Source of the DNA: Hanstruepera flava
GTDB taxonomy: Bacteria; Bacteroidota; Bacteroidia; Flavobacteriales; Flavobacteriaceae
Reading direction: 5' to 3'
DNA length: 64,000 nucleotides
NCBI RefSeq assembly: GCF_023634025.1
Contig: NZ_JALJCW010000003.1
Location: 124,001 to 188,000, forward strand
How positions within the stretch are numbered: the first letter of the stretch is position 1; every line of letters starts with the position of its first letter. Of this stretch, positions 1-64,000 are shown one piece after another. Made by a program: the position numbers and the translations under genes. The notes under the pieces were generated by a model. It was not told where the DNA came from and did no database searches. It saw nothing but the letters and a program-made list of their open reading frames with translations.

Positions 1-349
1 AAACCGTTATTTTAAAATTGCCGGAAAAAGCAATGACAAATGAAATAAACAAAATTATAACACTTACCGAATTACAACCTTCTATCACTCGAGCTACATA
101 CTTTTCATTAATAATCAACTTAATAGAAGCTTCATTTGGATGCGGAATAACCTGTACTCTGTAATCTAAATCATGTAATAAATCCGCACTCTGCTGCGCA
201 ACAATGTAAGTCATATAATCTGGGTAATACTTTTCGCCAGTAGATAATTGTAAATAGAATTTATAAGCAATAGTGAGTACAGAATATACCACTAAAAAAC
301 TGAAAATAAATTTTAAAACTGACCTATATTTACTAATTAATTTTTTCAA
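1..349 (-). CDS. xrtF: Exosortase family protein XrtF, partial (3' end outside window)
   Basis: An open frame on the minus strand runs off the left edge. It begins at a TTG codon (347-349) with a basic N-terminus (KKLISKYR), then a hydrophobic segment, the segment KYYPDYMTYIVAQQSADLL, and the exosortase motif VARVIEGCNSVSVIIL with the catalytic-type Cys, followed by another membrane segment. This layout matches the small XrtF exosortases of Flavobacteriaceae, integral membrane cysteine transpeptidase-like enzymes thought to process C-terminally tagged exported proteins. The Arg and His motifs that complete the family signature would lie beyond position 1. No ATG is available in frame before the upstream stop at 389-391, so TTG is the best start. 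Confidence in the family is high from the EGCNS motif and its surroundings. Confidence 0.85.
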   Translation of the reverse strand, partial: MKKLISKYRSVLKFIFSFLVVYSVLTIAYKFYLQLSTGEKYYPDYMTYIVAQQSADLLHDLDYRVQVIPHPNEASIKLIINEKYVARVIEGCNSVSVIILFISFVIAFSGNFKITV

Positions 350-415
350 AAAAAACGCAACTAGAATTGAAGTTAAATTTATATAAAATTAACCTATGTA
401 TTCGTGCTTTTTAAA

Positions 416-423
416 TACTTTTG
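416..423 (+). promoter_or_regulatory. TAnnTTTG (-7) element before the GAF gene
   Basis: TACTTTTG, an exact match to the Bacteroidota -7 consensus TAnnTTTG, ends 16 bases before the ATG at 440. No convincing -33 TTG is seen at the usual distance, so this is a partial promoter call. The implied 5' UTR is very short. Confidence 0.5.
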
Positions 424-439
424 CTTAAACTTTTAAACA

Positions 440-895
440 ATGACGCTCCAAGAATTAAAACCTTTAGTAACAGAAATAACAACAGATAGCTCATTTTCTG
501 TTAACGCTAGACTTTTATCGGTATGCCAACTTCTTGAAAAAGAGGTGCTGTATTACAATTGGGTAGGGTTTTATTTTAAAAACGGAGATAAAAACGAGCT
601 TAAACTTGGGCCTTATGTTGGCGAACCTACAGACCACACAATCATTCCTTTTGGCAAAGGTATTTGCGGGCAGGTTGCCGTAAGCAATCAGAACTTTGTA
701 GTACCAGATGTGTCTGCTCAAGACAATTATATTGCTTGTAGTATTACTGTAAAAGCAGAAATAGTTGTTCCAATTTTTGTCAATGGCCAAAACATTGGAC
801 AAATAGACATTGACTCTAATACACCTGATCCGTTTACTGAAGCTGACGAGCGTTTTTTAGAATTTGTTTGCAAAAAAGTTGCCTCGATTTTATAG
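440..895 (+). CDS. GAF domain protein related to free methionine-(R)-sulfoxide reductase
   Basis: A 151-residue single GAF domain. The core reads WVGFYF (41-46), PFGKGICG (70-77), VVPDV (87-91), IACS (98-101), EIVVPI (107-112) and GQIDIDS (120-126), the arrangement of fRMsr (YebR/MsrC) proteins that reduce free Met-R-sulfoxide. Of the three Cys of fRMsr, C76 aligns with the second and C100 with the catalytic third, but the first, ten residues before C76, is His66. It may therefore use another recycling partner or be a sensor-like relative. It stands alone, divergent from xrtF and upstream of purH. The family call is firm; the activity is uncertain. Confidence 0.8.
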   Translation: MTLQELKPLVTEITTDSSFSVNARLLSVCQLLEKEVLYYNWVGFYFKNGDKNELKLGPYVGEPTDHTIIPFGKGICGQVAVSNQNFVVPDVSAQDNYIACSITVKAEIVVPIFVNGQNIGQIDIDSNTPDPFTEADERFLEFVCKKVASIL

Positions 896-975
896 TTGTT
901 AATAACTTCCGCTTTAAGTTAAAAAAACACGAGTTTTTGATTTGTTTTTACGCTTCAATTTTTGATTGAATTGCC

Positions 976-983
976 TACTTTTG
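976..983 (+). promoter_or_regulatory. TAnnTTTG (-7) element before purH
   Basis: TACTTTTG matches the Bacteroidota -7 consensus and lies 24 bases before the ATG at 1008. Its position supports the downstream ATG over the upstream in-frame codon at 966, which would lie inside the promoter. No clear -33 TTG was found. Confidence 0.55.
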
Positions 984-1007
984 CAACCATATAACAACAC
1001 ATCAAAA

Positions 1008-2540
1008 ATGAGCAACAACAAAACTATTAAATCAGCTTTAATTTCTGTTTTCAGTAAAGACGGATTAGAGCCAATTGTAAAAACTTTACACCAACAAAAT
1101 GTTACTATTTATTCAACAGGAGGTACAGAAAAATTCATAAAGGATCTCGGTATTCCCGTTAAACCTGTTGAAGATGTTACATCATACCCTTCTATTTTGG
1201 GCGGTCGTGTTAAAACATTACATCCCAAGGTGTTTGGTGGAATTTTAAATCGCCAAAACAACGAGAGTGATGTTGCAGAATTAGCTGATTTTGACATCCC
1301 TCAAATTGATTTAGTAATTGTTGACTTGTATCCTTTTGAAAAAACTGTTGCATCAGGAGCTAGCAATCAGGACATTATTGAAAAAATTGATATTGGCGGT
1401 ATTTCTTTAATTCGTGCTGCAGCTAAAAATTATGCTGATGTTGTTTGCGTATCTTCAGTTGAAGATTACAGCGAATTTTTAGGGCTTTTAGAAACTAAAA
1501 ACGGAGAAACTTCTGAAGAAGACAGAAAGCGTTTTGCTGCCAAATCTTTCAATGTCTCTTCACATTACGACTCTGCTATTTTTAATTATTTCAATAGTAA
1601 TCACGATATAGCAAGTTTAAAAATAAGTGAGCAAAAGGGTCAGGTATTACGATACGGTGAAAACCCTCACCAACGCGGTTTTTTCTTTGGTGATTTTGAT
1701 GCTATATTTACCAAGCTTCATGGAAAGGAATTAAGCTACAATAACCTACTTGACGTTGACGCTGCAGTTAATTTAATGCAAGAGTTTAAAGGCGAAGCGC
1801 CAACTTTTGCTATTTTAAAACACAACAATGCTTGTGGTTTTGCACAGCGCGATTCCGTTTACAAAGCTTACGTTGACGCTTTAGCTGGTGATCCTGTTTC
1901 GGCTTTTGGTGGTATTTTAATTAGCAATACTGAAATAGACAACGTAACAGCCGAAGAAATCCATAAACTGTTCTGTGAAGTTGTCATAGCTCCCTCCTTT
2001 TCTGATGAGGCTTTAGAGATATTAAAAGGTAAAAAGAATCGAATTCTTTTAGTTTTAAAAGATATCGAACTTCCTCAAACAACTGTTAGAACCTGCCTTA
2101 ATGGTGTTTTGGTTCAAGATAGAGACAATAAAACGGATAGTATTGAAAATTTATCTCATGCCACAAACAATAAACCAACTGAAAGTGAGTTAGAAGATTT
2201 GATTTTTGCATCCAAAATTTGCAAGCACACCAAATCTAACACCATAGTATTGGCAAAAAACAAACAATTATGCGCAAGCGGAACAGGTCAAACCAGCCGA
2301 GTTGATGCACTTAACCAAGCTATTCACAAAGCACAATCTTTTAATTTTGACTTAAAAGGTGCGGTTATGGCTAGTGATGCATTTTTCCCATTTCCAGATT
2401 GCGTAGAGATTGCCAACCATGCAGGAATTAAATCTGTAATCCAACCTGGTGGCTCTATAAAAGACCAATTAAGTATTGATTATTGTAATGATAATAACAT
2501 GGCCATGGTATTTACAGGAACGCGTCATTTTAAACATTAA
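1008..2540 (+). CDS. purH: Bifunctional AICAR transformylase / IMP cyclohydrolase
   Basis: PurH performs the last two steps of IMP synthesis: formylation of AICAR with 10-formyl-THF, then ring closure, in the cytosol. From the ATG at 1008 the protein has 510 residues, close to the family length. The N-terminal IMP cyclohydrolase half shows STGGT (36-40), SILGGRVKTLHP (62-73) and DIGGISLIRAAAKN (128-141). The C-terminal transformylase half shows LRYGENPHQ (214-222), KHNNACG (271-277, with the catalytic Lys-His), GQTSRVDA, MASDAFFPFPD and IQPGGSIKD. The open frame extends to 966, but those residues (NCLLLQPYN) are not family-like and overlap the promoter element, so 1008 is preferred. Followed 54 bases later by mreB. 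Confidence 0.96.
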   Translation: MSNNKTIKSALISVFSKDGLEPIVKTLHQQNVTIYSTGGTEKFIKDLGIPVKPVEDVTSYPSILGGRVKTLHPKVFGGILNRQNNESDVAELADFDIPQIDLVIVDLYPFEKTVASGASNQDIIEKIDIGGISLIRAAAKNYADVVCVSSVEDYSEFLGLLETKNGETSEEDRKRFAAKSFNVSSHYDSAIFNYFNSNHDIASLKISEQKGQVLRYGENPHQRGFFFGDFDAIFTKLHGKELSYNNLLDVDAAVNLMQEFKGEAPTFAILKHNNACGFAQRDSVYKAYVDALAGDPVSAFGGILISNTEIDNVTAEEIHKLFCEVVIAPSFSDEALEILKGKKNRILLVLKDIELPQTTVRTCLNGVLVQDRDNKTDSIENLSHATNNKPTESELEDLIFASKICKHTKSNTIVLAKNKQLCASGTGQTSRVDALNQAIHKAQSFNFDLKGAVMASDAFFPFPDCVEIANHAGIKSVIQPGGSIKDQLSIDYCNDNNMAMVFTGTRHFKH

Positions 2541-2594
2541 TTTTATTACATTTACAAGATAGACTTATAAACCTCAAAAATTTACTTATAGCCC

Positions 2595-3623
2595 ATGGGA
2601 TTTTTTGACTTCTTAACCGAAGAAATTGCAATCGATTTAGGAACCGCCAATACACTTATCATCCACAATGATAAGGTGGTTGTAGACAGCCCCTCTATTG
2701 TTGCCAGAGATCGAATTTCAGGAAAGATTATTGCAGTTGGTAAAGAAGCCAGCATGATGCAGGGAAAGACCCATGAAAACATTAAAACTATTAGGCCATT
2801 AAAAGATGGTGTAATTGCTGATTTTGATGCCAGTGAGCAAATGATAAGTATGTTTATTAAAAACATTCCTGCACTTAAAAAGAAGCTATTCCCTCCATCG
2901 TTGCGTATGGTAATTTGTATTCCTTCTGGTATTACTGAAGTAGAAATGCGTGCGGTTAAAGAAAGTGCAGAACGTGTTAACGGTAAAGAGGTGTATTTAA
3001 TTCACGAACCTATGGCTGCTGCTATTGGTATTGGTGTAGACATCATGCAACCCAAAGGAAACATGATTGTTGACATAGGAGGAGGAACTACAGAAATTGC
3101 TGTTATTGCTCTTGGTGGTATAGTCTGTGATAAATCAGTTAAAATTGCTGGTGATGTGTTTACAAACGATATTATATACTACATGCGTACGCAACACAAT
3201 TTATATGTTGGTGAGCGTACTGCCGAAAAAATAAAAATCCAAATTGGTGCAGCAACTGAAGATTTAGAATTGCCGCCAGAAGATATGAGCGTTCAAGGTC
3301 GTGATTTATTAACAGGTAAACCTAAACAGGTTTCTATATCATACCGCGAAATTGCCAAAGCTTTAGATAAATCTATTTTACGTATTGAAGATGCTGTAAT
3401 GGAAACTTTATCGCAAACACCACCAGAATTAGCTGCCGATATTTATAACACAGGTATCTATTTAGCTGGTGGAGGCTCTATGCTTCGTGGGCTCGATAAG
3501 CGATTATCCCAAAAAACTGATTTACCTGTTTATATTGCTGAAGACCCTTTGCGAGCAGTAGTTCGCGGAACGGGAATTACACTTAAAAACTTATCTAAAT
3601 ACAAAAGCGTATTGATAAAATAG
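2595..3623 (+). CDS. mreB: Rod shape-determining actin homologue MreB
   Basis: MreB is a bacterial actin that forms membrane-associated filaments and guides lateral wall synthesis. The 342-residue protein has the actin-type phosphate loops DLGTANT (14-20) and DIGGGTTE (160-167), the adenosine-region motif LAGGGSMLRG near 290-300, and an N-terminal GFFDFL segment that can serve as a membrane-binding amphipathic stretch. It heads a five-gene cluster mreB-mreC-mreD-mrdA-rodA with short gaps or overlaps, the classic elongasome operon. Nothing is unusual in length or motifs. Confidence 0.97.
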   Translation: MGFFDFLTEEIAIDLGTANTLIIHNDKVVVDSPSIVARDRISGKIIAVGKEASMMQGKTHENIKTIRPLKDGVIADFDASEQMISMFIKNIPALKKKLFPPSLRMVICIPSGITEVEMRAVKESAERVNGKEVYLIHEPMAAAIGIGVDIMQPKGNMIVDIGGGTTEIAVIALGGIVCDKSVKIAGDVFTNDIIYYMRTQHNLYVGERTAEKIKIQIGAATEDLELPPEDMSVQGRDLLTGKPKQVSISYREIAKALDKSILRIEDAVMETLSQTPPELAADIYNTGIYLAGGGSMLRGLDKRLSQKTDLPVYIAEDPLRAVVRGTGITLKNLSKYKSVLIK

Positions 3624-3633
3624 CATTTAAACC

Positions 3634-4449
3634 ATGCAACAAATCATAAACTTCTTTTTAAGAAACAAAACCTTTTTGTTGTACTTGTTTTTGTTGTTTC
3701 TGTCTTTAGTTTTCACTATTCAGTCTCATTCTTATCACAAAAGTCGGTTTATTAATTCGGCTAACTTTTTAACAGGTGGTATTTACAATTCTGTTAATAA
3801 TGTGCAATCGTTTTTTAATTTAAAGTCTCAAAACGAACTCCTTCAAGAGGAAAACAATTATTTAAAATCCGTGCTTTACAATACTTCTGGCGAATTTAAA
3901 GAAGGATTTATTGATAGCACACGCTTTTCAAGCAATTATAAATTTACATCAGCTAGAATTATTAAAAACAGTTATGCGTCAACCAATAACGTTTTACTTT
4001 TAAACAAAGGAAGAAGCGATAGCATAGATCAAGATTTCGGAGTTATTACTTCTAAAGGTATTTTAGGTATTATTGATGAGACCAGTAACAAGTACGCCAC
4101 GGTTATCTCTATATTAAATACGAATATCAAAATAAGTGCCCAGCTAAAAAACACCAACCATTTTGGATCTTTGGAATGGGATACGAAAAACCCAAACCGA
4201 GTACAATTACATGAAATTTCAAAAATAGCACCCTTAAAAAAAGGAGATACTATAGTCACGTCTGGCCGTTCAATAATCTTTCCGAAAGGCATTCCAGTTG
4301 GCACTATTGAAAGTTTTAATTTAGATTCAGCTGAAAATTTCTACACCATTGAAGTTAATTTGTTCAATGACATGACCAATATAGAGCATGTGTATATTAT
4401 AGAGAATACAGATAGAAAGGAAATTAATAACCTACTGAATAATGAATAA
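3634..4449 (+). CDS. mreC: Rod shape-determining protein MreC
   Basis: A bitopic inner-membrane protein that links MreB filaments to the periplasmic wall-synthesis machinery. The 271-residue protein has an N-terminal cytoplasmic stub, one transmembrane segment at about residues 13-30, a coiled-coil stretch around 58-80 (LKSQNELLQEENNYLKS), and the beta-rich periplasmic domain with LLNKGRSDSIDQDFGVI and TSGRSIIFPKGIPVGTI, typical MreC motifs. It starts 10 bases after mreB and overlaps mreD by 8 bases, indicating translational coupling. Confidence 0.94.
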   Translation: MQQIINFFLRNKTFLLYLFLLFLSLVFTIQSHSYHKSRFINSANFLTGGIYNSVNNVQSFFNLKSQNELLQEENNYLKSVLYNTSGEFKEGFIDSTRFSSNYKFTSARIIKNSYASTNNVLLLNKGRSDSIDQDFGVITSKGILGIIDETSNKYATVISILNTNIKISAQLKNTNHFGSLEWDTKNPNRVQLHEISKIAPLKKGDTIVTSGRSIIFPKGIPVGTIESFNLDSAENFYTIEVNLFNDMTNIEHVYIIENTDRKEINNLLNNE

Positions 4450-4945
4450 TATTGTAATCTCACATACTATTCAGTTTATTGTGTTGGTTTTATTACAGGT
4501 TGCTGTACTTAACCACATCAATTTTTTAGGGGATATTAATCCATATTTATACGTTATTTTTATTTGTCTTTTTCCAATTAACAACAACCGAATTGCGTTC
4601 ATTTTTTTGAGCTTCTTATTGGGTTTATCAATAGATTTATTTTCAGATTCAGGAGGTGTTCATGCTGCTGCATCGGTTACTATTGCATTTATAAGACCTG
4701 TTATTCTAAAATTTTGTTTTGGATCAATATATGAGCATCAAACCATAAAATTTAAACATGTAGATTTTGGTGCGAAAGTCATATATTTTATAATTATAAT
4801 ATTTATACATCATCTCATTTTATTTTCGCTGGAAATTTTTAACTTAAGCAATATACTTTTAGCACTTAAAAAAACGTTGTTTTCAGGTATATTTACCTTG
4901 CTCTTATGTGTAATTACAACTGTCATTTTTAGTAGAAAAAAATAA
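4442..4945 (+). CDS. mreD: Rod shape-determining membrane protein MreD
   Basis: A 167-residue polytopic membrane protein with about five hydrophobic helices and almost no soluble domain, as expected for MreD, the least conserved elongasome subunit. The segment LLGLSIDLFSDSGGVHAAA resembles the conserved MreD core G-x-x-x-D-x-x-x-x-x-x-G-xx-A. It overlaps mreC at its start and shares one base with the mrdA start, so identity rests on weak motifs plus very strong operon position. Confidence 0.88.
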   Translation: MNNIVISHTIQFIVLVLLQVAVLNHINFLGDINPYLYVIFICLFPINNNRIAFIFLSFLLGLSIDLFSDSGGVHAAASVTIAFIRPVILKFCFGSIYEHQTIKFKHVDFGAKVIYFIIIIFIHHLILFSLEIFNLSNILLALKKTLFSGIFTLLLCVITTVIFSRKK

Positions 4946-6909
4946 TGCGGCAATTTTTACTTTTCTTTTTAATAATAATTGTAGGCTTTACCTTTATTGG
5001 TCGCCTATTTTATTTACAAGTTTATTCCTCTTCAGCCCATAATCTGTACGAGGATAATGCTATTAGAAAAGTATATGATTACCCTAAACGCGGCTTTGTT
5101 TATGACAGAAATGGAAAGCTTTTGGTAGGCAACCAACCGTCTTACGATGTTATGGTTATTCCAAGAGAAGTTAAGCCTTTAGATACTGTTGAATTTTGCC
5201 AACTTTTAAAGATAACCAAGGAGCAGTTTATAAAAACTTACGAAAAAGCATATCGCTACTCACCACGATTACCTTATGTCTTTATTCCACATTTATCAAA
5301 GGAAGACTATGCTGTGCTTCAAGAAAAAATGCGTAAATATGAAGGGTTCTACATCCAAAAACGACTATTGCGGGATTACCAAACACAATATGCAGCCAAC
5401 GTTTTAGGCTTTATAGCCGAAGTTACCCAAAGTCAAATTGAAAAATCACCTTACTATAAAATGGGTGATCTAATTGGCAAACAGGGAGTAGAATTATCCT
5501 ATGAAGAAGAACTACGAGGCGTAAAAGGCATTAAGTTTATTCAAAAAGACCGATTTAATCGTGACATTGGCCCTTACAAAGATGGAAAATTTGACACCTT
5601 ACCAAAACAAGGAAAAGATATAACCATTACTATAGACTCCAAATTGCAGGAGTATGGCGAATGGCTTATGAAAAATAAAAAAGGAGGTATTGTTGCCATA
5701 GAACCATCCACAGGTGAAATTTTAACATTAGTTTCTGCACCATCATACAACCCAAACCTTTTGGTTGGAAGAAAACGATCAAGAAACTACACTAAACTAC
5801 ATAACGACAGTATCCACCTACCACTTATTGATAAAAGTCTTTTACGTGAGCATGAACCAGGTTCTCCGTTTAAAGCACTTGTAGCTCTAACAGCTTTACA
5901 AGAAGGTGTTATTACTACAGAAACTGCGGTAAGTTGTTCAGGAGTTTATCATTATGGTCGAAATGGAAAAATGGGTTGCCACTGCGGAGGCGGCAGACGT
6001 AGTTTGAATTTAGGTATTGCAAAATCTTGTAATTCCTATTTCGCCAACGCTTTTAGAAAAACCGTAGATAAGTATGATGATTCGCATAAAGCTATGGATA
6101 TTTGGAGCAATCATATAAAAAGCTTTGGGTTAGGACAATATTTAGGTACAGATTTACCCATTGGAAAAAAAGGAAATATACCAGATGGTTCTTATTACGA
6201 CAAGTGGTATCCAGATTTTAATTGGGGCGCAACAACAATAATTTCAAATGCCATTGGTCAAGGCGAAATTCAAGTAACTCCCATTCACCTAGCCAATATG
6301 ACAGCTGCTATTGCTAATAGAGGTCACTATTACACACCTCATATTATAAAGGATATTGAAGGTCAAGAAATAAATAAAGATTTTGTAACCAAACATCAAA
6401 CTACAATAAATGAAAATCATTTCGAACCTGTAATTCAGGGGCTATATGATGTATACAACAAAGGTACGGCTCATTTTTTACAAGTACCAGGAATTGAAAT
6501 TTGTGGTAAAACAGGTACTGCTGAAAATTTCACAGTAATTGATGGGAAGCGCACGCAGTTAACTGACCACTCCATTTTTGTGGCTTTTGCTCCAAAAGAT
6601 AACCCCAAAATAGCCATTGCCGTATTTGTTGAAAACGGTTATTATGGAGCTCGATTTGCTGGGCGAATAGCCAGCTTAATGATTGAGAAATATATCAATA
6701 ATGAGATTAGTAGAACAGATTTAGAAAATTGGGTTCTAACACATAGTCTGGAAAATGAATATCAAAAACCGTTTTCTGGTGAACCATTTAAAATTAATGC
6801 CGAATCTCAATATCAAATCATTGATTTACAAGAAAAACCACAAACAGACAACAAACCTGTTGAAGCTCAAAACCAAACCATAACAATACCTGCCAATGAG
6901 ACAAACTGA
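4945..6909 (+). CDS. mrdA: Penicillin-binding protein 2, peptidoglycan D,D-transpeptidase
   Basis: The elongation-specific class B PBP that cross-links lateral-wall peptidoglycan, anchored in the inner membrane with its catalytic domain in the periplasm. It has an N-terminal membrane helix (about 4-22), a pedestal dimer domain including RGFVYDRNGKLL, and a transpeptidase domain with the three penicilloyl-serine motifs: SPFK (307-310, Ser nucleophile), SCN (361-363) and KTGT (522-525). A Cys/Gly-rich segment GCHCGGGRRS sits just before SCN. The tail beyond the fold is Gln/Asn-rich. It starts at the last base of mreD and its end overlaps rodA by 14 bases. Confidence 0.96.
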   Translation: MRQFLLFFLIIIVGFTFIGRLFYLQVYSSSAHNLYEDNAIRKVYDYPKRGFVYDRNGKLLVGNQPSYDVMVIPREVKPLDTVEFCQLLKITKEQFIKTYEKAYRYSPRLPYVFIPHLSKEDYAVLQEKMRKYEGFYIQKRLLRDYQTQYAANVLGFIAEVTQSQIEKSPYYKMGDLIGKQGVELSYEEELRGVKGIKFIQKDRFNRDIGPYKDGKFDTLPKQGKDITITIDSKLQEYGEWLMKNKKGGIVAIEPSTGEILTLVSAPSYNPNLLVGRKRSRNYTKLHNDSIHLPLIDKSLLREHEPGSPFKALVALTALQEGVITTETAVSCSGVYHYGRNGKMGCHCGGGRRSLNLGIAKSCNSYFANAFRKTVDKYDDSHKAMDIWSNHIKSFGLGQYLGTDLPIGKKGNIPDGSYYDKWYPDFNWGATTIISNAIGQGEIQVTPIHLANMTAAIANRGHYYTPHIIKDIEGQEINKDFVTKHQTTINENHFEPVIQGLYDVYNKGTAHFLQVPGIEICGKTGTAENFTVIDGKRTQLTDHSIFVAFAPKDNPKIAIAVFVENGYYGARFAGRIASLMIEKYINNEISRTDLENWVLTHSLENEYQKPFSGEPFKINAESQYQIIDLQEKPQTDNKPVEAQNQTITIPANETN

Positions 6910-8170
6910 TAGATATTTTAAGTTTGATTGGATAACTATAGTATTGTTCTTGCTTTTAGTAGGTTTTGGGTGGATGAATATTTTATCGGCCTCACATATT
7001 GGAGAAACAATCGATTATTTCGATTTTTCTCAACCCTATGGTAAGCAGTTGGTTTTTATAATGCTTACCTTTTTATTAATAGTTATATTATTGTCCATAG
7101 AGGCTAAATTTTATGAACGCTTCTCTAGCATCATTTATTTAGTAGGTCTTTTATCGTTAGCAGGTTTATTTGTTTTTGGGAAAAATGTAAATGGTGCCAC
7201 TTCATGGTATGGTATAGGAGGCATGACCATTCAACCCAGTGAATTCGCCAAAGCTGCTACTGCCCTAGCTGTTGCTAAATATGTTAGCGACATGAATACC
7301 GATATTAAAAACTTCAAAGACCAAATAAGACTCTGTGTTATTATTGCCCTGCCAGCTATTCTCGTGCTTTTACAAAATGATGCTGGAAGCACTTTAGTAT
7401 ACGGCTCATTCTTTTTTGTTCTCTATCGTGAAGGCCTACCAAAAATATATTTATGGATAATAGTCGTGCTTGGGTTAATATCTGTAGCATCATTAAAATT
7501 TGGCCCCTTAATTACTATTGTTGCAACTAGTATTATTGTTTTTAGTTTTCATTTTCTACGAAAGAAAAAACCTTCCATAATTCAGCCAATAGCCATGTTA
7601 TTAGCCGCAATTATCTTGACATTTGGAGTTAACTTTTTCTATCAAAAAATACTTCAACCTCATCAACAAGACCGTATTAGCCTTTGGTTACGTTTAGAAA
7701 AAGATCCTGATAAGATTGAACAGATGCGTCGTGATATTCTTTACAATCTTTACGAGTCTGAAAAAGCCATTAGCTCTGGAGGTCTTAATGGTAAGGGGTT
7801 TTTGGAAGGTACACGTACAACTGGAAAATTTGTACCAGAACAACACACCGATTACATTTTTAGTACGGTTGGTGAAGAATGGGGTTTTTTAGGTAGTGCA
7901 TTGGTTGTAATAACCTTTGTTTTGCTCCTTTTAAGAATTTTGCATTTAGCTGAGCTCCAAAAATCACAGTTTAGTAGGGTTTATGGCTATAGTGTAGCTT
8001 CTATTTTATTCTTTCATTTTATGATAAACATTGGAATGGTCATGGGACTGATTCCTACCATTGGTATACCACTGCCCTTTTTTAGCTATGGTGGTTCTGG
8101 ACTTTGGGGCTTTACAATATTGCTCTTTATTTTCATTAAGCTAGACTCCAATAAAATTAATGAATGGTAA
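6896..8170 (+). CDS. rodA: Peptidoglycan glycosyltransferase RodA (SEDS family)
   Basis: RodA is the SEDS-family glycan polymerase that pairs with PBP2 in the elongasome. The 424-residue protein is polytopic, with about ten hydrophobic helices. Family features include GGMTIQPSEFAKAA, the essential-Asp region LLQNDAGSTLVYG, the long extracytoplasmic loop with GLNGKGFLEGT and FVPEQHTDYIFSTVGEEWGF, and GIPLPFFSYGGSG near the C-terminus. It overlaps mrdA by 14 bases and closes the operon; an AT-rich gap of 200 bases follows. Confidence 0.96.
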   Translation: MRQTDRYFKFDWITIVLFLLLVGFGWMNILSASHIGETIDYFDFSQPYGKQLVFIMLTFLLIVILLSIEAKFYERFSSIIYLVGLLSLAGLFVFGKNVNGATSWYGIGGMTIQPSEFAKAATALAVAKYVSDMNTDIKNFKDQIRLCVIIALPAILVLLQNDAGSTLVYGSFFFVLYREGLPKIYLWIIVVLGLISVASLKFGPLITIVATSIIVFSFHFLRKKKPSIIQPIAMLLAAIILTFGVNFFYQKILQPHQQDRISLWLRLEKDPDKIEQMRRDILYNLYESEKAISSGGLNGKGFLEGTRTTGKFVPEQHTDYIFSTVGEEWGFLGSALVVITFVLLLLRILHLAELQKSQFSRVYGYSVASILFFHFMINIGMVMGLIPTIGIPLPFFSYGGSGLWGFTILLFIFIKLDSNKINEW

Positions 8171-8370
8171 CCCGTTTTTTAATTTAATTTTTTTTACGAA
8201 AAATATTTCCCTAATTTTATTCCTTAACTCTCTCTCAATATTATTAAAGAGTTAAGTCTCAAACCCATTATACTAAAAGTATTACGTTATACGATGTAAT
8301 TTCTTACTTTTATAAAACTTATAACTATAACTATTATGTACAGTTTAAAATTACACAAAACTACCATCAC

Positions 8371-9096
8371 ATGAAAAAGCACATTTTATTTTATTCTTTC
8401 CTAATTATTGGATTAATAGTTTACGGACAAACAACAAAAGATCACGATTCTACCGCCATTTTTATTCTTGATAAAATGGCTGACAACATTGGGAATTTGG
8501 AAGCTGTTACTTTTGATCTAACTAATTCATCCGATGAATTTGACGATAATGATAATGTTGTAACCCAATTTTCAAAAAGTACTATTACGTTTTCTGGCCC
8601 TAGTAATTTATTAGTCAGAAAAAATGGTACTAAAGGTAAAGTTGGCTATTGGTATGATGGAAATTACATAACATATTATAACTTTGATGAAAACAACTAT
8701 GTCACTCTAGAAGCTCCTGAAACTACCTTGGAAATGATTGACACCATGCACGAAAATTATGATTTTGTTTTTCCTGCAGCCGATTTTTTCTACCCCTCTT
8801 TTACAGATGACATGATTGAACAATTTGACAGTATATCTTATTTGGGTAAAAAGATTATTCAAGGTGAAGAATGTTACCATATTATGGCTCAAAGCAAAGA
8901 TTTAAGTGTGCAAATTTGGATATCTAATCAAACGTTTTTACTACCTAAACATTTTGTGCTAATCAATAAGGCAAAATCTAATATGCAATATGAATCAACA
9001 TTTAGTAATTGGTCATTGAACCCTTCAGTCCCTGAATCGGCTTTTAGTTTTATGCCACCTCCTACGGCAAGAATGATAAGCATCCTAAAAAAGTAA
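8371..9096 (+). CDS. DUF2092 family periplasmic protein
   Basis: A 241-residue exported protein. Residues 1-19 form a signal peptide ending in VYGQ. The mature part reads as a beta-rich, LolA/LolB-like fold: ILDKMADNIGNLEAVTFDL, VRKNGTKGKVGYWYDGNYITYYNFDENNY and a C-terminal SAFSFMPPPTARMI, which fits DUF2092. Members are predicted periplasmic proteins of unknown function. It is followed 30 bases later by a DUF6515 protein and then by a sulfatase block, suggesting a shared envelope role. No catalytic motif is visible. Confidence 0.75.
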   Translation: MKKHILFYSFLIIGLIVYGQTTKDHDSTAIFILDKMADNIGNLEAVTFDLTNSSDEFDDNDNVVTQFSKSTITFSGPSNLLVRKNGTKGKVGYWYDGNYITYYNFDENNYVTLEAPETTLEMIDTMHENYDFVFPAADFFYPSFTDDMIEQFDSISYLGKKIIQGEECYHIMAQSKDLSVQIWISNQTFLLPKHFVLINKAKSNMQYESTFSNWSLNPSVPESAFSFMPPPTARMISILKK

Positions 9097-9126
9097 CAAC
9101 AACACAATTAAATAAAATTACAAATC

Positions 9127-10227
9127 ATGTCAATATATAACTTAAACATTAAACACATACTCGGAATAGTTTTAGTCTTTTTCGCTCTTATACTTCCTTC
9201 AGAAATAAGTGCACAGCGCATGAGACATAATGCATCTAGAGGTGGAGGACGTACCATGTCAAGACCTACCAGCAGACCTTCCAATAATAGAGCTACAATG
9301 AACAGAAGTTCAAACAGAAATAGGGCAACAACAAGACCAACAACTACTAATAGAGCGCCAAATAGAAGTATTAATGGTGGTCACAATAAAAGTACAAATA
9401 GGAGCTATTCAAAAAATAAAATGCCCAACAGAAGTACTAATCGCGCTACAAACAATAAATCTACTCGAGATAGATCAGCAACTGGTGATAGATCTTCACG
9501 TGACAAATCTGCTCCTAAATTAGACACACGTAATCGTAAAACCTCAAATGTTAAAGATAGAAGCGGTAATAGAGGCAATGGAAACAGAGGCAATAATGTT
9601 AACAGTGGCAATAGAAGAAACATCAATATAGATAATAGCAGGACTGTAAATGTAAATAGAAGGAACACCTATGTTAGACCTAGCCCTCGCAGATATTCTA
9701 GACCTCCATATGCTTATGGAGGCTATCGCTATTATTGCCACAGACCTTATTTCTACCATCCTTTCGTTCCTTTCTATTGGGGTCCGTATTACCATCCTTG
9801 GGGTTATTTTGTTACATCATTGGCCACAACAGCCATTATAGTAAGTATTGTTAACGACAATGCTGATGACGATGATGAGGAATATCACTACGAAAATGGT
9901 AATTATTACCTTAAAACAGAAGATGGTTTTGTAGCAGTTCAAGCTCCTGTAGGTGCAGAAGTCCCGGATATCCCAGATGAAGCTGAAAAGGTTGAAGTAA
10001 ACAATACAACCAATTACTATTACGGCGGAGCCTTCTATGAGCAAAACAAAGATGGATACATTGTAGTCCCTGCTACCGCTGGTACTATTGTACCAGGTTT
10101 ACCAGAAGGCGGCGAAGAAGTCAAAATTGGCGAAGTAACCTATGTGCAATTTGGTGAAACCTATTATCAACCCATACAAGTTGATGGTAAGAACATGTAC
10201 GAAATTGTAGAAGTCAAGAAAGAATAA
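9127..10227 (+). CDS. DUF6515 family exported protein with Arg/Asn/Ser-rich region
   Basis: A 366-residue protein in three parts. An N-terminal signal segment (about 8-29, ending ISAQ) is followed by a low-complexity basic region (about 30-190) rich in Asn, Arg, Ser and Thr with recurring NRS/TNR units. Then come a Tyr/His/Pro-rich stretch (YGGYRYYCHRPYFYHP), one hydrophobic helix (about 228-242) and two tandem C-terminal repeats of the type YYYGGAFYEQ...GYIVVPATAGTIVPGLP, which resemble DUF6515. The disordered cationic region could bind anionic envelope or sulfated glycans; that is inference. Function unknown. Confidence 0.7.
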   Translation: MSIYNLNIKHILGIVLVFFALILPSEISAQRMRHNASRGGGRTMSRPTSRPSNNRATMNRSSNRNRATTRPTTTNRAPNRSINGGHNKSTNRSYSKNKMPNRSTNRATNNKSTRDRSATGDRSSRDKSAPKLDTRNRKTSNVKDRSGNRGNGNRGNNVNSGNRRNINIDNSRTVNVNRRNTYVRPSPRRYSRPPYAYGGYRYYCHRPYFYHPFVPFYWGPYYHPWGYFVTSLATTAIIVSIVNDNADDDDEEYHYENGNYYLKTEDGFVAVQAPVGAEVPDIPDEAEKVEVNNTTNYYYGGAFYEQNKDGYIVVPATAGTIVPGLPEGGEEVKIGEVTYVQFGETYYQPIQVDGKNMYEIVEVKKE

Positions 10228-10272
10228 TCTAAAGTTATTTTTATTTAACTATTAATCGATAAAATAAACCAT

Positions 10273-11832
10273 ATGAAAAAATTAAACTTTGCATTTTTGT
10301 TAGTATTAGTACCCCTACTAACAATTGCTCAAAACAACAAAAAACCCAATATCCTAGTGATATGGGGAGATGACATTGGCACTTGGAACATTAGTCACAA
10401 CAACCGTGGTATGATGGGATACATGACGCCAAACATAGACCGAATTGCTAAAGAAGGTGTTGGTTTCACAGATTATTATGCTCAACAATCTTGTACAGCT
10501 GGTCGAGCTGCCTTCATTGGTGGAAGTGTACCTGTTCGTTCAGGAATGACCAAAGTAGGAATGCCAGGTGCCAAGGAAGGTTGGCAAAAAACCGATGTTA
10601 CCATGGCAACAGTACTGAAGAGTCAAGGATATACAACTGGACAGTTTGGAAAAAACCATCAAGGCGATTTAGATGAGCATTTACCAACCATGCATGGTTT
10701 TGATGAGTTCTTCGGAAACCTATATCACCTTAATGCCGAAGAAGAACCAGAGAATTTTGATTATCCTGGCGATATGGTTTTAAAAAATGGTCAAACATTT
10801 AGAGAAAAATTTGGTCCACGGGGAGTTATTCATAGCTGGGCGGATGGTAACGGTGGACAGAGAATAGAAGATACTGGACCGTTGACCAAAAAACGTATGG
10901 AAACTGTAGATTATGAAACTTTAGAAGAAGCCAAACGTTTCATTAGAGAACAACATGAAGCCGGAAAGCCATTCTTTACTTGGTGGAATGCTACAAGAAT
11001 GCATTTTAGAACCCATGTAAAAGACGATATGCGCAATCCTGGTCATGATGAATATACCGATGGTATGATTGAGCATGATATGCATGTTGGTCAGTTATTA
11101 GAGTTGTTGGATGAACTAGGAATTGCAGACAATACAATTGTGATGTATTCTACAGACAATGGCCCACATTATAATACATGGCCAGATGCTGGAACTACGC
11201 CTTTCCACGGTGAAAAGAATTCCAACTGGGAAGGAGCCTATAGAGTTCCTGCTTTTATACGCTGGCCAGGACATTTCCCGGAAAATGTCACCTTAAATGG
11301 GATTATTGCCCATGAAGATTGGTTGCCTACATTTGCTGCTATAGCTGGTAATCCAAATATCAAAGAACAATTAAAGAAAGGTACTTCGCTTAATGGAAGA
11401 TCTTACAAAAATCATATAGATGGTTATAACCAATTAGACTATCTAACAGGAAAGACTAAAGAATCTCCTAGAGAAGGGTTTATTTATGTTAACGATGGCG
11501 GCTCAATTGCCGCATTAAGATACGGTGATTGGAAAGCTACATTTTTAGAAAACCGAGCAAGGCAATTACAAATATGGTTAGAGCCTTTTGTGGAGTTAAG
11601 AGCACCGCTTTTAACCAATTTAAGACGTGATCCATTTGAAAAAGCCATATATGGCTCAAATACGTATTACGATTGGTATATTGACAGAGCATACATTCTT
11701 ATAGCCATTCAAAGCTATGCCTATAATTTCTTATCAACGTTTAAAGATTATCCTCCAAGTCAAACCGCTGGTGACTGGAGTTTAGGAAAAGTAGAAAAGC
11801 AGATTGAAGCCATGGTTACTAAAAGTAATTAA
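10273..11832 (+). CDS. Secreted sulfatase (arylsulfatase family)
   Basis: A type I sulfatase that would hydrolyse a sulfate ester in the periplasm or outside the cell. Residues 1-20 are a signal peptide (LLTIAQ). Metal-binding Asp pair WGDDIG (31-36) is followed by the formylglycine motif CTAGR (74-78), an Ala-type variant of the usual C-x-P-x-R, so it needs an anaerobic or FGE-type maturase not seen here. FGKNHQGD, TRMHFRTH and YSTDNGPHYN supply the other metal and sulfate ligands. Length (519) is usual. The substrate cannot be read from sequence. It precedes a HAD lipoprotein with a terminator between them. Confidence 0.88.
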   Translation: MKKLNFAFLLVLVPLLTIAQNNKKPNILVIWGDDIGTWNISHNNRGMMGYMTPNIDRIAKEGVGFTDYYAQQSCTAGRAAFIGGSVPVRSGMTKVGMPGAKEGWQKTDVTMATVLKSQGYTTGQFGKNHQGDLDEHLPTMHGFDEFFGNLYHLNAEEEPENFDYPGDMVLKNGQTFREKFGPRGVIHSWADGNGGQRIEDTGPLTKKRMETVDYETLEEAKRFIREQHEAGKPFFTWWNATRMHFRTHVKDDMRNPGHDEYTDGMIEHDMHVGQLLELLDELGIADNTIVMYSTDNGPHYNTWPDAGTTPFHGEKNSNWEGAYRVPAFIRWPGHFPENVTLNGIIAHEDWLPTFAAIAGNPNIKEQLKKGTSLNGRSYKNHIDGYNQLDYLTGKTKESPREGFIYVNDGGSIAALRYGDWKATFLENRARQLQIWLEPFVELRAPLLTNLRRDPFEKAIYGSNTYYDWYIDRAYILIAIQSYAYNFLSTFKDYPPSQTAGDWSLGKVEKQIEAMVTKSN

Positions 11833-11849
11833 ATTATAAAATAAGAAAG

Positions 11850-11879
11850 AAGCTGTGTCCTTATAGGCGCAGCTTTTTT
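11850..11879 (+). terminator. Intrinsic terminator after the first sulfatase
   Basis: A 10-bp stem including two G-U pairs (11850-11859 with 11866-11875) and a 6-base loop is followed by a run of six T. It separates the DUF2092/DUF6515/sulfatase unit from the HAD gene that starts at 11895. Confidence 0.8.
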
Positions 11880-11894
11880 ATTTAATCAAATTTT

Positions 11895-12926
11895 ATGAAA
11901 AAATATTTAGCACTTATATTAGTTGCATTAGCCATACTGGCCTGCAAAAAAGAGGTAAAAACAAGTAATAAACCTGAAACTATTGTTGATACTATAGAAG
12001 AAATAGATCCTCTCCCTTCTTGGAATGAAAGTGATACCAAGAATGCTATTATGGCTTATGTTAAAGATGTGACTAATGCTGAAAGTCAAAACTTTATTCC
12101 TGTTTCCGACCGTATAGCTACATTTGACAATGACGGTAATTTGTGGAGTGAGCAACCAGCTTACTTTCAATTATTTTTTGCTATAGATAGAGTGAAATCT
12201 TTGGCATCCGATAACCCTCAATGGGAAACAACACAACCGTTCAAGTCAGTTTTGGAAGGTGATCTAAAAACTTTGGCTTCATTTGGCGAGCATGGCATAC
12301 TGGAATTAGTTATGGCAACTCATTCTGGCATAACTACTGATGAATTTGAAGCCATAGTAAAAGATTGGCTGTCAACTGCCAAACACCCCCGTTTTAATAA
12401 GCCTTACAATGAACTTATTTACCAACCCATGTTAGAATTATTAGATTATCTACGTGCCAACGATTTTAAAACCTTTATTGTTTCGGGTGGTGGCATTGAA
12501 TTTATGAGACCTTGGGTAGAAAACGCCTATGGTATACCAAAAGATCAGGTTGTGGGTAGCAGTATTGCAACAGAATATGATTATAATAACGGCAATCCCA
12601 TTATTAAACGATTACCAAAAATTGATTTTATAGATGATAAGGCAGGGAAACCTGTTGGTATAAACAAATTTATTGGTAAAAAACCGGTTTTTGCTTCTGG
12701 GAATTCGGATGGTGACTTACAAATGTTACAATGGACCGATTCCAATTCTTATAAATCATTTCAACTCTATTTACATCATACAGATGCCGACCGTGAATGG
12801 GCTTATGATAGAGATTCCCATATAGGTAAGCTAGATAAAGGACTTGATGAAGCCATTGAAAAAGGTTGGACTGTAATCAATATGAAAAACGATTGGAAAG
12901 TGATTTATCCTTTTCAAGTAAATTAA
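11895..12926 (+). CDS. HAD-superfamily phosphatase-like lipoprotein
   Basis: A 343-residue lipoprotein. The signal peptide ends in the lipobox LAILAC (Cys17), so the enzyme should be tethered to a membrane facing the periplasm. HAD motif I reads FDNDGNLW (a D-x-D-G-x-L variant with the two Asp kept), motif II is in FIVSGGGIEFM, and the acidic motif is SGNSDGDLQML. It resembles the phosphoserine phosphatase-like HAD proteins often placed beside sulfatases in marine bacteria; the substrate is unknown. The crp/fnr-type gene follows after 13 bases, consistent with cotranscription. Confidence 0.8.
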   Translation: MKKYLALILVALAILACKKEVKTSNKPETIVDTIEEIDPLPSWNESDTKNAIMAYVKDVTNAESQNFIPVSDRIATFDNDGNLWSEQPAYFQLFFAIDRVKSLASDNPQWETTQPFKSVLEGDLKTLASFGEHGILELVMATHSGITTDEFEAIVKDWLSTAKHPRFNKPYNELIYQPMLELLDYLRANDFKTFIVSGGGIEFMRPWVENAYGIPKDQVVGSSIATEYDYNNGNPIIKRLPKIDFIDDKAGKPVGINKFIGKKPVFASGNSDGDLQMLQWTDSNSYKSFQLYLHHTDADREWAYDRDSHIGKLDKGLDEAIEKGWTVINMKNDWKVIYPFQVN

Positions 12927-12939
12927 TTAATAAACACCT

Positions 12940-13530
12940 ATGTCTTTTTCAAAGTCTGAAATAAAGCAACTGGTAAAAAAATATTTCCCTTATTTAAAAA
13001 ACAAAGAAATAGATATATTTTTAAAAATGTCCACTTATGAAGTTTATGACAACAAAGACATAATTCTAAAAGGTGGACGAACTGATAAGTTTCTTTTTTT
13101 AATATTAAAAGGAAGTTCTAGAGCCTATAGTATTGATGAAAAGGGCCAAGAATTAAACTGTCACTTAAGAGCAGAGGGGTATTTCTTTGGTGATGCTAGG
13201 GTTTTTGAAGACAAAGAACAAATACTAAATGCTGAAGCTATTGGCGAAACTCATATTCTTAAATTTAATATCGATGCGTTAGAAAAAAAAGGGTATCAAA
13301 ATCCAAAGATTATGGCGTTTTACATAAATATACTGAAAGAGGTTATTGCTGCTTTTTCACACCGAATTCACACATTTGTAGCAATGACTTCAGAAGAACG
13401 TTATTTGGATTTAATAGACATGAACCCAGACTATTTAAAATCAACCTTTGATAAACACATAGCTAGCTTTTTAGGTATTAAACCCTTAACGCTTCATCGC
13501 ATCAAAAAAAAGCTAAAAATTATCAAATGA
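12940..13530 (+). CDS. Crp/Fnr family transcriptional regulator
   Basis: A 196-residue regulator with an N-terminal cyclic-nucleotide-binding beta-roll (about 25-125; ILKGGRTDKFLFLILKGSSRAYSI and GYFFGDARVF) and a C-terminal winged helix (about 145-196; ASFLGIKPLTLHRIKKKLKI). The strict phosphate-binding cassette of cAMP receptors (GE-x6-R-A-A) is not clear, as is common for Bacteroidota members that sense unknown ligands. Its place between two sulfatase genes makes local control plausible, though no operator was identified. Confidence 0.82.
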   Translation: MSFSKSEIKQLVKKYFPYLKNKEIDIFLKMSTYEVYDNKDIILKGGRTDKFLFLILKGSSRAYSIDEKGQELNCHLRAEGYFFGDARVFEDKEQILNAEAIGETHILKFNIDALEKKGYQNPKIMAFYINILKEVIAAFSHRIHTFVAMTSEERYLDLIDMNPDYLKSTFDKHIASFLGIKPLTLHRIKKKLKIIK

Positions 13531-13555
13531 TATTTTTTTAAAGACAATGATGCAA

Positions 13556-13563
13556 TAATTTTG
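13556..13563 (+). promoter_or_regulatory. TAnnTTTG (-7) element before the large sulfatase
   Basis: TAATTTTG is an exact match to TAnnTTTG, 33 bases before the ATG at 13597. There is no clear -33 TTG. It suggests the large sulfatase is transcribed separately from the Crp/Fnr-type gene. Confidence 0.45.
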
Positions 13564-13596
13564 TGAAGCTATAATTAATCATATAATCAAACAACT

Positions 13597-16047
13597 ATGA
13601 AAAATCACAAATTAAGAAAGCAAAGCTTGTTCTATTTTTTTAGTTCACTTTTTTGCTTAATGCTAATAGTAGCATGCAATAATAAACAGGAATCATCTTC
13701 AGAAGATACTTCTGTAGCAGATGATGGCTTTAAAGGAAAAATTGCATTGGATGTAAGAGATTCAGAAGCCGATTGGACTGCTTATGCTCCAAAACAAGCT
13801 CCCGAAGGTGCACCAAATATTCTATTTGTTCTATATGACGATACAGGATTGGCTGCTTGGTCGCCTTATGGAGGACGTATTAACATGCCTACTATGGATC
13901 GTCTGGCTGCCAATGGACTAACTTACACACAATGGCATACAACAGCATTATGTTCACCAACACGTTCTACAATTTTAACAGGTAGAAACCACCATTTAAA
14001 TGGTATGGCCTCCATTACAGAAACTGCCGATGGTTTCCCTGGAGCTAATGGTCGAGTTCCAGATGATTGTGCGCCTTTCGCACAGATTATGCGCGACAAT
14101 GGCTGGAGTACGTTTTGGTTAGGCAAAAACCACAATGTTCCAGAGTCTGATATCGCCTCTGGAGGTAATCGCTCCGAATGGCCAACACAAATTGGATTTG
14201 ACCGTTTTTATGGATTCCTTGGAGGAGAAACCAACAACTGGTATCCAGATTTGGTAATGGATAACCATTTTATTGAACCACCTGCAACTCCCGAAGAAGG
14301 CTATCACTTATCTAAAGATTTGGCCGATCAAGCTATAAATATGCTTCAAAACCAAAGATCGACCAACCCATCAAAGCCTTTTTATATGTGGTTTAATCCG
14401 GGAGCTAACCATGCACCTCATCACTCTCCTGCTGAATACACAGCAAAATACAAAGGTATGTTTGATGATGGTTACGATGCTTATCGTGACTGGGTTGTTA
14501 AACGCATGAAAGATAAAGGTATTTTACCAGAAGATACCGCTATGACACCTTTTAACCCTATGCCAGAAGATATGGCAAACCCAGCTGATTATGTTCGCCC
14601 ATGGGATGAGTTGAACGATGATGAAAAGAAATTATTCTCAAGAATGGCTGAAGTTTATGCTGGTTTTTCTGAATATACAGATGCTCAAGTAGGCAGAATA
14701 ATTGATTATCTGGAAGAAACAGGGCAACTGGAAAATACTATCGTGATATATGCTGCTGATAATGGTGCTTCAGGAGAAGGTAGTCCAAACGGTTCTGTAA
14801 ATGAAAATAAGTTCTTTAATGGTTACCCTGATGAGCTATCTGAAAACATGAAATATTTAGACGTTCTTGGCGGTCCAGAAACATATAATCACTTCCCTAC
14901 TGGTTGGGCTGCTGCTTTTTCAGCACCATTTAAAATGTTTAAACGTTACTCACAATTTGCAGGTGGTACAAATGATCCACTAGTGATTTCATGGCCTAAA
15001 GGAATTAAAGCCAAAGGTGAAATCCGTCATCAATATCATCACTCTACCGATATTGTTGCCACGCTTTTAGATGTTTGTGGCATAGAAATGCCTAAAGTAT
15101 ATAATGGTGTAAAGCAAACACCACTTTCTGGTGTTTCTATGGCTTATTCATTTGATGCTGAACCAAATGGACCAACTCAAAAGGAGGTTCAATACTACTG
15201 TATGTTAGGAACCAGAGGTATCTGGAAAGACGGTTGGAAAGCTGTGGCTATTCATTCACCACTATCTGGAAAAAGTAATTTTGATAAAGATGTATGGGAA
15301 TTATACCATGTTGCTGAAGATCGTTCTGAATCCGTTAATTTAGCTGAAGAATACCCAGATAAACTACAAGAGTTAATAGACGAATGGTTCCGTCAAGCCG
15401 AGATAAACAAAGTTCTTCCATTAGACGATAGAAGTGCTGCTGAAATATTAACAATCGAAAGACCAAAGGAAGAACCTCCTAAAGACCGTTTTATTTACAA
15501 ACCTGGTACAGATCCTGTTCCAGAAGGTGTTGCTGTAAATATTAGAGGTCGTGATTATAAACTTTTGGCTAATGTTGAAATTACTGATCCAAATGCATCT
15601 GGTGTTATCTTTGCACATGGTTCTCGTTTTGGTGGTCATGCATTATTTATTAAGAATAAAAAACTATACTACGTATACAACTTCTTGGGTATAAAACCTG
15701 AACAGGTATTTGTTTCCAACACAACTCTAAAACCCGGCAGATACACTTTAGGTGTAGAATTTAAAAAAGAGAGCCAAGGTGAATATGGTGAATCATTAGG
15801 TCATACTAAACTGTATATTAATGAAGATGTAGTCGCAGAAGGCCCAATGAAAACGCAACCTGCCAAGTTTACACTTTCAGGTGATGGTCTTTGTGTTGGT
15901 TATGATAGTGGAGACGCTGTAAGCGAAAACTATCCCTCACCAAGTGAGTTTAAAGGAGGAACTATTTTTGGAGTAGGTGTAACAGCTGAAGGTACTCCTT
16001 ATATCGATTTAGAAGCTGAAGCAAAACGTTTAATGATGAGCCAATAA
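13597..16047 (+). CDS. Large lipoprotein sulfatase (arylsulfatase)
   Basis: An 816-residue sulfatase lipoprotein with lipobox LIVAC (Cys27). Metal ligands DDTG (81-84) precede the canonical formylglycine motif CSPTR (119-123) within a TTALCSPTRSTILTGR context; WLGKNH, NPGANHAPHHSP and AADNGASGEGS follow. About 180 C-terminal residues after EWFRQAE form an extra beta-sandwich-like domain (RFIYKPGTDPVP onward), as in large PF00884 arylsulfatases. The substrate is unknown. It differs clearly from the 519-residue sulfatase upstream, so the two probably act on different bonds or substrates. Confidence 0.88.
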   Translation: MKNHKLRKQSLFYFFSSLFCLMLIVACNNKQESSSEDTSVADDGFKGKIALDVRDSEADWTAYAPKQAPEGAPNILFVLYDDTGLAAWSPYGGRINMPTMDRLAANGLTYTQWHTTALCSPTRSTILTGRNHHLNGMASITETADGFPGANGRVPDDCAPFAQIMRDNGWSTFWLGKNHNVPESDIASGGNRSEWPTQIGFDRFYGFLGGETNNWYPDLVMDNHFIEPPATPEEGYHLSKDLADQAINMLQNQRSTNPSKPFYMWFNPGANHAPHHSPAEYTAKYKGMFDDGYDAYRDWVVKRMKDKGILPEDTAMTPFNPMPEDMANPADYVRPWDELNDDEKKLFSRMAEVYAGFSEYTDAQVGRIIDYLEETGQLENTIVIYAADNGASGEGSPNGSVNENKFFNGYPDELSENMKYLDVLGGPETYNHFPTGWAAAFSAPFKMFKRYSQFAGGTNDPLVISWPKGIKAKGEIRHQYHHSTDIVATLLDVCGIEMPKVYNGVKQTPLSGVSMAYSFDAEPNGPTQKEVQYYCMLGTRGIWKDGWKAVAIHSPLSGKSNFDKDVWELYHVAEDRSESVNLAEEYPDKLQELIDEWFRQAEINKVLPLDDRSAAEILTIERPKEEPPKDRFIYKPGTDPVPEGVAVNIRGRDYKLLANVEITDPNASGVIFAHGSRFGGHALFIKNKKLYYVYNFLGIKPEQVFVSNTTLKPGRYTLGVEFKKESQGEYGESLGHTKLYINEDVVAEGPMKTQPAKFTLSGDGLCVGYDSGDAVSENYPSPSEFKGGTIFGVGVTAEGTPYIDLEAEAKRLMMSQ

Positions 16048-16074
16048 ATTTTATAAATTGGTTAATAGCACTGC

Positions 16075-16109
16075 AAAAAGGGAGTTCAAAATTAATGAAC
16101 TCCCTTTTT
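16075..16109 (+). terminator. Strong intrinsic terminator after the large sulfatase
   Basis: A perfect 14-bp inverted repeat (16075-16088 with 16096-16109) around a 7-base loop, ending in five T. Because it starts with a run of A it can also act on the opposite strand. Confidence 0.9.
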
Positions 16110-16201
16110 ATTTAAGAGTTATATTTTGATTCACATTTTTTTGTATCTTGACTATAATTTACTAATAATCATTACTTTATTATCTAACTAAAACTAAAAT
16201 C

Positions 16202-16903
16202 ATGAAAAAACTTTTAGCAGAATTTATTGGTACCTTTTGGCTTGTTCTAGGAGGTTGTGGAAGTGCTGTTTTAGCGGCTGGTGTTCCAGATATTGGCATC
16301 GGACTTGTAGGAGTCTCACTTGCATTTGGTTTAACCGTTTTAACAGGAGCTTACGCATTAGGGCATATCTCTGGAGGCCATTTTAATCCAGCTGTATCTA
16401 TTGGGTTATGGATGGGTGGACGATTTGAAGCCAAAGATTTACTTGGCTATATCGTTTCGCAAGTATTAGGTGGCCTAGCTGGCGCAGCTATCTTATACTT
16501 AATTGTTAGTAGTGCTACTAATTTTTCTGGTTTTTCTGGTCCTGGAGCTTTTGCTACAAATTTTTACGATGCTGACGTTTATGGTGTAAACTACGGATTG
16601 GTAGGCGCTCTTGTAACAGAAATTGTTATGACTTTTATGTTTTTAATTGTTATCCTTGGTGCTACACATAAAAATGCATCTCCTGGATTTGGCGGTATGG
16701 CCATAGGATTAGCTTTAACCTTAATACATTTAATTAGTATTCCTGTTACCAATACATCGGTTAACCCAGCAAGAAGTACAAGTCAAGCTTTATTCGTTGG
16801 TGGTGATGCCACTGGTCAGTTATGGTTGTTTTGGGTAGCGCCTATTGCAGGAGCAATTTTGGCAGGTATTGTCTACAAATATATGGCGCCTAATAAGAAC
16901 TAA
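16202..16903 (+). CDS. aqpZ: Aquaporin Z
   Basis: A water channel of the inner membrane. The 233-residue protein has six membrane helices and the two NPA half-helices at 62-64 (GHFNPAV) and 188-190 (TSVNPARS). The aromatic/Arg filter residues expected for a water-selective AqpZ can be placed at F42, H176, T185 and R191, so glycerol facilitation is unlikely. It follows the sulfatase terminator and has its own 150-base upstream region. Confidence 0.95.
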
Positions 16904-16921
16904 AAAATTGATATACTATTT

Positions 16922-16955
16922 AAAAATAGAGGGAGATTTGGCTTCCTCTATTTTT
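16922..16955. terminator. Bidirectional terminator between aqpZ and gldC
   Basis: An 11-bp inverted repeat (16922-16932 with 16945-16955) with A-rich and T-rich flanks ends both converging genes. The right arm overlaps the gldC stop codon (16948-16950). Confidence 0.82.
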
Positions 16956-17271
16956 TTAGCTCCAGTTTTTCGGCAAAATAATCGCAAAAATCTTTCATGG
17001 TTGCCGTCATTTTTTCGTCTTGGGTGGCACGATTAAAGGTATCGCTCATAGCCACTAAAGTTTGATGAAAAAACACTTTCATTTCATCAACAGGCATATC
17101 TTTTGTCCATAGATCTATTCGTAATGTCTCTTGCGATTTGTGGTCCCAAACCGATAAAAGCATGGCCTTTGCTTCTTCATTATTAATGCCTCCATCTTCA
17201 GCAGTCCAGCTTAATTTTTCTGGCACTCTATTATCATCTAACTCAACTTTTAACTCTATTGTAGATTCCAT
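16948..17271 (-). CDS. gldC: Gliding motility protein GldC
   Basis: A small 107-residue cytoplasmic protein matching GldC: STIELKVELDDNRVPEKLSWTAEDG and LRIDLWTKDMPVDEMKVFFHQTL. In Flavobacterium johnsoniae GldC supports gliding and is encoded downstream of gldB, as here (5-base gap). There is no signal peptide or known catalytic motif. Confidence 0.92.
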   Translation of the reverse strand: MESTIELKVELDDNRVPEKLSWTAEDGGINNEEAKAMLLSVWDHKSQETLRIDLWTKDMPVDEMKVFFHQTLVAMSDTFNRATQDEKMTATMKDFCDYFAEKLELKK

Positions 17272-17276
17272 TCTTG

Positions 17277-18239
17277 CTATTCTTTACGTGGTTTGTATTT
17301 ACTGTTATTAAATATGTTTATAGGCTCTTCAGTTAGCATATTCTTTAAAGACACATCGTTGTTTTCCATGTAAGCCTTTACAATTTGCCATCCCATAAAG
17401 CGACCTATTCTTCCTGGCGATTCATTATCTATTATTTCTAAGTAAAATTTAGAAAATGGTGCCGGATTAATAAAACGACTTGGTAATTTTGAATCTGTAC
17501 TGTACAACAATTCCTTATCAATAAAATAGTTCCAAATAAAATACTCATTATCTTGAGACCATTTTAATTCCTCCTCGGTATATCCAATTTTTTCAGCGTC
17601 AGTTTTAAAAGGAATCATGACATCTTTAAAGTATAATATCTTACCATAGTATATCATTTCGTCTAAAAATGTCTTTCGATCCAATTGGTAAACATATTTT
17701 CCTCCATAAGATGCTGCCATATCCACAACAATCTGGTCTTTATTAAAATTCTGTTTTAAATAATTTTGAATACCACCATAAAATTCGTGATCAGACCCTA
17801 AATATGTATCCACAGAGATTAAAGCAATGGTATCTGTAACAATAACTTTATTTCTATAATCTACATCTGAGGGTGTTGTTATAACCCGAGGTACAGTAAA
17901 TTCCGGAAAATAATATTTTAGATGTTGAAATAATTGCTCAATTTCTAATCTCACGTCACTAAAATCATCAAATGTTGAAACGCTCTCTGCTAATAGTTGA
18001 TGTCTCAAACTATCCTGCATGCGCTCTACCCAAAATGAATCTGGATAGGATTCTGGGAACATAAAAGGATAAGCTTGCTTCAATTTCGGCAAATCTGATC
18101 CATCTGCTTCATAAAATGCCTTATCAAAACGCTCTACCAAAAAATCAACATCAATTTTAGCAATCTCTTGTTCCACTTTAGATTCCTTATTGCAAGAAAC
18201 CAAAACAAGCATTGAAAATAATAATATAAAATACTTCAT
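17277..18239 (-). CDS. gldB: Gliding motility lipoprotein GldB
   Basis: GldB is a lipoprotein needed for gliding and linked to the type IX secretion/gliding apparatus. The open frame extends to 18338, but the ATG at 18239 gives MKYFILLFSMLVLVSCNKE, a proper lipoprotein signal with Cys at residue 16, so this start is chosen (320 residues). The mature part contains TYLGSDHEFYGGIQNYL and SPGRIGRFMGWQIVKAYM, typical of the family. The longer frame would overlap the nadE promoter. Transcribed with gldC and divergent from nadE. Confidence 0.93.
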   Translation of the reverse strand: MKYFILLFSMLVLVSCNKESKVEQEIAKIDVDFLVERFDKAFYEADGSDLPKLKQAYPFMFPESYPDSFWVERMQDSLRHQLLAESVSTFDDFSDVRLEIEQLFQHLKYYFPEFTVPRVITTPSDVDYRNKVIVTDTIALISVDTYLGSDHEFYGGIQNYLKQNFNKDQIVVDMAASYGGKYVYQLDRKTFLDEMIYYGKILYFKDVMIPFKTDAEKIGYTEEELKWSQDNEYFIWNYFIDKELLYSTDSKLPSRFINPAPFSKFYLEIIDNESPGRIGRFMGWQIVKAYMENNDVSLKNMLTEEPINIFNNSKYKPRKE

Positions 18240-18283
18240 ACTTAAGATTCTAAACCTAATTTTTATTAGTTGTGATATTGCCT

Positions 18284-18291
18284 TACTTTTG
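18284..18291 (+). promoter_or_regulatory. TAnnTTTG (-7) element before nadE
   Basis: TACTTTTG lies 41 bases before the chosen nadE ATG (18333) and matches the Bacteroidota -7 consensus. It would make the upstream in-frame start at 18291 untenable. The -33 region is weak. Confidence 0.5.
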
Positions 18292-18332
18292 TGCAACAAA
18301 GGTACATTTCTTTGGTTAAAAATTTCTATAAA

Positions 18333-19121
18333 ATGCAAACAGAAAAAGTTATTGAATACATAGTAAATTGGCTTAAGGATTATGCTATTAACGCAAAAGT
18401 AAATGGTTTTGTTGTTGGTATTTCTGGCGGCATAGATTCTGCTGTGACTTCTGCATTGTGTGCCAAAACAGGATTAGATGTTTTATGTTTAGAAATGCCT
18501 ATTCATCAAGCGGCAAGCCATGTAAGTCGGGCACAAGAACATATTGCTCAATTAAAAAAACTATTTGAAAATGTACGTCATACTAGAACTGACTTAACAC
18601 CTGTTTTTGAAGAATTTAAGACCGAAGTTTCTTTAGAAGGCAAACAAGCAATTGTTGATATGGCTTTGGCAAACACACGTGCCAGGCTGCGAATGACAAC
18701 ACTTTATTACTATGCGGGCTTACAAAAACTATTAGTTGCTGGAACCGGAAATAAAGTAGAAGATTTTGGTGTTGGCTTTTATACAAAATATGGCGATGGT
18801 GGTGTTGATTTGAGTCCTATTGCGGATTTACTAAAATCTGAAGTTTATGAACTTGGTGAATTTTTAAAGGTTCCTAAATCCATAATGGACGCTGCTCCAA
18901 GCGATGGGTTATTTGGTGATGCCAGAAGCGATGAGGACCAAATAGGTGCTTCATATCCAGAATTAGAATGGGCTATGCAAATGGATGCAGAAGGAAAAAC
19001 AACAGATGATTTTGAAGGCAGAAAACAAGATGTATTAAAAATATATCAGCGTTTCAACCGATCAAACAAGCACAAAATGCTACCTATTCCTGTGTGCGAA
19101 ATACCAAACAATTTAAAGTAA
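18333..19121 (+). CDS. nadE: NAD+ synthase, ammonia-dependent
   Basis: NadE amidates deamido-NAD to NAD in the last step of NAD synthesis. The 262-residue protein has the ATP pyrophosphatase loop SGGIDS (31-36) and the substrate-binding stretch GTGNKVEDFGVGFYTKYGDGGVDL (two segments), and ends after PIPVCEIP. There is no N-terminal nitrilase domain, so it is the short ammonia-using form. The start at 18333 (MQTEKVIEYI) is preferred over 18291 because the extra residues are not family-like and cover the promoter element. Confidence 0.95.
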   Translation: MQTEKVIEYIVNWLKDYAINAKVNGFVVGISGGIDSAVTSALCAKTGLDVLCLEMPIHQAASHVSRAQEHIAQLKKLFENVRHTRTDLTPVFEEFKTEVSLEGKQAIVDMALANTRARLRMTTLYYYAGLQKLLVAGTGNKVEDFGVGFYTKYGDGGVDLSPIADLLKSEVYELGEFLKVPKSIMDAAPSDGLFGDARSDEDQIGASYPELEWAMQMDAEGKTTDDFEGRKQDVLKIYQRFNRSNKHKMLPIPVCEIPNNLK

Positions 19122-19223
19122 GGCCCTTATTTATCATTAGAATTTATTATCTTTACTAGGCTACTTAATAAATTTGTAGCTTGTTAAGCCTCAACAGTAT
19201 CAACATCGAAAAAAATTCTAGAC

Positions 19224-19850
19224 ATGATAAATCTGTTGGTAGTTGATAACCATCCTATTATAAGAAAGGGCATTGAATTGCTATTTGTCACCTCACCACA
19301 TATTCAAGTTGTAGGTGGAGTTGGGAATGGCGAAGCCATTTTTGAATTCCTCAAAGAGAATAGAGTTGATATTATTTTGTGTGAAATTGATTTGCCAAAA
19401 TTAAATGGTTTAACCGCCTTAAGGCGACTTAAAAAAGATTTTCCTGATGTCAAGACCATTATTTATAGTGCTCAACCAGAAAGCATTTATGCTATCAATG
19501 CTATAAAGGCTGGTGCAGATGGTTATCTTTCCAAAACTGCTGGTATTATTACACTTAAAGAAGCCATTTTAAGGGTTCATGAAGGTGGAACATATTTAAG
19601 TAATGATATGGAAGAACAAATGAAAAAAGGCAGACGAGTTGGGCGTTCTGGTTCGTATTATCGAAAATTATCAACACGTGAGATTGAAGTTTTAAAATTA
19701 ATTTCGTCTGGACGAAAAAACAAGGAAATTGCCGCCGAATTAAACATAAATGAAAAAACCGTTAGCACTTATAAAGCGCGTTTAATGAAAAAGTTACAAG
19801 TTGATAATATTGTAGATTTAATAAGTCGTGCCAAACTTCTTGAGTTATAA
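19224..19850 (+). CDS. LuxR/NarL-type response regulator lacking the phosphoacceptor Asp
   Basis: A 208-residue regulator: receiver domain (1-120), linker, and a LuxR-type helix-turn-helix (about 145-205; LSTREIEVLKLISSGRKNKEIAAEL, NEKTVSTYKARLM in two pieces). In the receiver the usual phosphorylated Asp is Glu54 (LCEIDLP), and the acidic pocket near residue 8 reads VVDNHP with a single Asp. The conserved Lys (YLSKTAG) remains. This suggests phosphorylation-independent or constitutive action. No histidine kinase is adjacent. Its stop codon shares the sequence TTATAA with the converging dnaG stop. Confidence 0.88.
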   Translation: MINLLVVDNHPIIRKGIELLFVTSPHIQVVGGVGNGEAIFEFLKENRVDIILCEIDLPKLNGLTALRRLKKDFPDVKTIIYSAQPESIYAINAIKAGADGYLSKTAGIITLKEAILRVHEGGTYLSNDMEEQMKKGRRVGRSGSYYRKLSTREIEVLKLISSGRKNKEIAAELNINEKTVSTYKARLMKKLQVDNIVDLISRAKLLEL

Positions 19851-21803
19851 AACCCTATTTAATTTTCTGGACAACAACATTTTAAGACCTGAATAATCTT
19901 TAACTTCTTCTAATACTTCTCGATTTACTTGAGCTTTATTCTCTAAGGTCTCTTGTTTAAACTCACTTACTTTTTGTTCAATTAAAAAGCATCTTAAACT
20001 CAAAATGGTCTCGCTTACTAACTGTGCTATGGTTTGGTTTTTTTCCTTTGGAAAAATATTCTTACTATGCCAATTGGCCAAAGTATAGCGCTCGTCTTCC
20101 ATAAGAATGGTGGTTATCTCGTTAGCATTTTTGGGGTCAACTTTATTAATAAAGCTTTCTAAAGGAAAGTCAGGATCCTGGTTTAAAGTATCAATTATTG
20201 TATAATATAAATCCTTGAAGGTTGGATTTGAAAACTGCATTTCATCATCCTGTAAATCCAAATAAATTTTTTCAAAAACTCGAGCTTCCTGTTTTACAGG
20301 TTCTAATATTAATTCATTCTTCTCGTTTTCCTTTAAAATTAAATCTTCAAAATCTTCAAGTCGATTTCCATAAAGCAACAGAATTTGAATAATCTTTCGT
20401 TCTAATTCATATTGAACATCTACCTTTTTAACCGGTTGTTTATGCTTAATAACTTCAAAGGCTTTCTGTTCCTGTTTATATTGTTTATTGGTTTCCTGAA
20501 ATTCTTTTTTATTAATTTGTGCAAGAGTGCTAAAAAGAACTTCTTCACTTATATCCATAATTCTAGCACATTCCCGAATATAAATTTCCTTTTTTATTCG
20601 ATCTGGTATTTTTGAAATACTATTTACAATATCACGAACTGTTTCGGCTTTTTTTATAGGATCGTTTTTAGATTCTTCAAATAAAACCGAAGCTTTAAAT
20701 TGAATAAAATCTTTTGCCTGTTCGTCTAAATAAATAGTCAGTTCTTCCAACGTATTATTTTTAGCAAAACTATCTGGATCTTCACCTTCTGGGAAGGTAC
20801 AAACTTTGACGTTCATACCTTGTTCTAAAATTAAATCTATACCACGAAGCGAGGCACGAAGTCCTGCTGCATCACCATCAAACAACACAGTAATGTTTTT
20901 GGTAAGCCTATTTATAAGCCTTATTTGTTCGGGTGTTAAAGCAGTTCCTGAAGATGACACCACATTTTTAATTCCGGTTTGATTAAACTGAATAACATCT
21001 GTATATCCTTCAACCAAATAGCAATTATCTTCTTTCGCTATACTTTGCTTGGCCTGGTAAATACCATACAACACCTTACTTTTATGATAAATGTCGCTTT
21101 CTGGTGAGTTTAAGTATTTAGCTGCTTTTTTATCATTGGTTAGAATTCGACCACCAAAACCAAGAACCCTACCACTCATACTGTGAATTGGGAATATAAC
21201 ACGCCCTTTAAATCGGTCAAAACGCTTATCTTCCTTTACAATGGTCAATCCTGTTTTTTCCAGAAAATTAAGTTGATAGCCTTTTTTTAAGGCTTCGTCT
21301 GTAAAGGCCTGCCACTCATCTAAAGAATACCCTAAATCAAATTTCTTTATTGTTTCTTCTGTAAAACCTCGTTCTTTAAAATAACTTAAGCCAATAGCTT
21401 TACCCTGATCTGTTTTATGAAGAATATTTTGAAAATATTGGCTGGCATATTCACTTACCAAATACAAGCTTTCTCGTTCGTTTGCTTGCTCTTTCTCTTC
21501 GTTGGACTGTTGGGTTTCCTCAACTTCAATATTATACTTTTTGGCTAGGTATTTTATGGCTTCGGGATAAGTAAAATGTTCATGCTCCATTAAAAAGGCT
21601 ACAACATTACCACCTTTACCACTGGAAAAATCCTTCCAGATTTGTTTTACTGGAGATACCATAAAACTTGGTGAGCGCTCATCGCTAAACGGACTCAATC
21701 CTTTAAAGTTACTTCCCGCTTTTTTTAATTGTACAAAATCACCTATAACCTCCTCTACTCGAGCAGTTTCAAATACTTGGTCTATGGTTGTTTTAGATAT
21801 CAA
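19845..21803 (-). CDS. dnaG: DNA primase DnaG with degenerate zinc ribbon
   Basis: DnaG makes RNA primers for replication. The 652-residue protein retains the catalytic core: RFKGRVIFPIHS, the TOPRIM Glu in LVEGYTDVI, SSSGTAL, and the metal motif LFDGDAAG. The N-terminal CHC2 zinc-binding domain is recognisable (residues 31-70) but all four ligands are changed: the CPFH pair is SPFS (37-40) and the Cys pair near C61/C64 of E. coli is D58 and S61 (KDFSSGKGG). The C-terminal helicase-interacting region is divergent. It overlaps the response-regulator gene by 6 bases at their stops. Confidence 0.95.
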   Translation of the reverse strand: MISKTTIDQVFETARVEEVIGDFVQLKKAGSNFKGLSPFSDERSPSFMVSPVKQIWKDFSSGKGGNVVAFLMEHEHFTYPEAIKYLAKKYNIEVEETQQSNEEKEQANERESLYLVSEYASQYFQNILHKTDQGKAIGLSYFKERGFTEETIKKFDLGYSLDEWQAFTDEALKKGYQLNFLEKTGLTIVKEDKRFDRFKGRVIFPIHSMSGRVLGFGGRILTNDKKAAKYLNSPESDIYHKSKVLYGIYQAKQSIAKEDNCYLVEGYTDVIQFNQTGIKNVVSSSGTALTPEQIRLINRLTKNITVLFDGDAAGLRASLRGIDLILEQGMNVKVCTFPEGEDPDSFAKNNTLEELTIYLDEQAKDFIQFKASVLFEESKNDPIKKAETVRDIVNSISKIPDRIKKEIYIRECARIMDISEEVLFSTLAQINKKEFQETNKQYKQEQKAFEVIKHKQPVKKVDVQYELERKIIQILLLYGNRLEDFEDLILKENEKNELILEPVKQEARVFEKIYLDLQDDEMQFSNPTFKDLYYTIIDTLNQDPDFPLESFINKVDPKNANEITTILMEDERYTLANWHSKNIFPKEKNQTIAQLVSETILSLRCFLIEQKVSEFKQETLENKAQVNREVLEEVKDYSGLKMLLSRKLNRVL

Positions 21804-21921
21804 CTAAATATTATTTTGAGAAATGTAAAAGTACTAAAAGTTATGGCATTTTATAGAATACCCAATTTGAAATGTAACTAAAATCAACTAACTTTCTGAA
21901 TTCTTATTTAAAACCTTTTTT

Positions 21922-23808
21922 ATGAAACCATATAAGCTTTCCATTCTGTTTTTTGTTGTACTGTTTTCTATAACAGACTATGTCAAGGCACAAGATCAAG
22001 TTGGTCCTATTTTTGAAAATGGCGAAGCCCAAATAGTTCCAGAATTTAATAATCCTGATAAGTGGATACGTCATGATTTATGGGTTGAAACCACTTTCGA
22101 TACTGATGGAGACGGTAAATTAGACCGTATGCATGTTGCTGTTACACGACCACCTCAAACAGAAAACGGCTTAAAATTACCAGTGGTATACGAATCAAGC
22201 CCCTATTATGCTGGTGTAGCACCTAATGTAGATGGCTTATTTTGGGATGTTCATCATGAATTAGGTGAAACAGCAAAACCGCGAGTGAAAGTTGAAGTTA
22301 AACGTATAGGCAAGCGCCCAATAATCTCGAATTCTCAAATAAAAACCTGGGTCCCAAGAGGCTATGTTGTTGTACATTCGTCATCTCCTGGAACTGGATT
22401 ATCTGATGGTGCTCCAACTGTAGGTGGCGACAATGAGTCATTAGCTCCAAAAGCTGTTATCGATTGGTTAAACGGTCGCGCTAAAGGGTATACAGAGCGA
22501 GATGGCAAAGAAGAAGTTAAAGCATATTGGTCTACAGGAAAAGTAGGTATGACAGGCACATCGTATAATGGAACAATTCCCTTGGCTGCTGCAACTACTG
22601 GCGTAGAAGGCTTAGAAGCCATTATTCCAATTGCTCCAAACACATCATACTACCACTATTACAGATCAAACGGATTGGTACGTTCACCTGGTGGTTATTT
22701 GGGAGAAGATATAGATGTACTTTATGATTTTATTAATAGTGGTGGTGAAGAATTAATTCTTAATAAGGATTATATAAAAGACCACAAAGACTCCAAAAAA
22801 TTTATTAGAAAAAGAGATTACAACAATACCAAAATCCGTGATACTGAAATGAAAAATGGTATGGATCGTATTACAGGGGATTATAACAATTTTTGGGCTG
22901 GACGCGATTATTTAAATGATATGGAGCCCATGAAAGCTGCATTACTCATGTCGCATGGTTTTAACGATTGGAATGTTATGCCAGAGCATAGTTATCGTAT
23001 TTATAAAGCAGCATCAGAGAAAGGTTTACCGACCCAAATTTATTACCACCAATTTGGACATGGTGGCCCACCACCAATTAGCATGATGAATCGTTGGTTT
23101 ACACGCTACTTACATGGTGTGGAAAATGGTGTTGAAAATGATGCCAAAGCTTGGATAGTTAGAGAAAATGATAACATGCAAGAACCAACAGCTTATAAAG
23201 ATTATCCAAATCCAGATGCTAAAGATGTAGCCTTGCATCTAAACGCTGGAGGAAATGCTATTGGTCAATTATCCTTAAGCAAAACAAAAAAGCAAGGCAC
23301 TGAAACTTTAATTGACGATGCAACTATTTCCGGAAACGATTTAGCTCAAGCCAAAAACTCAAAAAACAGGTTGTTATATGTAACACCAGAACTTAAAGAA
23401 GATCTTCATATATCTGGACTTGCCAGTATATCAATAACTTTAGCTAGTAGCAAGCCCGCTGCCAACCTATCAGTTTGGTTAGTGTCGTTACCTTGGAACT
23501 CAGAAGGTAAACCAAAAATTACTGATAACATTATTACACGAGGTTGGGCGGACCCACAAAACCATAAATCTTTAACCGAGAGTGAACCTTTAAAGCCTGG
23601 TAAATTTTATAGTTTGAATTTTGATTTACAGCCAGACGATCAAGTTATTAAGAAAGGACAACAAATTGGTTTAATGATATTCTCTAGTGATAGCAAATTT
23701 ACCCTATTACCAAAGCCCGGAACAGAATTGACCATAGATTTAGATAAAACCAGCTTAACCTTACCTATTGCTGGTGGTGAGGAAGCATTAAAAAAAGTAA
23801 CCGAGTAA
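21922..23808 (+). CDS. S15-type X-Pro dipeptidyl-peptidase / CocE-NonD hydrolase, secreted
   Basis: A 628-residue alpha/beta hydrolase with a signal peptide (about 1-23, ending VKAQ). The nucleophile elbow GTSYNG places Ser214; the acid is likely the Asp in HGFNDWNVMPEH and the base the His in YHQFGHGGPP. The C-terminal part (about 430-628) is the jelly-roll domain of S15/CocE enzymes. Such enzymes remove X-Pro dipeptides or hydrolyse related acyl bonds outside the cytoplasm. It is monocistronic, with a terminator after it. Confidence 0.87.
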   Translation: MKPYKLSILFFVVLFSITDYVKAQDQVGPIFENGEAQIVPEFNNPDKWIRHDLWVETTFDTDGDGKLDRMHVAVTRPPQTENGLKLPVVYESSPYYAGVAPNVDGLFWDVHHELGETAKPRVKVEVKRIGKRPIISNSQIKTWVPRGYVVVHSSSPGTGLSDGAPTVGGDNESLAPKAVIDWLNGRAKGYTERDGKEEVKAYWSTGKVGMTGTSYNGTIPLAAATTGVEGLEAIIPIAPNTSYYHYYRSNGLVRSPGGYLGEDIDVLYDFINSGGEELILNKDYIKDHKDSKKFIRKRDYNNTKIRDTEMKNGMDRITGDYNNFWAGRDYLNDMEPMKAALLMSHGFNDWNVMPEHSYRIYKAASEKGLPTQIYYHQFGHGGPPPISMMNRWFTRYLHGVENGVENDAKAWIVRENDNMQEPTAYKDYPNPDAKDVALHLNAGGNAIGQLSLSKTKKQGTETLIDDATISGNDLAQAKNSKNRLLYVTPELKEDLHISGLASISITLASSKPAANLSVWLVSLPWNSEGKPKITDNIITRGWADPQNHKSLTESEPLKPGKFYSLNFDLQPDDQVIKKGQQIGLMIFSSDSKFTLLPKPGTELTIDLDKTSLTLPIAGGEEALKKVTE

Positions 23809-23816
23809 ATACAACA

Positions 23817-23843
23817 GAAGGCTTCAATGTTTTTGAAGCCTTC
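23817..23843. terminator. Bidirectional terminator hairpin
   Basis: A perfect 11-bp inverted repeat (23817-23827 with 23833-23843) around a 5-base loop lies between the converging peptidase gene and the outer-membrane gene that ends at 23871. Confidence 0.8.
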
Positions 23844-23870
23844 CATCCTACTAATTCAATGTAATTAACA

Positions 23871-24950
23871 CTAGTCCATATCAAAACGAATACCTAATGA
23901 TATGTTATTTTGGTCTATTGCTTGATTATTAAATATAGGTTGTAAATCATATTTACAATATATACCAATTCCACCCCAAGCCAAATAGCCGCTTAACCCG
24001 TAAACAAAAGCATTGGTGTTATAATCTCTAAACTTATCTTTTTCTTTTTTGCCGTTTTCTGAATACTTTAGTTTTTGCTGAGATTGTAAATTCAATCCTG
24101 CATAACCTCCTAATCCTACTTTAAATTTTCTGTAAGTTGAATATCTAAAGTAATCATCGCGCTCAATTTTTTTAGATGGTCCAAATTCAAAATGAACAGG
24201 GATTACCAAATTGGTTGTTCTGAATTTCGATTTATTGACGTTAACCCGAAACTCTTCTAAAGAAACATTTCCATCATCATCTTCTACAAAATAAAGATTG
24301 TCCTTAATATCTAATTTATTCCATTGAAAAGACACACCATATTTAAACCTTAGCGCATTTGAGTTTTTAAACACACGTGTTTTCCATGCCCAACCTAATT
24401 CAACAAAACCAGAACCTCCAATTTTGTATGGCGAATCGCTTAAGGATTGCCCTTCTATTATGGCATTGTTAAACCCTATGGCAAAGACTAAATCACTGGT
24501 AGTGCGCCTATCGTATTTACGTGGTCGTCTCTTATGATCTGGACCAATATAAAAACTCCCCATATCGTACTCATCTGACTCTTCATTTTTCCCAATTTCA
24601 ATTTTAAAGCCTTCAAGATTGGCTCCTGTATCAAAATCTACATACTCATTACGTTCCAGTAAAGCAATACGGTTATCTATAATTGCCAAGCGGTTTTCAA
24701 TGTTTAAAGCATGCTTTTCAGCTTGTTCATTTTTTCGCCTTGCGGCTTCTTCCAAAGTAATCTCACCGTCATCAAGTCTCTTGTTTATGGCTTCAACGGC
24801 TTCTTTAAGCCGTGACTTTTCTTCAGCCTTTATAATCTTTTTTTGCTCTATTAAAGCTTCAATTTTATCTTCATTTTTTTCCTGTGCGTAGTTAAGCTGC
24901 ACTGTCACTAAAAAGATAATAAATACTAGTGTTTTAGTAATAATTTGCAT
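23871..24950 (-). CDS. Outer-membrane beta-barrel protein with N-terminal coiled coil
   Basis: A 359-residue exported protein. A signal peptide (1-22, ending NYAQ) is followed by a strongly charged Glu/Lys/Arg coiled-coil region (about 25-100) and then alternating beta strands with an aromatic C-terminal strand (SLGIRFDMD), the signs of a small outer-membrane barrel. It is the third gene of an operon after an ECF sigma factor and a membrane-anchored anti-sigma-like protein, a common Flavobacteriaceae arrangement. Function unknown. Confidence 0.7.
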   Translation of the reverse strand: MQIITKTLVFIIFLVTVQLNYAQEKNEDKIEALIEQKKIIKAEEKSRLKEAVEAINKRLDDGEITLEEAARRKNEQAEKHALNIENRLAIIDNRIALLERNEYVDFDTGANLEGFKIEIGKNEESDEYDMGSFYIGPDHKRRPRKYDRRTTSDLVFAIGFNNAIIEGQSLSDSPYKIGGSGFVELGWAWKTRVFKNSNALRFKYGVSFQWNKLDIKDNLYFVEDDDGNVSLEEFRVNVNKSKFRTTNLVIPVHFEFGPSKKIERDDYFRYSTYRKFKVGLGGYAGLNLQSQQKLKYSENGKKEKDKFRDYNTNAFVYGLSGYLAWGGIGIYCKYDLQPIFNNQAIDQNNISLGIRFDMD

Positions 24951-24978
24951 AATTGTTCGATTTTTAATTGATGATTAT

Positions 24979-25764
24979 TTAATCGTTTCTATGTGCTACA
25001 GCAGTAGAAACCTTTTTATAACTTGTTTTAATTTTTTGAAAAACTTTATCCCTAAAAGATTGGTCCAAATCAAATTCTACTTCCTCTAATAATCCTTGCG
25101 GACTTATTTTTAATTCCTCTTTACTATCAACTGTTTTTGTATAAACATCTTTCTGGGCTTTAGCCAATAAATTATCTATTTCACTGTCAATATTTTCTGT
25201 TTTTTCAGCAATAGAATTCGTGCTTGCAATTGTATTTGTTTTTTCAGGGTTTTCTATGTTTAATTTATTTATCTCTTTTTTTCTATCATTAACTTTATTG
25301 AACGCTATTCTATCAATCTTAAGGTTTTTAGAAATCGTATTTTTTGGTTGGTTTTTCACTTTAACAGCTGCAACTTTTTGTTCTTGTTGTATAAAGTTTG
25401 GTTGAATCTGATTTTTCTTCTCTATAGTTGTTTTTTCCATTTCGCTATCAGAAACCTCTTCGGTTGTAACTGTCTCGCTACTATTTAGTTGTTCTTTAAC
25501 TTCGCTACCTGTTTCATTACTGTTTACCACTTTAATGGTATTGGTTCCATTAGAAACTTCATTATTGTTAAAAAAGATATTGGAAACCACCAGTACAATT
25601 ACAATACTTGCAGCTATTCCAATCCACCAAAACTTGGCATGAGATAATTTTTGGTCATTAGTATCTAACCTATCGGCTAACTTATTCCATGCTGTTTCGC
25701 TAGGTTTTATAGCACGTTGCTCTAACTTATCTTTTATATGTTCTTCAAATTTAACTGGTGCCAT
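24979..25764 (-). CDS. Single-pass membrane protein, putative anti-sigma factor
   Basis: A 261-residue protein with a cytoplasmic N-terminus (FEEHIKDKLEQRAIKPSETAWNKLADRL), one membrane helix at about 46-65 (FWWIGIAASIVIVLVVSNIFF) and a long Ser/Thr/Glu/Lys-rich low-complexity periplasmic region. Its start overlaps the ECF sigma gene by 14 bases, so the two are translationally coupled, and the topology fits a sigma-sequestering regulator. No zinc anti-sigma HxxxCxxC motif is seen, so the role rests on context. Confidence 0.65.
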   Translation of the reverse strand: MAPVKFEEHIKDKLEQRAIKPSETAWNKLADRLDTNDQKLSHAKFWWIGIAASIVIVLVVSNIFFNNNEVSNGTNTIKVVNSNETGSEVKEQLNSSETVTTEEVSDSEMEKTTIEKKNQIQPNFIQQEQKVAAVKVKNQPKNTISKNLKIDRIAFNKVNDRKKEINKLNIENPEKTNTIASTNSIAEKTENIDSEIDNLLAKAQKDVYTKTVDSKEELKISPQGLLEEVEFDLDQSFRDKVFQKIKTSYKKVSTAVAHRND

Positions 25765-26323
25765 AATTCTTATTATTTAGTTCCTTTAATTTTTTCTGAA
25801 GCAATTTTCGGGCTTTTGATAGCTGTGATTTTGATGTTCCTTCGCTTATTTCCAACATCTTTGCTATTTCATGATGTTTATAGCCTTCAATAGCATACAT
25901 AACAAACACTAGTCTATAACCTTCTGGTAATGTATCTATCAGCTCCTGTATTTCGGCTACATTTATTTTGTCATAAATATCATTTTGATACTCAACTGCA
26001 TAATTTGTGTCTTCTAAACTGAACTCAATTTTTTTTTGTTGCCTTAAAAACGAAATAGACTCCCTTACCATTATTTTACGAAGCCAGCCTTCAAAACTTC
26101 CTTTGTCTTCAAACTGCTTTATGTTAGTAAAAGCTTTAAAAAACCCATTTAGCATAACCTCTTCGGCATGTTGAATATCCTTTATATAATATCTGCACAC
26201 ACTTAACATTTTAGGCGAATACTCCTCGTAAAGTACATGTTGCGCTTCACGATTATTCTTCTTGGCTTTGCCAATTATGTTAGTGTTATTATAAAGTTGA
26301 ATAACCTTCAAAATAGCTTTCAT
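25751..26323 (-). CDS. ECF-type RNA polymerase sigma factor
   Basis: A 190-residue sigma factor with region 2 (AQHVLYEEYSPKMLSVCRYYI, the helices that bind the -10 element, and GSFEGWLRKIMVRESISFLR) and region 4 (PEGYRLVFVMYAIEGYKHHEIAKML, SEGTSKSQLSKARK), typical of the ECF group in Bacteroidota. It is coupled to a putative anti-sigma gene by overlap. Its own upstream region carries a GGCAACC/CGTCT pair that looks like an ECF promoter, suggesting autoregulation. Confidence 0.9.
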   Translation of the reverse strand: MKAILKVIQLYNNTNIIGKAKKNNREAQHVLYEEYSPKMLSVCRYYIKDIQHAEEVMLNGFFKAFTNIKQFEDKGSFEGWLRKIMVRESISFLRQQKKIEFSLEDTNYAVEYQNDIYDKINVAEIQELIDTLPEGYRLVFVMYAIEGYKHHEIAKMLEISEGTSKSQLSKARKLLQKKLKELNNKNYGTS

Positions 26324-26341
26324 TAGATCTTCTATTTATAA

Positions 26342-26369
26342 AGACGCAAAAAAAATACAAATGGTTGCC
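26342..26369 (-). promoter_or_regulatory. ECF-type promoter of the sigma factor operon
   Basis: On the minus strand GGCAACC (26363-26369) is followed after 16 bases by CGTCT (26342-26346). An AAC-containing -35 and a CGTC -10 at 16-17 bp is the typical ECF promoter layout and differs from the housekeeping TAnnTTTG. It lies 18 bases before the sigma ATG. Inferred autoregulation. Confidence 0.55.
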
Positions 26370-26455
26370 TGACATTTATAATTTTTTAAAAAAATATGTA
26401 TTTAATATATACATTAATAATTAGTAGTTTTACCACATAATAAAATCATTTCTTA

Positions 26456-27739
26456 ATGACCTACTCTAAATTACCAATTTTAATACTGATTTTAGCTGTA
26501 TTCCTTTCAGGTTGCAATAATGATGATGACTTTTCAATAAATAACCAACCAGAGCCTATTGAATTATCACCAAATGTAGAAGTTTACAATTCTAATTTGG
26601 TTGAAAATAGCTATGTATTTGCTATTGAAAATGGGGGGACAAAATCGTATTTACTAGATAAGGCTGGATTTAAAGTCTATGAATGGGAGTTAGACACTAG
26701 ATTGGGAAACGATTTAGAAATACTTCCAGACGGAAGGCTAATAGGAATGTTTAAAGTAAATGACCCTATCTTTACTTTTGGTGGAGGTGGCGGTATTGTT
26801 AAAATTTTAAACATAGATGGTAGTGTTGATTGGGAATATGAATATGCTTCAGAAAATTATATTGCCCATCATGATGTAGAGTTATTACCTAACGGAAATG
26901 TTATGTTTTTAGTTTGGGAAAGAATCCCAATGAACGAAGCTATCGCAGCTGGTGTAAACACCAATCATGATATTTTTACTGAAACCCTTATTGAAGTAAA
27001 CCCTACTTCAAATCAGATTATTTGGGAATGGCATAGTTTTGATCATATTATTCAAGATCAGTTCCCTGCTTTACCTAATTTTGGAAACCTAACAAACAAT
27101 CCCAACCTAATTAATATTAATTATAATATTATTGATAATGGCGATATTATGCACGCTAATGGCATTGACCACGACCCATTAAACAATGTTATTTACATAA
27201 GTGTCAATTATTATAGTGAAGTTTGGGTAATAGACCATAGCACTACTACTGCCCAAGCAGCTACTTCAGAAGGCGGAAACTATAACAAGGGAGGAGATCT
27301 GTTATATAGGTTTGGAAACCCTGAAACCTACAACAATGTAGGTGAACGATTATTTTACAACAATCATTTTGCCAACATACTTGAAAACAATGTGCCTGGT
27401 AATGGTAATGTTTTAATTTATATGAACGGAAGCCATATTGAACAGTCTACTGTTTATGAATTTGAAATGCCATCTGCACTTGAGTTAACACCAAACGTTA
27501 ATAATGAACCAACAGTGGTTTGGAGTTTTACGGATGATAATTTATTCTATGGTAGAATTTCTGGTGCCGTTAGGCTACAGAATGGTAATACTTTAATTTG
27601 CGAAGGCGACTATGGCTTTTGGGAAGTGTCTCCTTTAGGTGAAATTGCATGGAAATATTCTGGTGATGATGGAACGTCGTTTTGGAGATGTTATAACTAC
27701 AACCTAAATGATTCTGCTGTAACAAGTTTAGGGTTGTAA
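26456..27739 (+). CDS. Arylsulfotransferase (ASST)-like lipoprotein
   Basis: A 427-residue lipoprotein with lipobox FLSGC (Cys20) followed by an acidic linker. The rest forms a beta-propeller-like protein of the arylsulfate sulfotransferase family, with repeated blades such as LEILPDGRLIGMF, HHDVELLPNGNVMFLVWE, MHANGIDHDP and RLQNGNTLICEGDYG. His residues in HHDVE, HANGIDHD and NNHFAN are in positions expected for PAPS-independent sulfate transfer between phenols. A 6-bp inverted repeat (26396-26401/26409-26414) lies upstream. It converges on the polyprenyl synthase gene with a 3-base gap and no terminator. Confidence 0.82.
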   Translation: MTYSKLPILILILAVFLSGCNNDDDFSINNQPEPIELSPNVEVYNSNLVENSYVFAIENGGTKSYLLDKAGFKVYEWELDTRLGNDLEILPDGRLIGMFKVNDPIFTFGGGGGIVKILNIDGSVDWEYEYASENYIAHHDVELLPNGNVMFLVWERIPMNEAIAAGVNTNHDIFTETLIEVNPTSNQIIWEWHSFDHIIQDQFPALPNFGNLTNNPNLININYNIIDNGDIMHANGIDHDPLNNVIYISVNYYSEVWVIDHSTTTAQAATSEGGNYNKGGDLLYRFGNPETYNNVGERLFYNNHFANILENNVPGNGNVLIYMNGSHIEQSTVYEFEMPSALELTPNVNNEPTVVWSFTDDNLFYGRISGAVRLQNGNTLICEGDYGFWEVSPLGEIAWKYSGDDGTSFWRCYNYNLNDSAVTSLGL

Positions 27740-27742
27740 GCG

Positions 27743-28720
27743 TTATTTTTTTCGGTCAATCACATAATTAACCATAAGTTCTAAAGACGAGCGAAAAGTT
27801 GATTCTGGATACGTATCTAAGATAGCCAATGCTTGTTTTTGAAAATCTTTCATTTTTTCAATAGCATAATCTAATCCGTTATTGGCCTTCACATAAGCTA
27901 TAACCTCTTTGACTCTCGTTTTATCCTTGTTATAATTCTTTATTGAATTTATTAACCAATTTTTATCTTTCTTTGGTGCATTATTAAGAACGTGAATTAA
28001 TGGTAGCGTCATTTTCTGCTCTTTAATATCAATGCCTGTTGGTTTGCCTATTTTATCTTCACCATAATCAAACAAATCGTCTTTTATTTGAAAAGCCATC
28101 CCTATTAGCTCCCCAAATTTCCTCATACGCTCTACATCGCTAGAATCTGGTTTTACAGAAGCTGCTCCTAAACTACAACAGGCTGCAATTAGTGTTGCCG
28201 TTTTTTGTCTGATTATTTCGTAATAAACCGCTTCAGTAATATCTAGTTTTCTTGCTTTTTCAATTTGAAGCAATTCACCTTCGCTCATTTCGCGTACAGC
28301 AATTGAAATGATTTTCAGCAAATCAAAATCATTATTGTCTATTGATAAAAGCAAACCTTTAGAAAGCAAATAATCACCAACCAAAACGGCTATTTTATTT
28401 TTCCATAAGGCATTAATTGAGAAGAAGCCACGACGCCTATTACTATCATCTACTACATCGTCGTGTACTAATGTAGCTGTATGAATTAACTCTATAACAG
28501 ATGCGCCTCGATAAGTACGTTCGTTTACTTCGCCATTTGATACCATTTTGGCAACCAAAAAAACAAACATAGGGCGCATTTGCTTTCCTTTTCTGTTTAC
28601 AATATAATGCGTAATACGATTTAAGAGTGCAACTTTGGAAGACATTGACAACTGAAACTTTTGCTCGAAAAGTTCCATTTCAAAGGCAATAGGGTGTTTT
28701 ATTTGCTCTACAATTTTCAA
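27743..28720 (-). CDS. Polyprenyl diphosphate synthase
   Basis: A trans-prenyltransferase that extends allylic diphosphates with IPP, likely for the menaquinone side chain. The 325-residue protein has the first Asp-rich motif DDVVDD (87-92) followed by RRRG, and the second motif KDDLFD (213-218), plus GKQMRP near 45. The first codon of the frame is TTG (28718-28720); it is kept because the following KIVEQIKHPI is family-like, while the next ATG (28678) would remove 14 residues. Chain length cannot be assigned with certainty. Confidence 0.9.
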   Translation of the reverse strand: MKIVEQIKHPIAFEMELFEQKFQLSMSSKVALLNRITHYIVNRKGKQMRPMFVFLVAKMVSNGEVNERTYRGASVIELIHTATLVHDDVVDDSNRRRGFFSINALWKNKIAVLVGDYLLSKGLLLSIDNNDFDLLKIISIAVREMSEGELLQIEKARKLDITEAVYYEIIRQKTATLIAACCSLGAASVKPDSSDVERMRKFGELIGMAFQIKDDLFDYGEDKIGKPTGIDIKEQKMTLPLIHVLNNAPKKDKNWLINSIKNYNKDKTRVKEVIAYVKANNGLDYAIEKMKDFQKQALAILDTYPESTFRSSLELMVNYVIDRKK

Positions 28721-28803
28721 ATACCAATCTATAATTGAAGGTTAACAAACTTACTGAAAATGCACGTGAAAAACTATTCTGAAATATTGGAAAAAACCAT
28801 TCA

Positions 28804-29841
28804 CTAACTTTTATTGGCCAATTGACCACAAGCAGCATCAATGTCTTTACCTCTAGAGCGCCTAACCGTAACTGTAATATTGTTTTTTTCAAGCTGACTT
28901 ACGTAACTTTCGATAGCCTGATTGCTAGCCTGCTGAAATTCGCCATCGTCTATAGGATTATACTCTATTAAATTAACTTTACTTGGTGCAAACTTGCAAA
29001 ATTCAATTAAGGCATCAATATCCTTTTGCTTATCATTAATACCTTTCCAAACTACATATTCGTAAGTAATTCTATTTTTAGTTTTTAAGAACCAGTACTG
29101 TAAAGCCTCACGTAAATCTGTTAATGGAAAGGTAGCATTAAATGGCATGATTGAAGTTCTAACCTCATCAATAGCAGAATGTAAAGACACGGCCAATTTA
29201 AATTTAACACCATCATCGGCCATTTTTTTTATCATTTTGGGTACACCAGATGTAGATACCACAATACGTTTTGGTGACATTCCCAAACCTTCATCCGAAG
29301 TAATCTTATCAATAGCCTTTAGAACATTATTGTAATTCATAAGAGGCTCTCCCATTCCCATAAACACTATATTGCTTAACGGTCTATTGTGATATAAACG
29401 ACTTTCCTTATCAATTGCTACTACCTGATCGTAAATCTCATCAGGATTTAAATTACGCATACGTTTTAATCGAGCTGTTGCACAAAACTTACAATCTAAA
29501 CTACAACCTACTTGACTAGATACGCAAGCTGTTGTTCTATTCTTTGCTGGAATTAGTACGGACTCAACAATTAATCCGTCATGTAGTTTTACGGCATTTT
29601 TTATAGTGCCATCAGAGCTTTTCTGCATGGCATCTACCTTAATGTGGTTAATAACAAAATTTTCTTCAAGCATAGCTCGTGTTTCTTTAGATATATTTGT
29701 CATATCGTCAAAACTATGAGCCGATTTCACCCAAAGCCATTCGTAAACCTGATTTCCGCGAAAAGCTTTATCTCCTTCTTTCACGAAAAATTCACGAAGT
29801 TGCTCTTTAGATAATGCTCGAATGTCTTTTTTGTTATTCAT
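28804..29841 (-). CDS. rlmN: 23S rRNA/tRNA adenine C2-methyltransferase RlmN
   Basis: A radical-SAM enzyme that methylates C2 of A2503 in 23S rRNA and A37 of some tRNAs. The 345-residue protein carries the radical-SAM cluster motif C113-x3-C117-x2-C120 (GCSLDCKFC), the GEPL motif (MGMGEPLMNY), and the C-terminal catalytic Cys338 in DAACGQL that forms the covalent intermediate. Length and motifs are standard. It sits between queA and the polyprenyl synthase gene on the same strand. Confidence 0.96.
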   Translation of the reverse strand: MNNKKDIRALSKEQLREFFVKEGDKAFRGNQVYEWLWVKSAHSFDDMTNISKETRAMLEENFVINHIKVDAMQKSSDGTIKNAVKLHDGLIVESVLIPAKNRTTACVSSQVGCSLDCKFCATARLKRMRNLNPDEIYDQVVAIDKESRLYHNRPLSNIVFMGMGEPLMNYNNVLKAIDKITSDEGLGMSPKRIVVSTSGVPKMIKKMADDGVKFKLAVSLHSAIDEVRTSIMPFNATFPLTDLREALQYWFLKTKNRITYEYVVWKGINDKQKDIDALIEFCKFAPSKVNLIEYNPIDDGEFQQASNQAIESYVSQLEKNNITVTVRRSRGKDIDAACGQLANKS

Positions 29842-29867
29842 TTTATGTAACTACTTTAAACGTATAG

Positions 29868-29894
29868 CAAAAAAAAGCCTTGATTAACAAGGCT
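29868..29894 (-). terminator. Intrinsic terminator downstream of queA
   Basis: Reading on the minus strand, a 7-bp stem (29888-29894 with 29876-29882), 5-base loop, then a run of T (29868-29875). It ends queA transcription before rlmN. Confidence 0.82.
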
Positions 29895-29903
29895 CTCTTT
29901 GTT

Positions 29904-30953
29904 TTATAAAATTAGCATGGCATCACCATAACTATAGAATTTATATTTTTCTTTTACAGCCTCTTCATAAGCCTTTTTAATAAAATCGTGACCTGCAAAT
30001 GCAGAAGCCATCATTAACAAGGTGGATTTTGGCATATGGAAGTTGGTAATCATACAATTAGCAATACTGAAATCATAAGGAGGAAAAATAAACTTATTTG
30101 ACCAACCATTGAATTCATTTAATGTACCACTAGACGATACAGAGCTTTCAATTGAGCGCATAGCTGTAGTTCCTACGGCACACACACGCTTTTTATTTTT
30201 TATTGCTGTGTTAATTGTATTAACAGCTTTAGAATCGATTATAATCTCCTCACTATCCATTTTGTGTTTTGAAAGATCTTCAACCTCAACTGGATTAAAT
30301 GTACCTAAACCAACATGTAAAGTAACTTCAGCAAAATTTACACCCTTAATTTCCAAACGTTTTAATAAATGTTTAGAAAAGTGTAATCCAGCTGTTGGTG
30401 CAGCAACTGCACCTTCGTTTTTTGCAAAAATGGTTTGGTAGCGTTCTTCATCTTCTGGCTGTACATCTCTTTTAATATACTTTGGAAGCGGTGTTTCACC
30501 TAGTTCTGTAAGTTTTGCTCTAAAATCTCTATAAGATCCGTCATATAAAAAACGCAAAGTTCTACCCCTTGAAGTCGTATTATCGATAACCTCAGCTACT
30601 AACGATTCTTCTTCTCCAAAATATAATTTATTACCAATTCTTATTTTACGAGCAGGGTCTACCAACACATCCCAAAGACGTTGTTCTTCATTTAATTCAC
30701 GAAGTAAAAAGACTTCAATTCTTGCACCTGTCTTTTCTTTATTCCCATATAATCTTGCTGGAAACACTTTGGTGTTGTTTAAGATCATCACGTCATCTTC
30801 ATCAAAATAATCAATGATGTCTTTAAACATTTTGTGTTCAATAGTTTGATCTTTTCTATTTAAAACCATTAATCGTGATTCATCTCTATTTTCAGATGGA
30901 TACTCGGCTAATAATTCATCAGGAAGATCGAAGTTAAAATGGGATAATTTCAT
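29904..30953 (-). CDS. queA: S-adenosylmethionine:tRNA ribosyltransferase-isomerase QueA
   Basis: QueA transfers the ribosyl part of SAM to preQ1 in tRNA, forming epoxyqueuosine. The 349-residue protein shows the family signatures [12 protein letters not shown] at the start, [32 protein letters not shown] and [10 protein letters not shown]. Flanked by a consensus promoter upstream and a terminator downstream, it appears monocistronic. Confidence 0.96.
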
Positions 30954-30994
30954 ATGCCTATTATATTTTGTTTGTATTTAATTTTGCAAAGTTG

Positions 30995-31026
30995 CAAATA
31001 TACAACCTGAAAGTAGGGGTTGTCAA
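30995..31026 (-). promoter_or_regulatory. queA promoter, TTG-N21-TAnnTTTG
   Basis: On the minus strand TTG (31024-31026) precedes TATATTTG (30995-31002) by 21 bases, matching the Flavobacterium promoter consensus in both elements and spacing. Confidence 0.65.
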
Positions 31027-31041
31027 GTATTTAGGCAATTA

Positions 31042-32274
31042 TTATTCAGATACTTTAATTCCAAGGGTATTCATGTCATCCCAAAAGCTTGGGTAAGATT
31101 TAGAAACCACAGCAGCATCATTAATATTAATATCAGTTTTTAAGGCTAAAGGAGCAAAAGCCATTGCCATTCTATGGTCGTTATAAGTATCTATAAATAC
31201 ATTGCTTTTTATGGGTTTTGTAGAATGCAATAGTAAACTAGACTCGTTAGCATTTACATTTGCCCCGAGTTTTTCCAGTTCAGTTTTTAAAGCTAGTAGC
31301 CTATCGGTTTCTTTAATTTTTAATGTATGTAGTCCTGTTAGTTCACAGCTCAAACCTAAACCAAAACAAGTTACAGCAATGGTTTGTGCTATGTCTGGTG
31401 CGTCAGACAAATCCAATACGATTCGCGATGTATTATCAATATTCGCAACCTTACGAAGAACAAGTTTGTTGTTTTTGATGTTAGAAACCACTCCAAAGTG
31501 TTCATATATTTTTGTTAGTCGAGAATCACCTTGAAGACTATTTTGCCTATAGGATATCAACGCAACTTGAGCATTAATCTCACTTAAAGCTATTAAACTG
31601 AAATAGTATGATGCTGATGACCAATCACTTTCTACAGTAATTAATGTATCCTCAATTTTTGATTTTGGTTTAACAATTATTGTATTGTTTGAAAATAAGG
31701 TTTCAATTCCCAATTGGTCAAGCAGGCTCAATGTCATCTTTATATATGGGACTGATGTTATCTTACCTTCTAACGTTAGTTCAATACCGTTTTTTAATTG
31801 TGATCCTATTAGCAATAATGCCGAAATGTACTGACTACTAACATTGGCCTGGAGGTTTACTTGACGTTTTGTTAATGCTTTACCATTAATTCTTAAAGGT
31901 GGAAAGCCAATATTTTCTAAATAAGAAATATCTGCGCCTAATTGAACTAAAGCATCAACCAATATCTTTATTGGGCGTTCTTTCATTCTTGAAGAACCAG
32001 TCAGAACAACCTCTTGCCCTTGTTGCGTTGAAAAGTATGCGGTTAAAAAACGCATGGCTGTGCCTGCATGATGCACATCAACCTCTTTAGGGTTTTTAAC
32101 ACCTAGAGCCTTTTGCATGACTTTGGAATCATCTGAATTTGATAGATTATTAATTTTCAGATTTGGGAATAAAGCCTGTAGCAACAACAATCTATTAGAT
32201 TCACTTTTAGAACCCGTTATTGCAATTGTAGTATCAAGATTTGACAGTTCTGATTTTTGAAGCTTTATAGTCAT
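31042..32274 (-). CDS. aroA: 3-phosphoshikimate 1-carboxyvinyltransferase (EPSP synthase)
   Basis: AroA joins phosphoenolpyruvate to shikimate-3-phosphate, the sixth shikimate-pathway step. The 410-residue protein shows GSKSESNRLL near the N-terminus (substrate-binding Lys-Ser), HHAGTAMRFLTA, SRMKERP, SSQYISALLL, and in the C-terminal half LSDAPDIAQT and KETDRL; DTYNDHRMAMA follows. The usual NAGT motif is HAGT, as in class II-like enzymes of Bacteroidota. It ends the long minus-strand run led by pheA, 5 bases after mazG. Confidence 0.93.
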   Translation of the reverse strand: MTIKLQKSELSNLDTTIAITGSKSESNRLLLLQALFPNLKINNLSNSDDSKVMQKALGVKNPKEVDVHHAGTAMRFLTAYFSTQQGQEVVLTGSSRMKERPIKILVDALVQLGADISYLENIGFPPLRINGKALTKRQVNLQANVSSQYISALLLIGSQLKNGIELTLEGKITSVPYIKMTLSLLDQLGIETLFSNNTIIVKPKSKIEDTLITVESDWSSASYYFSLIALSEINAQVALISYRQNSLQGDSRLTKIYEHFGVVSNIKNNKLVLRKVANIDNTSRIVLDLSDAPDIAQTIAVTCFGLGLSCELTGLHTLKIKETDRLLALKTELEKLGANVNANESSLLLHSTKPIKSNVFIDTYNDHRMAMAFAPLALKTDININDAAVVSKSYPSFWDDMNTLGIKVSE

Positions 32275-32279
32275 GATAA

Positions 32280-32606
32280 CTATTTTAACTTAGCGTTGTT
32301 TTGATGACGGTCATGATCGCGCTTGGTTTTCTTGAGCATTTTTTTGGTAAAGGCTTCTTGTAAATCAATTCCGGTTTGGTTAGCTAAACACAGGACTACA
32401 AAAACCACATCTGCCAATTCCTCACCTAAATCCTTGTCTTTATCACTTTCTTTCTCGCTTTGCTCACCATAACGACGAGCAATAATGCGTGCAACTTCAC
32501 CAACCTCTTCTGTTAATTGCGCCATGTTTGTCAATTCATTAAAATACCGAACTCCATGTTCTTTAATCCAATTATCAACTTCTTTTTGCGCGTTTTCTAG
32601 ATTCAT
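32280..32606 (-). CDS. MazG-type nucleotide pyrophosphohydrolase
   Basis: A small 108-residue all-alpha NTP pyrophosphatase. The metal-binding pattern EEVGE (31-35) followed by EELADVVFVVL (E-x-x-D) matches the MazG/iMazG-like fold, which hydrolyses canonical or damaged dNTPs to monophosphates. It is packed between aroA and the DUF3857 genes with gaps of 5 bases or less, so it is probably cotranscribed. Confidence 0.88.
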   Translation of the reverse strand: MNLENAQKEVDNWIKEHGVRYFNELTNMAQLTEEVGEVARIIARRYGEQSEKESDKDKDLGEELADVVFVVLCLANQTGIDLQEAFTKKMLKKTKRDHDRHQNNAKLK

Positions 32607-32607
32607 T

Positions 32608-34623
32608 TTAGACTTTTTTAAGTACTATTTTTTCCGTTTCTTTCTCTATCATTAATTCAAAAAACCTCTTAAATTCCGGGTAATTTTCTGGAAGAATTAA
32701 TGTTTTATTCATATCCAAATTTATAGTGAATTGTAACATTTTACCATTCTCTCTTGCAAGATAAGTAAATTCTCCTTCGTTATTGTTGTATTGAATCTTT
32801 GTGTTTTTGGGCAAACTTTCTACAATATAACCATCTGGAAGCATCATGTTTACAACATATTTTTCTGATCTTGGATAAATAATATCAATAGGATAAAGCC
32901 TGGCTTCTTGTTTAAACGGATTTTCTTTTGGTTCCATAAAAATCATTGGAGACATATACAACTTATCTCCTATTTCTTCTATAGCATTCTCTAGGTGGTA
33001 ATCATATGAATACATAATTGGTTTACTTAATTCTTTACCACCACTTATCTCTAAATTTGAAATTTCTATTTCACCTTTATCTTCTTCTAATTTTTGAATA
33101 TGAAGTTCGTTATTGATATTGTTATATTGTTCTCGAAAATCAAATGCTAAGTGATTGGTTAAATGATCTCTAACTTTTCCATCAATTGATAAATCATCGT
33201 TTATTTTAATATTTAAGGATACGGTTTCTTTTGATGACGTATTACTATTTAAAGGTATCCATGCAGAGCTACCATGCTCTCGAACAATTCTTCCCTGCCA
33301 GTTTATAACATGCTCTGGTAATATATTTGCAGTTGTGTAAGGGTTAGTGGCATCCAATAAAATTAAGCCATCTTGTACTTCGATTGCTGAAATAACATAG
33401 TTAAAACCAGAACGTGTAGGCAATATTGGAATTCCATGACTTCGTGTACTTACTAGAACAGGGTTAGCTGTTAAACCTGCATAACGTAACATTGCTGTTA
33501 GCATCAAGTTAATTTCAGAAACATTGCCTGAACCTGTTTTGTAAGCACTTTTAACCCCATCGTTTGAATAAATAGAAACAAACTTATTCCATTTTACTTT
33601 TGATTTAACAAAGTTAAACACCCTTGCTGCTTTTTCCATAGGGTCATCTACACCAGCTAAAACGGCATCTAAATCATCATCAAAATAGCTTGTTTTATTG
33701 AGTTGCCCACCAAAATTATCATTTCTATATATGGTTTCAACAACTTTATCCCATGTTGTTGAATAGGTTTTTATTTCTCCATCAGGTCCTCTAAAAAAAG
33801 CATACTCCCAAGAGATTCTAGTTTGATAATTTCTTAAGTTGTCTACATAGGGCTCATAAACTAAAGCTGGTATATTAGTTTCGTGCACTTCTGTTTTACG
33901 TTCTTTAAATCTCCACTCTGAACCTTCAGTCGTGCTTGATTGGGTTCCTCGACTTGTAGTAACTCGATTTCTTGCATAGGTGTTTTCTACACGATCATAT
34001 TCTGATTCTAAAACTTCAGGGTAGTATGTTGATTTTGGGTTAACCGTTTTATTAAAATTAAAAAACTCTGGTATTCTAACTTCAAAGTCCAATTGTTTAA
34101 TTGGAATCAATTCCTGCAGAACTACATCTTCTAAAGCGATATATGGAGAATGGATGGCATATTCATATTCAATTACAACACCATCGTTGATATTAGGCAA
34201 TGTGAATTTTAGCAATTCCCAATTATCACTTTCTTTTTCCTCAAAAATGCTTTCGCTCTTTAGTTTAGTCTTTTTTACCTTACCATTTTCTAAATGGTAG
34301 GTGTAGCCTCTTAAGCTTTTTAAATCTTCTCCGCTTGAAGCTGATTGATCATATAATCTAATTTGGTGAGTTGCCCAATTATAGCCTTCTTTATCATAAA
34401 TTTTAATACGTCTGTACATAGTATTAACTTGAGTAAAACCATCATTCTGACTATATTGATAGTAGATTTCTTGATTGTGATACAAAATTGTTGCGTGAGC
34501 TGATGTGTCTTGAGAATTTCGTTTTTCTAATAACTCGTCTTTGCTAACCTTACCAAAACGATAATCTTGAGAAAAAGAATTAAAGCTAAATAATGCTATT
34601 AAAATTAAGGTGATGTTTTTCAT
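32608..34623 (-). CDS. DUF3857 protein with inactive transglutaminase-like domain
   Basis: A 671-residue exported protein with a signal peptide (1-19), an N-terminal DUF3857 beta domain (about 55-250) and a transglutaminase-like fold (about 330-430). The usual catalytic Cys site reads SGNVSEINLML (365-374), with no Cys, and the His site reads GFNYVISAI, with no His; the Asp in LLDATNP (424) remains. It is therefore probably a structural or binding paralogue. It lies one base from a sister gene that keeps its catalytic residues, a recurrent Bacteroidota pair of unknown function. Confidence 0.85.
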   Translation of the reverse strand: MKNITLILIALFSFNSFSQDYRFGKVSKDELLEKRNSQDTSAHATILYHNQEIYYQYSQNDGFTQVNTMYRRIKIYDKEGYNWATHQIRLYDQSASSGEDLKSLRGYTYHLENGKVKKTKLKSESIFEEKESDNWELLKFTLPNINDGVVIEYEYAIHSPYIALEDVVLQELIPIKQLDFEVRIPEFFNFNKTVNPKSTYYPEVLESEYDRVENTYARNRVTTSRGTQSSTTEGSEWRFKERKTEVHETNIPALVYEPYVDNLRNYQTRISWEYAFFRGPDGEIKTYSTTWDKVVETIYRNDNFGGQLNKTSYFDDDLDAVLAGVDDPMEKAARVFNFVKSKVKWNKFVSIYSNDGVKSAYKTGSGNVSEINLMLTAMLRYAGLTANPVLVSTRSHGIPILPTRSGFNYVISAIEVQDGLILLDATNPYTTANILPEHVINWQGRIVREHGSSAWIPLNSNTSSKETVSLNIKINDDLSIDGKVRDHLTNHLAFDFREQYNNINNELHIQKLEEDKGEIEISNLEISGGKELSKPIMYSYDYHLENAIEEIGDKLYMSPMIFMEPKENPFKQEARLYPIDIIYPRSEKYVVNMMLPDGYIVESLPKNTKIQYNNNEGEFTYLARENGKMLQFTINLDMNKTLILPENYPEFKRFFELMIEKETEKIVLKKV

Positions 34624-34624
34624 T

Positions 34625-36532
34625 CTATGATTTTTGTATTAACGCTATTTTAGATTTATCATATTTTATAACCTTTAACCAAAAGGCTCTAAAATCTTTG
34701 TAATCTTCTCTAGGGAAATTTCCTTTTTTTAGCAAAAACTTGCGTTTAAATAACAGTTCGTTTTCATTAATCTGTTTAACACTAAATTCATATTCTCCAA
34801 ACTTGTTACTTATGCTTATATCATCTTGTAAGGCTTCAACCTGAATTGAACTTGGCAGTTTTATTGTAAACTCATCATAATCTACAAATCCTCTATCTAC
34901 CTCAACAGGCAATTTTCTTTTCTTATATCTTGGAGGCGCTTTTGTTACCCGATTAAAAATATTTGGCTGTAAGAGCAACCTGTTACCAGCTTTTGTTGCA
35001 TATTTTAAACCTTCAATAGACACATTTTCTGTAAAAACCACATTATCCTTATCATTGGTCAAGGATTTTGATATGATTGCCAAATTATTTATATAATCCC
35101 AGTACTCTTTATAGTACAATTCTTGGTCTTTATGTGTTTTATACAATAACCTTTCATGGGTTCTATACTGACTGCCTAAAGATTCTAAATTAACTTCGGC
35201 AACTATATTTCCAGAGGCATCCAATTCAACTGTTGCCTTGGTATTTAAAATATTATCATCATCCTTATAAACTGTTGTGTGTACAATTTCCCCTCCTTTG
35301 GGTGTAATTATCAAAGCATCTCTATCATCAGTGAAATTGGCTATATAACCAAAAGGAACAGTTTGACTTGTACATTCCAGCCAAACATAATCTCCATTAT
35401 TTGGCAGACAAAGTATAGCATGATTTCCCTGTGTAGCTGAAAACTCTTTGTCAATATTTCTGATATCTTCGTCTCCATAAATTATAGTATAATATGATGG
35501 CACACCTACTTCGTCCAATAATGATTTGGTATAATTTGTAAGTGCCTTGCAATCACCATAACCCAATCTATCTACATCTGAAGCATACATGGGCTTCCAA
35601 CCACCAATACCTACTTGCACACTTATATACCGCGTTTTACTTTGCATGTATTCATAGACAATTTTAGCTTTCTCTAAATTTGTTGTAGCACTAGCCGTTA
35701 GGGCATTTATTTCTGTTTTAACAGTCTCGGGCAATTCTTGTGTTCCAGTAATTAATTTGTCGTTCATCCATTGTCCAAAATCTGTCCAGTTATTATTAAC
35801 TCCTTTTACACCTTCCATATCAAATTCAGTTAGCGCAGCTTTTAAATTAGGTGCAAACGTTTTATAGGGAGGACTATACGATTCTGGCGCAATTGACATT
35901 AAATTTGAAGCTTTGTAGTGAAAATCATTAAGCTTTTCAATCTTGTAATCTTCAAAGTTTTCTGTCTTAATTTTAACTGTAGAGCTCGAATTATTGATAA
36001 TTTGATATTCTGCGTTTTGTGTACTTGAATAATATCCTTCAATTGGGTACCATGATGGCAAAAATGCAGTTGTACGATAATCTACTTCAGATTCATAAAC
36101 AATAGTATAAGGATAGTTAATTGGTGTATAATCTAAATATTTTACTCTATTGTCTGAATACAACGAAATCCCATCAACAGCGCTTTCATCAATAAAGTCT
36201 TTTTCTTTAAATTTTTTTATTTCATTTCCTTTGGCGTCATAAACTCTAGCCTCAAGGTTGCGAATACTAACATTATTGCTATAAGACTCATAAGTTCCTA
36301 TATCAGAATCTCCGTATTTATTAAATACTGTAATAATTCTATTATTGTTAACAACCATATGGTTGTAATCTTTTATCTCTATTACCATCTTATTTTGACG
36401 CACAACAGAATTGGCTTTAATTTTTAATTGGAATGGAATAGAATCTGAAATGAGCAAAGCACTTTCTTGAGCTATAGAAATATGAAAACAAATAATAGCA
36501 AAAAATACTAGAAGGTTGGTTGGTTTGGGCAT
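34625..36532 (-). CDS. DUF3857 and transglutaminase domain protein, catalytic residues intact
   Basis: A 635-residue exported protein with a signal peptide (about 1-21) and an N-terminal DUF3857 domain. The transglutaminase-like domain has Cys328 (GYGDCKALT), His371 (GNHAILC) and an acidic third residue at E386 (WLECTS). The C-terminal region is beta-rich. The fold suggests a periplasmic protease or amidase/cross-linking activity, but the substrate is unknown. It is tandem with the Cys-less paralogue. Confidence 0.87.
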   Translation of the reverse strand: MPKPTNLLVFFAIICFHISIAQESALLISDSIPFQLKIKANSVVRQNKMVIEIKDYNHMVVNNNRIITVFNKYGDSDIGTYESYSNNVSIRNLEARVYDAKGNEIKKFKEKDFIDESAVDGISLYSDNRVKYLDYTPINYPYTIVYESEVDYRTTAFLPSWYPIEGYYSSTQNAEYQIINNSSSTVKIKTENFEDYKIEKLNDFHYKASNLMSIAPESYSPPYKTFAPNLKAALTEFDMEGVKGVNNNWTDFGQWMNDKLITGTQELPETVKTEINALTASATTNLEKAKIVYEYMQSKTRYISVQVGIGGWKPMYASDVDRLGYGDCKALTNYTKSLLDEVGVPSYYTIIYGDEDIRNIDKEFSATQGNHAILCLPNNGDYVWLECTSQTVPFGYIANFTDDRDALIITPKGGEIVHTTVYKDDDNILNTKATVELDASGNIVAEVNLESLGSQYRTHERLLYKTHKDQELYYKEYWDYINNLAIISKSLTNDKDNVVFTENVSIEGLKYATKAGNRLLLQPNIFNRVTKAPPRYKKRKLPVEVDRGFVDYDEFTIKLPSSIQVEALQDDISISNKFGEYEFSVKQINENELLFKRKFLLKKGNFPREDYKDFRAFWLKVIKYDKSKIALIQKS

Positions 36533-36589
36533 GCTAAAAAATTATGGACATAAAAATATAATTATTTTTAAAAGTCTCTTAAGGAAAGC

Positions 36590-37045
36590 TTAAAGATTTT
36601 TGTCTTTTGAATCTATTATTATCGTTACTGGTCCATCGTTAACTAATGAAACTTTCATATCGGCTCCAAACTCACCTGTTTGAATAGGCTTTCCTAAACT
36701 GATTTCCAATGCTTTAATAAAAGATTCGTAAAGTGGAATAGCAATATCTGGCTTTGCTGCTTTTATATAACTTGGTCTATTACCTTTTTTTGTATTGGCA
36801 TGTAATGTAAATTGACTCACAACAATTATATCGCCTTTGCAGTCTAATATGGAAGCATTCATAACTCCGTTTTCATCTGGAAAAATACGCATGTTTACTA
36901 TTTTATTGGATAGCCAATTGATATCATCATGAGTGTCATCATCAACAATTCCAAGCAATACCAGAAGTCCATTACCTATTGCTGCAACTTGTTTATCATT
37001 AATAGTTACACTAGATTCTGAAACGCGTTGAAGAACTACTCTCAT
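36590..37045 (-). CDS. dtd: D-aminoacyl-tRNA deacylase
   Basis: Dtd hydrolyses D-aminoacyl-tRNAs. The 151-residue protein has the two active-site signatures SQFTLHA (VVSQFTLHANTKKGNRPS region) and the cross-subunit NDGPVTI near the C-terminus (Gly-Pro dyad). It starts MRVVLQRVSESSV as is standard. It is two bases from rsgA and shares its strand. Confidence 0.95.
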   Translation of the reverse strand: MRVVLQRVSESSVTINDKQVAAIGNGLLVLLGIVDDDTHDDINWLSNKIVNMRIFPDENGVMNASILDCKGDIIVVSQFTLHANTKKGNRPSYIKAAKPDIAIPLYESFIKALEISLGKPIQTGEFGADMKVSLVNDGPVTIIIDSKDKNL

Positions 37046-37047
37046 AA

Positions 37048-37998
37048 TTAAACATCGTCATAATTATCGGTTCGGTAATGCTCATCCTCTCCTTCTAAAA
37101 TCTGTACATAACTACGATATCTAGAATAGGCAATTTCATCATTATCTAAAGCGTCTTTTACGGCACATTTAGGCTCGTCTAGGTGAATACAATTGTTAAA
37201 TTTACAATCTTGCTTTAACGCAAAAAACTCTGGAAAATAATCACCGACCTCTTCCTTATCCATATCTACCACTCCAAATCCCTTTATTCCGGGTGTATCA
37301 ATAATTTTAGCACCAAAACCTAAATCGAACATCTCGGCAAAAGTAGTCGTGTGTTGACCTTGCATATGTTGCGACGAAATAGCTTTTGTTTTTAAATCCA
37401 GTTCTGGTTCTATGGCATTAACTAGTGTAGACTTTCCAACACCAGAATGGCCAGCAAACATACTTACCTTATCTTTCATCAAGGACTTAACCTTATCAAT
37501 ATTTTTTCCTGTTTTTGCAGAAATACCAATACACTCATAGCCTATTTTTCGATAGACATGTGCTAAAAATTTCACTTCATCAAGTGTATCGCCATAATAC
37601 GAATCAATTTTATTAAATAATAGAATGGTTTTTACAGAATAGGCTTCTGCTGTTACCAAAAAACGGTCTATAAAACTGGTAAAGGTTGGTGGATTATCAA
37701 TTGTAATTAATAAAAAAACCTGATCTATATTAGCTGCAATAATGTGGGTTTGTTTTGATAGGTTAACCGATTTTCTAACAATATAGTTTTCACGGTCGTG
37801 AATATTTTCTATAACACCAGTAACCTCATCATTTTTAGTTTCGAGCTCAAAATCCACTACATCTCCAACCGCAATTGGATTCGTACTTTTTATACCTTTT
37901 AAGCGGAATTTCCCTTTAATTCTACACAAATACGTAGCACCTAAATCGGTTTTTACCGTGTACCAACTTCCTGTAGATTTATAAACAATTCCTGTCAT
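37048..37998 (-). CDS. rsgA: Ribosome small-subunit biogenesis GTPase RsgA
   Basis: A circularly permuted GTPase that acts in 30S maturation. The 316-residue protein has an N-terminal OB fold, then G4 NKID (129-132), G1 GHSGVGKST (183-191) and G3 DTPG (234-237) in the permuted order G4-G1-G3, and a C-terminal zinc-binding region with C-x4-C-x-H (CKFNNCIHL) and a further Cys. It is embedded in the aromatic operon, 21 bases after the DAHP synthase gene. Confidence 0.96.
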   Translation of the reverse strand: MTGIVYKSTGSWYTVKTDLGATYLCRIKGKFRLKGIKSTNPIAVGDVVDFELETKNDEVTGVIENIHDRENYIVRKSVNLSKQTHIIAANIDQVFLLITIDNPPTFTSFIDRFLVTAEAYSVKTILLFNKIDSYYGDTLDEVKFLAHVYRKIGYECIGISAKTGKNIDKVKSLMKDKVSMFAGHSGVGKSTLVNAIEPELDLKTKAISSQHMQGQHTTTFAEMFDLGFGAKIIDTPGIKGFGVVDMDKEEVGDYFPEFFALKQDCKFNNCIHLDEPKCAVKDALDNDEIAYSRYRSYVQILEGEDEHYRTDNYDDV

Positions 37999-38019
37999 TA
38001 CTACAAAGATGCTAAATTT

Positions 38020-39105
38020 CTAATTAGCATTTATAATCTTCTCTTGATGATTTATAGATTCTTGATGCACCGCCTTAAAAACCCGCAAAATAAATTCTTC
38101 GCTCAAATTCTTTTCTTCACCTTGAAGAATCATTTTACCCAATATTTCATTCCATCGCTTTGTTTGCAATACAGCAACATTAAATTCTTTTTTAAGTGTA
38201 CCTATATCATCAGCAACTTTCATACGTTTACCTAGCATTTCAATAAGCTGGTGGTCTATCACATCTATCTGCGTACGAAGTGTATTAATTTTATTTTTAA
38301 ACTCTGCCGCTTCACCTGTTTCCTTTCTAATTTTTAAATCTTCCATAAACTGGATAAGGGTTTCAGGAGTAATTTGTTGTGCTGCATCACTCCAAGCATT
38401 ATCAGGATCAAAATGTGTTTCAACCATTAAACCATCATAGTTTAAATCTAATGCTGTTTGGCATAAATCAAAAATGATATCGCGCTTTCCTGCAATATGT
38501 GAAGGATCCAAAATCAAAGGTAAATCTTGAAACCTATTTTGCAAATCGATGGGCAATTGCCATTCTGGATTATTTCTATATCGTGTTTTTTCATAAGTTG
38601 AAAAGCCTCTATGAATAACGCCTAAATTCTTAATGTTTGCGGTATGCAAACGCTCTACGGCTCCGAGCCATAAAGCCAAATCTGGATTAACCGGGTTTTT
38701 TACCAAAACAGGTTTATCAGTCCCTTTTAAAGCTTCGGCTATTTCCTGTACAATAAAAGGGCTTACCGTTGTTCGGGCACCAATCCACAATACATCTACA
38801 TCGTGCTGCAAAGCTAATTCCACATGATTGGCATTAGCTACTTCTGTAGAAATAAGCATTCCTGTTTCCTCTTTGGCTTTTTGCAACCACTTTAATCCTA
38901 GAGCACCCACGCCTTCAAAATTTCCTGGTCTTGTTCTAGGTTTCCAAATACCAGCTCGTAAAACAGTTGCATCGCTATCTTTTAATTGATGTGCAATTTT
39001 TAGTACTTGTGCTTCTGTTTCTGCACTACAAGGACCAGCAATGACCAATGGGTGACTTAACCCAAAGTTATCTAGCCAATTTCTTAACTCTTTCTTGTTT
39101 TTCAT
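38020..39105 (-). CDS. Bifunctional DAHP synthase / chorismate mutase (type II)
   Basis: A fusion that feeds and uses chorismate. Residues 1 to about 265 are a DAHP synthase (KDPA/KdsA-like class: VIAGPCSAET, LRAGIWKPRTRP, PVLVKNP, HRGFSTY, DPSHIAGKR), condensing PEP and erythrose-4-phosphate. Residues about 270-361 are an AroQ-type all-alpha chorismate mutase (LRTQIDVIDHQLIEMLGKRM). The frame extends to 39123, but the ATG at 39105 (MKNKKELRNWL) matches the family start and avoids overlap with tyrA. With pheA, tyrA and the aminotransferase it makes a full Phe/Tyr branch. Confidence 0.92.
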   Translation of the reverse strand: MKNKKELRNWLDNFGLSHPLVIAGPCSAETEAQVLKIAHQLKDSDATVLRAGIWKPRTRPGNFEGVGALGLKWLQKAKEETGMLISTEVANANHVELALQHDVDVLWIGARTTVSPFIVQEIAEALKGTDKPVLVKNPVNPDLALWLGAVERLHTANIKNLGVIHRGFSTYEKTRYRNNPEWQLPIDLQNRFQDLPLILDPSHIAGKRDIIFDLCQTALDLNYDGLMVETHFDPDNAWSDAAQQITPETLIQFMEDLKIRKETGEAAEFKNKINTLRTQIDVIDHQLIEMLGKRMKVADDIGTLKKEFNVAVLQTKRWNEILGKMILQGEEKNLSEEFILRVFKAVHQESINHQEKIINAN

Positions 39106-39115
39106 ATTCTTATTA

Positions 39116-39967
39116 TTAAGCAATTCCGTTTAATATATCTTTTATGTGATTGGTATTGGCCATTTCACTATGAATTTCATCAAAATCATCATTTTCCAAA
39201 TGCGTCTTAAATGCTTTTAGATTTTGAATGTACTCCTCTAGGGTTTCAATCACATTGGTTTTGTTTTGTTTAAAAATTGGCGTCCACATATCTGGTGAAC
39301 TTTTGGCCAATCGAACTGTTGATGCAAAACCACTTCCAGCCATATCAAAAATATCACGTTCGTTTTTCTCCTTTTCTATAACCGTTTTTCCAAGCATAAA
39401 GGAACTTATATGCGACAAATGTGATACATAAGCAATGTGCTTGTCATGCGCTTCAGGGTTCATATAGCGAATGCGCATTCCCATAATTTTAAATATAGTT
39501 AAAGCACGTTCCTGAAGCTTGAACGCTGTTTTTTCTATTTCACAAATTATATTGGTCTTGCCTTTAAATAAACCCAATAAAGCAGCATCTGGTCCCGAAA
39601 ATTCTGTACCTGCTATAGGATGCGTTGCCAAAAAATTTCTGCGTTTAGGATGATTTTCAACAGCTTTGCAAATTTCAACTTTTGTCGATCCAGATTCCAT
39701 AACCAAAGCATCATCGTTAACTAAGTCTAATACTTTAGGCAAAAGTTCTACAGCTGCATCAACCGGAATTGAAAGGATAACACTATCTGCTTGTCTTAAA
39801 TCGTCCCATTCTGCCTTAAAGTCAATTATTCCTAGCTTTACAGCTTTTTGTAAATGTTCATCATTGGTATCTATTCCATAAATAGAAATATCAGGATTTA
39901 AGTGTTTAATATCTTTGGCAATACTGCCGCCAATTAAACCAACTCCAATAATATATATGTTTTTCAT
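39116..39967 (-). CDS. tyrA: Prephenate dehydrogenase
   Basis: TyrA converts prephenate to 4-hydroxyphenylpyruvate for Tyr synthesis. The 283-residue protein has the N-terminal Rossmann motif GVGLIGGSIA (8-17), catalytic-region ATHPIAGTEFSGP (His in THPIAG), and the helical C-terminal domain with YVSHLSHI and GSGFASTVRLAKSSPDMW. No ACT domain is present. It follows the aminotransferase gene with a 3-base gap. Confidence 0.94.
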   Translation of the reverse strand: MKNIYIIGVGLIGGSIAKDIKHLNPDISIYGIDTNDEHLQKAVKLGIIDFKAEWDDLRQADSVILSIPVDAAVELLPKVLDLVNDDALVMESGSTKVEICKAVENHPKRRNFLATHPIAGTEFSGPDAALLGLFKGKTNIICEIEKTAFKLQERALTIFKIMGMRIRYMNPEAHDKHIAYVSHLSHISSFMLGKTVIEKEKNERDIFDMAGSGFASTVRLAKSSPDMWTPIFKQNKTNVIETLEEYIQNLKAFKTHLENDDFDEIHSEMANTNHIKDILNGIA

Positions 39968-39970
39968 AGT

Positions 39971-41113
39971 CTAAATTCTTGCAATAGCTTCTTCAATATC
40001 TTCAACAGTTGCACATAATGAAAAGCGCACATAGCCTTCACCATTACTACCAAATATAGTTCCTGGTGCAATAAAAATGTCATTCTCCTTTAATAGTAAA
40101 TCAATAAACTCTTCCGATTTTATAAAAGGTGGCAACTTGGCCCAAACAAACATTCCCGATGCATTTTTATTGTACGTACAATTTAAGGCATCGGCCAGTT
40201 TCCAGATTAGCTCTCGACGTTGCTTATAAACCTGATTTAAGCTAACATACCATAGCTTTGAACAATTTAAAGCTTCAATAGCAGCTTTTTGAACACCGTA
40301 AAGCATACCTGAATCCATGTTGCTTTTCACTTTCAAAATGGCATTAATAAATTCTGATTTTCCTAAAACCATCCCAACGCGCCATCCTGCCATATTAAAT
40401 GTTTTACTCAAGCTATTAAGTTCCAAACACACGTCTTTAGCTCCCGAAACCTGGAATATGCTTTTAGGTTCTGTGTTTAAAATAAAACTATAAGGATTAT
40501 CATTAACCAATAAAATATTATGCCGCTTGGCAAAAGACACCAACCTTGTAAAAAAAGCATCACTGGCTTTTGCTCCTGTTGGCATATGCGGATAATTTAT
40601 CCACATAAGTTTTACTTGTGATAAATCTTGCTTTTCTATAAGTTCTAAATCTGGTAACCAATCATTTTCTTCCGTTAAACTATATAAAATAGGTTTTGCA
40701 CCTACCAACTTTGTAACTGATGTGTAAGTGGGATATCCTGGATTGGGAATTAAAACTTGATCGCCTTCATTTAAAAACGCCATGGAAATATGCATAATAC
40801 CTTCCTTACTTCCCATTAATGGTAACACCTCTGTTGACGGACTTAAATACACATTATATTGTTCTCTGTAAAAGGAAACCATGCCTTCGCGTAACTCTGG
40901 TAAACCTTGATAACTTTGATACTGATTGGCTTTAGGGTTTACAAAGCTTTCGGTTAATGCCGAAATAACTTTTTGTGGTGGACTTAAATCTGGGCTGCCA
41001 ATTCCTAAATTAATAACTGGCTTTCCATTTGCCATTAGCAGCCTAACCTCTCTTAATTTTTTAGAAAAGTAGTACTCCTCAACCGTTCGTAATCGATTTG
41101 CTAATTCAATCAT
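39971..41113 (-). CDS. PLP-dependent class I/II aminotransferase of the aromatic operon
   Basis: A 380-residue fold-type I aminotransferase with the PLP Lys in LNSLSKTFNMAGWRVG, plus NPGYPTYTSV and the PLP-phosphate-binding segment LPLMGSKEGI. Its place between pheA and tyrA, with a 4-base overlap with pheA, indicates transamination of phenylpyruvate and 4-hydroxyphenylpyruvate or of prephenate; which one cannot be decided from sequence. Confidence 0.88.
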   Translation of the reverse strand: MIELANRLRTVEEYYFSKKLREVRLLMANGKPVINLGIGSPDLSPPQKVISALTESFVNPKANQYQSYQGLPELREGMVSFYREQYNVYLSPSTEVLPLMGSKEGIMHISMAFLNEGDQVLIPNPGYPTYTSVTKLVGAKPILYSLTEENDWLPDLELIEKQDLSQVKLMWINYPHMPTGAKASDAFFTRLVSFAKRHNILLVNDNPYSFILNTEPKSIFQVSGAKDVCLELNSLSKTFNMAGWRVGMVLGKSEFINAILKVKSNMDSGMLYGVQKAAIEALNCSKLWYVSLNQVYKQRRELIWKLADALNCTYNKNASGMFVWAKLPPFIKSEEFIDLLLKENDIFIAPGTIFGSNGEGYVRFSLCATVEDIEEAIARI

Positions 41114-41937
41114 GATCTTGCTTGTTTATACTGCCCTAATACCTTAAAATCTTCTGCCATAATCTTTATAATGGATTGTGCTTTTTCAAAATCGTTGTAA
41201 TCGTTAAAAGTAACATCAACAAAAAAGGCATATTTCCAAGGTGTTTCAATTTTTGGCAACGATTGTATTTTTGTTAAGTTTAATTTACAATCGCTCATAA
41301 CATTTAATATAGTAGCCAAACTCCCACGTTTATGCTCTAGTTGAAATTTTATAGATGCCTTATTTATTTCCTCCATCGGTATTTCATGATTCTCACGTTT
41401 TACGATAACAAAGCGAGTTTCATTATGCTTAATAGTCTGAATGCTTCTTGCCATTATGTTAAGTTCAAACAAATTGGCTGCTAGATAACTCCCAATAGCT
41501 GCTACTCCTTTTAATTGATTTTGTTGAATACGTTTGGCCACTTCGGCAGTGTCCTTATCTTCAACCAACTTAATATGCGGATATTGTTTTAAAAACGCCT
41601 TGCATTGCAACAATGCCATAGGATGAGAACACACCTCATTAATATCTTCAATGGATTGCCCTGGTAATGCCATGAGATGGTGCTGAATATCCAAATAATA
41701 TTCGCCAACTATATGCAGATTATGTCCATCAATCAAAGCATAATTGGGTATTATTGAGCCTGCAATAGAATTCTCGATAGCCATAACCACTGCATCAGCT
41801 TGTCCAGACAACAAGGTGTCTACTGCTTTATCGAAAGACAAACATTCGTTTAAAACAACGGTATCACCAAAATAGTTTTTGGCAACTATATGATGGAATG
41901 ACCCTTGTACTCCTTGTATGGCAACAGATTTTATCAT
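41110..41937 (-). CDS. pheA: Prephenate dehydratase with C-terminal ACT domain
   Basis: PheA converts prephenate to phenylpyruvate for Phe synthesis. From the ATG at 41937 it has 275 residues; the frame extends two codons further to a TTG, which is not preferred. The catalytic domain shows VAIQGVQGSFHH, ENSIAGSI, CSHPMALLQC and ETRFVIV (Thr-Arg-Phe). The ACT domain has KRGSLATILNVM, but the Phe-binding ESRP motif is replaced by QSLP (KIQSLPKI). The gene sits four bases after a terminator hairpin preceded by an aromatic leader ORF, so attenuation is likely. Confidence 0.95.
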   Translation of the reverse strand: MIKSVAIQGVQGSFHHIVAKNYFGDTVVLNECLSFDKAVDTLLSGQADAVVMAIENSIAGSIIPNYALIDGHNLHIVGEYYLDIQHHLMALPGQSIEDINEVCSHPMALLQCKAFLKQYPHIKLVEDKDTAEVAKRIQQNQLKGVAAIGSYLAANLFELNIMARSIQTIKHNETRFVIVKRENHEIPMEEINKASIKFQLEHKRGSLATILNVMSDCKLNLTKIQSLPKIETPWKYAFFVDVTFNDYNDFEKAQSIIKIMAEDFKVLGQYKQARS

Positions 41938-41941
41938 AAAC

Positions 41942-41974
41942 AAAAAAAAGTCTCGATTATTAACCGAGACTTTT
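41942..41974 (-). terminator. Attenuator terminator hairpin just upstream of pheA
   Basis: On the minus strand a perfect 10-bp stem (41965-41974 with 41946-41955), 9-base loop and eight T (41942-41949, partly within the stem) ends four bases before the pheA ATG. The stem core AGTCTCG/CGAGACT is also complementary to CGAGACT inside the leader ORF (42010-42016), which provides a competing antiterminator. The U-run occupies the ribosome-binding zone, so the hairpin may also block translation. Confidence 0.85.
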
Positions 41975-41997
41975 ATCTAATATATTTTTAATTAAAA

Positions 41998-42078
41998 TTA
42001 CATATACGCAGTCTCGTTTCTTTTACTAAAAAAGAAATAAAACCAGTTATAATATGTAAAATTTGTACTTGCTTTCAT
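41998..42078 (-). CDS. Aromatic-rich leader peptide of the phe/tyr operon (26 residues)
   Basis: A short ORF, ATG at 42076-42078 to TAA at 41998-42000, encodes 26 residues containing FTYYNWFYFFF: five Phe, four Tyr and one Trp in total. It sits between a consensus promoter and a terminator in front of pheA, as in pheL-type leaders. Eleven bases after the last Phe codon of the run lies CGAGACT (42010-42016), which pairs with the first arm of the terminator. Stalling on scarce Phe/Tyr-tRNA would leave this segment free to form the antiterminator; a ribosome reaching the stop codon would cover it. Confidence 0.85.
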   Translation of the reverse strand: MKASTNFTYYNWFYFFFSKRNETAYM

Positions 42079-42089
42079 AATTACAAGGG

Positions 42090-42119
42090 CTAAAGTAATT
42101 AATAAATTGAAAAAACAAA
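42090..42119 (-). promoter_or_regulatory. Promoter of the leader-pheA operon
   Basis: On the minus strand TTTG (42116-42119), an 18-base spacer, then TACTTTAG (42090-42097), one mismatch from TAnnTTTG. The implied transcript starts only a few bases before the leader ATG. Confidence 0.6.
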
Positions 42120-42182
42120 ATCTTTTTTGGTTGTTTTAACATTATAACGTTTTCGTAAAGCAAATCCTTTAAAAATAATAGT

Positions 42183-42190
42183 TACTTTTG
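42183..42190 (+). promoter_or_regulatory. TAnnTTTG (-7) element before gldA
   Basis: TACTTTTG ends 20 bases before the gldA ATG at 42211. The -33 element is not clear. It is divergent from the leader-pheA promoter. Confidence 0.5.
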
Positions 42191-42210
42191 AAACAAATTA
42201 TAAGTAGTCT

Positions 42211-43107
42211 ATGTCTATAAAAGTTGAAAACCTCACTAAACTTTACGGAACTCAAAAGGCATTAAACAATATATCTTTTGACGTTAAAAAACCAGAAATT
42301 GTTGGTTTTTTAGGTCCTAATGGCGCTGGTAAGTCTACTATGATGAAGATACTAACCACGTTTATTGAAGCTACAGATGGTAAAGCACTAGTTAACAGTT
42401 TTGATGTTGACTCTCAAAAGCAGGACGTACAAAAAAGTGTAGGGTATTTGCCAGAACATAACCCGTTGTATTTAGACCAATATGTTAGAGAGTATTTAGC
42501 TTTTAATGCCCAAGTTTATGGTGTTTCAAAACATAGAATCCAAGAGGTTATTGAATTGACTGGCTTAACACCAGAAGCCCATAAAAAAATTGGTCAACTA
42601 TCCAAAGGTTATAGACAGCGTGTTGGACTAGCCAATGCCTTACTACATAATCCTGAAGTCTTGATTCTAGATGAACCTACAACAGGATTAGATCCAAATC
42701 AGTTAATTGATATTCGAAAATTGATTAAGGATTTAGGACAAGATAAAACCGTGTTCCTTTCCACACATATTATGCAAGAAGTTGAAGCTATGTGCGATAG
42801 GGTTATTATTATCAATAAAGGTGAAATTGTTGCGAATAAGACACTCAAGGAATTACGAGATGACAAAGAGCAAGTTGTGGTAGTGGAATTTGATTATCGT
42901 GTTGAAGACGCTTTTCTTTTAAAATTACCTAAAGTGAAACAGGTAACAAACACTTACGATTTTGTTTATGAAATAACTTTCAATACTACCGAAGACATGC
43001 GTTCTCATGTATTTGATTTTGCCCATGACAATCAGTTAAAGATTCTTCAACTGAATCAAAAAAATGCTAGCTTGGAAAGTTTGTTTAGGGAGTTGACTTC
43101 TAATTAG
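42211..43107 (+). CDS. gldA: Gliding motility ABC transporter ATP-binding protein GldA
   Basis: The ATPase of the GldA-GldF-GldG ABC exporter linked to gliding. The 298-residue protein has Walker A GPNGAGKS (35-42), signature LSKGYRQRVGLA, Walker B VLILDEPTTGLD and the switch His in STHIMQE. The C-terminal extension after residue 220 matches GldA length. gldF and gldG are not in the window. It converges with the DUF2807 gene with a single-base gap. Confidence 0.92.
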   Translation: MSIKVENLTKLYGTQKALNNISFDVKKPEIVGFLGPNGAGKSTMMKILTTFIEATDGKALVNSFDVDSQKQDVQKSVGYLPEHNPLYLDQYVREYLAFNAQVYGVSKHRIQEVIELTGLTPEAHKKIGQLSKGYRQRVGLANALLHNPEVLILDEPTTGLDPNQLIDIRKLIKDLGQDKTVFLSTHIMQEVEAMCDRVIIINKGEIVANKTLKELRDDKEQVVVVEFDYRVEDAFLLKLPKVKQVTNTYDFVYEITFNTTEDMRSHVFDFAHDNQLKILQLNQKNASLESLFRELTSN

Positions 43108-43108
43108 T

Positions 43109-43861
43109 CTATTCAAAAATAAGCCTTCCAGTATACAACTGTTCAACCTCTACAGTTGGTGGTCTATTAACCGAAATCAAATTACCTGCACCGACTAATT
43201 CGCCACTCAAGGATTGTTGCGGATTCACGATAATATCATTGCTACCTCTGTGATAGACATCTACATGTTGAGCCACCAAACTTTCGCCTTCAAAACGGCC
43301 GATGCCAGAATAAAAACCTACAAATAAATTGTCTACTTCGCCAGAAATATAAAAGGATGATAAATTGTTAGAAACGATACGAAGCCTATTGGCATTAACA
43401 GCCAAACTAAAATTACCACTCGTTATAGTGCCTTCGCCACTAACATCTTCAGAAAACAATTTTAAAACATTGTAATTTAATATCCCTTCAGAAATAACAG
43501 AGTATTGTGTAGAACTTCTAATATCGGTAATATTAGGTGCTGAAACATAGATAGTGGTTAGTCCATATTCGCGAACAAAATTACAGGTATTGTTATTGGT
43601 AAGCTGTAACTCATCTCCAACAACCTTTGCCTCAACATCATTTATTAGATATTCACCAGATTCTACAATTACAGAAAAATCTGCCGCTTCCTTTACAACC
43701 AATTTAATATCGCGATTTACAAGAATTTTACTAAAACTTGTAACACTAACTTCCTGTTGAACTGTTGTACCTGCATTTTGAATACAATCAAAAGCATCTT
43801 CCTTACTACAGGAAACAATCAGTAATACAGTTACTATGTAAACTATTCTTTTCATAATCAT
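43109..43861 (-). CDS. DUF2807 (GIN domain) lipoprotein
   Basis: A 250-residue lipoprotein with lipobox LLIVSC (Cys18) followed by a repetitive right-handed beta-helix-like GIN domain: FSKILVNRDIKLVVKEAADFSVIVESGE (in pieces) and later GEGTITSGNFSLAVNA. DUF2807 proteins of Bacteroidota are putative adhesin-type surface lipoproteins. Its first ATG (43861) overlaps the stop of the preceding gene as TAATG; a second ATG at 43855 is equally likely. Confidence 0.85.
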   Translation of the reverse strand: MIMKRIVYIVTVLLIVSCSKEDAFDCIQNAGTTVQQEVSVTSFSKILVNRDIKLVVKEAADFSVIVESGEYLINDVEAKVVGDELQLTNNNTCNFVREYGLTTIYVSAPNITDIRSSTQYSVISEGILNYNVLKLFSEDVSGEGTITSGNFSLAVNANRLRIVSNNLSSFYISGEVDNLFVGFYSGIGRFEGESLVAQHVDVYHRGSNDIIVNPQQSLSGELVGAGNLISVNRPPTVEVEQLYTGRLIFE

Positions 43862-44952
43862 TACAATCGTATTCCAACACCAAATTCAACAGCTTCGGCC
43901 TTTGCTCCATGAGACTTTAATGAAATAGCCCCAAACCATTTGTCCCCAAAATAACGTTTCAGACCGACTCTAAAATAAGTTCTACCTTCAAAATCAAACG
44001 GATAATAAATATAATATCCTAATTGGGTGATGATTGAGAATCGGTTTATAAATAATTCGTGTCCAGCAAAAATTCCAACACGTTTATAATCTTCATCACC
44101 AGATACATTTTCTTCAGGAAATGATACCGATTGATAATAAATCAGTTCTTTTAAAAACATAGAAAAAAAGGCATCTACACCCAACTGTACAGCACTTTTA
44201 TGCGATAGCCGTTTGTCGGCATAAGCCGATAGAATATAAAATGGGTATTGTCCGCTTCCCACTACATCACTTTCATTTATTCCGCTTCTAAAAACCAAAT
44301 TATACTTTATAGGTTGTGTAAACTTTTCTTTAGAAATGGTGTAGATATACTCCTGGTCTTCTTCATCTAAATTATAGGTCATTCCTACATTAAAAGCAAT
44401 AGTATTTATACTAGCATTAGGCGCTTTTATATTGGCATTGGAATAATGAACCAAAGATAATCCGGCTTGAACCCCAAACTTTTTAAACAAGCGTTCTTTT
44501 TTATAATTAAGCATGATGTAAGTACTGCTTAAAAAATGGGTGCCAAAGGCATTGTTCCTATAATTTGTTTCTTTATCATAGGGGTTGGTTGTGTAACCAA
44601 TTCCCTGCCCTATTCTAAAGACTAAATTACGTTTTAAAAAGTAAAAATTGTAATGCGCATAAACGGCAAAATTGTTTCCTAAAACTTCATTCTTTAAATC
44701 TTGATACGCAAATGACACACCATAATCTGGGTAGCCATAGCGTTGTTCCCAATCTTCATTTCCGAATGTTTTTTTATTCCAACTCAAAATAAAACCACTG
44801 GGATGCCCTTGAATTAAATGCAAGATATCATCGTTATGATTAGCTATAGTCCCGTGGAAATAGTTAAGATCAAAATACGAATCTGTAGGCTTTTTTTGGG
44901 AATAAAGCATACTAACACTCACGCAAAAAATACAAAATAGAAGTTTCTTCAT
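43861..44952 (-). CDS. PagL-like lipid A deacylase / acyloxyacyl hydrolase family outer-membrane protein
   Basis: A 363-residue protein with a signal peptide (1-19) and an outer-membrane beta-barrel pattern. The segment LVHYSNANIKAPNASINT contains the PagL-type catalytic pair His169 and Ser171 with the following Asn, so a 3-O-deacylase or related esterase on lipid A is plausible. It is longer than PagL by nearly twofold; the C-terminal half is also barrel-like, ending EAVEFGVGIRL. Coupled to the DUF2807 gene by a TAATG overlap. Confidence 0.75.
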   Translation of the reverse strand: MKKLLFCIFCVSVSMLYSQKKPTDSYFDLNYFHGTIANHNDDILHLIQGHPSGFILSWNKKTFGNEDWEQRYGYPDYGVSFAYQDLKNEVLGNNFAVYAHYNFYFLKRNLVFRIGQGIGYTTNPYDKETNYRNNAFGTHFLSSTYIMLNYKKERLFKKFGVQAGLSLVHYSNANIKAPNASINTIAFNVGMTYNLDEEDQEYIYTISKEKFTQPIKYNLVFRSGINESDVVGSGQYPFYILSAYADKRLSHKSAVQLGVDAFFSMFLKELIYYQSVSFPEENVSGDEDYKRVGIFAGHELFINRFSIITQLGYYIYYPFDFEGRTYFRVGLKRYFGDKWFGAISLKSHGAKAEAVEFGVGIRL

Positions 44953-44995
44953 GAAAAGGTTTAAGGCGTAAATGTAAATAATTTCTTATTAGAAA

Positions 44996-46255
44996 CTATT
45001 TTAATTGTTTTAAGGCGTTTTCCAATAAACTAAATATGGTTTCAATATCTTCTTTTTTGGCTGTACCAACAGACAGTCTAAACCAATTAGAATCTGTTGA
45101 TGTTCCAAAAGCATAAAAAGGTACGATTGCTAACTTTGCCTCTTGAATTAGATAACTGGTAACATCTTGAATAGAATTAAGCATATTTCCATTAGCAGTA
45201 GTCATTCCAACTAAATCAAATTGAACGGTTAAATACAAAGCAGCTTGTGGCTCTATGGCTTTTACAGCGAAGCCTTTACTTTCTAAATCGTTAAATCCTT
45301 TATAAAAAGCAACCAATCTTTCATTTAACTCACTTTTAATATGCTCTAAATAGTTTGATACTGATTTTTCCTGTTGTAAATAAGCTGCTGTAGCCATTTG
45401 TTCGGCTTTAGGAGCCCAAGCACCTATATGGCTTAACATAGCTTTCATTTTACTAATGACATGGTTTGGCCCAAATGCCCAACCCACACGAACACCAGTT
45501 GCGGCAAAAGCCTTGGAAATTCCATCAACAAAAATAGTATACTCTCGCATATCAGGAACTAATTCTACTGGATTGTAGTGTACAGTATCACCATAGGTTA
45601 ATTGCCAATATATTTGGTCGTATAAAAGATAAAGTGGTTTCATGTTTTCACGCTCTCGTCTTTTGTTTTCCAATAGAACTAATTCAGAAATGTCTTGCAA
45701 AGCCTCTTTCGTAAAGGTTGTTCCTGTTGGATTTAACGGTGAGCATAAAGCAATTAAGTTTACATCTTGAATATGTGGCTCTAAATCAGAAGCCGTTGGC
45801 ATAAACTTATTTTCGGCTTTCGTTTCTACAATTACCGCATTGTTTCTAGACAAGTAGGTATAAGCATCATTATTCCATGATGGCACAGGATATAAAACGG
45901 TATCATTAATATCTAAAATAGTTTGATAAACGGCATAAATTAATGGTCTAGCACCTCCTGAAATTAAAATATCGTCTTTAGAATACTCTAAACCTAAATT
46001 TTTAGATAGATATTTTGAAACACTTGCCCGCAAGCTTTCCATACCATTTGCAGCCGGATAATTGGTTTCGTTATTATTATAAGCCTTAACTATTTCAGTA
46101 TTCAATTCTTCGGGAATTGGAAAAATTGACGCATCAAAATCACCAATGGTCTGATTATAAATCACTTCGCCTTGAGCTTTAAGTGCATTGACTTCTCCAG
46201 CAATTTTAATGATTTCAGAACCTTTTAAACCTTCGGCTAATTTTGATGTTTTCAT
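44996..46255 (-). CDS. PLP-dependent class I/II aminotransferase
   Basis: A 419-residue fold-type I aminotransferase related to aspartate aminotransferases: NYPAANGMESLRAS, SGGARPLIYAVYQT, CSPLNPTGTTF and the PLP Lys in FVDGISKAFAATGVRVGW. It has its own consensus promoter and lies apart from both the methionine and aromatic operons, so its substrate is not fixed by context; an Asp/2-oxoglutarate type role is a guess. Confidence 0.85.
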   Translation of the reverse strand: MKTSKLAEGLKGSEIIKIAGEVNALKAQGEVIYNQTIGDFDASIFPIPEELNTEIVKAYNNNETNYPAANGMESLRASVSKYLSKNLGLEYSKDDILISGGARPLIYAVYQTILDINDTVLYPVPSWNNDAYTYLSRNNAVIVETKAENKFMPTASDLEPHIQDVNLIALCSPLNPTGTTFTKEALQDISELVLLENKRRERENMKPLYLLYDQIYWQLTYGDTVHYNPVELVPDMREYTIFVDGISKAFAATGVRVGWAFGPNHVISKMKAMLSHIGAWAPKAEQMATAAYLQQEKSVSNYLEHIKSELNERLVAFYKGFNDLESKGFAVKAIEPQAALYLTVQFDLVGMTTANGNMLNSIQDVTSYLIQEAKLAIVPFYAFGTSTDSNWFRLSVGTAKKEDIETIFSLLENALKQLK

Positions 46256-46272
46256 GTTGAATTAATTTTTCG

Positions 46273-46304
46273 CAAAAATACAGTTTCTTGACTTATTTTT
46301 GCAA
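46273..46304 (-). promoter_or_regulatory. Aminotransferase promoter, TTG-N21-TAnnTTTG
   Basis: On the minus strand TTG (46302-46304), 21-base spacer, TATTTTTG (46273-46280), both consensus elements, 17 bases before the ATG at 46255. It separates this gene from metF. Confidence 0.65.
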
Positions 46305-46321
46305 CAAGACTACCTGTTTTA

Positions 46322-47278
46322 TCAAAACACCTGTGATGCGATGGCTTTTATGTTATCGCTTTTGCCCATGGAATAGTAATGGAGTATTGGAATGCCCGAT
46401 TTCTGCAATTCTTTTGATTGCTCAATACACCATTCAACACCCACTTGCCTAATATGCTCGTTGTTTTTACATTTAATAATTTCAAGGATTAAATCTTCTG
46501 GTAAATCAACATGAAATCTGTGCGGTATTAAATTGAGTTGTTTTTTTGTAGCTATAGGTTTTAAGCCTGGAATAATTGGCACTTCTATTCCTGCATCTCT
46601 GCATTTTTTTACAAACTTGAAATATTTATCGTTATCAAAGAACATTTGGGTTACAATATATTCGGCACCCTTTTTTATTTTCTCTTTCAAAAAATGGATA
46701 TCACTTTCTAAACTTGGTGCTTCCATATGCTTTTCAGGATATGCCGCTACGCCTATACAAAAATTGGTTTTAGATGAATTTTGAAGTTCTTCATCTAGGT
46801 AATTACCCTTATTAAGTTCTTGTATTTGAGCTACTAATTGACTGGCGTAAGTATGTCCATCTTTTTCAGGCTTAAAATAGGTCTCGGTTTTTACGGCATC
46901 ACCTCGCAATGCCATGACGTTATTAATTCCTAAAAAGTCTAAATCAATTAAGAAATTCTCTGTATCCTCCTTGGTGAAGCCACCACATAAAATATGAGGG
47001 ATCGCATCAACACCATATTTGTTTTGAATGGCTGCACAAATACCAACGGTTCCAGGACGTTTTTTAACCACTTGTTTTTTTAGTAATCCATTACCAGCGT
47101 CCTTATATGTATACTCTTCTCGGTGGTAAGTAACATCAATAAATGGTGGTTTAAATTCCATCAACGGGTCAATGTTATCAAAAATGGATTGAATGTGTTG
47201 ACCTTTTAAAGGTGGTAAAATCTCAAACGAGAATTGTGTCTTTCCGTTGGCTTTTTTTATGTGTTCTGTAACTTTCAT
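46322..47278 (-). CDS. metF: Methylenetetrahydrofolate reductase
   Basis: MetF reduces 5,10-methylene-THF to 5-methyl-THF, the methyl donor of MetH. The 318-residue protein is a flavin TIM barrel: FSFEILPP near the N-terminus, VDVTYH-type DVTYH, LCGGFTKEDTE, ALRGD (catalytic-region Asp) and IVTQMFFDN. It starts one base after metH, the last step of the SAM-I-led operon. Confidence 0.95.
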   Translation of the reverse strand: MKVTEHIKKANGKTQFSFEILPPLKGQHIQSIFDNIDPLMEFKPPFIDVTYHREEYTYKDAGNGLLKKQVVKKRPGTVGICAAIQNKYGVDAIPHILCGGFTKEDTENFLIDLDFLGINNVMALRGDAVKTETYFKPEKDGHTYASQLVAQIQELNKGNYLDEELQNSSKTNFCIGVAAYPEKHMEAPSLESDIHFLKEKIKKGAEYIVTQMFFDNDKYFKFVKKCRDAGIEVPIIPGLKPIATKKQLNLIPHRFHVDLPEDLILEIIKCKNNEHIRQVGVEWCIEQSKELQKSGIPILHYYSMGKSDNIKAIASQVF

Positions 47279-47279
47279 A

Positions 47280-49964
47280 CTAATTTGTTAAGTTAGGGTT
47301 TAACCATTTTGCAGCGTCTTCATCACTAATATTCTTACGTTTAGCGTAATCTTCTACTTGGTCTTTAGTGATTTTCCCTAATCCAAAATATCTAGCTTCA
47401 GGATTAGCAAGATAATAACCACTTACACTAGCTGCTGGCCACATCGCAAGACTTTCGGTTAGTTTTACACCAATGTTTTCTTCAACTTTTAAAATGTCCC
47501 AAATGGTCTTTTTCTCTAAATGATCTGGACAAGCCGGATAACCTGGTGCAGGACGAATACCTTGATAACTTTCGGCAATTAAATCTTCATTGGTTAAATT
47601 TTCTTCAGAAGCGTAGTTCCAATGTTTGGTTCTTACTTCTTTGTGTAAATATTCTGCAAAAGCTTCAGCTAATCTATCGGCTAATGCTTTTATCATTATG
47701 GAATTATAATCGTCGTGATTCGCTTCAAATTCTTTTGCTAATTGTTCGGTTCCAAAACCTGTAGTCACGCAAAAACAACCGATGTAATCTTGAATTCCTG
47801 TGTCTTTAGGCGCGATAAAATCAGCTAATGCAAAATTTGGAACGCCTTCTCTTTTTTTGAGTTGCTGACGCAGTGTTAGGAATTGGTGTTTGGTGTTTGG
47901 TATTTGGTTTTCAACCGTTACTTCAATATCATCATCATTTACAGTATTTGCAGGAAACAACCCAAAAACTGCTTTTGCTTTCAGTAGCTTTTCATCAAAG
48001 ACTTTTTGAAGCAAGACTTTAGCGTCTTTAAACAATTCGGTTGCTTGTTTACCAACGATGTCGTCGGTTAAAATATCTGGATATTTTCCGTGTAAATCCC
48101 AACTTCTAAAAAATGGTGACCAATCGATATAATCTTCTAAAATCGTAATATCAAAATCTTGAATATCTTGTATTCCTAATTGTTTTGGTTTTACAATTTC
48201 GGTTGTGTTCCAATCGATTTTAAACTTTCGTTCACGCGCTTCTTCAATAGAAACATATTCCTTTTGTTTACCACGTTTTAAAAATTGCTCACGGAATTTT
48301 TCATATTCCTCACGAATCTGTTCTTTGTAAACAGTGTTATCCTTTTGCAACAGATTTCCAACAACGGTTACAGCTCTAGACGCATCGTTGACGTGCACAA
48401 CAGTATTAGAATAATGTGGTGCAATTTTTACCGCAGAATGCGCTCTAGAAGTAGTTGCGCCACCAATTAACAACGGAATATTAAATCCTTGTTTTTCCAT
48501 TTCTTGCGAAACGTAAACCATCTCGTCTAAAGATGGTGTAATTAAACCGCTTAATCCAATGACATCGACGTTTTCTTTTTTAGCGATTTCAATGATTTTT
48601 TCTGGCGGAACCATGACGCCTAAATCCACAATCTCGTAATTATTACAACCCAAAACAACGCTCACTATATTTTTACCAATATCGTGTACATCGCCTTTTA
48701 CGGTTGCCATTAAAATTTTACCATTAGAGCGTTGCGAATCGTCTTTTTCAGCTTCAATATAAGGTTGTAAATAAGCAACTGCTTTTTTCATTACACGAGC
48801 CGATTTTACCACTTGAGGCAAAAACATTTTTCCGCTTCCAAACAAATCGCCAACCACATTCATTCCAATCATTAAGTGACCTTCGATTACTTGAATAGGC
48901 TTGTTTACCGCTTGTCGCGCTTCTTCAACATCTTCAACAATAAAGGCATCAATACCTTTTACCAAAGCGTGCGTAATGCGGTCTTGCAAAGGTTCGCTTC
49001 GCCATTCTTGTACCTTTGCTACATCGTCTTTTTTCTGTCCTTTTACGGTTTCGGCAAATTCTAATAAGCGTTCAGTAGCATCGTCTCGTTTGTCAAAAAG
49101 TACATCTTCCACGTGTTCCAGTAAATCCTTCGGAATTTCGTCATACACTTCCAACATGGTTGGATTTACGATTCCCATATTCATTCCGTGTTGAATCGCG
49201 TGATATAAAAATGCTGCGTTAATGGCTTCACGCACAATATTGTTTCCTCTAAACGAAAATGATACGTTACTTACGCCACCAGAAACGCTGGCATAAGGTA
49301 GATTTTCTTTAATCCATTTTGTAGCATTAAAAAAGTCTAAAGCATTTAAACGATGCTCTTCCATTCCGGTTGCAACAGGAAAAATATTAGGATCGAAAAT
49401 GATGTCTTCTGGTGGAAATTGAACTTGATTTACCAAAATATCGTAAGAGCGTTTACAGATTTCAATCCTACGCTCGTAGGTATCGGCTTGACCATCTTCA
49501 TCAAACGCCATGACAATCACAGCTGCACCATAACGTTTGATAAGTTTTGCTTGATGTATAAAAGTCGCTTCGCCTTCTTTTAAACTGATAGAATTTACAA
49601 CCGATTTACCTTGTACGACTTGCAAACCAGCTTCGATAATGTCCCATTTTGAGCTATCGATCATAATGGGCAAGCGTGCAATATCTGGCTCTGATGCGAT
49701 AAGATTTAAGAAGGTTACCATTGCGTGTTTCCCGTCAAGCATACCTTCATCCATATTGACATCTATGATTTGCGCGCCGCCTTCCACTTGGTCTCTCGCA
49801 ACATCTAATGCTTCGGCATAGTTTTCTTCTTTTATTAATCGTAAAAATTTACGAGAACCAGTAACGTTAGTACGCTCACCAACGTTTATAAAATTACTTT
49901 CAGGCGTTATTATTAATGGTTCTAGACCTGATAATTTAAGATATCGGTTTTTGTTCTCTTTCAT
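47280..49964 (-). CDS. metH: Cobalamin-dependent methionine synthase, folate/B12/activation part of split MetH
   Basis: The C-terminal three modules of MetH as a separate 894-residue polypeptide. It has the pterin-binding barrel ([16 protein letters not shown] at about 25-40), the cobalamin domain with [10 protein letters not shown] (lower-axial His) and [13 protein letters not shown], and the AdoMet-activation domain with [15 protein letters not shown]. The homocysteine-binding module is the preceding gene, ending 3 bases upstream. An internal heptanucleotide repeat encodes NQIPNTKHQ between the cobalamin and activation domains. Confidence 0.95.
47885..47908. repeat. Heptanucleotide tandem repeat inside metH
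   Basis: Three units of GGTGTTT/GGTGTTT/GGTATTT plus GGT on the plus strand, inside the metH coding region. Because 7 is not a multiple of 3, gain or loss of one unit would shift the frame. Confidence 0.75.
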
Positions 49965-49967
49965 ACA

Positions 49968-50981
49968 TTAAAAGTTCTCGACTGCGCTCGAACCGACAGT
50001 TCTAGGTTTATATTTTGAAGCAACTTCGGCAATCGCTTTTATATGTTCTGGTGTTGTTCCGCAACAACCACCAATGATGTTTATTAAATCATCTTTTAGA
50101 TAGTTTTCTATAAGCTGTTGCATTTGTTTGGCAGTTTGGTCATACTCGCCAAAAGCATTTGGTAATCCTGCGTTTGGATGTGCTGATGTATAAAAATCGG
50201 TTTCGTGAGATAAGCGTTTTAAATACGGTTGTAATTGGTCTGCACCAAGCGCACAATTAAAACCAACACTTAATAACGGAATATGTGATATTGAAATTAA
50301 AAATGCCTCAACGGTTTGCCCAGATAATGTTCTACCAGAAGCATCGGTAATGGTTCCTGATACCATAACCGGAATATCAATATTACGTTCTTCCTTAACT
50401 TCTTGAATGGCGAATAATGCTGCTTTGGCATTTAGTGTATCAAAAATAGTTTCGACTAACAAAATATCGCTTCCGCCATCAATTAAAGCTTCAACTTGTT
50501 GTTTGTAAGCAATGCGTAATTCGTCAAAGGTTACTGCGCGATATTCTGGTCTGTTTACATCTGGACTTAAGCTTGCGGTACGGTTTGTTGGACCGATGCT
50601 TCCTGCTACAAAACGTGGTTTTTCAGGATTGGCTTTTGTAAATTCTTCGGCAACTTGTTTGGCTATTTTAGCGGATTCAAAATTTAATTCGTAGACTAAA
50701 TCTTCCATATGGTAATCTGCCATACCAATAGTTGTTCCAGAAAAGGTGTTAGTTTCTACAATATCTGCACCAGCTTCAAAATACTTTCTATGTACTTCGG
50801 CAATAGCTTCTGGTTGTGTTAGCGATAATAAATCGTTATTTCCTTTTAATGGATGTTTAAAATCTTTGAATCTTGAACCACGAAAATCGTCTTCAGTAAA
50901 ATTATAACGCTGCAACATGGTTCCCATTGCGCCATCAAGGACAAGAATACGTTTGCGGATTTCTTCCACTACATCAGCCAT
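49968..50981 (-). CDS. metH: Homocysteine S-methyltransferase module of split MetH
   Basis: A 337-residue homocysteine-binding TIM barrel equal to the N-terminal module of MetH. The zinc Cys ligands are in VGFNCALG and [12 protein letters not shown] (Cys-Cys), with the start [10 protein letters not shown]. Alone it cannot use methyl-THF; it must pair with the 894-residue protein encoded next. Its last ten codons ([10 protein letters not shown]) lie in a dispersed-repeat-like sequence. Split MetH is usual in Flavobacteriaceae. Confidence 0.94.
49973..50003. repeat. Short dispersed-repeat-like element at the metH split
   Basis: The core TCGAGCGCAGTCGA (minus strand) has imperfect dyad symmetry and is flanked by direct repeats AGTTCT (49973-49978 and 49998-50003). 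From memory, very similar sequences recur in Bacteroidota intergenic regions. It encodes the last residues of the homocysteine module. Confidence 0.5.
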
Positions 50982-50988
50982 TTTTTAA

Positions 50989-52068
50989 TTAATTTAATTG
51001 GTTAGACAGTTTAATTACATCGGAAAGCAATCCTCTTGCCGTCACGGCCTTTCCTGCTCCAGCACCTTGGATAACCAAAGGGTTTTCGCCATAGGATTCG
51101 GTAAAGATTTCAAAAATAGAATCTGCTCCTCGTAACTGACCAATAGCAGATTGCTTCTTTTCAGAAACCAATTTCACTTCCAGAGTTTGGTTTACAACAT
51201 CCAATTCTCCCACATATCGTAACACATCATCATTAGACAGAGTAGATATTCGGTTTTGAAAAGGATCATCTAATTCCTTAACACGTGTCTTAAACTGATG
51301 CAAGGTGGTCTTTCCGTTAAGCTTTTTGGGTACTAAAGATTCTACACTCACTTGATTGAATTCGGCTTTTAAATTAAGTTCACGTGCCAAAATCAATAGT
51401 TTTCTGGCTACATCGTTACCGGATAAATCTTCTCTGGCATCAGGTTCTGTTAGTCCGAGATTTGACGCTTCTTTCAGAACTTTGGAAAATGGTTTGGCCT
51501 TTTCAGAAAACTCATTAAAAATATAACTTAATGATCCAGAAAACACACCACGAATTTTGGTGATTTTTTCTCCCGAACCATAAAGGTTTTTAATGGTTTC
51601 AATAATGGGCAATCCTGCACCAACGTTTGTTTCATAAAGAAAGGACTTATTATGCTTCTTTAAGGTGTTTCGAAGTGTTTTATAAAAATCATAATGCAGC
51701 GTATTCGCTACCTTATTTGCTGAAACAATATGAAAGCCGTTTTCAACCAAAGGCACATAATTTTTTACAAAATCTGTACTTGCGGTCGCATCAATCGCAA
51801 TCAGGTTTTGAAATTGGTGAGAATTTACAAAGTTTATAATTTCATCTAACTTATAAGGCACTGAAAACTTTTGAAAGTCACAATCCCAAGTAGGCGTTAA
51901 TCCATCTTCATTGTAAAAGGCTAATTCTGAATTTGCAACCACAGGAATCCTTATAGCAACCTGCTGTTGATCCAATTGTTTTTTGGCCGCTTGTATCTGT
52001 TGTATCAAGGTACTTCCAACATTTCCAATACCAAAAACAACAAGATTTATGGTTTTACTGTTTGACAT
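50989..52068 (-). CDS. Homoserine dehydrogenase
   Basis: Reduces aspartate semialdehyde to homoserine, the branch to Met and Thr. The 359-residue protein has the Rossmann motif VFGIGNVGSTL (11-21), NVGAGLPII, SGSLSYIFNEF and LTEPDAREDLSGNDVARKL, close to the C-terminal half of ThrA-type enzymes. There is no aspartate kinase or ACT domain. It overlaps the upstream sulfhydrylase/synthase gene by 14 bases and so belongs to the SAM-I-controlled methionine operon. Confidence 0.93.
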   Translation of the reverse strand: MSNSKTINLVVFGIGNVGSTLIQQIQAAKKQLDQQQVAIRIPVVANSELAFYNEDGLTPTWDCDFQKFSVPYKLDEIINFVNSHQFQNLIAIDATASTDFVKNYVPLVENGFHIVSANKVANTLHYDFYKTLRNTLKKHNKSFLYETNVGAGLPIIETIKNLYGSGEKITKIRGVFSGSLSYIFNEFSEKAKPFSKVLKEASNLGLTEPDAREDLSGNDVARKLLILARELNLKAEFNQVSVESLVPKKLNGKTTLHQFKTRVKELDDPFQNRISTLSNDDVLRYVGELDVVNQTLEVKLVSEKKQSAIGQLRGADSIFEIFTESYGENPLVIQGAGAGKAVTARGLLSDVIKLSNQLN

Positions 52069-53224
52069 AATCTTTGGTTTTAGAAATTGCTGAAAATGCT
52101 TGGTTTAAATCATTTATTAAATCATTGGCATCTTCAATACCACATGATAAACGGATTAAGGAATCCTTAATACCAGCCTGTAATCGTTTTTCTCTGGGAA
52201 TAGAGGCATGTGTCATTTGTGGTGGATGGCACAACAAACTTTTAACGCCTCCCAAACTCTCTGCCAATTTAAAATAACTGGTGTGTGTTACAAATTGATT
52301 GGCGGCTTCCTGTGTATCATTTTTCAATGTAAAAGATACAATGCCTCCAAATAAACCATTTTGTTGGCGCTTGGCTATATCATGGTTTTTATGGGTAACC
52401 AATCCTGGAAAATAGACATCCTGAACAGCGTGATGATTAGACAAAAATGCGGCCACTGCAAAAGCATTTTCACATTGCTTTTTATAGCGTAATTCCAATG
52501 TCTCAATTCCGCGAATAGTGAGAAAACAGTCCCAAGGTCCTAAAACAGCACCTGATGCATTCTGTATAAACTTGATTTTTTCTGACAGTTCTTTTGTTTT
52601 TGTCACCACCAATCCTGCCACCAAATCAGAATGGCCGCCTATATATTTAGTACCACTGTGGATGATAATATCAGCACCTAAGGATATTGGCTTTTGAGCT
52701 ATAGGACTTGCAAAGGTATTGTCAACAACCAAATAAGCCCCAACACTTTTAGCAATAATACCAATAGTTTGAATGTCGGATACTTTTAAGGTTGGATTTG
52801 TTGGCGACTCAATCCAGACCAATTTGGTTTTACTGCTAATGAGATTGGCCACATTTTCAGCATCTGTAGTATCTACATAGTGTACTTTTACGCCTAATTT
52901 TTCATAGACATGTGTAAACAAACGATATGCTCCACCATAAATATCATCAACGGCTATAATTTCGTCACCTGCAGATAAGAGTTTCAATACAGCATCAATG
53001 GCTGCCAACCCAGTTGAAAAGGCAAAACCAGAATGGCCGCCTTCAAGGTTTGCCACGACATCTTCCAACACTTTTCGGGTTGGATTATTGCTTCGGGCAT
53101 AATCAAAGCCCTTGTTTACACCAGGTGCTTCCTGTATAAACGTTGATGTTTGGTACACAGGTACCGAAATGGCTCCAGTAAGCGGATCGCTTGGAATGGA
53201 ATGAATAATTTTTGTTGCACTCAT
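52055..53224 (-). CDS. Trans-sulfuration enzyme (cystathionine gamma-synthase / O-acetylhomoserine sulfhydrylase type)
   Basis: A 389-residue PLP enzyme of the Cys/Met-metabolism family. It has YARSNNPTRKVLE, the PLP Lys in HSGTKYIGGHSDLVAG, SPTNPTLKV and SLGGVKSLLCHP. As first gene after the SAM-I riboswitch, with homoserine dehydrogenase and MetH following, it most likely makes cystathionine or homocysteine from activated homoserine; gamma-lyase activity cannot be excluded from sequence. Confidence 0.88.
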   Translation of the reverse strand: MSATKIIHSIPSDPLTGAISVPVYQTSTFIQEAPGVNKGFDYARSNNPTRKVLEDVVANLEGGHSGFAFSTGLAAIDAVLKLLSAGDEIIAVDDIYGGAYRLFTHVYEKLGVKVHYVDTTDAENVANLISSKTKLVWIESPTNPTLKVSDIQTIGIIAKSVGAYLVVDNTFASPIAQKPISLGADIIIHSGTKYIGGHSDLVAGLVVTKTKELSEKIKFIQNASGAVLGPWDCFLTIRGIETLELRYKKQCENAFAVAAFLSNHHAVQDVYFPGLVTHKNHDIAKRQQNGLFGGIVSFTLKNDTQEAANQFVTHTSYFKLAESLGGVKSLLCHPPQMTHASIPREKRLQAGIKDSLIRLSCGIEDANDLINDLNQAFSAISKTKDYVKQ

Positions 53225-53346
53225 TTTTCTAATTTTTTTGAGTTAATAAATGATTAAAACAAAAGTCAAATGCGTCTTCACAGACGTACCTAATAGAAAA
53301 ATGTTAAAAAGAAATTTACGAATTACCGATAGGTAATTACGTTTGA
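53225..53346 (-). promoter_or_regulatory. SAM-I expression platform and 5' leader of the methionine operon
   Basis: Directly after the aptamer, on the minus strand, a 10-bp hairpin with one bulged base (53318-53342, loop TATC) is followed by a T-rich run, resembling an intrinsic terminator. A second small hairpin (CGTCT/AGACG, 53273-53286) lies nearer the start codon at 53224. The rest of this stretch is AT-rich with no ORF seen. Confidence 0.6.
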
Positions 53347-53467
53347 GTTATCTATCCAATGTTTTATAAATGAATAAAACATCAAGTAGAATGTAGCACC
53401 TTCTTTGCATGGAACAAAGGGTTGCTAAGGCTTCACAGGGTCTATTCCCTCCACCTTTCTTGATAAC
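53347..53467 (-). promoter_or_regulatory. SAM-I (S-box) riboswitch upstream of the methionine operon
   Basis: Reading on the minus strand from 53467: P1 5' strand GTTATC, then AAGAAAGGTGGAGGGA, CCCTGTGAAGCC, TTAGCAACC, AAGGTGCTACATTC, and P1 3' strand GATAAC (53347-53352). These are the conserved S-box blocks in the right order (kink-turn GGAGGGA, TGAAGCC..GCAACC, and the GGTGCTAATTC-like P3/P4 segment). It precedes trans-sulfuration, homoserine dehydrogenase, metH and metF genes, the expected SAM-repressed set. Confidence 0.93.
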
Positions 53468-53557
53468 ATTTCAGTAAGTTTTTGAACTTTGTGAGCACAA
53501 ATATTGCAACACAAAATTTTAAAAACCAAATTATTTTACAAAAAAAATGAAATGAGG

Positions 53558-53586
53558 TTGGGTTTTATTTTATTTTTTTACTTTTG
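53558..53586 (+). promoter_or_regulatory. metK promoter, TTG-N18-TAnnTTTG
   Basis: TTG (53558-53560), an 18-base spacer and TACTTTTG (53579-53586) match the Flavobacterium consensus. The start of transcription would fall about 10-15 bases before the SAM-II-like element. Confidence 0.65.
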
Positions 53587-53600
53587 CCAAACAATTAATT

Positions 53601-53670
53601 AGAGGAAAAATTTGTCTGATTGCAACCTCATTAAAAAATGCTAAAGCAGTACTTTTTTCACTTCTTTAGC
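53601..53670 (+). promoter_or_regulatory. SAM-II-like riboswitch upstream of metK
   Basis: P1 is GAGG (53602-53605) with CCTC (53626-53629); the first loop contains CTGATTGCAACC; the tail after P1 is A-rich (TTAAAAAATG) and then GCTAAAGCAG. The tail CAG (53647-53649) can pair with loop CTG (53616-53618), where the type SAM-II aptamer has GG with CC. This is the SAM-II H-type pseudoknot layout (TTGCAA...GCTAAA). The tail GCTAAAG (53640-53646) is also complementary to CTTTAGC (53664-53670), giving a competing hairpin and so a switch. SAM-II is known from alphaproteobacteria and Bacteroidota. Confidence 0.72.
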
Positions 53671-53726
53671 CAGCGTGCAGTTTCACTTTTTTTCCGTATT
53701 TTCAACAATATTTAAAATTAGGATTT

Positions 53727-54983
53727 ATGCCATATTTATTTACTTCAGAAAGTGTTTCTGAAGGCCACCCAGATAAAGTAGCCGATCAGATTAGTGATGC
53801 CCTAATCGATCATTTTTTAGCATTTGATAAAGACTCAAAAGTAGCCTGTGAAACCTTGGTTACAACTGGTCAGGTTGTGTTGGCCGGAGAGGTTAAATCT
53901 AATACGTATTTGGATGTCCAAAAAATAGCTCGTGATACTATTAATAAAATAGGTTACACCAAAGGGGCTTATATGTTTGATGGCAATTCGTGTGGTGTGT
54001 TTTCTGCTATTCACGAACAGTCTGAAGATATTAATCGTGGAGTAGATCGTGAAAGCAAAGAAGAGCAAGGTGCTGGCGACCAAGGTATGATGTTTGGTTA
54101 TGCAACGCGCGAAACAGAAAACTACATGCCCTTAGCATTAGATTTGGCTCACAGAATTCTAATTGAATTGGCCGAACTACGCAGAGAAAACAAAGATATT
54201 ACGTATTTAAGACCAGATTCTAAAAGCCAGGTAACGATTGAGTACAGTGATGATAATATTCCGCAACGTATAGACTCAATTGTAGTATCTACGCAACATG
54301 ACGATTTTGGAACTGATGACGAGATGCTAGCTAAAATTCGCAAGGATATTGTTGAAATTTTAATTCCAAGAGTGGTTGCAAAACTTCCTGAACAAATACA
54401 AGCTTTATTTAATACAGAAATAACATACCATATAAACCCAACTGGAAAGTTTGTTATTGGAGGACCACATGGAGACACAGGTTTAACTGGACGAAAAATA
54501 ATTGTTGACACTTATGGTGGTAAAGGTGCTCATGGTGGTGGCGCTTTTTCTGGAAAAGACCCAAGTAAGGTAGATAGAAGTGCAGCCTACGCGACCAGAC
54601 ATATTGCAAAAAACTTGGTAGCTGCTGGTGTTTGTGACGAAGTTTTAGTTCAGGTAAGTTATGCTATTGGTGTTGTAGAGCCTATGGGAATTTTTATAGA
54701 TACATATGGCACGTGCCCTTTTAATATGACTGATGGTGAAATTGCTGAAAAAGTTTCTGAAATTTTTGATATGCGACCATCTGCCATCGAGGAAAGATTA
54801 AAATTACGCCAACCGATGTATAGCGAAACAGCTGCTTATGGACATATGGGACGTAACAATGAAACGGTTAGTAAAACGTTTGAGCAACCTAATGGTGACC
54901 CAATTACACTAGATGTAGAACTCTTTACTTGGGAAAAACTAGATTATGTTGATAAGGTTCGAAAAGCCTTCGATATTATGTAA
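53727..54983 (+). CDS. metK: S-adenosylmethionine synthetase
   Basis: MetK makes SAM from Met and ATP. The 418-residue protein has GHPDK (13-17), [33 protein letters not shown] (in two motif halves) and [16 protein letters not shown], all conserved catalytic loops. It is monocistronic with its own promoter, a SAM-II-like leader and a terminator, divergent from the SAM-I-led methionine operon. Confidence 0.97.
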
Positions 54984-54998
54984 TGTATTAGAATAAAA

Positions 54999-55020
54999 AA
55001 GCCTCACAATTGTGAGGCTT
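54999..55020. terminator. Bidirectional terminator after metK
   Basis: A perfect 22-base palindrome (two 11-base arms around AATT centre) with A-rich left and T-rich right flanks separates metK from the converging outer-membrane gene. Confidence 0.87.
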
Positions 55021-55026
55021 CTTGTT

Positions 55027-57759
55027 TTATAAGTTATAAATAACCCTAAAGGTTACAAATCGTGGTTGTATAAAATATTCTGTAGCACTAACCGATAAAC
55101 CACCAGCATTGGTATTCGCTTGAGACTGCGTATTTAATAAGTTAGTTGCTTTTAACTCAAACTCCCAATTAGCATCTGGATCTTTACGATATGCTAAAGA
55201 TGCATCCCAAAAATCGAAACTGTTTAGAGTTCTATCTGGATCACTTAAACTTGTATATTGATATTCAGATCTTAAAGTTAATGACTTCCAAAGTAAAATG
55301 TCTATCTCTGCACGAGGAGTTCCCGTATAAAAGCGAGTAGTTTGGCTACCTTGATCGTTATTTTGAATTCTGTAATCATACCCTATTTCAAAGTTAGGTG
55401 CCTCTTTAAAATTAGAGCGTAATTCTAGTCCGTAATTTTGAGTAAAGCTTTCGTTAACAGAACGCGTAAGATTATCAGGATCGTTACTTGTTGAAATAAA
55501 TTGATTAAACTTTCCGTATGTGAAACTTGCATTAGCAGATGCTCTTAATTTACCAAACGATCGCTGAAAACGTCCAAAAGCATTAAAAGTTTCATCTGCA
55601 AAATTAGAATTAAAAGGCGAGCTAACCCTTACAACACTATTTTCCTGGAAAGTAGAAGCTGTACGTATTCTATCAATATTTTTAGTATAACTAATTCGTG
55701 CAAAAACATTGGTGTAATTAAACATGTTAAAACTGAAATAGTTTAAACTTAAATTATGTGCTAATGCGCTTTCCAATTCTTGGTTTCCAGTAAAGAATGC
55801 ATTATAATTATTTAAAACTAAACCTTCGGCTAATTGGTTAACATCTGTAAATTGTGTTACCATACGATAATCAAACGTAATTTGCTCACTTTTCTTAAGC
55901 TGAATTCTTGCATTAAAATCTGGTAATAGTCTTACAAAATTATCTGTAAAACTCACACCAAACTGATTATTTCTAGCACTGTACGTGTGCGCCGTAAATC
56001 CAGGGGTAAGTGTAAAAATGCCTAATTTTACACGATAATGTACACCAAGATAAACATCTGAAAATGTATAATCTATATCGTTTTCTGGGCTATTATTATT
56101 AGGTTGATTGTTAAATTCTGAACCATTATCTAAAGTTTGAAAAATACGTGAATTAAATTTTTGATTACTATAAATCGTTCCTAATGTGAAATTTATATTA
56201 CTCTTGTCGTTTAATATATTCCAATAATCCACCTTGGCATCTATTTGATTTGTTTTAACACGACGTTCTTGATTAACCACATAATTAACTTGATTTGGAT
56301 CTAAGCCTAAAAAGTTTCCGGCATTTTCGTAAGAATCCTTGTCTTCAATTAAAGCATTATAAAATGGGTCTTCATCAGACCATAAATGTTGTGCTTCAAA
56401 TGCAAAAATATTAGTGTCATCAAGTGTGTAATAATAGTTAAAGCGTTGATTAATGCTAAACGGATTTATATTTTCATTTTGATTTGTATTTCCTAAAACA
56501 GAAGAGAAAAACTTTTGCTCTTGCGTTTCTTGAGACATACGCCCTAAAATTTCGTAATCCAATTGGTTATTAGCATTCTTTTTATAAGTTGTAGCTAATT
56601 TAATGGCACCTAAATCACTGCGTTGTGTTGTTCTGCTTTCGGTTTGTTCATCTGGTATGTCCAGTTCTGGATCTGTATAAACAATACTGTTATTTTCCTG
56701 CAGCTCAATTTTATTACCAGTATAAATTGCAAAACCAGTAATATCTAATTTATCATTAGGTGAGTAGCTAAAGTTAGCAGCACCAAATCTTGAGTTAATT
56801 TCTTTTGCTCTATCATTTTGCAGATTTAAAAATCCTAAGCCATTATTACCTAAACTAATATTAGTACCGTTATTTTGACTTGGCGCTCTATTGAAACCAC
56901 CTCCGAAATTAAAATAATCTCGTCTAGAGAAAGCAATTTCACCTAAATTGTTGGCATCAGTAATGACATTGACGCTCATTTTTTTACTGTAATAAAATAA
57001 TTTAGCTTGAGCGAGATATAAAGCCTGATCGGCAGCAGAAACACCACCACCTCCAGTTACATTACCAAACCAGAAATTATCTTTACCTTCTTTAAGCTTA
57101 ATATTCAAGGCAATATTATCTTGATTGTTTTGAACACCACTTAACTGACCAACTTCGGCATAGTTTTTTAAAACCTGAACTTTATCAACAGCATTTGCCG
57201 GTATGTTTTTAGTAGCGAGTTTTGAATCGCCATCAAAGAAATCTTTGCCTTCAACCATAACCTTGTTAACCACTTTACCTTCTACTTCCACTTGTCCATC
57301 TGCATTAATTTCAACACCAGGCAGGTTTTTTAGAACATCTTCTAATTTTCGTTCTGTTCCTGTATTAAAAGAATCGGCATTATAGATTAGCGTATCGCCT
57401 TTAACGGTTACTGGCATTTCATATATTAACTCCACCTCATCTAAAGTATTATCGTTCTCTAAAACGAAGTCTCTAGTAACGCTTTCTTCTTTTGTTTCAA
57501 CTGTAACTTCAGCGGTTTTCATACCAATATAACTAACCTGAACTTTATAACTGGTATTTTTTTCTAATGATAATTTATAGCGTCCTTGGTCGTTTGTAAT
57601 ACCGTAAGAATCTAACTTATTAGTTTCTTGATTTATGGCAATAACATTTGCGAGTTCTAAAGGGTTGCCTATGCTATCCTTAACTACGCCTTCAATTTTA
57701 ATTTGACCATAAGTAGAAATCCCAATTAAAAGAATGATTGCTGTTAATACGTGTTTCAT
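55027..57759 (-). CDS. TonB-dependent-receptor-like outer-membrane protein with carboxypeptidase-regulatory N-domain
   Basis: A 910-residue outer-membrane protein. After a signal peptide (1-18) comes a carboxypeptidase-regulatory-like domain (KIEGVVKDSIGNPLELANV, about 20-100), a plug-like region with LEDVLKNLPGVEINADGQVEVEGK (in pieces) and a large C-terminal barrel ending VTFRVIYNL (outer_membrane_beta-barrel/OMP_b-brl_3 type). No TonB box is obvious. It is the distal gene of a minus-strand set after three GLPGLI genes. The ligand is unknown; peptides or metals are often proposed for such pairs. Confidence 0.85.
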   Translation of the reverse strand: MKHVLTAIILLIGISTYGQIKIEGVVKDSIGNPLELANVIAINQETNKLDSYGITNDQGRYKLSLEKNTSYKVQVSYIGMKTAEVTVETKEESVTRDFVLENDNTLDEVELIYEMPVTVKGDTLIYNADSFNTGTERKLEDVLKNLPGVEINADGQVEVEGKVVNKVMVEGKDFFDGDSKLATKNIPANAVDKVQVLKNYAEVGQLSGVQNNQDNIALNIKLKEGKDNFWFGNVTGGGGVSAADQALYLAQAKLFYYSKKMSVNVITDANNLGEIAFSRRDYFNFGGGFNRAPSQNNGTNISLGNNGLGFLNLQNDRAKEINSRFGAANFSYSPNDKLDITGFAIYTGNKIELQENNSIVYTDPELDIPDEQTESRTTQRSDLGAIKLATTYKKNANNQLDYEILGRMSQETQEQKFFSSVLGNTNQNENINPFSINQRFNYYYTLDDTNIFAFEAQHLWSDEDPFYNALIEDKDSYENAGNFLGLDPNQVNYVVNQERRVKTNQIDAKVDYWNILNDKSNINFTLGTIYSNQKFNSRIFQTLDNGSEFNNQPNNNSPENDIDYTFSDVYLGVHYRVKLGIFTLTPGFTAHTYSARNNQFGVSFTDNFVRLLPDFNARIQLKKSEQITFDYRMVTQFTDVNQLAEGLVLNNYNAFFTGNQELESALAHNLSLNYFSFNMFNYTNVFARISYTKNIDRIRTASTFQENSVVRVSSPFNSNFADETFNAFGRFQRSFGKLRASANASFTYGKFNQFISTSNDPDNLTRSVNESFTQNYGLELRSNFKEAPNFEIGYDYRIQNNDQGSQTTRFYTGTPRAEIDILLWKSLTLRSEYQYTSLSDPDRTLNSFDFWDASLAYRKDPDANWEFELKATNLLNTQSQANTNAGGLSVSATEYFIQPRFVTFRVIYNL

Positions 57760-57807
57760 TTAGTTTAAAATTTGGTTTGGTTGTCTTTTTTTATTTAGAG
57801 CAAATTA

Positions 57808-58668
57808 TTATCTGCCTCGTCTACCGCTATACATATCGCGCATTTCGGCCATTTTTGTTGTTATAATTTCCTGATACTCCATTTTGGTAACCTCTTTACC
57901 TTTATCTGGAGCTTCTATTTTATTTTTTTCTGTTGGGTTTATTACAATTTTTGAACATAACATAGTGGTATTTCCTGCATTTACTTCTAGAATTAAACCA
58001 GGTAAACCCCAATATTCTAGTGGTCCATGGCTTACAGGTATTTGAGGTGTGTACCATGCCTCTATTTGCGTCATGTTTACTTCTTGAATTTTGGAAGTAT
58101 CCCCATCTGCTACTTCATTATTACTTTCATTTTTATCTTCTTCTTTATTTTGATTTCTTAATTTATCCCAAGAAAAATCATACCATGATAATTGCTCACT
58201 AGGAACCACGGCTACTGCTCTCATGCACATGTATTCACCTATTTGTTTTGTGTCTGCTGTCATATTCCATTCTAACTTTAGCAATTGGTCTTTAACTAAA
58301 AACTGTTTGCCATAAAACTCTTGATCTTGCAATAAGGTGTTAGTTTTTACATTTTTATATTGTTTTCCTGGAGTAAAATTTTTACCCCAAGAGTCTGTAG
58401 CTCCAGAAATGGCATCTAGCTTTTCATCTTCTTTAAACAAAGACTCTTCAACACTAAAGGTTAAAATATAAGTTTTCTCCAATCTGTTTTTTAAGCGTTC
58501 TTGAACTTGTTTTTTTTGTGCCTCGCTCAATCTGGATCCCCATCTACCTAAATCTAGGGTAGATTTTGAGAAATAATATGCTTGTCCTTGAAAATCTTGT
58601 GCAAACAATCCTGTATATAGAAAAAAAAGTCCAAATATTGATGATAAAATGACTCGTTTAGTTTTCAT
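57808..58668 (-). CDS. GLPGLI family exported protein, copy 1
   Basis: A 286-residue protein with a signal peptide (1-24), YYFSKSTLDLG, KTYILTF and the diagnostic GLPGLI at 221-226 (EYWGLPGLILEVNAG). Two Cys, 148 and 238 (YMCMRA and MLCSK), are shared by all three copies. GLPGLI proteins are a Bacteroidota family of unknown function, often beside TonB-dependent or outer-membrane barrel genes, as here. A 10-bp inverted repeat lies just upstream of the start. Confidence 0.9.
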   Translation of the reverse strand: MKTKRVILSSIFGLFFLYTGLFAQDFQGQAYYFSKSTLDLGRWGSRLSEAQKKQVQERLKNRLEKTYILTFSVEESLFKEDEKLDAISGATDSWGKNFTPGKQYKNVKTNTLLQDQEFYGKQFLVKDQLLKLEWNMTADTKQIGEYMCMRAVAVVPSEQLSWYDFSWDKLRNQNKEEDKNESNNEVADGDTSKIQEVNMTQIEAWYTPQIPVSHGPLEYWGLPGLILEVNAGNTTMLCSKIVINPTEKNKIEAPDKGKEVTKMEYQEIITTKMAEMRDMYSGRRGR

Positions 58669-58682
58669 GATGGTTTATTTTT

Positions 58683-58710
58683 GTTTAATTTTTTGTATTC
58701 AAAATTAAAC
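58683..58710. promoter_or_regulatory. Inverted repeat in front of GLPGLI copy 1
   Basis: Perfect 10-bp arms GTTTAATTTT / AAAATTAAAC with an 8-base spacer, 15 bases before the ATG (minus strand). It could be an operator or a 5' UTR hairpin; it is not followed by a T-run that would favour a terminator in the gene direction. Confidence 0.35.
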
Positions 58711-58782
58711 AAAATAATTATTAAGCTGACATGAGATTAAATCTTTTAAGTAAATTTTAATACTTTACTAGATATCAATTAA

Positions 58783-59670
58783 TTAACGCCCTCTACCTCC
58801 ACCGCGATTACGACCTCCATACATTTCACGCATTTCTGCCATTTTATCTTTTACAATTTGGTTATATTCCGCCCTCGTTACTTCTTTTCCTTTAGAAGGT
58901 TTTTTTATCTCGTCTTTTTCGTCTGGATTCAAAACTATTTTTGAGCACAACATGGTTGTTCTTCCTGCACTTACTTCTAAAATTAAACCTGGTAAGCCCC
59001 AGTACTCACCTGGGCCATTATTAACTGGAATCTGTGGTGTATACCAAGCTGTAACTGTTATGGTTTCAGGCACTTCAATTTCGGACATAGGATCATCAGA
59101 TTTTTCGGCTGTATCTGTAGAATCTTGTTTCTTCTCATCATCTTCTTTTTTCTCTTTTCTACGCATATTGCTCCAATCAAACTCATCAACCTTTTTTACT
59201 GCTGTGGCTTTAAAACACATATACTGTCCAATTTGCTTGGTTTCTGTTCCCATTTCCCATTTTAATTCTGGAAGCGAATCTTTGACTAAAAACTGCTTAC
59301 CAAAAAATTCCTGATCTTGAAGCATTTGCTTCTCCTTAATGTTTTTGTATTGTGCTCCACCAGTAAAACTACTCATCATTCCAAATCCTCTCCCTCCACC
59401 TCCAGGCGCTTCTAGTTTTTCATCTTCTTTGTACATAGATTCAGATTGCGTGAATGTTAGAATATATTGCTTTTCTAAAAAGCTTTTCATGCGTTCCTGA
59501 ATTTGCTTCTTTTGCTGCTCACTCAATTGTCTTCCTCCCCAATTGTCCAAATCCATGGTAGTTTTAGTTTGGTAATAGGCTTTTCCTTGAAAGTCTTTTT
59601 GTGCAAAAGAAAATAAAGTAATCAATAAGAAAAATGCAATTAAAGGCATTTTTGTAGTTTGTAGTTTCAT
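58783..59670 (-). CDS. GLPGLI family exported protein, copy 2
   Basis: A 295-residue paralogue of its neighbours with a signal peptide (1-24), AYYQTKTTMDL, QYILTFT, GLPGLI at 225-230 (EYWGLPGLILEVSAG) and Cys152/Cys242 in the shared positions. It differs by a Gly-rich insert (APGGGGRGFGMMS) and a Lys/Asp/Glu-rich linker before the GLPGLI block, and ends in an RGGGRGR tail. It is closest to copy 1. Confidence 0.9.
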   Translation of the reverse strand: MKLQTTKMPLIAFFLLITLFSFAQKDFQGKAYYQTKTTMDLDNWGGRQLSEQQKKQIQERMKSFLEKQYILTFTQSESMYKEDEKLEAPGGGGRGFGMMSSFTGGAQYKNIKEKQMLQDQEFFGKQFLVKDSLPELKWEMGTETKQIGQYMCFKATAVKKVDEFDWSNMRRKEKKEDDEKKQDSTDTAEKSDDPMSEIEVPETITVTAWYTPQIPVNNGPGEYWGLPGLILEVSAGRTTMLCSKIVLNPDEKDEIKKPSKGKEVTRAEYNQIVKDKMAEMREMYGGRNRGGGRGR

Positions 59671-59776
59671 TGTATAGCGTCTTAAAAAGTTATAATCGAA
59701 ATTTACGATTAATTCCTATATGACTAACAAACACTTGAAACGTTTAACCTTTGACTGTTAAAATTTTCACAAAAAA

Positions 59777-60622
59777 TTAACCTCCAATACGAATCTCAAC
59801 ATTTTGCCCGCCATCGTCACTCCAAGACGAACGCATACGTTCTTCCATTTCTTTCATTTTCTTTTCCATAATTTTGTCGTATTCTTCTTGAGTGACTTTT
59901 TTACCCTTTGTTGGTTCTTCAATTTTTATTTTTTTGTCTGGATTTAATACAATCTTACTACAAATCATAGTTGTTGTACCATCGTTCACCTCTAATATTA
60001 AACCAGGTAAACCATGATAGTTTTCAGGCCCATTATTTACTGGAATAGAAGGTGCATACCAAGCCGTAACAGTTATTTCTTTCATTTCTGGCTCTTTGTT
60101 TTCATCTGGGCGTAAATCTTTATCGCCATTTATACTTATACCACTCTGTACAACCTCAACCTCTCTTTTCATAGTAGCCTTATAACACTCATAGTCGCCT
60201 ATGAATTTTGTTTCCCCTGTCATTTCCCAATCTAGTTTCTCAAGTGAATCTTGAATTAAAAATAACTTACTAAAAGATTCATGCTGATTGGTATATCGAT
60301 TTTCCTTTAAATTCTTAAATAACACATCTGATCCACCAGTATTAATCATCATAATTTCTACACCTGCTGGCTGTGGCGATTCTAAAGGTTCATCCTCTTT
60401 ATAAATGGACGTTTCCTTATTGAAATTTAGAATATACGTTTTCTGAAATTGCTTTTTAAGCATCTCCAACATAAGCGTGTGTTGGTCTGAACTCATTTGA
60501 GTACTATCCAATTGAATATCTACTTTACGAGACGTTTTATAGGTTGCTTCTCCTTGAAAGTTTTGTGCAAATGCAAATTGAAGTGCCAAAATAAATAGTA
60601 AAAATGTTATTATTTTTTTCAT
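59777..60622 (-). CDS. GLPGLI family exported protein, copy 3
   Basis: A 281-residue member with a signal peptide (1-20), ATYKTSRKVDI, KTYILNF, GLPGLI at 204-209 (NYHGLPGLILEVNDG) and the two shared Cys in YECYKA and MICSK. It is the most divergent of the three and stands closest to the divergent two-component system. Three tandem copies suggest paralogous specialisation. Confidence 0.9.
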   Translation of the reverse strand: MKKIITFLLFILALQFAFAQNFQGEATYKTSRKVDIQLDSTQMSSDQHTLMLEMLKKQFQKTYILNFNKETSIYKEDEPLESPQPAGVEIMMINTGGSDVLFKNLKENRYTNQHESFSKLFLIQDSLEKLDWEMTGETKFIGDYECYKATMKREVEVVQSGISINGDKDLRPDENKEPEMKEITVTAWYAPSIPVNNGPENYHGLPGLILEVNDGTTTMICSKIVLNPDKKIKIEEPTKGKKVTQEEYDKIMEKKMKEMEERMRSSWSDDGGQNVEIRIGG

Positions 60623-60682
60623 GATTGTATGTTTTTAAGTTTCACTATCACAAATATGATATGTAAATTAAACAATAACAGT

Positions 60683-60708
60683 TAATGAGTGTTAACGTGT
60701 GTTAACCG
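60683..60708 (+). promoter_or_regulatory. Three GTTAAY direct repeats on a 10-bp period
   Basis: GTTAAT (60683), GTTAAC (60693) and GTTAAC (60703) occur exactly 10 bp apart in the divergent gap between GLPGLI copy 3 and the sensor kinase. Tandem hexamers on a helical turn are typical of OmpR-family binding sites, and an OmpR-type regulator is encoded by the second gene downstream. Confidence 0.5.
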
Positions 60709-60745
60709 ATTAGCAATACTAGTTTTTTACCTATACATTTGAATT

Positions 60746-62239
60746 ATGAATGACATGCGTTATAAATGGATTTTAAACACCATTGTGGTTGTTATTTTAT
60801 GTACAATAGCTATTCAAGTATATTGGAACTACAAGAACTATTTGACCAACAAGCAACAGCTTATTAATGATGTTCAAATAAGCTTAGACAATGCTATTGA
60901 TACCTATTATGCTAACATTGCGCACCATAATACGCTTGCTTTTGCATTTGAAACGGACAACATGTCTGACATAATACTTAAGCAACAAAAAATTGATAGT
61001 ATTGTTCAGAATATCGATCTGATCACTAAAAATATTTCAGAAGATGATTCTTTAAGAATTCAAATTATGGAAGATATTTCTGTTATAAGTGATAATGACT
61101 CCATAAAGGGCAATATTATAAAACAGTGGACACCATCACAATTGGAAGTAAGAGCTACAAACCACACACATTTAGATTCACTAACCGAAGACTCTTTTAA
61201 ATTATTGACCTCCAAAGTCATCTATTCTATGACAAATGAAAGTTTAAAAATTGATAGATTAGACTCGCTTATAGGGCTAGAGCTCGGCAGAAAAAACCTG
61301 AATGTAGATTACGCTTTGTTGTTTAAATCTCCGTTTGACACTTTACAATCTAAAAATTACAATGCACTTAAAAACAACCATTTAAAAACTGCTTCAAAAT
61401 CAGCTTATTTACCGAAAGGCAGTTTACTTGAAATTCGTTTTACCAATAGTACTGCAATAATTTTAAAGCGCATTTTATCCGGTCTTTTCTTGTCGCTTTT
61501 GTTGGTTTTAGGCGTTATTGGATGTTTATTTTATTTACTTAAAGTCATCAAGCACCAAAAGCAATTGGCAGAAGTTAAAAACGATTTGATAAGCAACATT
61601 ACACATGAATTTAAAACGCCAATTGCCACAATTGGTGTAGCTTTAGAGAGTATCAAGAATTTTAATATTATAAATGATAAAGAAAAGACAAAGAGCTATT
61701 TAGATATGTCTGAAGAGCAATTAAAAAAGCTAAATACCATGGTAGAAAAGCTTTTAGAAACAGCCTCGTTAGATAGCGATAATTTAGAACTTAAAAAGGA
61801 ATCTGTTAATGTCTCTGAATTAATTGAAAAATTAGTTTACAAACATCAATTGCAATTACAATCCAAAACTTTAGAGCTAACAGACTTTAAGTCTGATGTC
61901 TCGGGCAGCATAGATGTTTTTCATTTTGAAAATGCCATTAACAATATAATTGACAATGCCATTAAATACGGTGGAGACACCATTAAAGTTAGCCTATCTG
62001 AAAACAGCATTGGCCTTACAGTTATGGTTTCTGATAATGAAAACAGTCTAACAGAAGCGCAAAAACATAGAATATTTGAAAAGTTCTATCGCATACCCAA
62101 GGGCAATACCCATGACATAAAAGGCTTTGGTATTGGTTTGTATTATACCAAAAAAATAATTGAAAATCATGGTGGTATTATTTCTTTAGAATTAGGAAAT
62201 AATCAAAAAACCTTTAAAATAACTTTACCTAATGGCTAA
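60746..62239 (+). CDS. Two-component sensor histidine kinase
   Basis: A 497-residue membrane kinase with TM1 at about 9-26, a periplasmic sensor region of roughly 200 residues rich in helices, TM2 at about 238-267, then a DHp domain with the phosphoacceptor His287 in THEFKTPI and an ATPase domain with NNIIDNAIKYG, DNE and GFGIGLYYTKKI. The sensory part has no known domain. It overlaps the response-regulator gene by 8 bases and is divergent from the GLPGLI genes. Confidence 0.93.
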   Translation: MNDMRYKWILNTIVVVILCTIAIQVYWNYKNYLTNKQQLINDVQISLDNAIDTYYANIAHHNTLAFAFETDNMSDIILKQQKIDSIVQNIDLITKNISEDDSLRIQIMEDISVISDNDSIKGNIIKQWTPSQLEVRATNHTHLDSLTEDSFKLLTSKVIYSMTNESLKIDRLDSLIGLELGRKNLNVDYALLFKSPFDTLQSKNYNALKNNHLKTASKSAYLPKGSLLEIRFTNSTAIILKRILSGLFLSLLLVLGVIGCLFYLLKVIKHQKQLAEVKNDLISNITHEFKTPIATIGVALESIKNFNIINDKEKTKSYLDMSEEQLKKLNTMVEKLLETASLDSDNLELKKESVNVSELIEKLVYKHQLQLQSKTLELTDFKSDVSGSIDVFHFENAINNIIDNAIKYGGDTIKVSLSENSIGLTVMVSDNENSLTEAQKHRIFEKFYRIPKGNTHDIKGFGIGLYYTKKIIENHGGIISLELGNNQKTFKITLPNG

Positions 62240-62915
62240 AAAAACAACCATTTTATTAGCCGAAGACGAACCTGCCTTAGGCCAAATAATTAAAGAAAGT
62301 TTAGAAACACGTGATTTTAAGGTCTTACTTTGTGTAAATGGTGAAGATGCTTTTAAAATCTACAACCAAGAACATCCAGAACTTTTGGTTCTAGATGTTA
62401 TGATGCCAAAAAAAGATGGTTTTACTTTGGCTAAAGAAATACGTGCCATAGATCATACCATTCCAATTATTTTTTTAACAGCCAAATCGCAAACACATGA
62501 TGTTGTTGAAGGGTTTACCATAGGTGGTAATGACTATCTTAAAAAACCCTTTAGCATGGAAGAATTGATTGTTAGAATTCATAATTTATTAAACCGTTCT
62601 GCATTAGAGCAAACCAAGGAAAGCTATCAAATAGGTAATTATATGTTCGATTTTCCAAAGCAAACACTTTCCTATAAATCTGAAAACCCCATTCAATTAA
62701 CGCACAGAGAAACACATTTACTATTTCATTTAATAGAAAACAAGAACCATGTTTTAGATCGTTCAGTTATACTAAACAAGCTTTGGGGAAGCGACGATTT
62801 TTTTAATGCTAGAAGCATGGATGTTTTTATTACCAAACTCCGCAAAAAACTTAAAAAAGATGAAAGCGTTCAAATATTAAATGTTCGTGGGTTTGGATAT
62901 AAATTAATCTGTTGA
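62232..62915 (+). CDS. OmpR-family response regulator
   Basis: A 227-residue regulator with a receiver domain (acidic pocket EDE near 11-13, phosphoacceptor Asp55 in LLVLDVMMP, Lys in YLKKPFS) and a C-terminal winged-helix DNA-binding domain (about 130-227; LTHRETHLLFHLIENK, RSMDVFITKLRKKL, NVRGFGYKLI). It is translationally coupled to the upstream kinase. The GTTAAY repeats upstream of the kinase are candidate targets, implying autoregulation and control of the GLPGLI genes. Confidence 0.94.
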   Translation: MAKKTTILLAEDEPALGQIIKESLETRDFKVLLCVNGEDAFKIYNQEHPELLVLDVMMPKKDGFTLAKEIRAIDHTIPIIFLTAKSQTHDVVEGFTIGGNDYLKKPFSMEELIVRIHNLLNRSALEQTKESYQIGNYMFDFPKQTLSYKSENPIQLTHRETHLLFHLIENKNHVLDRSVILNKLWGSDDFFNARSMDVFITKLRKKLKKDESVQILNVRGFGYKLIC

Positions 62916-62949
62916 TTTCTGGATTGATTTTTGTACTTTTCAATTTCGT

Positions 62950-63729
62950 ATGAAATGGGCATTTTACTTTTTATTTTTCTTTTCGGTGCATCTATACTCA
63001 CAAGATAGCCTTAAGGCTGTTTTAGTTGAATCTTCACCATTAAAGGTACAGTCTATAATTGGAACCGATAATTTTGATGCTCAATACTATATAAACAATA
63101 ATGTATTTTACAAAAAAATTGATTCTAAAACTATAAATTTTAGCGCTATTCAATTAGGAGAAATTGCATCTACCGATATTTATAATCCGCTTAAAATGAT
63201 ACTATTTTATAAGGATTTTAATACTGTAATTGTTTTAGACAACCGACTGGCAGATATATACAAAATAGACTTTAACGTTAGACAGCCTTACCGTAACGTT
63301 AGCCATGTTTCTGTCGGGAATGATAATACCATATGGACATTTAATCAAGATTTACAACAATTACAATTGTATGATTATTTAAACAATCAAATTAGAGCTA
63401 CAGCATTGCCTGTAGTTTCAAATGTTTTGCATTTGGCCAGTAATTACAATTATGCTTGGTTACTTACTGAAAATTATATTTACAAGTACAGTTATTTTGG
63501 CAGTATGTTGTATAAAATAAAAAATGATGGCTACACAGTAGCTGAAGAACGCAATGACGATGTTATATTAAAAAAGGATAACAAGCTGTACTTTCTTAAA
63601 GACAAAACCGAAGAAATCATACCAATCATTCTACCGGAATTGTTAATAAATCAGTTTTTTGTAACGGGTGAAACCTTGTATATTTACGATTCTGAAACCC
63701 TTTACAAATTCCAACTAAAAAACTATTAA
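62950..63729 (+). CDS. Conserved hypothetical exported protein
   Basis: A 259-residue protein with a signal peptide (about 1-18, ending LYSQ) and a beta-rich, propeller-like sequence with repeated short blades (YKDFNTVIVLDNRLADIYKI; VSVGNDNTIWTFNQDLQQLQLYD in part; YNYAWLLTENYIYKY). No catalytic motif or domain is recognised. It lies four bases before a deoxynucleoside kinase and 34 after the response regulator; the link to the kinase is probably only transcriptional. Confidence 0.65.
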   Translation: MKWAFYFLFFFSVHLYSQDSLKAVLVESSPLKVQSIIGTDNFDAQYYINNNVFYKKIDSKTINFSAIQLGEIASTDIYNPLKMILFYKDFNTVIVLDNRLADIYKIDFNVRQPYRNVSHVSVGNDNTIWTFNQDLQQLQLYDYLNNQIRATALPVVSNVLHLASNYNYAWLLTENYIYKYSYFGSMLYKIKNDGYTVAEERNDDVILKKDNKLYFLKDKTEEIIPIILPELLINQFFVTGETLYIYDSETLYKFQLKNY

Positions 63730-63733
63730 AACT

Positions 63734-64000
63734 ATGCATGTTGCAGTAGCGGGAAATATAGGCGCTGGAAAAACAACGCTAACAAAATTATTGGCAAAAC
63801 ATTATAAATGGGAACCTCAACTGGAAGATGTTGTAGACAACCCATACCTTGATGATTTTTACAATCAAATGGAACGTTGGAGTTTCAACCTACAAGTCTA
63901 TTTTTTAAATAGTCGTTTCAGGCAAGTCAATCAAATTAGACAAAGTGGTAAAGATATTATTCAAGATCGTACCATTTATGAAGACGCACATATTTTTGCG
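63734..64000 (+). CDS. Deoxynucleoside kinase, partial (3' end outside window)
   Basis: The frame opens at ATG 63734 and runs to the edge. It has the P-loop GNIGAGKTT (7-15), the ED/W-type substrate segment LEDVVDNPYLDDFY, and DRTIYEDAHIFA, the DRS-like motif (DRT) of bacterial deoxynucleoside kinases of the dCK/dGK type. These phosphorylate deoxynucleosides for salvage. At least 89 residues are visible. Confidence 0.9.
   Translation, partial: MHVAVAGNIGAGKTTLTKLLAKHYKWEPQLEDVVDNPYLDDFYNQMERWSFNLQVYFLNSRFRQVNQIRQSGKDIIQDRTIYEDAHIFA

Follow-up and report, generated by a model that had tools for sequence, protein, structure and literature searches.

Background

Leader-peptide attenuation is textbook knowledge in enterobacteria, and in the E. 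coli attenuator an upstream segment 1 pairs with segment 2. In E. coli K-12, the Phe-rich leader pheL stands directly before pheA with an intrinsic terminator between them, an arrangement that is likewise found at the locus described here. According to the passage of a 2010 survey that deals with this point, no leader-peptide system had been shown outside Proteobacteria and Actinobacteria before the survey's own case in Firmicutes (PMC2965389). The described system nearest in kind is Bacteroid-trp (RF01692), which is given in Table 1 of PMC2864571. It comes from the same phylum and works on the same principle, with tandem Trp codons and a terminator, but it belongs to a different operon and differs in codons and in sequence, and the pheA element did not match its model.

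The closest report concerns Flavobacterium psychrophilum, where a 2021 study described conserved, structured elements in front of pheA and hisG that also occur in other genera of Flavobacteriaceae and have no Rfam hit, together with clues to leader-peptide attenuation upstream of amino-acid operons (PMC9723704). Judged from its description, the F. psychrophilum pheA element is probably the same as the one analysed here; since it had already been reported as a structured element, it had been noticed before and the idea is not wholly new. The section of that paper on the elements does not describe how the pheA element is built, which segments it has or how it works, and part of the anatomy may already be in print in its supplement. 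In the other literature covered, which took in hardly any subscription journals, we found no fuller account. Compared with that section, what is new here is the anatomy of the segments, the reach of the element beyond the family and the apparent lack of a detectable protector segment.

The element was also compared with known RNA families. A search of the window, that is, the whole stretch of 64,000 nucleotides that was analysed, against Rfam release 15 (4227 models) gave no match at or above the gathering score at the pheA element, whether to the Phe, Trp or His leaders or to Bacteroid-trp, and a permissive search of 701 bases around the element gave none at or above that score. Membership of Trp_leader (RF00513) was rejected (21.4 bits, E = 0.09, against a gathering score of 41), and the resemblance is most likely a generic likeness among leader-terminators. 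In the same comparison, nine other pheA loci and the hisG locus of the own genome gave no match; only two trpE loci matched.

Anatomy of the pheA leader and its operon

The features of the locus are listed in Table 1. The first-pass annotation of this DNA had described a leader ORF, a perfect 10-bp terminator and a duplicated CGAGACT before pheA, and all of its coordinates proved exact in the window. The promoter-like pair of motifs consists of what we take to be the -33 and -7 promoter elements of the Bacteroidota type. The complementarity between leader and segment 3 at this locus exceeds that of dinucleotide shuffles (p = 0.007).

Table 1 Features of the pheA leader locus and its neighbours in the window
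Feature	Position	Strand	Remarks
Promoter-like pair, TTTTG (42116-42120) and TACTTTAG (42090-42097)	42090..42120	-	Motif, predicted
Leader ORF, 26 codons including stop, MKASTNFTYYNWFYFFFSKRNETAYM	41998..42078	-	ATG at 42078; stop codon ends at 41998; 10 F/Y/W residues
Aromatic run F T Y Y N W F Y F F F, putative ribosome stall site	42028..42060	-	
Segment 2, CGAGACT, antiterminator 5' arm, core GAGRY	42010..42016	-	Within leader ORF; 11 bases past last Phe codon
Segment 3, AGTCTCG, terminator 5' arm	41965..41971	-	Partner is segment 2 or segment 4
Segment 4, CGAGACT, terminator 3' arm	41949..41955	-	
Predicted intrinsic terminator, perfect 10-bp hairpin and U-run	41942..41974	-	From sequence; arms AAAAGTCTCG (41974-41965) and CGAGACTTTT (41955-41946); 8 T (41949-41942), four inside the stem
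pheA, prephenate dehydratase	41110..41937	-	ATG at 41937, 4 bases 3' of the T-run; PF00800 E=1.6e-55; ACT-domain match weak, below cut-off
Class I/II aminotransferase	39971..41113	-	4-base overlap with pheA
tyrA, prephenate dehydrogenase	39116..39967	-	NF006307 above cut-off
aroFQ, DAHP synthase / chorismate mutase fusion	38020..39105	-	PF00793 and PF01817
gldA, divergent upstream gene	42211-43107	+	

The genes from pheA to aroFQ overlap their neighbours or lie only a few bases from them, and their products serve the synthesis of Phe and Tyr; we therefore regard this set as a Phe/Tyr operon. Close behind aroFQ come RsgA and a D-aminoacyl-tRNA deacylase, and after these two DUF3857 proteins. 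Beyond a gap of about 330 bases, an ORF like EPSP synthase (31042-32274, identified by eye) lies on the same strand. No terminator-like sites were found in the gaps scanned between the operon genes and the genes downstream. The first-pass annotation had thought that the operon might reach down to aroA, and any such reach beyond aroFQ is conjectural.

A hairpin followed by a T-run means little in itself, as 6 such sites were observed in 12.3 kb against 5.7 expected from shuffles. This is what would be seen if the hairpin simply ended some unrelated transcript from upstream, with the leader ORF and the repeat as coincidences. We give that explanation almost no credence: the element stands before pheA in 79 of the best 80 of 239 related loci, and in the last one the contig ends inside it. 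Moreover, gldA upstream is divergent, in the window and in 69 of the 72 loci counted among the same best 80 of 239, and hence no upstream transcript needs an end here.

Conservation among close relatives

The relatives used for comparison were the best 80 of 239 found by a protein search with pheA, most of them titled Flavobacteriaceae. The locus cut off by its contig end (L005) shows only segments 2 and 3 before the end. Conserved aromatic codons, which the first-pass annotation had named as a check, are present in all 79 of the loci that reach that far. A script recognised the aromatic leader in 78 of 81 loci (the window and the best 80 of 239), and two more were recognised by eye (L019 and L072, both with the segments and the aromatic codons). 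The alignment used below thus contains 78 leaders, namely the window and 77 of the best 80 of 239, with L005, L019 and L072 absent; pair counts refer to its 76 distinct rows. The gene order pheA-aminotransferase-tyrA-aroFQ is kept in 77/77 of those of the best 80 of 239 loci that have more than 4 kb downstream.

As expected of a ribosome-mediated attenuator, the short ORF is rich in codons for the end products of the operon. Over the 78 leaders the codon totals are 347 for Phe, 300 for Tyr and 69 for Trp, Tyr being nearly equal to Phe, unlike in E. coli pheL. A predicted intrinsic terminator, the second feature of such an attenuator, lies between the leader and the first gene in the 78-leader set. 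Segment 3 reads GTCTCG in all 78 aligned leaders, and segments 2 and 4 vary from A to G or from C to T while still pairing with segment 3; only the outermost base of segment 2 departs from this. Among the 76 distinct rows, 63 have a pair at the outer C of segment 2 and just 13 at its outer T; the repeat of 7 nt pointed out in the first-pass annotation is exact in the window, but at this full length it is partly local to it. The letters of the segments in the 78 rows are in part a product of the finder, which used the motifs GAG[AG][CT], [AG]TCTC or GCCTC, and a loose motif for segment 4, and the independent evidence is the fixed spacing and the alignment.

According to the script, segment 2 starts 12 nt past the last aromatic codon in 74 of the 78 leaders. 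On reading the four exceptions, the distance was found to be 12 in L013 and L033 and 11 in L055, and in L061 it had been measured from an extra Tyr codon. In eight of the 78 leaders the stop codon comes before segment 2, which nevertheless lies at 12 nt in every one of them. This early stop requires 7 changes on the pheA protein tree, of which at least 5 are forced by well-supported branches. In L055, a frameshift alters the end of the peptide and segment 2 is kept. Since segment 2 stays in place when it is outside the ORF or behind a frameshift, selection appears to act on the RNA rather than on the peptide.

The order TYYNWFYFFF is strongly kept in the 78 close relatives, as would also be the case if the nascent peptide arrested the ribosome in the manner of TnaC or Erm leaders and itself sensed Phe and Tyr, codon starvation playing no part. 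Farther out, however, the composition is kept and the order is not (FNGFYFYFFF, TYYFGYFYYF, FFFFFYYFYF and others), and His-rich and Trp-rich leaders share the same plan. We consider peptide arrest most improbable and prefer stalling at the aromatic codons.

Upstream of the leaders, the box TA[ACT][AT]TTAGC was found in 76/77 leaders, compared with 0.8% in single-base shuffles, and TTTG or TTTC lies 14-28 nt upstream of this box in 74 leaders. The leader ATG is at most 20 nt from the box in 70/76, and for this reason the 5' untranslated region of the leader is probably very short. A score for the -7 box alone was reached by 67% of shuffles and was dropped as uninformative, the stricter motif being used in its place.

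Throughout the 76 distinct rows (alignment A1, columns 65 and 145), segment 2 has A opposite the second U of segment 3, while the equivalent position in segment 4 carries G in 41 rows and A in 35, a wobble tolerated in the terminator and not in segment 2. In the wider family, L272 looks like an exception to this rule.

Competing hairpins and covariation

We predicted the folding of the 78 leaders with RNA that begins at segment 2. When the RNA extends through segment 3 and segment 2 is exposed, the 2:3 fold is predicted in 78/78. With stepwise lengthening, 2:3 remains the minimum-energy fold in all 78 until 2 nt short of the complete segment-4 core. When this core is just complete the folds split 19 to 59, and from 2 nt beyond it 3:4 wins in 75/78. 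The predicted 2:3 antiterminator and the 3:4 terminator are thus mutually exclusive, as they are in known attenuators. Since the finished RNA favours the terminator (75/78), antitermination would depend on the order of synthesis, and the balance of predicted folds is that expected for a switch set by this order and by the position of the ribosome.

The cells of segments 3 and 4 form standard pairs in 100% of the 76 distinct rows. The first-pass annotation had called for compensatory changes among relatives. None was found as a double change in the 78-leader alignment, where all variation is G-U wobble, whereas slid controls on this alignment show a few double changes by chance; in more distant Bacteroidia, the sequences of all three segments are replaced. 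RNAalifold of the region of segments 2 and 3 returned only the 5-bp 2:3 stem. A conserved-looking A/U hairpin between the two segments was not recovered by it, and no claim is made for this hairpin.

As the alignment showed only wobble, support from covariation was drawn from more distant sequences. In 39 genes of the class and order samples described below, chosen for at least 5 aromatics in 12 residues and a terminator found, the complementarity between the leader and segment 3 plus loop was compared with dinucleotide shuffles. It reached p<=0.05 in 30/39 and p<=0.01 in 18/39, compared with about 2 and about 0.4 expected by chance, and p was above 0.05 in 9/39. These 39 include the window locus (L104), the near-identical L101 and L105, the related L214 and L218, and L209, which is probably a false leader; L103, L210, L213 and L217, in which no terminator was found, were left out. 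Compared with CGAGACT/AGTCTCG in the window, segments 2 and 3 elsewhere read, for example, TCAGGATT/AATCCTGA, GCCGGGACT/AGTCCCGGC, GGCGGGA/TCCCGCC and AACGAGG/CCTCGTT. A separate table of such pairs is complementary by the design of the search and serves as illustration only, the test being the shuffle control. Since the complementarity beats shuffles while the sequences differ, the segments seem to change together. The triple complementarity is kept, as the first-pass annotation had anticipated, with all three segments replaced in sequence in the more distant Bacteroidia.

A similar picture was obtained by eye from 18 more distant leaders of the family, in which segment 3 is GTCCCG in 10, GTCTCG in 4 and another arm in 4. 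Segment 2 of the 10 leaders with GTCCCG is CGGGAC in 9 and TGGGAC in 1, compared with CGAGAC in the window. Matching within the family is imperfect in two cases: L272 combines GTCTCG with a segment 2 that resembles GGGAC (G-U), and in L265 CGGGAC faces GTCCTG.

The terminator had also been said to overlie the ribosome-entry zone of pheA. This is true of the window and is not general, for the first arm of the hairpin lies at most 43 nt from the start of the pheA match in the window and 28 others of the 78 (29/78). In these leaders the hairpin could act mainly on translation, hiding the pheA start until translation of the leader, or re-initiation, opens it. In the other 49 leaders the distance is greater and reaches as much as 443 nt, but U-run and pairing are kept all the same, and the unbroken pairing of segments 3 and 4 noted above also speaks against control of this kind, which we consider very unlikely to be the main function.

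Judged on sequence conservation, the leader ORF, its codons rich in Phe, Tyr and Trp, the predicted terminator and the complementarity shared by segments 2, 3 and 4 are all conserved. The comparative data support the reading given in the first-pass annotation, and we conclude that the pheA leader is very probably a ribosome-mediated transcription attenuator of the Phe/Tyr operon.

Search for a protector segment

It had been claimed from the window alone that only three segments are needed. This claim held up when a duplex test for an upstream complement to segment 2 was applied: p<=0.05 was obtained in 2/78 Flavobacteriaceae leaders, which is about the chance level, and in 5/39 of the class and order leaders, where about 2 are expected. 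The mean pairing energy of segment 2 is -3.7 kcal/mol with upstream RNA, compared with -9.5 kcal/mol with segment 3. The minimum-energy fold of E. coli pheL RNA, in contrast, has a long leader hairpin. By its sequence, the element is one that would work like the E. coli phe attenuator but that seems, as tested, to have no segment 1 pairing with segment 2, the feature by which the four-segment type is defined.

A rival reading is a classical four-segment attenuator in which segment 1 was missed as weak or A/U-rich, and in which the untranslated leader would terminate as in E. coli trp and phe. The excess in the 39 leaders points in its direction, though these five include the related pair L214 and L218, and the power of the duplex test to reveal a segment 1 is unproven. 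Against it stand the chance-level result in Flavobacteriaceae, the weak upstream pairing and the comparison with pheL, and we hold a hidden segment 1 to be unlikely.

Distribution beyond close relatives

To pheA genes farther away we applied a strict leader test, which demands an ORF with at least 7 F/Y/W in 12 residues. The class sample comprised 50 of 52 pheA matches, including the window locus in its own genome (L104) and the family members L091, L094, L176, L182 and L192. An aromatic leader was found at 28/50 of these genes, and at 22/44 outside the own family; 22/50 failed the test, counting the partial loci L103 and L196 as negatives. The controls gave 1/50 on the reverse strand and 0/55 upstream of hisG or trpE. 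In the order sample (30 of 56 pheA matches fetched, 28 loci new), 4/28 genes had an aromatic leader, and outside the class the strict test found none in the 28 pheA genes sampled (30 of 129 places in 128 genomes fetched, 28 loci new).

In the same order, reduced genomes of about 0.6 Mb (family f80) and the larger family f2 keep pheA, and no strict aromatic leader was sampled in them, which suggests loss of the attenuator in these lineages.

A covariance model built from the 78 leaders matched 120/199 genomes of the family at E<=0.001, with a single match in 117 of the 120, and gave no match in 79/199. When 20 weak hits were fetched, 18 of them were found to precede pheA with an aromatic leader. 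The own genome has one copy of the element. Three genomes (G202, G471 and G560) have two matches each, which are equal in score in G471; the weak second matches in G202 and G560 were put down to chance, with neither pheA nor an aromatic leader alongside.

His and Trp leaders

The regions upstream of hisG and of trpE-family genes were surveyed in 31 genomes of Flavobacteriaceae, using the best upstream ORF per locus. This ORF contains at least 3 His at 24/25 hisG genes and WWW at 25/30 trpE-family loci. In 20/23 his leaders (2/25 were skipped, their codon motif being absent), a candidate segment of at least 6 nt, located past the His codons, is complementary to the arm or the loop of the terminator. 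In 14/27 trpE leaders (loci L144-L172, including L148), the best candidate antiterminator, which is GTGAA-like, would pair with the loop of the terminator instead of its 5' arm. The loop-pairing trpE leaders are possibly a different switch geometry within Bacteroid-trp. The trpE leader of the own genome is a member of this Rfam family (59.4 bits).

The own hisG locus (L135) has a His-rich leader, MNFIQLHHHFHTCTQAS, and the pair ACTCAAGCG/CGTTTGAGT joins it to both arm and loop of the terminator; the search of Rfam gave nothing there.

Proposed mechanism and its meaning

In the mechanism that we propose, RNA polymerase would initiate a few bases 5' of the leader AUG and a ribosome would load immediately. 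When Phe- or Tyr-tRNA is scarce, the ribosome would stall on the aromatic codons and leave segment 2, 12 nt past the last of them, exposed, so that it pairs with the newly made segment 3. Termination by segment 4 and the U-run would thereby be prevented, and the operon would be transcribed. With charged tRNAs, the ribosome would reach the stop codon, just after or before segment 2, and cover this segment. The footprint of a terminating ribosome would be large enough to do so with the stop codon on either side. The 3:4 hairpin would then form and transcription would stop before pheA.

The least certain step concerns a leader that is not translated. Because segment 1 seems to be absent, such a leader is expected on kinetic grounds to be read through, and abolishing leader translation would have the opposite outcome to that in E. 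coli. This prediction may prove wrong, because the terminator is the favoured fold of the complete RNA.

In most of the Flavobacteriaceae sampled, the operons for Phe/Tyr, for His and for Trp seem to be governed by leader-peptide logic of the same kind, and the switch for Phe/Tyr seems to extend to other families of Bacteroidia. Three-segment attenuators of phe and his operons, and perhaps the loop-pairing trp leaders, may be found throughout the class; they would have no protector or pause hairpin, a leader near the 5' end of the RNA would let the ribosome keep pace, and without translation the operon would be on. We put this forward tentatively, as a generalization nearly as apt to hold as to fail. 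If true, it would imply tight coordination of transcription and translation at Bacteroidia leaders, in a phylum that is not known to rely on Shine-Dalgarno sequences. The pheA leader could serve as a sequence-defined probe of whether ribosomes closely trail RNA polymerase in Bacteroidota. The element might also be entered as a new Rfam family and could aid annotation of the control of pheA operons.

Riboswitches elsewhere in the window

Two riboswitches of different classes were found back to back in the window. A SAM-I riboswitch (RF00162, 53345-53469, minus strand) precedes a gene for a methionine-synthesis-like PLP enzyme and a homoserine-dehydrogenase-like gene, and a SAM-II riboswitch (RF01726, 53596-53654, plus strand) precedes a SAM-synthetase-like gene, the genes being identified by eye.
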